The position numbers were made by a program, and so were the translations under genes. This document shows positions 1 to 29,556 of a stretch of 29,556 bases of DNA, piece by piece (positions within the stretch are counted from its first letter, which is position 1; each line of letters begins with the position of its first letter). This DNA comes from a virus: the IMG/VR virus record IMGVR_UViG_3300020467_000028, positions 1 through 29,556 of that record; one strand, written 5' to 3'. The notes below the pieces were generated by a model. That model was not told where the DNA came from. It was given only the letters and a program-made list of their open reading frames with translations, and searched no databases.

Positions 1-494
1 CCAACAGCGCTAGCTCCTGAGCTTTCAGTTTCTTTTTTATCTTCTATAAATATTTTTCCCTTGCCACCTTTGATATCTCTAAACTCTCCTGTTGGAATAT
101 AATTAGGATTTTTAATTCTTACTTTGTTAGTGCCTCCTGTTCTAGACGGTCTTTCTACAATTATAAATTCATCCGTCGTATTAATTATAGATGGTTGTTT
201 TTTAAATTTTGTGCCTTTACCGACTGCACTTGATCCTGCTGGTAACTCTTCAACACTTCTTATAGAAGCAACTCCCATTTCAGTTGCATCCATAGGGAAA
301 CTTTTCATTCTTTGATCTAAGTTAATTTGTCCTCCAGAAGTGCCAACATCAAATCTTTGATTTTGTAAATTTTTTATATTAGACGGTAACAAAAACATAT
401 TTCTATTACCAAAATAACCTTCTTGTGCACGCACTCTAGGTGTAAGTTGATCTATTCCTCCGCCTCTTCTAAATGATGGTCTTCTAAAATACAT
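1..494 (-). CDS. Unidentified protein, 3' end cut by window edge
   Basis: An open frame starts with ATG at 494 and runs 164 codons without a stop to the window edge, so the C-terminus is missing. It begins MYFRRPSFRRGGGIDQLTP, then has a mixed, polar, Gly- and Lys-containing sequence with no membrane segment. Its ATG shares one base with the stop codon of the upstream gene (TAATG), so translation is probably coupled to it. The basic, Gly-rich start (RRPSFRRGGG) resembles the starts of other virion-associated proteins of marine phages. I do not recognise a domain. Its place after two likely virion proteins suggests a structural or injected protein, which is inference. Confidence 0.75.
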   Translation of the reverse strand, partial: MYFRRPSFRRGGGIDQLTPRVRAQEGYFGNRNMFLLPSNIKNLQNQRFDVGTSGGQINLDQRMKSFPMDATEMGVASIRSVEELPAGSSAVGKGTKFKKQPSIINTTDEFIIVERPSRTGGTNKVRIKNPNYIPTGEFRDIKGGKGKIFIEDKKETESSGASAV

Positions 495-1420
495 TATCTT
501 CTGCCTCCAAAGATACTACCTAGACCATAAGCACTTAGTCCAGCAGAAAGAGCTTGTGATAGAGGACCTAAACTACCTCCTGCTCCACCTAATTCTGTTC
601 TAGTAGTTGAAAAAGGAACTCCACCAACTTGACTTGCTATCCCTGATCCAAGAGCCTGTATTCTAGTTAATGGTTCTTGAAATGCTAATTGATTTCTTTG
701 TTGAGCTGCATCTAATACTGCTTGTCTGTAAGCTAGATCTCCTGTACCAGCAGCGCCTAAAGATTGTGTGGTTGTTGCCGCTAATGATGGCTGTAATGAG
801 GCAAGACCTCTTTGTTGATTAAAAGCTGTTTGAGCTAAATTTTGTGCTTGAGTAAATCCTTGACCTAATAACTGCGCTTGTAAGGCTGCTCTGTTTTGAG
901 CTGCTTGTGATGCGTATTCGGCTGCAGCCACACCTTCTCTGCCTCCACCAAAAGCTCCCGCTTGAATAGCGTTAGCTGCTAGTTGAGGAACACCTTTTGC
1001 GGTTTGTCTATCAAATTCTGTCAAAGTTGTGTCAATAACTTGTTGTTGATATGGCGACATAAACTGTTGAAAAGCTTGTGGACCAGAAAGTTTTGCCGCT
1101 TCGTCTAAAAAAGGTTGATAGCCTGCAACTCCAGTGCCGGTGCCTACTCCACTAACCGCTCCCTCAGAGTCAAATGTTAATTGACCGAGTCCAGCTTGTG
1201 TTGCCGCTGCCTGTTGAGCAGCTTGTGTTAATGCGTTTTGGGTTGCAACCTGCGGGCCCAGTTGAGCTAAGGTTGGAACTGTTCCTATTACATTTCCTTG
1301 AGCATCTAAAATTTGTGAACCAGGAGCTCTACCAACCTGTTGTGTTAGTAGATCAATAAAATTTTCTTGAGCTGCCTCTATAAAAGGAGCTTGTCTACTA
1401 ATTTGTGTATAATCTGCCAT
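494..1420 (-). CDS. Ala/Gln-rich probable virion protein
   Basis: This 308-aa protein is dominated by Ala, Gln, Gly and Leu. Its middle (about residues 85-245) looks like long amphipathic helices rich in AQ pairs, and its C-terminus is Gly/Ser/Leu-rich, ending FGGRR. There is no signal peptide and no clear membrane span. The start overlaps the previous stop (TAATG at 1420). Gln/Ala-rich helical proteins at this place in short-tailed phages are often internal virion or DNA-ejection proteins (compare the P22 and T7 ejection proteins). That comparison rests on composition and position only; no family was recognised. Confidence 0.75.
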   Translation of the reverse strand: MADYTQISRQAPFIEAAQENFIDLLTQQVGRAPGSQILDAQGNVIGTVPTLAQLGPQVATQNALTQAAQQAAATQAGLGQLTFDSEGAVSGVGTGTGVAGYQPFLDEAAKLSGPQAFQQFMSPYQQQVIDTTLTEFDRQTAKGVPQLAANAIQAGAFGGGREGVAAAEYASQAAQNRAALQAQLLGQGFTQAQNLAQTAFNQQRGLASLQPSLAATTTQSLGAAGTGDLAYRQAVLDAAQQRNQLAFQEPLTRIQALGSGIASQVGGVPFSTTRTELGGAGGSLGPLSQALSAGLSAYGLGSIFGGRR

Positions 1421-3525
1421 TATGCTTTTCCTACCTGTTCTGCATTTTTCATGAGGTTATAAAGTTTTTTAGATCCTTTTTCAACATCACCTCCACCAAT
1501 ACCTCGCACGGCATCGGCTGTTATTACAAATTCATTTTTACTTAACATAGCTGGTACGTCGTCAGCCTTTTCTTTAATACCTACTGGTACAAAACCACCT
1601 TCATCTCTGTAATCTCGTTCTTTTACTCCAGCACTATTTTTTCTTATTTTGCCTGTAGGCACATTACTAATACCTCCTACAGACTTAAATTCTTTACCTG
1701 TCAATTGAAATATCTCTGCTTCAATGTCAGTGACGTCTTCACCTTTTGCTATTTTTTCATCTCTTAATATTAATAGTTCGGATACTCTGTTAGCACCTTT
1801 AGCATATTTAATTCTACCGCCATCAGCTTTTTTTAGTTTTAAAAATTCTTTTAAGACCATTTCATCCTCTGGAAACATGCCTGGGTTTTTAAGAATTTTA
1901 TGTAAATTTCTAAATGAGCTACTTGTCTGTCTTATCGTGGGATTTCCTAAAGCTCTAAACAAACGTGATTTTTCATCTCTAGTAAATACTGCATCAGAGT
2001 AGGCCATTAACATATCATCCAAATCATCTATGTTATCGTCATCACCTGCTTCAACATCAATCGTCATAATACCTATTTCTGCTTCTTCAGGTTTCGTTCC
2101 TCTTCTTAATCCTATTCTACCGCCGTCTTTTAAACCTGCCATTTCAGCCATAGCCTCAAGTTTTTCATCTCTTCTATTTAAGTCTCTTATTAAGTCACGA
2201 GCGTATGCTCCCATAGCATCTGGGTCTGGTATATCTCTTCCTTCTATATCGTACTCGCTATCATATTTGTCCATATTTTTCATAAACGACTCTTCTAAAT
2301 TTTTTAACTTATCTTCTATTTTTTTTTCTTCGTATTTCTCTAAAAAAGACATATCATCATACTCTTTATCTCCAATTTTTTTTACAAACTCTCCTGCTTC
2401 AACTACTATATCCTCGCCTTTGTCGTAAGTTTTATCAAAATCAGCTGCCGTTTCTAAAAATCTAACATAGTCTCCTAAAGTAAATATTCCAGAAGGAGCG
2501 GTGCCTTGTTCAAAACCTATTCTACCTCCAACGGCTCTCATCTCTGGGACAAGTTCGTTTAATAATTTCATACCGTCTTCATAAGTCATTTCTCCTGATC
2601 TAATTAATTGAGGCACTATAGACTTGTAATAAAAATTTTTTTCGTCTTCATCGTACTTACCATCTAAATCATTCATAAGTTCATTAAGGAATTTCATGTC
2701 TTTACTTGGTGTTCCTTCAGCATATCCTATTCTTCCGCCCTCTTTTTTACCACCAAAAAAGTTAGTTAAGTAACTTGCATACTCAGCTTGTTTCTCAGCC
2801 TTGGTAGCTTCATCGTATTCTTCTTCTGTGATATCAACACCTGCCTGGTTAGCCAGAGCTCTTGCTTCTGCATATGAGGTTGCAAAAGCTGCAGCTCCCA
2901 AAACGGCTGCTTTATCAATAGAACCATCCTTGTTTGTAAACATAGCCTTACCAAATTTTTTAGCACCGTCTGTAATAGTTTTACCTATTTTTTGATAATC
3001 TTGATTGCTTATTCCATCAAATAAATTTTTTAAAAATCCCGGTTCATTACTGACTGCAGTTTTGTCAATAGCTGTAACCACATCGCCACCTGCTACACCT
3101 TCTACTGTAAGATCGTCAAAATAAGTAGATTGTGGAGCTCCTATGGGTGAGCTAAAACCTTCTAAAAAATTACCACGTGTAAATGCGCCTTCTTTGCCAA
3201 ATGGATTACCTTGAAGCTCTGCTCCACCTAAAAGTCTTGCCCCTTGTCCTAATCCGTATGTTATGGCTCCTCGTTTAAGAGACTCTCCTATTCTACCTGT
3301 TTGATCAAATGTACCTATACCGCCCATAGCTGCTGCAAGAGCCGGGTTGAAAGGAGCTACAAAAGGTGCTGCTCTAACAGCAATTTCAGAAATTTCATTA
3401 GGTATGATTTTTCTAACAAATTTTTTAAGAGAACTACCTAAGCCAAACTTCTCTCTGGGTGAAACATTCATAATTCCACCGTTTGCTTGTAATTGTCTGT
3501 TCATTAAAGATCGTGATATCGCCAT
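1420..3525 (-). CDS. 701-aa probable virion protein with GGRIG repeats
   Basis: Three regions are visible. The N-terminus (1-110) is basic and Gly/Ala-rich. The middle (about 230-580) is acidic and helical, interrupted four times by the motif Gly-Gly-Arg-Ile-x-aromatic/Leu-x-x-Gly-Thr/Ala, at residues 263-272, 333-342, 468-477 and 569-578. The C-terminus (about 643-701) contains DDVPAMLSKNEFVITADAVR and ends with a helix. A similar C-terminal segment (PAMLS-x-x-E-F-V) occurs in many phage structural or internal proteins, from memory. The ATG at 3525 is preceded by a 55-bp gap. The repeats could be linkers or processing sites between helical modules. The function is unknown; a virion or ejection role is inferred from position. 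Confidence 0.8.
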   Translation of the reverse strand: MAISRSLMNRQLQANGGIMNVSPREKFGLGSSLKKFVRKIIPNEISEIAVRAAPFVAPFNPALAAAMGGIGTFDQTGRIGESLKRGAITYGLGQGARLLGGAELQGNPFGKEGAFTRGNFLEGFSSPIGAPQSTYFDDLTVEGVAGGDVVTAIDKTAVSNEPGFLKNLFDGISNQDYQKIGKTITDGAKKFGKAMFTNKDGSIDKAAVLGAAAFATSYAEARALANQAGVDITEEEYDEATKAEKQAEYASYLTNFFGGKKEGGRIGYAEGTPSKDMKFLNELMNDLDGKYDEDEKNFYYKSIVPQLIRSGEMTYEDGMKLLNELVPEMRAVGGRIGFEQGTAPSGIFTLGDYVRFLETAADFDKTYDKGEDIVVEAGEFVKKIGDKEYDDMSFLEKYEEKKIEDKLKNLEESFMKNMDKYDSEYDIEGRDIPDPDAMGAYARDLIRDLNRRDEKLEAMAEMAGLKDGGRIGLRRGTKPEEAEIGIMTIDVEAGDDDNIDDLDDMLMAYSDAVFTRDEKSRLFRALGNPTIRQTSSSFRNLHKILKNPGMFPEDEMVLKEFLKLKKADGGRIKYAKGANRVSELLILRDEKIAKGEDVTDIEAEIFQLTGKEFKSVGGISNVPTGKIRKNSAGVKERDYRDEGGFVPVGIKEKADDVPAMLSKNEFVITADAVRGIGGGDVEKGSKKLYNLMKNAEQVGKA

Positions 3526-3580
3526 AATTTAAGTACATTTATATTGTTGAGCAGGCGCAGAAATCCTGTAATAGTTTACT

Positions 3581-4510
3581 TTATTTGATTTTTGTAGTGT
3601 CGTCAACAGATTTGACAGGCCTTGTCGCCTGCCACAAATCATCTTTAAATCGACCAGTGTAACAATACTCTCCAATATGGCTGATAGGATCGTCTATATA
3701 ACCATATACTTTGCCTCCAATATCTGCCCATCTTTGACAAAAACCAAAGTCCTCTCCAAAATAACGCTTAGACTTAGTATCATGTAAGGTGTCAAATAAA
3801 TTATACATGTTATCTTTCTTTTCTTCTTTACCATTAATATTTGTTGGCTGGTATATTTCTAAATGAGGATAAGCTTCAATCATTTTTTCAATAACATTTC
3901 TTTTTATTAACATGCATCCTGTGGGAGCATGAGTAAGTTCAGCTAATCCTTTCTCTACTGTAATAGAATTAGGATCTTTTACTTTAACTGGAAAAGTAAA
4001 ACCAGATCTAGCTAACTCGTCTGCGTTATTAATTGCACCTTCTTTAGTATCTAATCTTCTCCATATCTTATCCCAACTCATCGTCTTCATTGGATATGGA
4101 ACACTAATTATGTCTTTATCAAAGTCTAACATTTTAAAAATAGTTTTAGCTCTAAAATCAATGTCCGAATCTATAAATAATAAATGAGTATATTTATCTT
4201 CATGGTTTAAAAATTCTGCTACACATAAATTTCTACCTTGTGTGACTAATGATGATTTTAATAAAGTAAAACTACATAAAATTCCTTTTTTCCAACAAGC
4301 CTGTTGAAACTTTAAAACTGCTTGACAATAGTGCATGCTTACATCGCTATGACACGGTGTACACACCATGACTTTGTAAGGAGAAACCCCCACATTTATT
4401 TCAGTTACTTTATCTTCTACTTTATTAGTTTTAATTGTTTGATACGTATCGTTATTAGGTGCTTCTTCTTTATCTACATTAAACCATATGGGTTCATTTG
4501 CTTTTTGCAT
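3581..4510 (-). CDS. GT-A-fold glycosyltransferase
   Basis: The 309-aa protein has the layout of a metal-dependent, nucleotide-sugar-using glycosyltransferase. A beta-strand VMVCTPCH (47-54) opens the fold, TQGRNLCVAEFL (90-101) follows, and the DxD metal and sugar-nucleotide motif is FIDSDIDF (112-119, Asp114 and Asp116). Downstream are GEDFGFCQRW (252-261), typical of the acceptor-side acidic motif, and His278. The first 40 residues are a charged extension. Its ATG lies 17 bp inside the upstream glycosyltransferase gene in another frame, so the pair is translated together. It probably acts in the host cytoplasm; the acceptor (virion protein, host glycan or DNA) cannot be told. Confidence 0.85.
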   Translation of the reverse strand: MQKANEPIWFNVDKEEAPNNDTYQTIKTNKVEDKVTEINVGVSPYKVMVCTPCHSDVSMHYCQAVLKFQQACWKKGILCSFTLLKSSLVTQGRNLCVAEFLNHEDKYTHLLFIDSDIDFRAKTIFKMLDFDKDIISVPYPMKTMSWDKIWRRLDTKEGAINNADELARSGFTFPVKVKDPNSITVEKGLAELTHAPTGCMLIKRNVIEKMIEAYPHLEIYQPTNINGKEEKKDNMYNLFDTLHDTKSKRYFGEDFGFCQRWADIGGKVYGYIDDPISHIGEYCYTGRFKDDLWQATRPVKSVDDTTKIK

Positions 4511-5441
4511 TAAGTGCTCCTTGTAAAAATCTAGTCCACACCGACGCCTGTTTAGGCCAAGAATAATATATTTGCGCGTAATTAGATTGAGTTGTTAAAT
4601 GACTATGAATTTGAGGTTCATGTAAAGTTTCAACAGCAGCAGAAATTCCATATGCAAATTTTTCTGCTAAAGCTTTATAATTATTATCGTACGGAATATA
4701 CATAGGAAACTCGGCCCCTGTTTCAAATAGAGCTCCATAATTAGTGGTGATGCAATATAGGCCTGCAGACATAGACTCTAATAAAGATATACATGAAGTC
4801 TCTTCGAAGATACTTGGGTACACATACATATTATAATTTTTTATATTTTCTCTAATATATTCATTTGATCTATATCCAATGTAGTTTACGTTAGGAAGTT
4901 CTCTAGCTTGATCGTAGAGTCCTTGATAGTTATGGTCATTTTTATCCATAAAATCTTTTCCGTAAACTTCACAAGAAGAATAAACATCTAAACTAATTAA
5001 AGGATTTTTAACCAACTGCATCGCACCTAACAATACAGATAAACCACGCCAAGGGGTGTTTTGATGAATAATTTTTACTGGGTCACCTTTTCTGTAATGC
5101 TTTGATTGTTCTATTTTTTCTACGCCATTCTTGATTACGATGCATTTTTCTGTAGGAATACCAAACATCATTCTAAATTTTTCATAGTTCCAATGAGAGT
5201 TGAAGACATACCAATCATACTGTTTGTGATTTCCTCGGTCCTTGAACCAACCATAAAGATTAGGTTGGTCGTAAGAATTTTTTTGCCAAAGTATGTTAAG
5301 CTTATTAGGGTCTATAGGTACTTTACCAGGCACACTAGTGCATATCTGTACTTGATCTAATAATTTTTTATCTACGTATTTATGCAAGAAACCAAGTTGT
5401 AACTCGGTCCCACCTTTAGGGCTTGGGTTTTTTATTATCAT
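4494..5441 (-). CDS. GT-B-fold glycosyltransferase, GT4-like
   Basis: The 315-aa protein opens with KGGTE (9-13), the glycine loop near the start of GT4 enzymes. It has an interdomain HQNTPWRGLSVLLGAM segment (126-141) and the E-x7-E signature Glu214-Glu222 in EETSCISLLESMSAG, the donor-nucleotide site of retaining GT4 enzymes. It is somewhat short for the family (usually about 350-400 aa), mainly through a reduced N-terminal domain. The ATG at 5441 lies 26 bp inside the upstream 63-aa gene. The following GT-A gene overlaps its end by 17 bp. Two different glycosyltransferases in one overlap-coupled unit suggest stepwise building of one glycan. The substrate is unknown. Confidence 0.88.
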   Translation of the reverse strand: MIIKNPSPKGGTELQLGFLHKYVDKKLLDQVQICTSVPGKVPIDPNKLNILWQKNSYDQPNLYGWFKDRGNHKQYDWYVFNSHWNYEKFRMMFGIPTEKCIVIKNGVEKIEQSKHYRKGDPVKIIHQNTPWRGLSVLLGAMQLVKNPLISLDVYSSCEVYGKDFMDKNDHNYQGLYDQARELPNVNYIGYRSNEYIRENIKNYNMYVYPSIFEETSCISLLESMSAGLYCITTNYGALFETGAEFPMYIPYDNNYKALAEKFAYGISAAVETLHEPQIHSHLTTQSNYAQIYYSWPKQASVWTRFLQGALNAKSK

Positions 5442-5607
5442 TCATTACTTTCTGAAAAACATCTAAGCCTTTTGGAGATACTTGAACTGTAACGTCGGTT
5501 ACAATATTAGGTCCTTCCATTTTTTTCTCAGACGTTTCGCCTGTCTTTGTATTTCTATAAATTGTTATAGTGGTACAATCTATTTTATGTATGTTATCCG
5601 TTTTCAT
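5416..5607 (-). CDS. 63-aa small protein upstream of glycosyltransferases
   Basis: A 63-aa, Lys/Thr-rich protein begins MKTDNIHKIDCTTITIYRN and ends KKPKP. The first half alternates hydrophobic and polar residues as in a small beta-sheet. It overlaps the upstream gene by 14 bp and the downstream glycosyltransferase by 26 bp, which fits a coupled chain of genes. No domain is recognised. It could be an accessory factor for the glycosyltransferases or a minor structural protein; nothing in the sequence decides this. Confidence 0.7.
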   Translation of the reverse strand: MKTDNIHKIDCTTITIYRNTKTGETSEKKMEGPNIVTDVTVQVSPKGLDVFQKVMNDNKKPKP

Positions 5608-5935
5608 TCTCTCTGTTTATTAAAGCATAACTAACAACAACTGTTACTTTACTTGCGGTAGCTGCCTGAGCTTTTATAGCATCTCCTGCTTCTAAATTCA
5701 ACCCCTGCGGTGCAGCATTTACTTGAGTGCTGGATGTGATTGTATCTCTAAAAAATTCCGTATCAGCAGAAGCAGAACTATCTCTTAAAGAGGCATTACA
5801 CAAAATACTTCCTGAGCTAGAATTGCTAAAATAAACACTTTTAACTATAGCTATGGCTGATGTAGAAATAGTTAAAACGGTATTAAGATTAGTGTCCCCT
5901 AAAGATTTAGTTGCATTTTTATATTGTATTGTCAT
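5594..5935 (-). CDS. Small beta-rich probable virion protein
   Basis: The 113-aa protein is rich in Ser, Thr, Ala and Val and short of Lys and Cys, a composition common in phage decoration and fibre proteins. Alternating hydrophobic strands (TVLTISTSAIAIVKSVYFSN, TVVVSYALIN) separated by Ser/Gly turns suggest a beta-sandwich. The start (ATG at 5935) overlaps the preceding stop as ATGA. It has no signal peptide. I cannot name a family; a structural role is inferred from composition and from its place among particle genes. Confidence 0.75.
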   Translation of the reverse strand: MTIQYKNATKSLGDTNLNTVLTISTSAIAIVKSVYFSNSSSGSILCNASLRDSSASADTEFFRDTITSSTQVNAAPQGLNLEAGDAIKAQAATASKVTVVVSYALINRENENG

Positions 5936-6096
5936 GATAAAAAGTAATTAAAAGCGTCCTGTTCATTTTTTAAATCTTGTTGAAAAGAAAAATTAAGTTG
6001 TTGTTTCATAGTGGTCATGGACTCAATTATTTGTCTTTGATTTTCTACGTCATATTCTTGTTTTGGTTCTGGTATATAATTAGTTAATTTAGCCAT
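5932..6096 (-). CDS. 54-aa small protein
   Basis: A short frame begins MAKLTNYIPEPKQEYDVENQ and ends FNYFLS. It is Gln/Asn-rich and mostly helical in character (residues 17-50), so it may form a short coiled coil. Its start shares a base with the stop of the upstream 44-aa gene (TAATG at 6096), and its TGA overlaps the start of the downstream 113-aa gene (ATGA). Neat coupling at both ends is the main evidence that it is real. No family was recognised. Confidence 0.72.
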   Translation of the reverse strand: MAKLTNYIPEPKQEYDVENQRQIIESMTTMKQQLNFSFQQDLKNEQDAFNYFLS

Positions 6097-6230
6097 TACG
6101 CTCTTTTCTTATCTACCCCTTTTATTTTTTTCTTATTTTTAGAAGCATAAAAAACAGCTTCTCCTTTTTTCTTCCCATATTGTTTTTTCATGGATTTCAT
6201 TATTTTTTTACCTTTTGTAGTTAATGGCAT
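6096..6230 (-). CDS. 44-aa basic protein (MPLTTKGKKIM type)
   Basis: This 44-aa, Lys-rich protein starts MPLTTKGKKIMKSMKKQYG and ends KKRA, with a central GEAVFYASKNK. Small proteins of this pattern (MPLT-x-KG-x-KIM ... YG-x-KKGE-x-VFYA) recur in many marine phage and metagenomic contigs, from memory, with no known function. The stop of the preceding structural gene lies one base before the ATG (TAGAATG), and its own stop overlaps the next ATG. It is expected to be strongly basic and could bind nucleic acid; that is inference. Confidence 0.8.
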   Translation of the reverse strand: MPLTTKGKKIMKSMKKQYGKKKGEAVFYASKNKKKIKGVDKKRA

Positions 6231-6231
6231 T

Positions 6232-8148
6232 CTATCTCCTTCCGTCTGGTTGAGCATCAAGTCTAAAACTACCATAACGCCAAGTTTCTCCTACAGCGTC
6301 ACATTCTATTTTAATAGATAGCAGTCTAGCTCTTGCTCTCGTATCTACTTTATCAGTGGTCTTTGTTATTGTAAAGGGTCCTAAAGACGAGCTTGCTTGT
6401 GTGTCTGAAGGAAAATCAGATATAAATAGTGTTACCTTAGAATTACCAACTAAAAATTTATAGTCTGGCATAAATCTTTTCATAGACATAAAAAATTCGC
6501 CGTCATCAATATCAAAATCCCCAGATCTAATAAAAGCATTTATAGAAGTTGTCCCTGTGCTATTGACCTGGTCATTACCCACTTCGTGAGCATAATAGAT
6601 ACTAGCACCGTATTTGTTTGTAATTCCTAAAATATCTGGAAATACGGGAGAGGTTGTTGATTCATAGTCTGTTGCATAAGGTTTATTAAATACTCCTTGA
6701 TCTTGATAAGTTGTTCTATCCAATGATGAAGTAGTCCAAGCATTTTCTTGAAAATTATAAGTCACACATCTGTCAATTTGATCAGATCCACTTTTTGGAT
6801 AAAACCAATTTACTTCTGTAAATAAACTATTTGGTGAAGAAAAAATTACATCTGACGCATTAAAATTTAATCCAAGATTTCCATTCTGTGTTGTAAAAAC
6901 AAAATCTTCTACCAAACAAGGTAAGGCTTTTACTGTACCATCATACATAAAAAATCCACCTTCATTAGACATCCAATAGATAGCACCATTTACATAAGAG
7001 GCGGAGTGTTGTGCTAAACATCCACAGTTGGTACCTACCTGTCTAACACTAAATGTAAATGGCGGACCAACAAACTGAATAACATAAGCAGCTTGATCCG
7101 TTAAAACAAAAACATAGTCTTTCCCTTGAATAGCGGCAGTAATTTTATTTCCTGTGTCAAGTCTAAAAGTTCCGGCTGTGTTGGTAGCCGTTGGAGTATA
7201 AGTATTTAAATCTTCTTGGTTTGAAAATCTTACAAACATTGGGTCTTGAGTGGTCGAATCTCCAATAGTTGTTTCAGTTCCAAAATGAAATAAATGTCTG
7301 TCTCTATCGGACACTAACGTAAATCTGCTTGCAGTTGGGTTAGCCGAAGTAGAAAAACCAGAAGTTGATTTAGATGCTCTTATTGTTCGAGCGTTTGTAG
7401 CTCCTGCATTCCACGTAAAAGTTTCACCATTAAATACTGTGGCTACTAACACTTCACCAAAATTATCAAGACTCCAATTTCCTGGATCTAGTACCACAGA
7501 ACTTGTAGATCTTTCCGTTCCCCAAGTAGATGCTCCCCAAGTCGATGTGCTCCAACCATAACCTGTTGTTTGTATAGTGGGTCCAACCTCAACATAAGGA
7601 TTAACAGTTGCAGCTCCAGCAGCCGTCATTCCAGAACCACCTTCGTTCCTTACAGCTTGTATGGTAAATTTATCTACTGTTGGAACGGTTAGTATTTCAT
7701 AAGCCACTTGTAATTCAGCGGGCGTATAATCAGAAGCACCTGTTACTGTAACTCCAGATAAAGTAATATATCTTCCTACTTTTAAATTATGAGATGATTT
7801 ATCTATGGTTATTACATTGGAACCATTAACAGTGGTTAAAGTGCATCCAGAAATAGCTGTATCTAAAGGAGAGATATCATAAAAATCGTTTCCGTAATAC
7901 AAAAACAAACCTTGAGAAGTTCCGATAGCTGCATATTTTTCACCTTTTAAACTAGTAAAAGCTACTTGAGCTCTAGCTGCTCCGGGTAATGTTTTTGATG
8001 AAGCTGTAAGTTGGGACCAACCTCCTATTTTTTCAGGTGCTGTATATCTAAAACGCACAAAATCTCCATCCACCCATTTTCCAGGAAGGGCTGAAGGGAC
8101 ACCTTGTTTGTTGAATCCAGCTGCAAAATCTACTTTTTTTAAGGCCAT
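6232..8148 (-). CDS. P22 gp10-like packaged-DNA stabilisation / tail hub protein
   Basis: The 638-aa protein starts at ATG 8148 (MALKKVDFAAGFNKQGVPSA). An upstream in-frame TTG would add a poor hydrophobic leader and was not used. The body reads as repeated beta-strands, as in the beta-propeller-like gp10 of P22: YVFVLTDQAAYVIQFVG, then a Cys-containing segment (VGTNCGCLAQ), SNEGGFFMYDG, and a C-terminal beta domain ending RLDAQPDGRR. An inserted module at about residues 85-175 (NLKVGRYITLSGVT, DKFTIQAV) resembles short beta modules found in many phage fibres. A WG-x-STWG motif occurs near residue 205. P22 gp10 closes the portal channel and carries the tail; I infer the same here. Confidence 0.72.
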   Translation of the reverse strand: MALKKVDFAAGFNKQGVPSALPGKWVDGDFVRFRYTAPEKIGGWSQLTASSKTLPGAARAQVAFTSLKGEKYAAIGTSQGLFLYYGNDFYDISPLDTAISGCTLTTVNGSNVITIDKSSHNLKVGRYITLSGVTVTGASDYTPAELQVAYEILTVPTVDKFTIQAVRNEGGSGMTAAGAATVNPYVEVGPTIQTTGYGWSTSTWGASTWGTERSTSSVVLDPGNWSLDNFGEVLVATVFNGETFTWNAGATNARTIRASKSTSGFSTSANPTASRFTLVSDRDRHLFHFGTETTIGDSTTQDPMFVRFSNQEDLNTYTPTATNTAGTFRLDTGNKITAAIQGKDYVFVLTDQAAYVIQFVGPPFTFSVRQVGTNCGCLAQHSASYVNGAIYWMSNEGGFFMYDGTVKALPCLVEDFVFTTQNGNLGLNFNASDVIFSSPNSLFTEVNWFYPKSGSDQIDRCVTYNFQENAWTTSSLDRTTYQDQGVFNKPYATDYESTTSPVFPDILGITNKYGASIYYAHEVGNDQVNSTGTTSINAFIRSGDFDIDDGEFFMSMKRFMPDYKFLVGNSKVTLFISDFPSDTQASSSLGPFTITKTTDKVDTRARARLLSIKIECDAVGETWRYGSFRLDAQPDGRR

Positions 8149-8191
8149 AAATATGTTATATAGCAGTTTAATAATTAATGAAAGATACAAA
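8149..8191. promoter_or_regulatory. Divergent 43-bp intergenic region, candidate bidirectional promoter
   Basis: This is the only gap between the minus-strand gp10-like gene and the first plus-strand oxygenase gene. It is almost all A/T and contains TATATAG and TTTAATAATT, either of which could act as a -10 element; no convincing -35 element is seen. Since the plus-strand genes oppose all transcription around them, a promoter must lie here or just inside the gp10-like gene. Its role is inferred from layout. Confidence 0.35.
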
Positions 8192-8749
8192 ATGAAAACA
8201 ATAATGCTAGATCAGGTGCTTTCTCAAAAAGAATTGTTTTATATGTACAAACAAATCACGAGTAGTCATAACTGGGTAATGAATTGCGCATCGGGACCAC
8301 ATGAGGGTTTTATGTCCGGGCCAGCTTTAATAGTTAAAGACAATAATGGTTATGTTAACAATTATCCGTTATGTCTTTGGGGCCAAACTTTGGTTTATAG
8401 AATAGCAAAAATATTAGAGGACAAAAAAATAGGTATACCGACAGAATTAAAAAGAATGTGGTTTAATGCAACATACCACGGTAAAAAAACTCAACACTGG
8501 TTACATCAAGATGATATGGTCACATCTCATTCAAAAACAATTTTATTATTTATGACTCCTCTTTGGCAACCAGATTGGCGAGGTTCATTTTTTGTAGACG
8601 GAGAAGAATTTAAATTTAAACCAGGAAATGCAGTGATACTAGACTCACAAGAATTTCATACAGGTGAATCGGTTGAGTCAGAAACTCATAACTGGCAAAG
8701 GGTAACTTGTAATATAATAGTAAGACATGCTGATGATACACGTGTTTGA
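8192..8749 (+). CDS. 2-oxoglutarate/Fe(II) oxygenase 1 of cassette
   Basis: The 185-aa protein is read from ATG 8192 (MKTIMLDQVLSQKELFYMYK); an upstream in-frame ATG at 8108 lies inside the opposing gene. The jelly-roll metal site is complete: His105-Gln-Asp107, distal His156 and 2-oxoglutarate-binding Arg170, with the usual FKPGNAVIL strand just before the distal His. Such enzymes couple decarboxylation of 2-oxoglutarate to hydroxylation or related oxidation of a substrate, using Fe(II) and O2. It is the first gene of a six-gene plus-strand array, overlapping the second by 23 bp. The substrate is unknown. Confidence 0.85.
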   Translation: MKTIMLDQVLSQKELFYMYKQITSSHNWVMNCASGPHEGFMSGPALIVKDNNGYVNNYPLCLWGQTLVYRIAKILEDKKIGIPTELKRMWFNATYHGKKTQHWLHQDDMVTSHSKTILLFMTPLWQPDWRGSFFVDGEEFKFKPGNAVILDSQEFHTGESVESETHNWQRVTCNIIVRHADDTRV

Positions 8750-9347
8750 AAGTTTAGCTCCTACTAATTTTTTTAGTCCCTTTTATAAATATTTTATGTA
8801 TGAAAACATGTCTGATATAGACATAGAAAAATTAAAAAGTCATATTTTAAATATAGAAAAAGACATTATAAAAAATACAACAGCAGAGGGAGACGGTCGA
8901 ACTGGGCTAGGTAAAAAAAGTCTTACTAGTCGACATATGTCGTTTAATTTATTTGATTCAGATGAGACTATTTTTTTAAAAGACAACATCAAAGAAAATT
9001 TAAAATTGTTTTTTAAAGAATTAAAAATACCAATGCCTAAAAAAATTTACGGTAAATGTTGGGCCAATGTAATGAGGGAAGAAGAACAAATTAAAAGACA
9101 TAGACATACGGTAGAAAATACTTCTTTTCTAAGCGGACATCTTTGTGTGGAAATAAATAAAACTGGTACTTATTACGTAAATCCTTTTGACGATACAGCG
9201 TTTAAATCAGAAAACAAACCGGGTAGAATAACAATATTTCCATCGTGGATTGAGCATTACACTGATGTTGCATCCTCAAGACGAATTACTGTAGCTTTTG
9301 ATTTAACCTTACAACCCATTGAGAATAGTAATTTTGTATTAATATAA
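8727..9347 (+). CDS. 2OG/Fe(II) oxygenase-like protein 2 (HxH type)
   Basis: The 206-aa protein starts at ATG 8727, or ATG 8733 two codons on; both overlap the previous gene. The C-terminal half has the double-stranded beta-helix pattern of the putative oxygenase group with an H-x-H proximal motif: RHRH with His125 and His127, LSGHLCVEI, a strand with GRITIFPSWIEHYT carrying His177, and SSRRITVAFDL with Arg186. The N-terminal 100 residues are helical and charged. In this subgroup H-x-H replaces H-x-D, from family memory, so it is probably active. It lies directly before gene 3 with no spacer. Confidence 0.78.
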   Translation: MLMIHVFESLAPTNFFSPFYKYFMYENMSDIDIEKLKSHILNIEKDIIKNTTAEGDGRTGLGKKSLTSRHMSFNLFDSDETIFLKDNIKENLKLFFKELKIPMPKKIYGKCWANVMREEEQIKRHRHTVENTSFLSGHLCVEINKTGTYYVNPFDDTAFKSENKPGRITIFPSWIEHYTDVASSRRITVAFDLTLQPIENSNFVLI

Positions 9348-9896
9348 ATGAATTATTTAGAAGCAATTGTTGAAATTAAAAATGTAATAGAAAATGATTT
9401 TAATAATAGAATTATTTCTTTAATTAAAAAAAGAGCTACAAAAAATTTATTAATAGGAGAAGATAAATTGAATACTGAAACAAGAAATGTAAAAGGTTAT
9501 CAATTAGATTTTACCAGCCCCACCAATTTGTTTTACTGGAACTATGTAAAACAGGAAATAACTAGACTGTACAGTTTTTACAAAGCTAAATTTCCAATGA
9601 TGAAAAGTAACAAAATAAACCAAATAGATTTATTAAAATATTCAGTCGGGGGTAAGTATGAAGTTCATACTGATCACTTCACCACTAGTGTCAGAAATTT
9701 AAGTGTAATAATAAATTTGAATGAAGGATATGAGGGTGGTGATCTTGTATTTACTAATCAGCAACAAAAAGAAGTAAAAAGAATGAAACTTGGAAAAGGA
9801 TCTATAGTTTTTTTTCCAAGTAATTTTATGTACCCACATAGTATAGAACCAATAACAAAAGGAGTTAGATATAGTATAGTGTCATGGCTCCAGTAA
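9348..9896 (+). CDS. 2OG/Fe(II) oxygenase 3, prolyl-4-hydroxylase-like
   Basis: The 182-aa protein is the most classical member of the array. It has KYSVGGKYEVHTDH with His107 and Asp109, then LSVIINLNEGYEGGDLVF, then GSIVFFPSNFMYPHSI with distal His164, and GVRYSIVSWL with Arg174. The GGDL-V-F strand and the final SIVSWL strand are hallmarks of the P4H-like group, whose members hydroxylate prolyl or related residues. The ATG follows the previous stop with no spacing. About 100 N-terminal residues form helices before the catalytic fold. A hydroxylase reaction is well supported; the substrate is not known. Confidence 0.88.
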   Translation: MNYLEAIVEIKNVIENDFNNRIISLIKKRATKNLLIGEDKLNTETRNVKGYQLDFTSPTNLFYWNYVKQEITRLYSFYKAKFPMMKSNKINQIDLLKYSVGGKYEVHTDHFTTSVRNLSVIINLNEGYEGGDLVFTNQQQKEVKRMKLGKGSIVFFPSNFMYPHSIEPITKGVRYSIVSWLQ

Positions 9897-10396
9897 ATTT
9901 TAAAATTATAAAAAACTTTTTTTCACAAGAAGAATTAAATATATTACAACCTTATTGTTATAATAAATTAGACTCTAATAAAGGGTATCTATTGGATACT
10001 CAATCTTTTTCTCCTGCATGGTACAAAGATTCTTTAATGACTTCGTTCTTAGATCTTAAGCTAAACTTAATTCAACAAGAAACAGGTTTAGAGCTACTTC
10101 CAACCTATGCTTATTGGAGATATTATATTTTTGGAGCAACATTAAAAAAACATTTGGATAGACCTTCTTGTGAAGTATCCATAACTGCTTGTATAAAAAA
10201 ATATGATAAGTGGCCTTTTATAATAGAGAATAATATTTTTGAATTACAAGAAGGGGATGGTCTATTATACGCTGGTTGTGAACAACAACATGGAAGACCA
10301 GGAGTTTATAAAGGTGATGGAATGGCACAAGTTTTTTTTCATTATGTAAATAAATATGGACCCTACAAAAATTATGCTTACGATAAGAAACAATGA
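9884..10396 (+). CDS. 2OG/Fe(II) oxygenase-like protein 4
   Basis: The 170-aa protein overlaps gene 3 by 13 bp. It has LKKHLDRPSCEVSITACI with His90-Leu-Asp92, then a conserved-looking LQEGDGLLYAGCEQQHGRPG with distal His136. The Arg normally found 10-14 residues after the distal His is absent: Gln149 and His153 lie in that strand (AQVFFHYVN), and Arg138 is nearer. Either Arg138 or another side chain binds the 2-oxoglutarate carboxylate, or the chemistry differs. Proteins with this HLDR-x-S-C-E start and YAG-x-E-x-x-H-x-R end are seen in phages and marine bacteria, from memory. Confidence 0.75.
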   Translation: MAPVNFKIIKNFFSQEELNILQPYCYNKLDSNKGYLLDTQSFSPAWYKDSLMTSFLDLKLNLIQQETGLELLPTYAYWRYYIFGATLKKHLDRPSCEVSITACIKKYDKWPFIIENNIFELQEGDGLLYAGCEQQHGRPGVYKGDGMAQVFFHYVNKYGPYKNYAYDKKQ

Positions 10397-10986
10397 TTAG
10401 TATACTAAATAAAAATAATCAGTTAGGTGAACAAAAAAATTCCCTAAAAATTACTTACCCCAGAACAATAGATATAATATTCGGAAACTACCCATACCCT
10501 GATGTGGTGCATAATTTTATTTTAGATATTAAAAATAATTTAGACCCTAATTTAAAAAACTATACAAACGTTAAGGGTGGTATGACAGATTGGAATTACT
10601 TTATAGACAAACCTAATTTTGTAAATTTTATAACCTATTTAATTAATAAACATCAAGCCAATCACCCAGATGTGTTTCGTCACTTTCTTGAAAGAAAAAC
10701 TGTACACAATGCTTGGGGCAATGAAATAAAAAAAGGAGACAGTTTGAATCCTCATCATCATCATTGCTGGCATGGAATACTATATTTAACAAAAGGTTGT
10801 GATTTGATTTTACCTGAATTAAATATAAAAATAACTCCTGAGCCTGGTGATTATTATTTGTTCCCGCCTTATATTTTTCATGGTTTTGATCCTGTTGAAG
10901 AGGATGAAAAAAGATATAGTCTTATATTCAACATTGTTGAAAAAAATGGATTTGACTACGACAACAAGCTTCAAGGTAATATATGA
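10393..10986 (+). CDS. 2OG/Fe(II) oxygenase-like protein 5 (His-cluster type)
   Basis: The 197-aa protein overlaps gene 4 by 4 bp (ATGA). Its metal site is unusual: four consecutive His (121-124) in NPHHHHCWHGILYL, followed by the distal His163 in YYLFPPYIFHGFDP and Arg174 in KRYSLIFNI. The order strand, EPGDYYLFPPYIFHG, Arg-x-Ser-x-x-x-Asn matches the putative oxygenase group with an H-x-H metal motif. Which two of the four His bind iron cannot be read. The first 90 residues are a helical N-terminal region. It could also be a cupin without 2-oxoglutarate use, but the Arg in the last strand favours an oxygenase. Confidence 0.75.
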   Translation: MISILNKNNQLGEQKNSLKITYPRTIDIIFGNYPYPDVVHNFILDIKNNLDPNLKNYTNVKGGMTDWNYFIDKPNFVNFITYLINKHQANHPDVFRHFLERKTVHNAWGNEIKKGDSLNPHHHHCWHGILYLTKGCDLILPELNIKITPEPGDYYLFPPYIFHGFDPVEEDEKRYSLIFNIVEKNGFDYDNKLQGNI

Positions 10987-11555
10987 GTGAAAAAACGATA
11001 TCCATGCAAAATCACATAGGAATTTGTGATAATTATATTTCTAAAACAAAGTGTAATAAAGTAATTGAGTATTTTAAGAAAAAAGCAGCCTTTGGAGAGG
11101 CTTATCAAAGACTTCAAACAGAAAAAGTATCTCTTCTTGAAAAGAATGATACATCAGTAACCGTAGACACCTGGGTGGATGATTTTAAAGAATTATTTGT
11201 AAACTTTGATTTGGCTTTGAGAAGGTATGTAGATAACACAGGTTTAAAGAATTTTTATAGTTCATTCAAAATTGTTCCCATGAAAATACAACAAACTCTT
11301 CCAGGACAAGGTTATCACACTTGGCATATAGAACACGGAGAATCAAGAGACGCAGCAAACAGAGTAATAGTTTACACAATATATTTAAATAATGTTGAAG
11401 AGGGTGGCGAGACTGAATTTTTACATCAATCAGTTAGAGTAAAACCAAAAAGTGGTAGAATCGTTTTTTGGCCTGCTGGTTACCCTTATGTGCACAGAGG
11501 CAATCCTCCTCTTGAAGGAGAAAAATATATTATGACAGGTTGGTTAAATTGTTAA
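10983..11555 (+). CDS. 2OG/Fe(II) oxygenase-like protein 6 (HxE, P4H-like)
   Basis: The 190-aa protein overlaps gene 5 by 4 bp and ends the array. It has a P4H-like layout: PGQGYHTWHIEHGE with His115-Ile-Glu117, RVIVYTIYLNNVEEGGETEF, SGRIVFWPAGYPYVHRG with His171, and KYIMTGWL with Lys181. Glu stands where most relatives have Asp, and Lys replaces Arg as the 2-oxoglutarate ligand, the latter being usual in prolyl-4-hydroxylases. The acidic residue is conserved in charge, so iron binding is plausible. The stop codon lies inside the end of a gene on the opposite strand (12-bp overlap). Confidence 0.85.
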   Translation: MSEKTISMQNHIGICDNYISKTKCNKVIEYFKKKAAFGEAYQRLQTEKVSLLEKNDTSVTVDTWVDDFKELFVNFDLALRRYVDNTGLKNFYSSFKIVPMKIQQTLPGQGYHTWHIEHGESRDAANRVIVYTIYLNNVEEGGETEFLHQSVRVKPKSGRIVFWPAGYPYVHRGNPPLEGEKYIMTGWLNC

Positions 11556-12050
11556 TTCATTGTAAAATAAACTTGTAGTTGTTAATTCATTCATAAAATT
11601 TTCTCCAATGAAATCTTCTACATTTTTATACATGCCTTTAAGATATGTATAAGCAGGTTGATAATCTTCTGAATTATCTAAAATTATATTTGCTTTAGTA
11701 AGACATGCTTCACAACACATAGATGCTATAAAACCTCTTGATATAATGTTAGGATTATTATCAATTAATACGTAGTCACTATTTTTTATAAAATTTCTGT
11801 AGTTTCCATACATATAAAAATCTTCACGCATTTTTAACATATGAACATTTTTTAATTTTTCAGAATTAATTAAATCTATCCACTCTTGGTCATGTTCAAA
11901 AGAAAAAACATTTTTAAATTTTTTACTAAAATAAATTGTAGATTTTCCTGCTCCAAACTCAACCATTGTTTTTGAAGATAAATCTTTTGTACTCAACCAA
12001 TCTACAAATGGTTTTGATAAGTATGGTATTATTAAATCTTTGTTTTCCAC
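11544..12050 (-). CDS. Class I SAM-dependent methyltransferase-like protein
   Basis: The 168-aa protein starts at GTG 12050, preceded by GAGG four bases upstream. Residues 30-38 form a motif I (VEFGAGKST), followed by the acidic end of strand 2 in FSFEHDQEW (Glu52), and YVLIDNNP (93-100) in the place of motif IV, so it has a Rossmann fold like class I methyltransferases. At 168 aa it is short, with no obvious extra substrate domain. It lies tail-to-tail with the oxygenase array, sharing 12 bp. It could methylate the same target or a sugar. The catalytic assignment is moderate; a related fold without methyl transfer is possible. Confidence 0.65.
   Translation of the reverse strand: MENKDLIIPYLSKPFVDWLSTKDLSSKTMVEFGAGKSTIYFSKKFKNVFSFEHDQEWIDLINSEKLKNVHMLKMREDFYMYGNYRNFIKNSDYVLIDNNPNIISRGFIASMCCEACLTKANIILDNSEDYQPAYTYLKGMYKNVEDFIGENFMNELTTTSLFYNELTI
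11549..11591. repeat. 13-bp direct repeat at the cassette's 3' junction
   Basis: The 13-mer TTGTTAATTCATT occurs at 11549-11561 and again at 11579-11591. The first copy includes the stop codons of both converging genes. On the minus strand the copies give the repeated residues NELT near the methyltransferase-like C-terminus. It might be a small duplication or a recombination scar. Confidence 0.6.
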
Positions 12051-12074
12051 CTTACCTCAACATCATCCAAGAAG

Positions 12075-12491
12075 TTAAGAGGAAGAATAAGAGGTAGGTC
12101 TTGGACCTTTTCTAGCAATTTGATCCGCTTCACTTTCTGTAGATTCTAACACAGCATCTGTTCCTTCACCTGACCAGACTTCTATGACATCATCATCCCA
12201 CTGTTTTTGTAAAGATGCTAAATGCAAAGAGTCCCATTTAGTGGTAAAGTCTAAAATATCACCTAAGTTTGCATCTTCCCAAGTGGAGTGAGGGGTTTCG
12301 TCTCTATATTCTACCGTGTCAGTTGGATTAGCTGTTCCATATTGAACAGCCCAAATGTTTGAAAATTTAGATTGACTCCAAAAAGAATCGTCAGATATAT
12401 TATATGCAATGCCTTCTGAAGCACCTTCATCATAATTTTTAATTATTTTTTTATCTTCAAATATTATTGTCCATTTTGCGCTTGTCGCCAT
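12075..12491 (-). CDS. Unidentified 138-aa protein in the fibre region
   Basis: The protein starts MATSAKWTIIFEDKKIIKNY and is rich in Trp, Asp, Glu and Ser. It shows alternating short strands and a Trp/Asp-rich stretch (LQKQWDDDVIEVWSGEG), and ends in a low-complexity Ser-rich tail (PTSYSSS). It lacks membrane segments. It follows a tail-collar fibre gene by eight bases, the usual place of a fibre tip or chaperone protein; fibre attachment or assembly is inferred. I do not recognise the family. Confidence 0.7.
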   Translation of the reverse strand: MATSAKWTIIFEDKKIIKNYDEGASEGIAYNISDDSFWSQSKFSNIWAVQYGTANPTDTVEYRDETPHSTWEDANLGDILDFTTKWDSLHLASLQKQWDDDVIEVWSGEGTDAVLESTESEADQIARKGPRPTSYSSS

Positions 12492-12499
12492 AATTTCTC

Positions 12500-13069
12500 C
12501 TATGTCTTAATAATATAAATTATTGTTAAATAAGGTTGAAGAACTGATGTTGCATCACCACTAAAAGTTGCACTCATATTATGAGAGTGACCACCACCAG
12601 AACCTGTACTACCGGTCCCTGCTGGACTAAAAAATTTACTAGATCCAGGAAAAGATTGGTGAAAGTAAGTACCGCCAGTCGTTCCACCTCCAGGGTGACT
12701 GTGTGATGCAAGTTGTGAAGTCGACAAAGTTGCATTGGCAGTCGACCCGCCTACGTTACCTGTAGAAGTAACAGTGTTTGCTCCGCCAGTTGATGCTAAA
12801 GCTTTAGTTCCAGATTTACCCATTGCGACGTTGTCTTGTAAATCAGGTACGTTAAAAGTTGATGCACCATCTCCTGTTCCATAAGTAGTGCTTATGATTG
12901 CAAATAATGCAGAGTAAGTTGATCTTGAAACTGCTTGACCATTACACTCTAAAAAACCTGTTGGCACTGAAGAAGAAGACCACGGCACAATAGTTGCTGT
13001 AGGAATTCCTTCGATACCTGTAAGGTTTGCTCCATCGAAATCGTATTTTGTTGCTTCGTAATTTGACAT
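12500..13069 (-). CDS. Tail-collar domain fibre protein
   Basis: The 189-aa protein carries a recognisable phage tail-collar domain at about residues 23-85. Key features are TIVPWSSSSVPTGFLECNGQ, the S-x-x-x-Y-x-x-L-F pattern and YGTGDGASTFNVPDLQ. This domain is found in short tail fibres and in microcystin-dependent protein-like proteins. The rest is Gly/Ser/His-rich (HSHPGGG, GGGHSHNM), which may bind metal as in T4 short-fibre tips, and ends in a hydrophobic strand. It sits one base after the upstream fibre gene, so the two are probably parts of one adsorption structure. Confidence 0.88.
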   Translation of the reverse strand: MSNYEATKYDFDGANLTGIEGIPTATIVPWSSSSVPTGFLECNGQAVSRSTYSALFAIISTTYGTGDGASTFNVPDLQDNVAMGKSGTKALASTGGANTVTSTGNVGGSTANATLSTSQLASHSHPGGGTTGGTYFHQSFPGSSKFFSPAGTGSTGSGGGHSHNMSATFSGDATSVLQPYLTIIYIIKT

Positions 13070-13070
13070 A

Positions 13071-13772
13071 TTATTTCTCCGTGTAAGTCCATCCTGTTGT
13101 AGCGTCTCCAGAAAAAACTAATGAAAAAGCTGCACCTTGTGTATTTACTACAAGATCAGATGCTGCATTAGCTATATTAGAAGAATTTCTACCAACAGTC
13201 AATGCGTTAGAATTAAAGTCATAACCTTGGTCAACAAAAGAAACCTCGTCACCTGTTGCTGGTGATGCAGGTAGCGTAATTGTTACTCCTCCACCACTTG
13301 TATTTACCAAAAGTTTAGCTCCAGCTTGAACTGTTTCTGCTGCTGAAACCGCTCTCCATTTTCTGTATTCATTTGCTTTTACAACATTAGTTCCGTCAGA
13401 ATATAAAGTGTAACAGTTGCCTTCACATAAAAGAACACCTGTACCTGAAGATGTTTTAAAAGTTAAAGTATTATTTGCGTGATCACATCCATCAATTACT
13501 GTGTATACTTTTTCTATTGAGTCTGGAATAGTGACATTTAAATTAGAAGCTAATGTGCCTGTTAATTTTATAACTTCATTTTTACCATTAGATAAAGCCC
13601 CATTTGTAAAAGTCAGAGCTCTATTAGCATTAGTTACGTTAAAAGTATCATAACCACCAATTGCCTGTTCTAAAATTAATAAGTTTGTATTTGTGATTTG
13701 TCCCCAAGTTCCCGAATTTTCACCGGTCGCTTGTACTGTAAGTTTTAAACTTGCTGATGTTGAATTCGCCAT
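13071..13772 (-). CDS. Tail fibre protein
   Basis: The 233-aa protein begins MANSTSASLKLTVQATGENS and has GTWGQITNTNLLILEQAIGG, a short segment common near the start of phage fibre proteins. The remainder is beta-rich with many Thr, Asn, Gly and Ser and a C-terminal SGDATTGWTY strand. The last ~90 residues resemble a small fibre head of the kind seen repeatedly in marine phages, from memory. Transcription from upstream probably passes a terminator-like hairpin at 13801-13830, which may lower its dose. Receptor contact is inferred. Confidence 0.75.
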   Translation of the reverse strand: MANSTSASLKLTVQATGENSGTWGQITNTNLLILEQAIGGYDTFNVTNANRALTFTNGALSNGKNEVIKLTGTLASNLNVTIPDSIEKVYTVIDGCDHANNTLTFKTSSGTGVLLCEGNCYTLYSDGTNVVKANEYRKWRAVSAAETVQAGAKLLVNTSGGGVTITLPASPATGDEVSFVDQGYDFNSNALTVGRNSSNIANAASDLVVNTQGAAFSLVFSGDATTGWTYTEK

Positions 13773-13800
13773 ATTAAATTCCTTATACCGTTTATTTTAT

Positions 13801-13830
13801 AAAAATAAAGAGTTAGTGTCAAACTCTTTA
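13801..13830 (-). terminator. Intrinsic terminator-like hairpin
   Basis: On the minus strand a 9-bp perfect stem (TAAAGAGTT / AACTCTTTA, 13830-13822 with 13814-13806) encloses a 7-base loop and is followed by five T (13805-13801). The stop codon of the upstream 449-aa gene lies in its 5' arm. The stem is A/T-rich, so termination may be partial. Confidence 0.65.
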
Positions 13831-15177
13831 TGCAACGACTTCCCTCCAGCCAGGAGGATCTATTGGTGCGTTTCCTGTAGGAACTTCATTCCAAATTAAA
13901 GCATTAGCATTATTTAGATTCATAGTCAACCCAAGACCAGTAAATGTTGCTGTAACGTCCGTAAATGCGGTTACTCCGGCTACTTGACTATTTAAAGAAA
14001 CTCCAGTGGTAGGAACAAGAGTTCTTAAATCTATGGTTGCGGTACCTAAACTCGCAGTTAAACCGAATCCTGTTGGAGAGGTAATTACATCTCCTTGATG
14101 TCCTAATTGACCTAATGATAAAATACCAGCATTTCCTTGGATCATCGCATCTGGCGCGGGATCCACTTGGCCCAAAGTCGCCTGAGCTACATTTAGTGTG
14201 TTAAGAGTTAAACTCGCATCTCCTGTTACAGATTGTGGTGCAGCTATGTTAGCTGTCATTCCAAAACCAGTTATAGTCGGTTGAATAGAACTTCCTGGTT
14301 CACCCCAGTCATTATCTCCCCATGCAAGTCTTCCCCAACCTTGTTCATTAAACGCTTCTACAGTACCAATAGCCATTGTGGCTCCAATACCGACTGCCAT
14401 TGCATCAGGACCAGCATCTGCTGTTCCTAAACTATTTGTAAGTGGAAAACCTGTTAGAGTAACTTCTGCTAAACCTGTGGCGACCACAGTATTTAAGGTA
14501 TTTGTAAGTGCAAGACCTGTTGGAGTTACAGTTACATCTCCCTGCATTCCTAAAGTGCCTAAATTTCCTGTTAAAGCATTTCCGGTTGCGATAAGGGTGC
14601 CTGCAATACCCCAAGCTTGTTTTCCCCATTCTACTCTGCCCCAACCATTATTAATTTCTGTGTCCACAGTTGCACTTCCGACATTTGCGGAAAGAGCTTG
14701 ACCTGTAATTTGAATAGTAGGATCAGTTTGATCTCCCCATTGATTAATGCCCCATGTACCGACGTTCCAAGTTTTTCCTGTGGCCACATCCATTAACCCA
14801 CCCATTCCTATTCCGTGAATGTAGCATAGATAATAAAAATCTGGAGCGTTGACATCTATTTCAACGTATCGAGTTGTTGCGGCGTTAAAGGTGCCGACGT
14901 TTAAATAATTAGAAGAACTTGTGGGAGAATCAAGGTAATAAGTTACTCCACTAGAAATAATTCCAGAGGTGCTGGTATTTGTAGAAAAAATTAAAGGGTG
15001 ATTGTCATTAGAAGCATCACTTTGATCAAACCGTAAAGTAGATCCACCAGCCCAGACAATGTTTCCTGGTCCTGTAGAACTTCTTGCGCCATCTACATAA
15101 AAAACATTTCCGGTGCTACCACCGCCGCCATAAAGACTTCCAGTTGCAACGGTAACCGTATAAGTGAAATCCGCCAT
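13828..15177 (-). CDS. Tail/fibre protein with cupredoxin-like N-terminus and repeats
   Basis: The 449-aa protein has two parts. Residues about 1-130 resemble a small cupredoxin: His60 in NDNHPLIF, then Cys118-x2-His121-x3-Met125 in YYLCYIHGIGM, the ligand order of a type 1 copper site. Residues about 135-430 are repetitive: about eleven degenerate copies of a TG-x-x-L-T-x-x-LGT unit, with three WG-x(2-4)-WG spots (near 142-148, 184-193 and 281-288). The last residues are unrelated. No signal peptide is seen. Copper binding is inferred from the ligand order; the repeats suggest a beta fibre shaft. The SD can pair with the sequence after it (see separate entry). Confidence 0.75.
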   Translation of the reverse strand: MADFTYTVTVATGSLYGGGGSTGNVFYVDGARSSTGPGNIVWAGGSTLRFDQSDASNDNHPLIFSTNTSTSGIISSGVTYYLDSPTSSSNYLNVGTFNAATTRYVEIDVNAPDFYYLCYIHGIGMGGLMDVATGKTWNVGTWGINQWGDQTDPTIQITGQALSANVGSATVDTEINNGWGRVEWGKQAWGIAGTLIATGNALTGNLGTLGMQGDVTVTPTGLALTNTLNTVVATGLAEVTLTGFPLTNSLGTADAGPDAMAVGIGATMAIGTVEAFNEQGWGRLAWGDNDWGEPGSSIQPTITGFGMTANIAAPQSVTGDASLTLNTLNVAQATLGQVDPAPDAMIQGNAGILSLGQLGHQGDVITSPTGFGLTASLGTATIDLRTLVPTTGVSLNSQVAGVTAFTDVTATFTGLGLTMNLNNANALIWNEVPTGNAPIDPPGWREVVA

Positions 15178-15192
15178 AGGAGTTTACCTCCT
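15178..15192 (-). promoter_or_regulatory. Possible SD-sequestering hairpin
   Basis: Before the ATG at 15177 the minus strand reads AGGAGGTAAACTCCT. AGGAG pairs exactly with CTCCT, a five-bp stem with a five-base loop that buries the ribosome binding site. This could lower or couple translation of the 449-aa protein. The stem is short; function is inferred. Confidence 0.3.
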
Positions 15193-15194
15193 AT

Positions 15195-15632
15195 TTAACC
15201 AGAGATTCTTAAAATCGCTGCTGTTGATGTCGGTGCTGGAAACTGGACTGTAAACGTACCTGAAGTTGCTGTTTTATCTCCTCCAAAATCTAAAACACAA
15301 ACTGCAGAGTTAGTAGTAGCAGATGATGTGTTGTAAATTAAAGCTCCTCTTGCAGTCAAAGTTACGTTTTGAAATGACAGATCAGCGAAATCGGCTCTTG
15401 CAACACCAGCTGTAATAGAAGTTGGGTTGTTTACAAGTGCTCCACCACCAGAACTGTAATTAGATGATGAAACTTCATTGGAAGTTGTGAATGAAGTTGT
15501 TGCTGAGTTTAGAGTAGCTGAAGAAGTATAAAGAGCTAACTTATATTTATCACCACCAGATTGTGAAAAGTTAGAATCACCCTCTAATAATAATTTTTTA
15601 AAGTTGTTTGCAATCGCTTGTGTTATAGCCAT
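15195..15632 (-). CDS. Small Ser/Thr-rich probable virion protein
   Basis: The 145-aa protein starts MAITQAIANNFKKLLLEGDS and has a Ser/Thr-rich beta-sheet body (SSSNYSSGGGALVNN, DFADLSFQNVTLTARGALIY). The pattern (KKLLLEG near the start, YKLALYTS, GARADF, ALIYN) is common among small tail or decoration proteins of marine phages, from memory, and the function is unknown. It is placed between the adaptor and fibre genes, which suggests a tail or neck component. Start ATG 15632 is preceded by AAGGAG. Confidence 0.75.
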   Translation of the reverse strand: MAITQAIANNFKKLLLEGDSNFSQSGGDKYKLALYTSSATLNSATTSFTTSNEVSSSNYSSGGGALVNNPTSITAGVARADFADLSFQNVTLTARGALIYNTSSATTNSAVCVLDFGGDKTATSGTFTVQFPAPTSTAAILRISG

Positions 15633-15642
15633 AGTTTTCTCC

Positions 15643-16296
15643 TTACTGTTTTCCTATTCGAGGAACACCTGCTTGGTATTCATCTCGTCTTCGTCTTCCC
15701 ATTTGTTCTATTGAGAATCCTTTGACAGCTTCAATGTATTTTTTATCATAAAGCTGGAGCATGTCAACGGGTCCTTTTAAAAATCCGTAAGCCTCTACTA
15801 GGCATGCATACAATAAGCCGTTGGGAAATTCTGTGCTTAAGTATGTAGTGGTAACTGTACTCGATAATCCATCTGGTTTCAAGATATAATTTAACTGAAT
15901 GGTATAAGTTTGATCCGGAGTCGGAGCTACCACTATTCGAGTCTCGTCCCAGTTACTATAATATTTAGGCACCCCTTGGGCTGCGGTTGGGTTAAATTCT
16001 GACATAAAACTAGTGTCTCGAAACTGTAAAAAATCTCTATTTTGATCAGTAGATGGTAGAGCTGTATCTACAATTTGAGCAGACCTGATTACTAATAAAT
16101 CTGTAGGAGTGTCTATAAATCTAGTGCCAGCTATTAAATTAGCTGAGACATATCTTCTATTATTATCGGAATCTACTTCTCTTAAAATTCTAAATTCTGC
16201 ATCTTGAATAAAACCATTTAAAATAGTGTCAGTTAAAACGTTACTGCTCACTTCAGTGTAGTCTCTAATCTTTGTTTTTAATTCGTCATATGTCAT
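15643..16296 (-). CDS. Head-to-tail adaptor-like protein
   Basis: The 217-aa protein begins MTYDELKTKIRDYTEVSSN. It is helical at both ends, with a beta middle (IVVAPTPDQTYTIQLNYIL) and a helical end with LLYACLVEAYGFLKGPVDML. This is the shape and wording of adaptor proteins that bridge portal and tail in short-tailed phages (T7 gp11 and related families); I rely on memory of the pattern. It overlaps the upstream gene by four bases. It would be part of the neck. No anomaly is seen. Confidence 0.72.
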   Translation of the reverse strand: MTYDELKTKIRDYTEVSSNVLTDTILNGFIQDAEFRILREVDSDNNRRYVSANLIAGTRFIDTPTDLLVIRSAQIVDTALPSTDQNRDFLQFRDTSFMSEFNPTAAQGVPKYYSNWDETRIVVAPTPDQTYTIQLNYILKPDGLSSTVTTTYLSTEFPNGLLYACLVEAYGFLKGPVDMLQLYDKKYIEAVKGFSIEQMGRRRRDEYQAGVPRIGKQ

Positions 16297-16664
16297 GATA
16301 TATTAATTGTTACACTCCCTATTTGCATTAACGCTTGTCTTGCATTGTTAACTGTATTTGGATTTGCAGGTGTCATACTATTATCAGTAATGGTTTGAAA
16401 TCCAAAATCTCCAGGCAAAGTTAAATTAGCAATAATTCCTCCGCCTCCTCCAGTCAATAAATTAAATTGTTGTGGTCTTGGATGAGGAAGTCCTTGCGGA
16501 TCTGCTGAATAAGGTGTTGGTTCTAATTGTGGTTGTTTGGGCTCATACTCTGAAGTATGAACTCTTGCACCATTCCATTCTCTAACCATTTCACGATACG
16601 GAAAGGCTAAACCTGACCTATCTGAAATAAATAATGCGTATTTTCCTTTTGATAAATTTCCCAT
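16293..16664 (-). CDS. Small neck-region protein of unknown function
   Basis: The 123-aa protein begins MGNLSKGKYALFISDRSGL and has FPYREMVREWNG, a Pro/Gln-rich stretch (PKQPQLEPTPYSADPQG), and a Gly run (GGGGG) ending in hydrophobic TLPGDFGFQTIT and a short helix. Similar small proteins are placed near adaptor genes in cyanophage- and pelagiphage-like genomes, from memory. No function can be assigned. It overlaps the next gene by four bases and follows the previous stop by two. Confidence 0.75.
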   Translation of the reverse strand: MGNLSKGKYALFISDRSGLAFPYREMVREWNGARVHTSEYEPKQPQLEPTPYSADPQGLPHPRPQQFNLLTGGGGGIIANLTLPGDFGFQTITDNSMTPANPNTVNNARQALMQIGSVTINIS

Positions 16665-16666
16665 AA

Positions 16667-17608
16667 TTATATACTCGGATAGTAAGTTCGAGGAGCAATG
16701 TATACACTTGATGAAGAACCATCTTCTTCTAAAGCTCTTGCTAATTCATCCTCATAAATTAATTTTAATTCTTGTATTCTTGGTGTTGCATATTTCATAG
16801 ATAGATAATATGTTAATCCCGCAACCATGCAAGGCACAAATCTATACGGAACGTCAGTAGCGTTCGTATAAGCACCAGCATCTTGTATTCTTTTTTCATA
16901 ATAAAAATTTATAACATTTCCATTTTCTGTAGAACCAGGTGTTAAATATAAAGTAATTAAAATGTGGTCTACAAATCTTTGAACAAAATATTGTGAAGGC
17001 TGACCTGTGGAAGATTTATTAGATAAAGCTTGAAACTGAGATCTATTAATTTTTTCTAAAGGAGAATCTACATTAGAGGAATTTCTGTAAGACATTTCTA
17101 AAATTTCTGTAGCTTGATTTACAAAATTTGTAACAGCATCTCCGTTTGAATGAGTAGCAGCCGTAGTTCCGTTCACTCCTCTTGTTACTCCAGTGAGCTC
17201 TAAAGAATTAAATCCAGTATAAGATATATTTTCTGATCCAACATTTATGGTTCCAACATCAGGCATACGATCTTTAGAAGCAATAGTAATGCCAGTAGTA
17301 GCACTGGTAGAAGCTATTGCAGCTGTGAGCGTTGTTGTAACTCCATTTGAATTACCGTCGGCTGTAGATCTAAAAATTTTATATTCGTTTTGACCGTCAA
17401 CTAAAGTTATATTAGTTTTAGCTACTTCCCAAAAATGAAGACCTCTGTTACCCCATTCTTGAAATAAAATATTTAAAGAACGTCTAGCGGTTTTTAAATT
17501 ATAACCGCTCATGTCAAATTGACCAAGTCTGTTATAAGACTCTTCAATTATCTCATCAATCGAAAACGTTTTATCAAACGTCGTAGTGCCAGAAGTAGTG
17601 TTGGCCAT
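16667..17608 (-). CDS. gp4-like neck/tail accessory protein with inserted beta module
   Basis: The 313-aa protein has an N-terminal helical part (about 14-80) with EIIEESYNRLGQFDMSGYN, LFQEWGNRG and a helical C-terminus with YRFVPCMVAGLTYYLSMKYA. This resembles the P22 gp4/neck protein layout in outline. Between them, about 91-163, lies an inserted beta module (GTINVGSENISYTGF, LTGVTRGVNGTTAATHS) of a type that recurs as an insert in unrelated phage proteins. It probably forms part of the ring under the portal. Family assignment is moderate. Confidence 0.65.
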   Translation of the reverse strand: MANTTSGTTTFDKTFSIDEIIEESYNRLGQFDMSGYNLKTARRSLNILFQEWGNRGLHFWEVAKTNITLVDGQNEYKIFRSTADGNSNGVTTTLTAAIASTSATTGITIASKDRMPDVGTINVGSENISYTGFNSLELTGVTRGVNGTTAATHSNGDAVTNFVNQATEILEMSYRNSSNVDSPLEKINRSQFQALSNKSSTGQPSQYFVQRFVDHILITLYLTPGSTENGNVINFYYEKRIQDAGAYTNATDVPYRFVPCMVAGLTYYLSMKYATPRIQELKLIYEDELARALEEDGSSSSVYIAPRTYYPSI

Positions 17609-17616
17609 TTAAACTC

Positions 17617-17922
17617 CTAGTTATAAAACACAGAACAAACTGTTACATGTTCAGTTGTAAAAGCTACACATAAATCTGTTTCAAATAAAATAGGACCAGG
17701 GAAATTTATTACAATAGGGCTTCCGCCAGATGTAACTCCACTAGTTTTATATTTAAATTTTACCGTGCCAGAAGCTCCTCCATCTTTTAAATGAAAGTCA
17801 CCTGAAGCAGCGGTAGTATTTAATACAATACCCATAGCTCTTGTTCTTCCTGATTTTACAATTTTATTTTCTGTGGTCACATTTGCATTAAATATGTCTC
17901 CACTATTGCCGTTTGTAATCAT
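17617..17922 (-). CDS. Small beta-rich probable structural protein
   Basis: The start is placed at ATG 17922 (MITNGNSGDIF), preceded by GGAGAA five bases upstream. An earlier in-frame ATG at 17964 would put a UUCG hairpin in the coding part and lacks an SD, so it was not used. The 101-aa product is beta-rich (TRAMGIVLNT, TVKFKYKTSGVT, IVINFPGPILFE) with one Cys near residue 83 and one near the end. Composition and position suggest a neck or decoration protein. No family was recognised. Confidence 0.72.
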   Translation of the reverse strand: MITNGNSGDIFNANVTTENKIVKSGRTRAMGIVLNTTAASGDFHLKDGGASGTVKFKYKTSGVTSGGSPIVINFPGPILFETDLCVAFTTEHVTVCSVFYN

Positions 17923-17943
17923 ATTCTTCTCCGTTAAAATTGA

Positions 17944-17963
17944 TGAGGGCCCGAAGGCCCTCA
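17944..17963 (-). terminator. UUCG-capped hairpin, possible weak terminator
   Basis: An 8-bp perfect stem (TGAGGGCC / GGCCCTCA) closes a TTCG loop on the minus strand, between the 256-aa and 101-aa genes. It is followed by ATCAATTTTAA rather than a strong T run, so it may only attenuate or protect mRNA ends. Confidence 0.5.
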
Positions 17964-17974
17964 ATAATTATTTA

Positions 17975-18745
17975 TTAGATATTACCAATAAGTTCAGCTG
18001 CATTTCTGTTAGCTGTACAAGTAATGTAGTCTAATGAAGTTACTCTTTGTCCTGATGCAGATGCTGATACAGAAGCTGCAAACATTTGCATATCATCAGT
18101 GTTGATGTTCGACGTAACAGTAGCTGCTAAAACTCTGTTTACAAAAAACTCAACTTTACCTGCTCTATCGCATCTAAATCCTACAGTGTCATACCCATCA
18201 TCTGTAATAGTGTATGCAGTGTATTGAACTTGATTTGTTCCATCAGCATTTTTAGTTACAAATCTGTAAAACTGTTCACCGTTGTTAGACTCAATAGAGA
18301 TTCTGTTTGCAGATCTCCATCCAGAAGTTCCAGTAAAAGTTTCAACTAATCCAGTACCATAGTCAGTAGCATTAGCGTCATTGTTCTTAATTCTCGCTTC
18401 GTACCAAATAACTGTACCAGGGTTAGTTATTGCCCCTGTGCTATCTCTAGTTTCAGCTACAGCTTGGAAAGTATTTTGAGTTTTAACAAGAGCTAAACCG
18501 TTATTGTCTGTTGTGTTTGCAGACGTTAAAGTTACCGCTCCATTTACCTCATTAGAAATTCCTGCTGAAGCTCCACCATCTGCAATAGATGTTGACCATT
18601 GTGATGAAGGCAAAGTGTTATAAATAAAATCATCTTTATAACATGTAAAATTAGGATTGTTGTCTACTGGTAAATCCTTAAACCATTTAGTGTTTTTAGC
18701 TAATCCAGCAAACATTACCGGATTTCTAAAGTGTGTTCCTGCCAT
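17975..18745 (-). CDS. 256-aa probable head or tail protein
   Basis: The protein begins MAGTHFRNPVMFAGLAKNT and is beta-rich after residue 40, with a jelly-roll or lectin-like outline: FIYNTLPSSQWSTS, GLALVKTQNTF, TVIWYEARIKN, GKVEFFVNRVL. It has three Cys. It is the first gene after the main non-coding stretch, with AAGGAG before the ATG, so it probably has its own promoter and is well expressed. Abundant virion surface proteins match this placement; a capsid decoration or head fibre role is inferred, not shown. Confidence 0.72.
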   Translation of the reverse strand: MAGTHFRNPVMFAGLAKNTKWFKDLPVDNNPNFTCYKDDFIYNTLPSSQWSTSIADGGASAGISNEVNGAVTLTSANTTDNNGLALVKTQNTFQAVAETRDSTGAITNPGTVIWYEARIKNNDANATDYGTGLVETFTGTSGWRSANRISIESNNGEQFYRFVTKNADGTNQVQYTAYTITDDGYDTVGFRCDRAGKVEFFVNRVLAATVTSNINTDDMQMFAASVSASASGQRVTSLDYITCTANRNAAELIGNI

Positions 18746-18913
18746 AATTTTCTCCTTTTCCTAGTTAATGATATATAGTCTCTAGGCCGTCGACTATACG
18801 CGTCTATATATCGATAAATAATTGTATAGTAATTAGTTTATATAGTAGTTTTAAGTAGAGCGCAAGAGGGCGCGCAATGCGGATTGGTTTTTTCCAACGA
18901 TGTAGCTTTTTGT
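18746..18913. promoter_or_regulatory. 168-bp non-coding region, promoter-like
   Basis: On the minus strand, TTGCGC, a 17-base spacer and TATAAA resemble a sigma70-type promoter for the 256-aa gene (about 18863-18835). Nearer the gene a 9-bp perfect inverted repeat, GATATATAG / CTATATATC, lies at 18770-18778 and 18804-18812, spaced by 25 bases, and may bind a regulator. Just after the upstream stop are a short GTAGC/GCTAC stem and TTGGTTTTTTCCAA, which could end transcription of the capsid block. No other feature is seen. Confidence 0.5.
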
Positions 18914-19141
18914 TTAAGTTGCTACAGAAACTTGTGGAGCCACTTCCTCAATTTTATTTTGCAAATGCTCTTTTTTAGCCTCTGCCATTTTAATATCGGT
19001 AAGAACGTTCTTAACTTCTCTGTCGATCTTTACCATATTAAGGGTATATCTACCCTCCTTGAGATGTTCCTGCTCCCACTGAAGATCCAGACCTCTCTTT
19101 TTCTTGTAAAGGTCTTGTAGATGTTGCATCATCTCCTCCAT
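18914..19141 (-). CDS. 75-aa coiled-coil protein overlapping previous gene
   Basis: The protein begins MEEMMQHLQDLYKKKRGLDL and is almost entirely charged helix with heptad-like spacing, so it probably forms a coiled coil. It overlaps the 95-aa gene by 92 bp in another frame. The ATG at 19141 has GAGGAGG six bases upstream, a very strong ribosome binding site inside that gene, which supports a true separate start. Its place downstream of the capsid gene suggests a head assembly or neck role. No family was recognised. Confidence 0.75.
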   Translation of the reverse strand: MEEMMQHLQDLYKKKRGLDLQWEQEHLKEGRYTLNMVKIDREVKNVLTDIKMAEAKKEHLQNKIEEVAPQVSVAT

Positions 19142-19337
19142 TCATAACCTCCTCATAGGTTATCCTTTTAATCTTGGGGTCCATCATTTCTCCAAGATAG
19201 TCCCATTTTATATCTTTTTTTCCTAGTTTGTCAACTATGGCATTTTCGATATCTAATGGACCATCCAAAGACGTTATAACAAAATCAGCGTGATACTGAT
19301 ATGCATAAATCTGTACTCTGAATTGTTTTGGGTGCAT
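19050..19337 (-). CDS. 95-aa protein downstream of capsid gene
   Basis: The protein begins MHPKQFRVQIYAYQYHADFV and has a compact mixed fold over residues 1-65 (FVITSLDGPLDIENAIVDKL, MMDPKIKRITYEEVM), then a low-complexity Gly/Ser tail. The last ~30 residues overlap the 75-aa coiled-coil gene, and the tail looks like a by-product of the other frame. The folded part is convincing. Its position suggests a head completion or connector protein; no function is known. Confidence 0.7.
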   Translation of the reverse strand: MHPKQFRVQIYAYQYHADFVITSLDGPLDIENAIVDKLGKKDIKWDYLGEMMDPKIKRITYEEVMNGGDDATSTRPLQEKERSGSSVGAGTSQGG

Positions 19338-19357
19338 TTTTTCTTTCTATTTTTTAA

Positions 19358-19384
19358 TTGAGGCCGAACTGTGTCCGGCCTCAA
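19358..19384 (-). terminator. Hairpin after the major capsid gene
   Basis: A 9-bp perfect stem (TTGAGGCCG / CGGCCTCAA) with a 9-base loop lies between the capsid gene and the 95-aa gene. No T run follows on the minus strand (AATTAAAAAATAG), so it is more likely an mRNA-stabilising or weakly attenuating structure than a full terminator. Confidence 0.45.
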
Positions 19385-19394
19385 AAATTAGTTA

Positions 19395-20297
19395 CTACGC
19401 ACCTGGTGATGCAAAGATTCCTCTATAGTCAGATACACCAAATTGGTATCTTTCTCTAGCTTTGAATCTAAGGTTACCAGTATCGAAGTCACCTTCCATC
19501 GCTGTTTTGATTGGAGTTCTAATGAAATGTTTCATTCCATTTGGAACATCCGTAATGATGTAAAACGCATTTGGATCAGTTAAGAAATTGTTCACTCTGT
19601 AACCTTGAGGAACCATTCCCATTGATCTGATAGCGTTGATATCATTATCAGCCGTTTGGACTCTGCCTTCAGATTTCATCAATCTTTCAGCTTGGAATTG
19701 TAGCGCAGAAGGAACAATCATTTTTACTCCTTTGGCTGCAATTTTTAAACCTCTTTCATCAGTAAACGCTGCAATGTCAATTAATGACTGCTCTAATGAA
19801 GTTTCGTTTAAGTCCGCTGCAGTAGCTAAAGTGTTTGACACTGTACCAGCAATTGTCGGGTGAGCTGTGTTAAACAGCGTAGTGTTATCACCTGAATTGA
19901 AAGTTGTGAAACCGTTTATCAACGGAGCCACTGATTTCACTTGCTTAGTGTTAGCCATACTTCTAGCTAATGCTTTTGTGTATCTGCTTGACAGTCTGTC
20001 ATACAGGTTATCTTCTACCGCTTCCTCAGTAATCGCGAAAGCAAGAGCCACAGTTTCCATAGTGTATCTTGCAGTGAAAGTTTCTTGAGCGTTATCAAAA
20101 ACTACTCCTGAACCTTCTGGTTTTACTTGAGCGTTAGCGAATCCAGATAACATAACTTCCTCTTCGAAAGCTCTGTCTGAAGTTTCTGTCGCGTAGATCT
20201 CAGCGTGTTGGTTTTCGTATCTTTTGTATTCCAGGCCGAACAGGGCGTTCAATCCTGGCTCTAGTTCTTTAACTAGTTGTCCTCTTGATATAGCCAT
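19395..20297 (-). CDS. Major capsid protein, Mu gpT-like
   Basis: The 300-aa protein begins MAISRGQLVKELEPGLNALF. It has an E-loop-like stretch near 30-80 (VVFDNAQETFTARYTMETVA), a helical spine (90-120), and TLFNTAHPT (140-148), which is typical of Mu gpT-like major head subunits of the HK97 fold. The C-terminal part has MKHFIRTPIKTAMEGDFDTG and a last beta region. Length fits the family (about 300 aa). It follows the scaffold-like and decoration genes and is followed by a hairpin, the usual arrangement for a highly expressed coat gene. Confidence 0.88.
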   Translation of the reverse strand: MAISRGQLVKELEPGLNALFGLEYKRYENQHAEIYATETSDRAFEEEVMLSGFANAQVKPEGSGVVFDNAQETFTARYTMETVALAFAITEEAVEDNLYDRLSSRYTKALARSMANTKQVKSVAPLINGFTTFNSGDNTTLFNTAHPTIAGTVSNTLATAADLNETSLEQSLIDIAAFTDERGLKIAAKGVKMIVPSALQFQAERLMKSEGRVQTADNDINAIRSMGMVPQGYRVNNFLTDPNAFYIITDVPNGMKHFIRTPIKTAMEGDFDTGNLRFKARERYQFGVSDYRGIFASPGA

Positions 20298-20318
20298 AAT
20301 TTATCTCCTATTCTCCTA

Positions 20319-20888
20319 TTATACTCCAGCTACTTGTTTTAAGAAGTGCTCATTGATAGTGACAACAAAGTTTACGTGCGAAGCACCTAAATCATTATTA
20401 TCTATATCTTTTGAAACACCTATTACTTTCAACTGACCACTAGTGGATGACGTTGTAGAGTCATCTAGTTGTACAGCTGAAACATAGTTAGCTGAATCGC
20501 CTGCAGTGTAATTGATGTCATAATTCATAAAGACATCAGTTTGTGCTGAAGCGAGTGTGTTGTCTGATTGTATCTCAAATCTTTCGTATGGATCTGAAGA
20601 CACAAAGCCTACGATATCTGTTGCAGTGTTACCTGCTTTTAGATTATTCGCAAACGTTGGTTTTTGTGTGTCGGTCGCTGTGAAAAAAACACCATTTAGC
20701 GTTCCTAATAGTACGTCGCCCGCTCCCGCTACTCCAATAGTTCCAGTGTTTAATGCTTTTACTGGGTCTTGGAAGTAAGTAGCGCCTGCAGATGCTGCAA
20801 TACTAAATTCTGCTAAACCTTGGTTGTCATCATTTTGACCAACTTTTCCGATCGCTCTTAGACCGAAAGGGCTGTTTTGATTTGCCAT
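20319..20888 (-). CDS. Probable capsid decoration / head protein
   Basis: The 189-aa protein begins MANQNSPFGLRAIGKVGQND and is a beta-barrel-like, Asn/Ala/Thr-rich protein without Cys. Its start (NSPFGLRAIGKVG) is a frequent opening of head proteins placed just before the coat gene in marine podo- and siphophages, from memory. Position between scaffold-like and coat genes supports a decoration or head stabilisation role. No anomaly is seen. Confidence 0.72.
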   Translation of the reverse strand: MANQNSPFGLRAIGKVGQNDDNQGLAEFSIAASAGATYFQDPVKALNTGTIGVAGAGDVLLGTLNGVFFTATDTQKPTFANNLKAGNTATDIVGFVSSDPYERFEIQSDNTLASAQTDVFMNYDINYTAGDSANYVSAVQLDDSTTSSTSGQLKVIGVSKDIDNNDLGASHVNFVVTINEHFLKQVAGV

Positions 20889-20939
20889 AGTTTATCTCCA
20901 TTTGTTAATTTAAATGATGAACTAGAAATTGTTAAAAAA

Positions 20940-21398
20940 CTATTTCTTGGTACCACCAAAAGTTACACGAGTATTTCTATCAATATTGATAGGCATACTT
21001 GGATGCTCTTCCTTCATGAGATCGTTATCAAAAGCTTCCTCTTGATCTCGCGCCTGTCTTGCGTAATATTCGGCGTATTGTTTCGCGATCTCTTCGGGTA
21101 CTCTAGCGAGCACTAGGCCACCTTGACCGATCACTCCCTTGTATTTACCGTCCTGTACAACTGCATAATCTACTTCGTTATATTCATCGGCTCTTACTAA
21201 TTCGTACCCAGATCTTATACGACCTTGTACGTTTTTAGAATCGTCGAATCCCATAGACTCAGCTCTTAGCCATCTATGTACATATCCTGCCGGTGCAGGG
21301 GGTGCATCTAATAAAGATGGTGGAGACCAGACTTTTGGTCGAGATGTTTTTTCTCTAGTCTGACTCGCACGTGAAGTTTTTTTATCGTCTTTTTCCAT
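20940..21398 (-). CDS. 152-aa unidentified head-region protein
   Basis: The protein starts with a basic low-complexity stretch (MEKDDKKTSRASQTREKTSR), then WSPPSLLDAPPAPAGYVHRW, a compact central part (YELVRADEYNEVDYAVVQDG, GGLVLARVPEEIAKQYAEYY) and a helical, acidic end. The Pro-rich and Arg-Trp-Leu-Arg sequence is typical of a small conserved marine phage head-region protein, from memory. It lies one base after the scaffold-like gene. It may be a scaffold partner or internal head component; unproven. Confidence 0.72.
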   Translation of the reverse strand: MEKDDKKTSRASQTREKTSRPKVWSPPSLLDAPPAPAGYVHRWLRAESMGFDDSKNVQGRIRSGYELVRADEYNEVDYAVVQDGKYKGVIGQGGLVLARVPEEIAKQYAEYYARQARDQEEAFDNDLMKEEHPSMPINIDRNTRVTFGGTKK

Positions 21399-21399
21399 G

Positions 21400-22443
21400 C
21401 TATACTCCTTCCGTGATTTTTAATTGTTCCGCATAGTCTTTAAGTGGCACACCTAATTTATTAGCAATTGCTACCTGTGAAGGCGTGAGTTTCACAATTT
21501 TGCGACCCGATGTTTTACTACTACGCGTTGCGGATGCAACAGTTTGAGTAGGTTTGGCCGTTTCCGTAGAAGCAGTTGTATCAAACTTATGGGGAAATTC
21601 AAGTCTAATTCTTCGGTCTATTTCTTTATAATATTCATCCGGTTCAGAATTAGGATCATATCCTTCAATTTCTGTCAATTGTCTGTGTATTACTTTTGCT
21701 CCTTCAGTCATGACTGGATCTTTATTAAACCATGCATTGGTTCTAGCCCATTCCTGAGCTCTTGGATCCACTCTTCTTGGAACTTCCACTTGTTCTTGAG
21801 GTTGGTTTTGTGTTGGTGTCTGAGGTTGAGATTCGGCTTGTTGTGACTTTAAATCTGCAAGTCTAGCCTCTTCATAACCTAATCTAGAAATTTCAGCTGT
21901 TGCAGCGACTTCGCCTTTCATGTCACCGTCTTCTCTAGCCTTAGCTAACTTAGCCACGGCAGCTTCCATACCAGATTTAATTCTACTTTCTTTTTCAGAT
22001 ACAAATCCTGTATCTAGTTTTGCAAGTTTTGAACTTAACTTTTCTTTCTCTGCTAAAACACTTTTTGCATAAATAGTTGCAGCTTCTTCACGTCTCTCTG
22101 CTTCACGCATTTTTTTAGTTAGTTTAGCAATTCTTCTTTTTACTCCGTCAGAGTATTCTTCTAATTCTTTCTTTTGGTCTTTACTTTCTGTTTTTTCATC
22201 TTGAACATCAGTCGGCTCATCAGATTTCGCATTTGCGTCATCGGCGCTACCACCGTCTTCAAGTTTTGTTTCACGTTCGTTTTCATATGATATATCCGTT
22301 CCATGGTCTTTCTTTTTTTCGTAGGTTTGTTTGTCGTCTTGTACAACTTCACCTCCAACAAGAGTTTCTTTAGTCTCATCTAACTCTACTTCTGCACCTG
22401 GACCAGATGTATCGATGTCAACGGGTTTGTCTACGTTTTGCAT
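21400..22443 (-). CDS. Scaffold-like assembly protein
   Basis: The 347-aa protein is acidic and highly charged. The first ~95 residues are low-complexity Asp/Glu/Lys; a long helix or coiled coil spans about 96-205 (AKLTKKMREAERREEAATIY and on), then a Gln-rich linker, and a basic end with RKIVKLTPSQVAIANKLGVP that could bind coat protein. P22 scaffold binds coat by a basic helix-loop-helix at the C-terminus, which matches. Its place ahead of the decoration and coat genes supports scaffolding. No protease is visible nearby, so it may be recycled rather than cut. Confidence 0.75.
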   Translation of the reverse strand: MQNVDKPVDIDTSGPGAEVELDETKETLVGGEVVQDDKQTYEKKKDHGTDISYENERETKLEDGGSADDANAKSDEPTDVQDEKTESKDQKKELEEYSDGVKRRIAKLTKKMREAERREEAATIYAKSVLAEKEKLSSKLAKLDTGFVSEKESRIKSGMEAAVAKLAKAREDGDMKGEVAATAEISRLGYEEARLADLKSQQAESQPQTPTQNQPQEQVEVPRRVDPRAQEWARTNAWFNKDPVMTEGAKVIHRQLTEIEGYDPNSEPDEYYKEIDRRIRLEFPHKFDTTASTETAKPTQTVASATRSSKTSGRKIVKLTPSQVAIANKLGVPLKDYAEQLKITEGV

Positions 22444-22457
22444 AGCATCCTCCTATG

Positions 22458-22931
22458 TTAATATTGATGAAGAATATCTTCGGGTTTATCGATGGTTGCT
22501 AAAACTTCATCATCATTTAGCAATCTTACTTCCCCGCCATCGATCTGAATTCTAGATCCAGCATATCTAGCAAAAATTACCCAATCACCTTTTTTGCACC
22601 AAGGCCCTTCAGGAAATTTTTCTTTGTCATAACAATGTGGTCCCATCTCTAAAACTAAACCACATGTAGATGCAACTTGTTGTCTTTCTAAAGTATCAGC
22701 TCCTAGATAAAGACCACCTTTAGTTTTCTCCGGCATCTTAAAAGGTAAAACTAAAAGTCTCCAACCCGTAGGTTGAGGTAATTTTTCTGACTCTTTTGAT
22801 TTTAAACGTTCGTAACCATCAACTTCTTTTTGATGTTCGTCTTTGTTTTGTTTTTCGTATTTTTCTGCCAAAGCGTTTTTATGCTTTGGGACTTCTTTCG
22901 TCTCTGATATCGACGACTTTTCCGTTTCCAT
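22458..22931 (-). CDS. GroES-like co-chaperonin
   Basis: The 157-aa protein has an unrelated, charged N-terminal extension (1-52) followed by a Cpn10/GroES core at about 54-147. PTGWRLLVLPF starts the barrel. The mobile loop region (about 66-85) carries GGLYLGA, corresponding to the GGIVL loop of GroES that touches GroEL. GLVLEMGP, GDWVIFARYAG and DEVLATI complete the core. The start ATG at 22931 is fixed by AAAGGAGC just upstream and by the lack of another Met before the core. Like T4 gp31, it could replace host GroES to fold the coat protein. It overlaps the upstream gene by 53 bp. Confidence 0.85.
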   Translation of the reverse strand: METEKSSISETKEVPKHKNALAEKYEKQNKDEHQKEVDGYERLKSKESEKLPQPTGWRLLVLPFKMPEKTKGGLYLGADTLERQQVASTCGLVLEMGPHCYDKEKFPEGPWCKKGDWVIFARYAGSRIQIDGGEVRLLNDDEVLATIDKPEDILHQY

Positions 22932-23118
22932 CTTTAGCTCCTTTGTTTAGCAGGTTGGATATTTCCCCTGAAATAGTTTGGTAAGCGTGCGCTTGTCCTA
23001 ACATATACTTATATTTTTCCATATTGTCAACGCCTCCAGCAATCATGGCGTCTCCTATCCTTTGATAAGACTCTTTTAAATATTTTTGTATTTTAGTTAT
23101 TAAAGTTAACTCATCCAT
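22879..23118 (-). CDS. 79-aa helical protein
   Basis: The protein is read from ATG 23118 (MDELTLITKIQKYLKESYQR), with GAGGAA before it and the previous gene's TGA overlapping the start by 8 bp. An earlier in-frame start at 23208 would lie fully inside the upstream gene and was not used. Residues 1-60 are amphipathic helices; the end is charged and overlaps the co-chaperonin gene. It resembles small head-region proteins of marine phages; no function can be named. Confidence 0.75.
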   Translation of the reverse strand: MDELTLITKIQKYLKESYQRIGDAMIAGGVDNMEKYKYMLGQAHAYQTISGEISNLLNKGAKDGNGKVVDIRDERSPKA

Positions 23119-23392
23119 TTTTTCTTCCTCTTCTAATAGACTCTTTGCCTTTTTTAAAAATTGCAGCGACTTTGTTTTTACCCATAACTTTGGCGCGCTG
23201 TTCACCAACAGTTAAAATTTGTATTTTTCTAGCAAAAGGTTTGCTAATACGTTTTACTTTAGCTACAGTTTTTCTAGCATCCGTAGGTGTTGCAAATTTT
23301 ATACCTACAGTATCTTTAGGATTTTCGTCGGTATATAATCTTCTACCAGAGCCTTTAGGTTTTTTTCCGGTTCCTTTTTTTGGATCCGCCAT
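23111..23392 (-). CDS. 93-aa basic conserved-type protein
   Basis: The protein begins MADPKKGTGKKPKGSGRRLY, followed by TDENPKDTVGIKFATP, and a basic helical half ending ESIRRGRKNG. The KPKGSGRRLYTDENP stretch is a recurring pattern in phages and large DNA viruses, from memory, with unknown function. A strong AAAGGAG lies six bases before the ATG. Basic charge suggests nucleic-acid contact. It is the last of the basic mini-gene series. Confidence 0.78.
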   Translation of the reverse strand: MADPKKGTGKKPKGSGRRLYTDENPKDTVGIKFATPTDARKTVAKVKRISKPFARKIQILTVGEQRAKVMGKNKVAAIFKKGKESIRRGRKNG

Positions 23393-23492
23393 GTAATACT
23401 CCTTTCAAAGTCTTTGCTTGTGCAGCATGTGTTTTCGAAGCTTTCTGCAAACCTTTCATTACTTTTTTTATTTTTAATTTAGCTTTTTTCAT
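23355..23492 (-). CDS. 45-aa very basic protein
   Basis: A short frame begins MKKAKLKIKKVMKGLQKASK and ends KKRNRKKT, with almost one Lys or Arg in every two to three residues. Its ATG directly follows the previous stop (TAAATG), and it overlaps the next gene by 38 bp in another frame. Contiguity with the basic series and its own composition are the evidence; the overlapped tail might be fortuitous. Confidence 0.6.
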   Translation of the reverse strand: MKKAKLKIKKVMKGLQKASKTHAAQAKTLKGVLHGGSKKRNRKKT

Positions 23493-23876
23493 TTAACATT
23501 TCCATCTTCTACGAGCTTGTCTTAATCTTGAATTAGGATCTCTTGCAGCTTTAGGAAACTTTTTCATTTGACCTGCGCTTCTAGCACAGAATGATTTACG
23601 TCTTTTAGCAGCTTTAGATCCTGGTTTGACTTTGCCAGTGACCGCTGTTTTTAATTTAGAACCAGGGTTTGCCGCTCTATAAGCTTTTACTCCGGCTTGA
23701 GTCATACCCGCACCTTTTTCAGTTGGTCTAAAATTTTTTTTATTTCTTTTAGGCATTACGTCACCGCCTCTTTTAAAACCTTTAAGTAGGCTGCCGTAAT
23801 ATTTTTTATAACTTTGATTAGTTCCTGGACCACCCATTATGTAACTGCCGTCGTATTTGGTGTTTGGCATTTTCAT
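23493..23876 (-). CDS. 127-aa basic protein with KRRKSFCARS motif
   Basis: The protein has an N-terminal Gly/Tyr-rich part (GGPGTNQSYKKYYGS), a KRGGDVMPKRNKKNF segment, and a C-terminal basic domain (about 48-127) with GAGMTQAGVKAYRAANPGSK, AAKRRKSFCARSAGQ and a final RRRWKC. This C-terminal pattern with paired Cys occurs in cyanophages, other marine phages and giant viruses, from memory, with unknown function. Cys and Arg may bind metal and nucleic acid. The start overlaps the previous stop as ATGA. Confidence 0.78.
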   Translation of the reverse strand: MKMPNTKYDGSYIMGGPGTNQSYKKYYGSLLKGFKRGGDVMPKRNKKNFRPTEKGAGMTQAGVKAYRAANPGSKLKTAVTGKVKPGSKAAKRRKSFCARSAGQMKKFPKAARDPNSRLRQARRRWKC

Positions 23877-24151
23877 ATTATTCCTCCAATGAATGCTCTT
23901 TTTCTTTTTTTAAATGTTGCAACGTTAGTTGGTTTAGGTCCTGTATTACCCGCAGCTCTTTTTCGTTTGACAGCACTCGCCCTTTGCGAGTCGCTCATCC
24001 GTGTGGCTTTTGCAAGTGGGACGCACTTCGGATACTTTCGTTTCGCATCTGCTTTTTGTTTTGAACGGCCACATTTTGCGAAAGAACCATCCTTTTTCTT
24101 GGAACCAATATCTACCCATTTTTGATCGAACCATGTTTTTAAACCAGCCAT
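23873..24151 (-). CDS. 92-aa basic protein with KCGRSK and YPKCVP motifs
   Basis: The start is at ATG 24151 (MAGLKTWFDQKWVDIGSKKK); it follows the previous stop by one base. Then come FAKCGRSKQK, KYPKCVPLAKATRMSDSQR and a Lys/Arg-rich end. The two Cys and the W-V-D-I-G start recur among small proteins of phages and large viruses, from memory. The function is unknown. An upstream in-frame ATG (24214) lies inside the preceding gene and was rejected. Confidence 0.78.
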   Translation of the reverse strand: MAGLKTWFDQKWVDIGSKKKDGSFAKCGRSKQKADAKRKYPKCVPLAKATRMSDSQRASAVKRKRAAGNTGPKPTNVATFKKRKRAFIGGII

Positions 24152-24152
24152 C

Positions 24153-24464
24153 TTATGTGTACATTTTTGTTTCTTTTGCTCGGTTGGACATAATCGCTCC
24201 ACAACCTCTAGCAACAGATCCTTTTTTTAAACCTTGTCTTCTAAGTCTTGCAGCTGCTTCTGCAACTCCACCACCTGCTTTGTAAACTCTACCGCCTTTT
24301 GCTTTGTTAGGTTTAGGTCCTCTAAAATCTTTTCTTTTAACTCCAGATGGATCTTTAATTTTACCTGCACAAATTTTACTAGCGTATGCGTTCGCGTATG
24401 CGGACGGGTAAACTTTAAATTTACGTTTCGCTGCCGATTTACCTCTTGGACAAAGTTTAGTCAT
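24153..24464 (-). CDS. 103-aa basic protein (KRKFKVYPSAYAN type)
   Basis: The protein begins MTKLCPRGKSAAKRKFKVYP, then SAYANAYASKICAGKIKDPS, a basic centre, GGRVYKAGGG, and a helical end with RGCGA. The KRKFKVYPSAYANAYAS run is widely shared among phage and giant-virus small proteins, from memory. Three Cys could bind metal. The start shares one base with the previous stop (TAATG). Its function is unknown, though DNA or RNA contact is likely from charge. Confidence 0.8.
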   Translation of the reverse strand: MTKLCPRGKSAAKRKFKVYPSAYANAYASKICAGKIKDPSGVKRKDFRGPKPNKAKGGRVYKAGGGVAEAAARLRRQGLKKGSVARGCGAIMSNRAKETKMYT

Positions 24465-24598
24465 TATCTTTTTCTCGCTGTTTGTTTGGCTCTTTTAAAA
24501 TTAGCTGCTGTTGGTGCACCCTTTGCACCTTTCTTACGCATCTTACCTCCACGCTTTCTTTTAGCATGAATGTTTGCATAAAGACCGGGGCCAGCCAT
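24464..24598 (-). CDS. 44-aa basic protein (GLYANIHAKRKR type)
   Basis: A short frame begins MAGPGLYANIHAKRKRGGKM and ends TARKR, with GAKGAPTAANFKRA in between. GLYANIHAKRKR followed by a KMR and GAP(T) segment is a well-known pattern of tiny marine phage and large-virus proteins, from memory, without known function. Start and stop both overlap neighbours (TAATG at each end). Confidence 0.82.
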   Translation of the reverse strand: MAGPGLYANIHAKRKRGGKMRKKGAKGAPTAANFKRAKQTARKR

Positions 24599-24792
24599 TA
24601 CTTAGCTCTCCCACCTTTTTTCATATAACCCATTTTATTTCTAACTTTTTTGGGTAATTTTTTTAAGCCTTTTTGTGATGGCTTAACTGGTTTCAATGCT
24701 CTTCCACCAGCTTTCATCTTACCTTTACCATCTGCAGCAAAGAACGGAACTTTCTTTCCGTCCTTCATAACCATTTTTAATTTTCCAGCCAT
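24598..24792 (-). CDS. 64-aa basic protein
   Basis: The protein begins MAGKLKMVMKDGKKVPFFAA and is Lys-rich throughout, with two GGR spots (KAGGRALK, KKGGRAK). The first ~20 residues (DGKKVPFFAADGKGKM) may be a small beta hairpin. It is one of the basic mini-gene series. The stop overlaps the next ATG. No family is named. Confidence 0.78.
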   Translation of the reverse strand: MAGKLKMVMKDGKKVPFFAADGKGKMKAGGRALKPVKPSQKGLKKLPKKVRNKMGYMKKGGRAK

Positions 24793-24799
24793 GGTTCTC

Positions 24800-25144
24800 C
24801 TATTTATTTATTTTACCAGATTTCTTAGCTTTAGATCCAAATCTTCCATAAGAATCATCTCTTGAAGCTTTTAATTGCTTCTTAGTTCTTTTCTTACGAA
24901 TTCTCATAGCAATAGATTCATCTTTTCTAGCTTTGTAACCTTGTTTTTTCTTACCGACTTTACCACCTTTTTTCATCATTGCTCCACCTCTCATACCCAT
25001 GTCAGGTGTGTAATATCCAGATGCTTCGTCTTTTCTTGCAGTGCCAGAAATCATATTCCCACCACCTTTTTTCTTTGCTCTTCCGCCTGCCATCATAGCA
25101 GCTCTAGAATTAGCAACTTGTTTATTAAATCTTCTGTTTGGCAT
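24800..25144 (-). CDS. 114-aa basic Gly/Met-rich protein
   Basis: The protein begins MPNRRFNKQVANSRAAMMAG and has GGRAKKKGGGNM, a Gly/Met middle (YYTPDMGMRGGAMMKKGG), then ARKDESIAMRIRKKRTKKQL and a Lys/Gly end. The ARKDESIAMRIRKKRTKKQ run is common in marine phage small proteins, from memory. Its start overlaps the holin-like gene's stop (TAATG). The role is unknown; the charge suggests binding to nucleic acid. Confidence 0.78.
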   Translation of the reverse strand: MPNRRFNKQVANSRAAMMAGGRAKKKGGGNMISGTARKDEASGYYTPDMGMRGGAMMKKGGKVGKKKQGYKARKDESIAMRIRKKRTKKQLKASRDDSYGRFGSKAKKSGKINK

Positions 25145-25530
25145 TATTTTTTTCCTCCGTTTTTAAAGATCTGTGTTCCCTTTATTCCAAAAATACTTCC
25201 GACGACAAGGATCCAAAGGGTACTGAACCAGGTCGGCAGCGCCGCAAAATGCTCGAAGAAAGTTTTTACTTTTTCAAGCGCACCCGGATCGTCCGAGAAG
25301 ACCCCCCAAGCGAGCACAATTATGGGCGCCGACAAAATCACGAGAACGAATTCGTCCTTGTAATCGTTTTGACGTGCCTCTAACAACTTGCCTTGGTAAG
25401 CTTCCTCACCACGAGCTTGTCGTTCAGCGTGCAATAGCTGTGCATCAGACATTGCGACTTTTGCCTTCTGCTTATTAGCATAAATTTTACTACCAGCAGA
25501 GACAGCTAGTTTAATTGCTGACAACCACAT
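25144..25530 (-). CDS. Holin-like membrane protein
   Basis: The 128-aa protein has a helical N-terminus (1-17), a charged helix (about 20-58) and two membrane segments: FVLVILSAPIIVLAWGVFS (61-79) and FSTLWILVVGSIFGIKG (about 102-118). The layout and wording (KDEF-x-hydrophobic, then LPTWF before the second span) match the holin family with a GTA-type pattern, from memory. Holins open the inner membrane for endolysin or trigger lysis. No endolysin is in this window. Its place between portal and basic genes is unusual for a lysis gene but known in marine phages. Confidence 0.7.
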   Translation of the reverse strand: MWLSAIKLAVSAGSKIYANKQKAKVAMSDAQLLHAERQARGEEAYQGKLLEARQNDYKDEFVLVILSAPIIVLAWGVFSDDPGALEKVKTFFEHFAALPTWFSTLWILVVGSIFGIKGTQIFKNGGKK

Positions 25531-25531
25531 A

Positions 25532-25765
25532 CTAGTACCAAGTTGCTTTTTTACTTTTAGACTTCAGCATTCTTCTAGTTCCTCTAACTTCTACTTCTTC
25601 TCCAACACCAATCTTGTTGTAGACTCTGTCTTGGTTAGTAAGAATTTCAGATCTAGGATCAATTGCAGTTTTTACTTCTGGTGTAGGAATTTCTTGCCCA
25701 CCAGTTGCGTTAGCCATTACAACTTCTCCTTTTCTGCCTACTGACATTTTATCTTTTAAAGCCAT
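25532..25765 (-). CDS. 77-aa unidentified protein downstream of portal
   Basis: The protein begins MALKDKMSVGRKGEVVMANA, with a polar, mainly extended centre (VKTAIDPRSEILTNQDRVYN) and a basic tail (RRMLKSKSKKATWY). It lies between the portal and holin-like genes. No family was recognised. A small head component is possible. Confidence 0.72.
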   Translation of the reverse strand: MALKDKMSVGRKGEVVMANATGGQEIPTPEVKTAIDPRSEILTNQDRVYNKIGVGEEVEVRGTRRMLKSKSKKATWY

Positions 25766-25789
25766 ATTTTCTCCTTCAAGTTATTATAT

Positions 25790-28279
25790 TTATTTTTTTC
25801 TAAAATTTCTACCAAAATCGTGAATCTTACTTCGGTTAGCCATTTCTTGTTTTGCAAGAGACGTAGCCGCTCTCAATTCTGCAAGTTCTTCGTTCTGTTC
25901 GAGCTTCTCATCCTTGTTTTGTTGGTTCATCATTGCTTTCATTCGGTCAAGATTAATTTTTTCTTGCGCTTGCTCTGCTTTTACAAAGTCATCTTTAGCT
26001 CTGATGTCCAATTCTCTTGCTTTTAACTTAGCAATCGGGTCATTTCCGTACTCGCCCATCAATTCTTGCTCTTCTTTTGCATAATCTTCAAACATTTCTG
26101 CAATTAACACTGCTTTTCTAGACTCAATTTGCATATTTAACGCCATCATCTGTTGTTGAAGCTGCGGATCTTGTGCTAAAGCAGGATTTGCTTGCATCTG
26201 TTGTTGCATTTGCTGCATTTGAAGAATTTGATCTTTAAATTCTACCTCAACTTGCTCTAATGCCATCAAAGAAATGTGTTCAAAAATATTTTTTTGCATA
26301 GAAGCTGTTACCATTGGATTATTTCTTGCCATTGACGACGTCATAAAATTTAAATGGGCGGTAATGTGAGCTCTATGGTCTTGTCCTTTAAACGCTTGGA
26401 ACGGTTTTCCTGCTAAAGCTTGGATTGCTTCAACACTTGGGTCCATTGGAACTGGTCTTGCTACAGGTTTTAAAATCATATCAATATTTTTTACACCCAA
26501 AGCTTCATACATTGCACGATACGCATTATACATGTTGTGCATTGCAGGATTAGATTGTGCTAATTGTAATTCTGCTTGAGCAATTGATATTCTTTGTGTC
26601 TGAGAAAATATATTTGGATCAGCGATAGGTAAAATATCTACCTTGTCATCAAAGTCTTGCTTCTTAATCATCCTTTGACCACCAACAACATCGTAAGGAT
26701 ATTGTTCTGGTAAATATAATTTAAATACTCGAGCAAGCATTTTAAACTCATTCTTAAGACTCACATAAATTCTTTTGTGAATCGCAGACATTGTTCTGCT
26801 TCCTCGCTCCAACAAGGCCACTGTCGTCCCCACTGCTGCTTGTTGGTTCCCATCTCCTACTTGAAGGTCAGCTGTGGACGCGAAACGCTGTCCGGCTGAT
26901 ACAACGACACCCATAAGCTGTAATAAAGTTTGTGATGGTTCCTTAAACGGCAGGGCCATAAAAGCATCTTTTATATTTCCACCTGGTGCATCAACATCCC
27001 TAAACTCACCTGGAGTTATGGATTGCGCGTCATCTCTGATTCTGATGCCGCGCATCTTAAATCCTGCTGGTAGATTGGAGAGAGTACCAGCGTCTAGTAA
27101 TGATCTTAGAGCTGCTGTTGCAGTTCTTGATAGACCACCGATCATGTGAATTAATCCAAAACCATAAAAACCTAAACCGGGTAAAAATTTAAAATGTACG
27201 AAGTAAGAAATCTTTTTTCTTAAAGGATCTCCTATTTCATAATTTCTTCTAATGGATAATATTTCACGTGATGCTTCTTCGATTGTTACGATGTATGGAA
27301 GTTTAACTCCTGTGGGTTGACCTTGTTGATCTCTATCTTCAAAACCTTCTAAATCTAAATCAACATGGAATTCTAGAATATTATAAATGTCTTCGTCTTT
27401 TGTTTTTGTAATTCCTTCTAACTCTCTTTCTTTTCTCTCTAGATCAGACTCCGTTTCTCCAGGTTGACCAATTTCTACATTTCTATAAAAACCAGATACC
27501 ATTTGTTTTGTTAAATCATTTTCTTTAGTCTTAACTAAATGAACAACAGCTGTTGCATCCTCTAAAGATGTTGCACTGTAAGGAACTATTAAATCTTCTG
27601 CAGGCACAAATTTTGAAACTGCTCTACCTAATAATTGATCGTAATAAACTTTTTTAAATGCGGATCCTGCAAGTGGTAAATAAAATAATAACTGATCAAA
27701 CTCAGGTTCGTACTCTTTCATTTGATCCATCAACTGGTAATTCATAAAATCTTTTACTCTAGTTGATTGCATTTCTTTTTCAGGAGTTGGAGCTCCTATG
27801 ATCTGAGTTCTTACTGGTCCGTCGGCCGGGAGTAATTCTTTGTAAGCCTGTGCTTGAAATTGTGTAACCGCTTCTGCAAGAACCGGGTGTGTAGCTCCTG
27901 CTGCACCAGAAAAAGGTTCTGTTCTATCTTCGTATTTAAATCCTAATAAATCTAAACCTGTAATATAAGTTCGTTCCCATTCTTTACGGGACTCCTTGTA
28001 GTCCATATAGTTTTGATTTAACTCTGAACCTAAAGGACCTAATATATCGTCTGGTAATAATTCTGCTAAATTGTCAAAGTGGTTTTCACTTTGTGCTTGA
28101 TTAAATGCTCCAGGTTCAAAATTAATTTCCACACCGCCATCTTCGGTTGGGATAATTTCTGTTTCTCCTGCGTTAGGTAACGTTTCAACAATATCTTCTT
28201 GAAGCTCGACTTGTTCCTCGGGCCCATCTATCTCTACCGATTTTGTTACTTCGGTTAACGATTTATCTATTTCTGCCAT
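25790..28279 (-). CDS. Portal protein, P22-like type
   Basis: The 829-aa protein is the right size and shape for a long portal. An acidic N-terminus (1-70) is followed by a helical wing (KEWERTYITGLDLLGFKYED, GAAGATHPVLAEAVTQFQAQ) and the alpha/beta core (PYIVTIEEASREILSIRRNY, LPGLGFYGFGLIHMIGGLSR). A stem/crown region follows, then a Gln-rich helical tail (about residues 690-720, runs of QQM) as in the C-terminal barrel of the P22 portal. It lies directly downstream of the terminase and a 60-aa gene. Twelve copies are expected at one capsid vertex. Exact family rests on pattern memory. Confidence 0.85.
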   Translation of the reverse strand: MAEIDKSLTEVTKSVEIDGPEEQVELQEDIVETLPNAGETEIIPTEDGGVEINFEPGAFNQAQSENHFDNLAELLPDDILGPLGSELNQNYMDYKESRKEWERTYITGLDLLGFKYEDRTEPFSGAAGATHPVLAEAVTQFQAQAYKELLPADGPVRTQIIGAPTPEKEMQSTRVKDFMNYQLMDQMKEYEPEFDQLLFYLPLAGSAFKKVYYDQLLGRAVSKFVPAEDLIVPYSATSLEDATAVVHLVKTKENDLTKQMVSGFYRNVEIGQPGETESDLERKERELEGITKTKDEDIYNILEFHVDLDLEGFEDRDQQGQPTGVKLPYIVTIEEASREILSIRRNYEIGDPLRKKISYFVHFKFLPGLGFYGFGLIHMIGGLSRTATAALRSLLDAGTLSNLPAGFKMRGIRIRDDAQSITPGEFRDVDAPGGNIKDAFMALPFKEPSQTLLQLMGVVVSAGQRFASTADLQVGDGNQQAAVGTTVALLERGSRTMSAIHKRIYVSLKNEFKMLARVFKLYLPEQYPYDVVGGQRMIKKQDFDDKVDILPIADPNIFSQTQRISIAQAELQLAQSNPAMHNMYNAYRAMYEALGVKNIDMILKPVARPVPMDPSVEAIQALAGKPFQAFKGQDHRAHITAHLNFMTSSMARNNPMVTASMQKNIFEHISLMALEQVEVEFKDQILQMQQMQQQMQANPALAQDPQLQQQMMALNMQIESRKAVLIAEMFEDYAKEEQELMGEYGNDPIAKLKARELDIRAKDDFVKAEQAQEKINLDRMKAMMNQQNKDEKLEQNEELAELRAATSLAKQEMANRSKIHDFGRNFRKK

Positions 28280-28445
28280 TTATTTTCTCCAATTGATTAG
28301 GTTTATCCTCTTTTGATTCATTAATCAAGCCTCGTGGATCAGGGCCACTCAAAGGTGGTATCTGGTCTCGTTTAACATGTTTCATGTTTTTGACCAATGT
28401 TGGATTTTTCTTATATTTACTAGGATGTTTGAATACAAATGTCAT
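28263..28445 (-). CDS. 60-aa protein between terminase and portal
   Basis: The protein is read from ATG 28445 (MTFVFKHPSKYKKNPTLVKN), then MKHVKRDQIPPLSGPDPRGL and a charged end. Its ATG shares one base with the terminase stop (TAATG), and it overlaps the portal start by 17 bp. An in-frame TTG two codons earlier was rejected. The KRDQIPPLSGPDP-x-GL segment recurs next to terminase genes in marine phages, from memory; it may link packaging motor and portal. Confidence 0.75.
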   Translation of the reverse strand: MTFVFKHPSKYKKNPTLVKNMKHVKRDQIPPLSGPDPRGLINESKEDKPNQLEKINGRNR

Positions 28446-29556
28446 TACCAATAAAACTTCTTTTTACGTTTGGGACCAGGTTCATCTTGATAGTCTTCTG
28501 GGTGTCTTACTAAACCACCTTGTCTGTATCTTAACAGAGCTTGAGTCGTGGAGTCAACTAAATCATCGTGGTCGCCATATGGAAACGCAGCACACTCCTC
28601 AACTAACTCTTGGGCAAACTCTTCTTTTAAAGGTGCCCACACTTGTCCTGCTTCGAACATAGGAGAGACTGCATTAACTCTTGCAATTTTATCTTGACCC
28701 TTTGATGGTGTAAAATTCATAGCAGGAATTCCCATCTGTCGTAATTCGTACATCAACGGAAGTCCTGATGCTTTTGCTTCTATGATAACTGTTTCAGGAT
28801 TCCAATATTTATATTGTTCTAATGCAACACGACGAAGTTCTGGAAACTCTAACCTATCTTTAAAGGAATCTAATAATATTAAATTAGGTCCGCTGTCCTC
28901 GTTCGGACGAAAAATTCCCCATGTTGTAATAGCAGAATAATCGGCGGTCTCTTTTTTAAGATACGCTGTATCATAACTTTGAATAATGTGATCGATAACT
29001 GGTAGATGATCATGCTCCCAATCTTTCCACCATTCTCTTTTGATTAGAGCTCCTTCTTCTGATGTAGGGTTCTGCATGTACTGCGCGTTCCATTTTGCAA
29101 CACCTGTTGCCGCCTTAACAGATTCGAGGTCCTCGAGCTTCCAATATTCTGGCCAGACTGGTTTACCATTAGGTAAGATCGCAGGAAACTCAACAATGTC
29201 CCATTGATCGCCGTTCTCGTTTGATTGTGCGTTTAATAATTTTTGTGTAAGATCTTTTGTTGACCAACGTGTCATAACCAAAACAATTCTTCCTCCTGGT
29301 TGAAGCCTTTGCCTCGGTCCACTAGTATACCACTCGTATGCTTTATCGAATGCATTTGGTGAGCTTACATCTTGCTCTGAGTGTGGATCATCTATAATTA
29401 ACAAGTCTGCACCTCTACCGGTTACCGCACCTTGGACACCGACTGCAAAATACTCACCACCATCAGAAGTATTCCAACGCCCTGCAGCTTTACTATCTTC
29501 TTGGAGTCTTGTTTTAAAAACATTTTGATATTCACTAGAATCAATTAGATGTTTTG
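28445..29556 (-). CDS. terL: Terminase large subunit, 5' end cut by window edge
   Basis: The frame stays open to the window edge, so about 370 C-terminal residues are visible and the Walker A part is missing. LLIIDDPHSEQD is the Walker B and catalytic acidic motif. VLVMTRWSTKDL is the coupling motif. The nuclease domain has SYDTAY, ETVIIEAKASGLPL and PYGDHDDLVDS carrying the metal-binding acidic residues of an RNase H-like fold. The protein cuts the concatemer and powers packaging by ATP hydrolysis. A TTG at 29404 lies inside the Walker B motif and cannot be the start. Family type (headful or site-specific) cannot be told here. Confidence 0.92.
   Translation of the reverse strand, partial: KHLIDSSEYQNVFKTRLQEDSKAAGRWNTSDGGEYFAVGVQGAVTGRGADLLIIDDPHSEQDVSSPNAFDKAYEWYTSGPRQRLQPGGRIVLVMTRWSTKDLTQKLLNAQSNENGDQWDIVEFPAILPNGKPVWPEYWKLEDLESVKAATGVAKWNAQYMQNPTSEEGALIKREWWKDWEHDHLPVIDHIIQSYDTAYLKKETADYSAITTWGIFRPNEDSGPNLILLDSFKDRLEFPELRRVALEQYKYWNPETVIIEAKASGLPLMYELRQMGIPAMNFTPSKGQDKIARVNAVSPMFEAGQVWAPLKEEFAQELVEECAAFPYGDHDDLVDSTTQALLRYRQGGLVRHPEDYQDEPGPKRKKKFYW

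Follow-up and report, generated by a model that had tools for sequence, protein, structure and literature searches.

The window analysed here, a stretch of 29,556 nucleotides (IMG/VR virus record IMGVR_UViG_3300020467_000028), contains a cassette of six contiguous plus-strand ORFs at 8192–11555 amid minus-strand tail genes. The ORF coordinates agree with the first-pass annotation, which had reported six consecutive plus-strand genes spaced by −23 to 0 bases in minus-strand surroundings: the spacings from g1 to g6 are −23, 0, −13, −4 and −4, and the long ORFs to the left and right of the cassette lie on the minus strand. The region comprises the following features.

3581–5441: glycosyltransferase and a neighbour (phrog_1574, function not assigned), from profile matches
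6232–8148, minus strand: struct, a virion structural protein divergent from g1; phrog_3287 (E 6e-80), homologue of HTVC027P gp75
8156–8184, plus strand: conserved leader before the first cassette gene, likely a promoter and 5' untranslated region
8178–8195, plus strand: possible 5-codon leader ORF, its TGA overlapping the g1 start (ATGA)
8192–8749, plus strand: g1, 185 aa, 2OG/Fe(II)-oxygenase fold by AlphaFold and Foldseek, HxD..H..R
8727–9347, plus strand: g2, 206 aa, 2OG-FeII_Oxy_5, HxH..H..R; PF13759 (E 1e-9, above cut-off), phrog_81
9348–9896, plus strand: g3, 182 aa, 2OG-FeII_Oxy_3, HxD..H..R; PF13640 (E 9.5e-18, above cut-off), phrog_61
9884–10396, plus strand: g4, 170 aa, 2OG/Fe(II)-oxygenase fold; phrog_2954 (E 1.2e-39), labelled 'ferrochelatase' in marine phages
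10393–10986, plus strand: g5, 197 aa, 2OG-FeII_Oxy_5, HxH..H..R; PF13759 (E 2.2e-8, above cut-off)
10983–11555, plus strand: g6, 190 aa, 2OG-FeII_Oxy_3, HxE..H..K; PF13640 (E 1.2e-13, above cut-off), phrog_61 (E 7e-44)
11544–12050, minus strand: small gene separating the cassette from the tail genes, possibly methyltransferase-like, with weak matches below cut-off
12075–12491, minus strand: small conserved protein, gp71 of HTVC027P; no Pfam match
12500–13069, minus strand: phage tail collar protein, PF07484 (E 8.8e-22), a possible receptor-binding tip

The matches of the small gene at 11544–12050 to Pfam RrnaAD and NCBIfam Erm/KsgA all fall below cut-off, and unrelated NCBIfam models score similarly or better; its cluster has four members, window included. 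By the similarity of its portal (68.8% identity to HTVC027P, 66.5% to 023Pt_psg01 and 51.9% to HTVC023P) and a structural-module gene order like that of HTVC027P, the phage belongs with the HTVC027P/HTVC023P-type pelagiphages, and these relatives point to SAR11 as its host.

All six cassette genes have the 2OG/Fe(II)-oxygenase fold, as the first-pass annotation had proposed: g2, g3, g5 and g6 by Pfam matches over the curated cut-offs, and g1 and g4 by AlphaFold models together with PDB matches. A Pfam search with g1 and g4 at E up to 1 gave no match, and a sequence-profile search of the PDB returned two hydroxylases for g1 (E 0.32 and 0.97) and nothing significant for g4. The g1 model (pLDDT 84.0) has 3dkq as its best Foldseek match (E 2.6e-6), with AlkB structures also among its fold matches; g1 matches phrog_274 as well (E 2e-10), which carries the name 'DNA endonuclease V'. 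The closest solved folds of g1 and g4 include the protein hydroxylases PHD2 and P4H, a shared fold being no indication of substrate.

Family alignments showed the 2-His-1-carboxylate triad (HxD/E..H) in g1 (H105 54/54, D107 52/54, H156 54/54), g3 (H107, D109 and H164, each 138/138), g4 (H90, D92 and H136, each 125/125) and g6 (H115 211/211, E117 210/211, H171 211/211). The invariant H-x-H..H of g2 (H125, H127 and H177, each 9/9) and g5 (H121, H123 and H163, each 85/85) departs from this canonical triad, a caution for any hydroxylation reading of these two proteins. An Arg or Lys, a residue with a role in 2OG binding, lies about 9–14 residues past the distal His in g1 (R170, 54/54), g2 (R186, 9/9), g3 (R174, 138/138), g5 (R174, 85/85) and g6 (K181, 208/211); g4 is the exception, as its invariant R79 and R138 (the latter 125/125) are not at the usual position. 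Both the proximal H-x-D/E/H motif and the distal Arg or Lys in five genes had thus been read correctly at first pass. Its description of the genes as divergent paralogues fits loosely: profile comparison linked the g3 and g6 families strongly, g2–g5 and g1–g3 more weakly and g1–g4 and g3–g5 at the borderline, while other pairs were hardly or not linked. Recent tandem duplication is not supported, since profile links are weak or absent for most family pairs.

The AlkB matches of g1, a match of g3 below cut-off to PF09859 (an oxygenase acting on damaged DNA) and the 2OG genes that adjoin uvsY/uvsW or recA in some phages would suit modification or repair of DNA or RNA. However, none of the six has a nucleic-acid-type 2OG match in Pfam above cut-off, no DNA-modification partner genes were recognised in the cassette, and in the regions viewed the repair-side genes and the oxygenase rows occupy different sites, making this the least probable of the readings weighed here.

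The identity of g4 deserves separate comment. Its AlphaFold model (pLDDT 95.5, 170 residues) is rich in beta strands; Foldseek matched it to 3dkq (E 4e-7) and to PHD2 and P4H structures, and the VIA matches listed were 2OG oxygenases over nearly the full length (Z 14.8–16.9). The chelatase fold consists of two Rossmann-like domains. No ferrochelatase was found among the 12 Pfam families matched by 94 members of the g4 family scanned singly at E up to 0.1, and the g4-type proteins of HTVC008M and Mosig had no Pfam match. Ferrochelatase identity is not supported, as judged by the lack of a Pfam ferrochelatase match and by the best matches of the model. The evidence indicates that the marine-phage 'ferrochelatase' family phrog_2954 has a predicted oxygenase fold, a result that is new here. 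Bacterial homologues of g4 were found at 63 loci; in six whose ORFs were inspected by eye the neighbourhoods gave no clue to function, two of the six looking like phage DNA. The two Lysobacter copies have mutS- and katG-like ORFs close by.

This result bears on the published assumption that such genes are auxiliary metabolic genes shifting host 2-oxoglutarate/nitrogen or iron metabolism. That assumption draws on a cyanophage proposal (excerpts of PMC9602691), on the iron uptake discussed for HTVC027P gp73 (excerpts of PMC12753301) and on the enrichment of 2OG and 'ferrochelatase' genes in seasonal viruses (excerpts of PMC11561400). The predicted oxygenase fold of the pelagiphage and cyanophage 'ferrochelatase', the partner from which the iron/haem idea arose, undercuts the haem/iron-metabolism reading in the excerpts of PMC9599517 and PMC11561400; moreover, one enzyme suffices to drain 2OG, so that six conserved families would be unneeded, and the genes keep a constant place in the tail module. 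A metabolic role is accordingly improbable.

To place the cassette among its relatives, 414 loci and records including the window were reduced to 257 non-redundant ones, of which 169 retained both flanks; five of seven IMG/VR scans gave the best 80 of 279, 458, 476, 88 and 101 relatives. The site holds at least one oxygenase in 169 of 169 loci, most census loci having been retrieved through a cassette gene, and also in 40 of 40 loci (of 56) that were retrieved with the structural protein and count the window among them, which are the only bias-free set. Unassigned interval ORFs of up to about 330 bases were left out of clustering; 678 of 777 interval genes are 2OG-type, and 642 of 670 2OG genes at the site are inverted. 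Clusters C0, C1, C5–C8 and C14 were counted as 2OG through profile links and the Pfam result of one representative each (PF13640 or PF13759 above cut-off for C1 and C5–C8, none for C0 and a sub-threshold cupin only for C14). Thirteen of the 169 loci have an unbroken run of at least six oxygenases, with a maximum of nine, where run lengths also count as 2OG the clusters C9 (JmjC_2, Pfam), C20 (PF13759, Pfam) and C26 (DUF6445 above cut-off, 2OG below). Relatives thus hold rows at the same site and not single, unrelated copies, and this conservation excludes chance. Median omega is 0.12–0.18 for g1 and g3–g6, indicating purifying selection; g2 had no usable pairs.

The content of the site is reshuffled: the 169 loci display 123 gene orders, in which family g6 is present in nearly every cassette (168/169) and the only clearly stable pairing is g3→g4, seen for 86 of 95 g4 genes. 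The GC content of the cassette genes is 0.27–0.34 versus 0.32–0.43 in 11 of 12 other genes measured, the exception being the small gene at 11544–12050 (0.24), while third-position GC overlaps (0.16–0.25 versus 0.14–0.33 elsewhere). The A-richness noted at first pass is therefore real as low GC and reflects protein composition, with no pointer to foreign origin; foreign acquisition as judged by base composition is not supported. Acquisition as a unit finds no support, given third-position GC like that of the tail genes and the 123 orders, and neither does a fixed multistep pathway, given the single stable pair; the way in which genomes differ in their mix of families fits the other suggestion made there, a panel of enzymes with different targets. 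The site thus resembles a constant place of expression whose enzymes can be swapped, rather than a single acquired pathway. We regard it as near certain (about 0.95) that six different proteins with the 2OG/Fe(II)-oxygenase fold are encoded here as a conserved cassette, at a position that is fixed in HTVC027P-like phages but variable in content.

The leader in front of the cassette is conserved as well. It has a single match in the window at up to three mismatches (0 in 100 shuffles) and was located at the cassette in 142 of the 169 loci, versus 9 hits elsewhere in 1.62 Mb. It usually precedes whichever gene stands first, oriented away from the tail structural gene; in three loci (L021, L356 and L338) the first inverted gene lies farther from struct, and the leader hit is just before that gene. 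Of the 169 loci, 36 lacked a leader within range and 11 an in-frame ATG; in 76 of the remaining 122 the stop codon of the leader ORF falls at −5, −2 or +1 relative to the ATG of the first gene.

The closest known system is HTVC027P (MN698241), cultured on SAR11, whose gp72–gp74 share the site, inversion, leader and homologues of g5 (73% identical to gp74) and g6, but number three genes instead of six, gp72 falling in cluster C5, whose representative matches PF13759. The T4-like HTVC008M (NC_020484, gp068–gp072) has four 2OG genes and a g4-type 'ferrochelatase' in an inverted row between head-tail and baseplate genes, but is an unrelated myovirus with distant sequences. Mosig EXVC030M (MT647606) carries, close to a tail fibre, what are probably six 2OG-type genes in a row, labelled as four 2OG, one g4-type 'ferrochelatase' and one 'DNA endonuclease V'; the fold of this sixth member rests on its match to phrog_274, which it shares with g1, and despite this hhalign found no match between it and the g1 alignment (probability 2.9). 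Unlike the window, the Mosig row is not inverted relative to the genes shown and is followed by haem oxygenase and bilin reductase. Oxygenase rows beside tail genes in cultured T4-like phages are thus already known as a kind.

In excerpts of PMC9599517, HTVC023P-type pelagiphages carry many co-located, non-orthologous 2OG genes per phage, described as nearby 'although not adjacent', and their g4-type genes are taken as true ferrochelatases; excerpts of PMC9602691 give many non-orthologous 2OG genes for cyanophage S-SCSM1, which differs in having 24 such genes and a larger genome. Both place a 'ferrochelatase' beside 2OG genes, and the excerpts of neither describe a fixed site, leader or reshuffling. 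The Phold paper (excerpts of PMC12774648) reports EGLN3-like phage 2OG proteins, marine-phage PHROG 61 proteins showing a prolyl-hydroxylase-like fold, with no mention there of phrog_2954 or a cassette. The earlier remark that six in one operon were undescribed was half right: co-located non-orthologous 2OG genes had been published (excerpts of PMC9599517), and GenBank records already contain the HTVC008M and Mosig rows, in part with different labels. What is new is the architecture of the site, namely its fixed position, its inverted reshuffled row and its leader.

Our leading guess for the substrate, at somewhat less than even odds, is the phage's own tail adhesins. The cassette enzymes would act before assembly, hydroxylating collar and fibre side chains or oxidising them in some other way. 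During infection the leader would drive expression of the enzyme genes that happen to follow it, with overlapping stop and start codons as an aid, and exchange of these genes would rapidly change the chemistry of the receptor-binding surface with its fold unchanged. Rows of at least three adjacent 2OG-type genes occur in structural, tail or neck modules of HTVC027P, HTVC023P, HTVC008M, S-SM2 and Mosig and are counted for this proposal; in Syn1 and S-CAM4, 2OG genes surround gp12 and a tail chaperone. Excerpts of PMC3909814 list Fe(II) oxygenases among the variable genes of metaviromic islands, with tail fibres and under host recognition, and describe no row architecture. Across 121 loci, cassette content is weakly associated with collar similarity beyond struct similarity (partial Mantel, partial r 0.18; 0/300 permutations). 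Per-family collar tests were inconsistent (g1, g4 and g5 weakly positive; g2, C1 and C2 negative; g3, C0 and C3 ambiguous), and when residues were scanned singly, associations turned up in each of the three flanks, the control protein struct among them. Against a link to the tail, some 2OG genes lie by uvsY/uvsW, recA or replication genes away from tail fibres, and those of other phages have no annotated tail gene nearby; the tail-side location may mark a mere tolerant hypervariable region. The S-SCSM1 virion proteome names no 2OG enzyme in the excerpts of PMC9602691, neither supporting nor excluding the proposal. A His→Asn association in gp71 (10/165 loci, all with g1) is doubtful, as four of the ten look misaligned and the other six seem to represent a single lineage.

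Cassettes of the same kind combine 2OG genes with a Trp halogenase, carbamoyltransferase and methyltransferase. With identities taken from one representative per cluster, some named by eye, a carbamoyltransferase cluster is present in 23 of 169 cassettes, sulfotransferase-like clusters in 15 and 2, and methyltransferase clusters in 16. The carbamoyl-, sulfo- and methyltransferases suit sugars equally, which counts against the adhesin proposal. As typical sugar-tailoring enzymes they favour instead modification of a glycan or lipid on the SAR11 surface, which would hide receptors from superinfecting phages or change how progeny adsorb. The glycosyltransferase and its phrog_1574 neighbour at 3581–5441 and the glycosyltransferases annotated in the HTVC027P and HTVC023P modules agree with this. 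Yet most interval genes are 2OG-type, with no nucleotide-sugar pathway recognised among the remainder, and a lytic cycle leaves little time for surface remodelling; we rank this reading second, after tail adhesin hydroxylation, and regard it as unlikely. The same mixture resembles natural-product tailoring, and g3 has a weak, sub-threshold match to a 2OG family of peptide maturation, so that the enzymes might build or tailor a peptide or small molecule produced in the course of infection. Neither a precursor peptide nor a gene for making a backbone was recognised in the window, and gene content is too changeable for a single product, which makes this explanation very unlikely.

Returning to the adhesins, we tentatively propose, with the odds against it, an 'expression site' for adhesin chemistry, in which a fixed leader and translationally coupled mini-ORF precede a recombining row of hydroxylases that, with an occasional halogenase and carbamoyl-, sulfo- and methyltransferases, would write variable post-translational modifications on the tail tip. 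If so, host recognition would be diversified enzymatically and not through change of the adhesin gene. 2OG oxygenases are common accessory genes of marine phages (tblastn matches to g6 by itself occur in 460 of 50,697 phage records), with no established role in the excerpts of the literature considered, and a single fixed, leader-preceded, recombining site offers a defined place to test that role in cultured HTVC027P.

The cassette at 8192-11555 comprises six plus-strand ORFs (g1-g6), overlapping or directly adjoining, and is bordered on both sides by genes of the minus strand. The features of the site are as follows, with the best PHROG family given for each cassette gene:

6232-8148, minus: virion structural protein
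8156-8184, plus: leader, a conserved block before the first cassette gene
8178-8195, plus: short frame in the leader, beginning MK (4-7 codons across loci)
8192-8749, plus: g1, phrog_274
8727-9347, plus: g2, phrog_81
9348-9896, plus: g3, phrog_61
9884-10396, plus: g4, phrog_2954
10393-10986, plus: g5, phrog_81
10983-11555, plus: g6, phrog_61
12075-12491, minus: gp71
12500-13069, minus: tail collar protein

All six products have the 2OG/Fe(II)-oxygenase fold. A Pfam scan of the six proteins matched g2 and g5 to PF13759 and g3 and g6 to PF13640; g1 and g4 matched no family at E up to 1. The AlphaFold model of g4, built from an alignment of 94 sequences (mean pLDDT 95.5), has 2OG oxygenases as its top PDB matches, including 3dkq, 6n1f, PHD2 and P4H (E about 1e-6 in Foldseek); VIA scores against the PDB reach Z 16.9 (162 residues aligned, 3.0 Å). 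The g1 model (pLDDT 84.0, 45 sequences) has PDB matches of the same class. In each of the six family alignments the metal-ligand positions show no or almost no variation; in g5 they read H-x-H..H. Median omega is 0.12-0.18 for g1 (9 pairs), g3 (88), g4 (63), g5 (28) and g6 (739), with zero usable pairs for g2; the flanking structural protein, gp71 and collar protein have medians of 0.09, 0.17 and 0.23. In the excerpts of PMC6832022 retrieved, the group containing oxygenases and 'ferrochelatases' has the highest median pN/pS among marine viral genes, a measure different from omega that points to more within-population variation. The family matched by g1, phrog_274, bears the name 'DNA endonuclease V' in PHROG and GenBank and has another member in phage Mosig (L482, 5651-6163); judged from the modelled fold, this label looks wrong for g1.

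Among the 60 of 154 records listed, many g4 relatives in pelagiphages and cyanophages are annotated as ferrochelatase, and a few as hypothetical or 2OG. In the portions retrieved, PMC9599517 and PMC11561400 both build on the ferrochelatase label, the latter using phrog2954. The g4 family has the oxygenase fold with an invariant HxD..H, and none of the families that the 94 aligned g4 sequences match is a ferrochelatase. Pfam likewise gave no match for the g4-type protein of either HTVC008M or Mosig; that of Mosig aligns to the g4 family with 99.9% probability and retains HxD and the distal H. The P-SSM2 'ferrochelatase' is named piuC and shares its T4-GC 28 tag with a gene of Syn1 whose label is 2OG-Fe(II) oxygenase, which suggests a route by which such labels cross. 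No correction of the label was found in the open-licence PMC literature, as far as its retrieved text extends. In Lysobacter genomes (L459, L454), g4-like genes adjoin ORFs that, read by eye, resemble mutS and katG.

The cassette position is a recombining cargo site. It was followed in a census of 257 non-redundant loci, kept from seven IMG/VR scans (five limited to the best 80 relatives) and three phage records, with profiles built for g1-g6 and the three flanks. Both flanks were present in 169 loci, including the window and the SAR11 (Pelagibacter) phage HTVC027P. Every one of the 169, most of which were fetched by virtue of carrying a cassette gene, has one or more oxygenases from families g1-g6; among the 40 loci seeded with the structural protein (window included), all 40 have at least one oxygenase and all 40 have g6. 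The 169 loci carry one (12 loci), two (34), three (64), four (39), five (17), six (2) or seven (1) g1-g6 genes. With further 2OG clusters counted, 642 of 670 2OG genes are inverted relative to the structural gene. Unbroken inverted runs of at least six, in a count that also takes clusters C9, C20 and C26 as 2OG, are found in 13 loci, the window among them, and reach a maximum of nine.

In 86 of 95 cases g4 is immediately preceded by g3. The g5 and g6 genes are also frequently adjacent, 40 times in one order and 17 in the other, and the remaining neighbours vary. In the 169 loci 123 distinct gene orders occur, and order is the same in just 5 of 22 pairs with structural protein identity of at least 97%; the row is recombining cargo and not a single inherited pathway.

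The 169 intervals contain 777 genes, 678 of them in g1-g6 or in further clusters of 2OG type; the remaining 99 are non-2OG or unassigned. Pfam searches with single representatives identified a carbamoyltransferase, a Trp halogenase (E 1e-88) and methyltransferases, as well as two sulfotransferases, one above and one below the cut-off. The tryptophan-halogenase gene (PF04820) lies at 5999-7420 of L335, in or near such a cassette, and two consecutive halogenase-like ORFs were read by eye at 12094-15160 of the L452 contig. In Mosig (L482, 7972-9208), the oxygenase row continues with genes for a putative haem oxygenase and for a phycocyanobilin:ferredoxin oxidoreductase.

The leader is an AT-rich block ending AATGAAAG, with a single match in the window, and was anchored in 138 loci. 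A position-weight scan placed it at the cassette (on the cassette strand, within 320 bases of the structural gene start) in 142 of 169 loci, a figure that arises partly by construction because the weights were trained on those sites, and found it absent from there in 27; its rarity elsewhere (9 matches in 1.62 Mb) is not affected. At least three of these nine (L021, L356, L338) stand directly before the first inverted gene, which is more distant from the structural gene there, and the match inside a g3 gene of L223 is probably spurious. In 76 of 122 loci analysed, the short frame, opened by ATG AAA, reaches its stop at -5, -2 or +1 relative to where the first gene starts, a count inflated by relatedness among loci. 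It is a possible coupled leader peptide; alternatively, GAAAG in the leader may be a plain ribosome-binding element. The commonest gaps among 563 cassette junctions are -4 (128) and -13 (86). We infer that the leader is a promoter dedicated to the cassette and that translation is coupled.

The portal shares 68.8% identity with its HTVC027P counterpart. In the corresponding position, flanked by gp71 and gp75, HTVC027P has an inverted row of three made up of g5 and g6 homologues and gp72 (cluster C5, whose representative matches PF13759). In the more distant HTVC023P and 023Pt_psg01, g3- and g4-type genes lie upstream of the structural protein homologue on the structural strand, so the inversion is an HTVC027P-side feature. 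At 3581-5441 the tail module of the window also contains a glycosyltransferase next to a gene that matches phrog_1574, and a glycosyltransferase is annotated in the module of HTVC027P and HTVC023P.

Oxygenase rows as such are already known. In HTVC008M, four 2OG genes together with a g4-type gene form an inverted row amid genes for head-tail and baseplate proteins; Mosig has a row of probably six near a tail fibre, and S-SM2 four between tail fibres, one of them labelled ferrochelatase. Retrieved excerpts describe 24 2OG genes in S-SCSM1 (PMC9602691) and eight non-orthologous ones in HTVC023P-type phages, where they lie close together 'although not adjacent' (PMC9599517). The retrieved literature on phage 2OG genes yielded no description of a fixed, leader-preceded site or its reshuffling.

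Sixteen annotated phage regions, hand-picked from match lists and thus non-random, were compared. The five with at least three adjacent 2OG-type genes (HTVC027P, HTVC023P, HTVC008M, S-SM2 and Mosig; some row members were assigned through their cluster or through an annotation, for example ferrochelatase) all have them in structural, tail or neck modules, and the window cassette likewise lies within a structural/tail module. The setting in 023Pt_psg01 is similar, but one row gene is unlabelled. Fewer or scattered 2OG genes occur in a tail-fibre setting in P-SSM2, Syn1 and S-CAM4, near a tail-completion gene and uvsW in syn9 and S-RIM2, beside recA in Melnitz and near replication genes in ACG-2014f; the regions viewed in S-RIM32, S-H9-1 and a Rhizobium phage have no annotated tail gene near the 2OG genes. 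Across gp71 and its homologues, 10 of 165 loci have Asn in place of the His in a conserved YRDETPHS stretch, and each of these ten carries a g1 gene; four look misaligned, and the rest resemble a single lineage. Covariation tests were too weak for deciding between roles. The placement of rows in structural, tail or neck modules, together with the fold and the turnover, makes tail-adhesin hydroxylation our first choice for the cassette enzymes, at a probability of roughly 0.4, ahead of tailoring of the host surface, a rather unlikely second.
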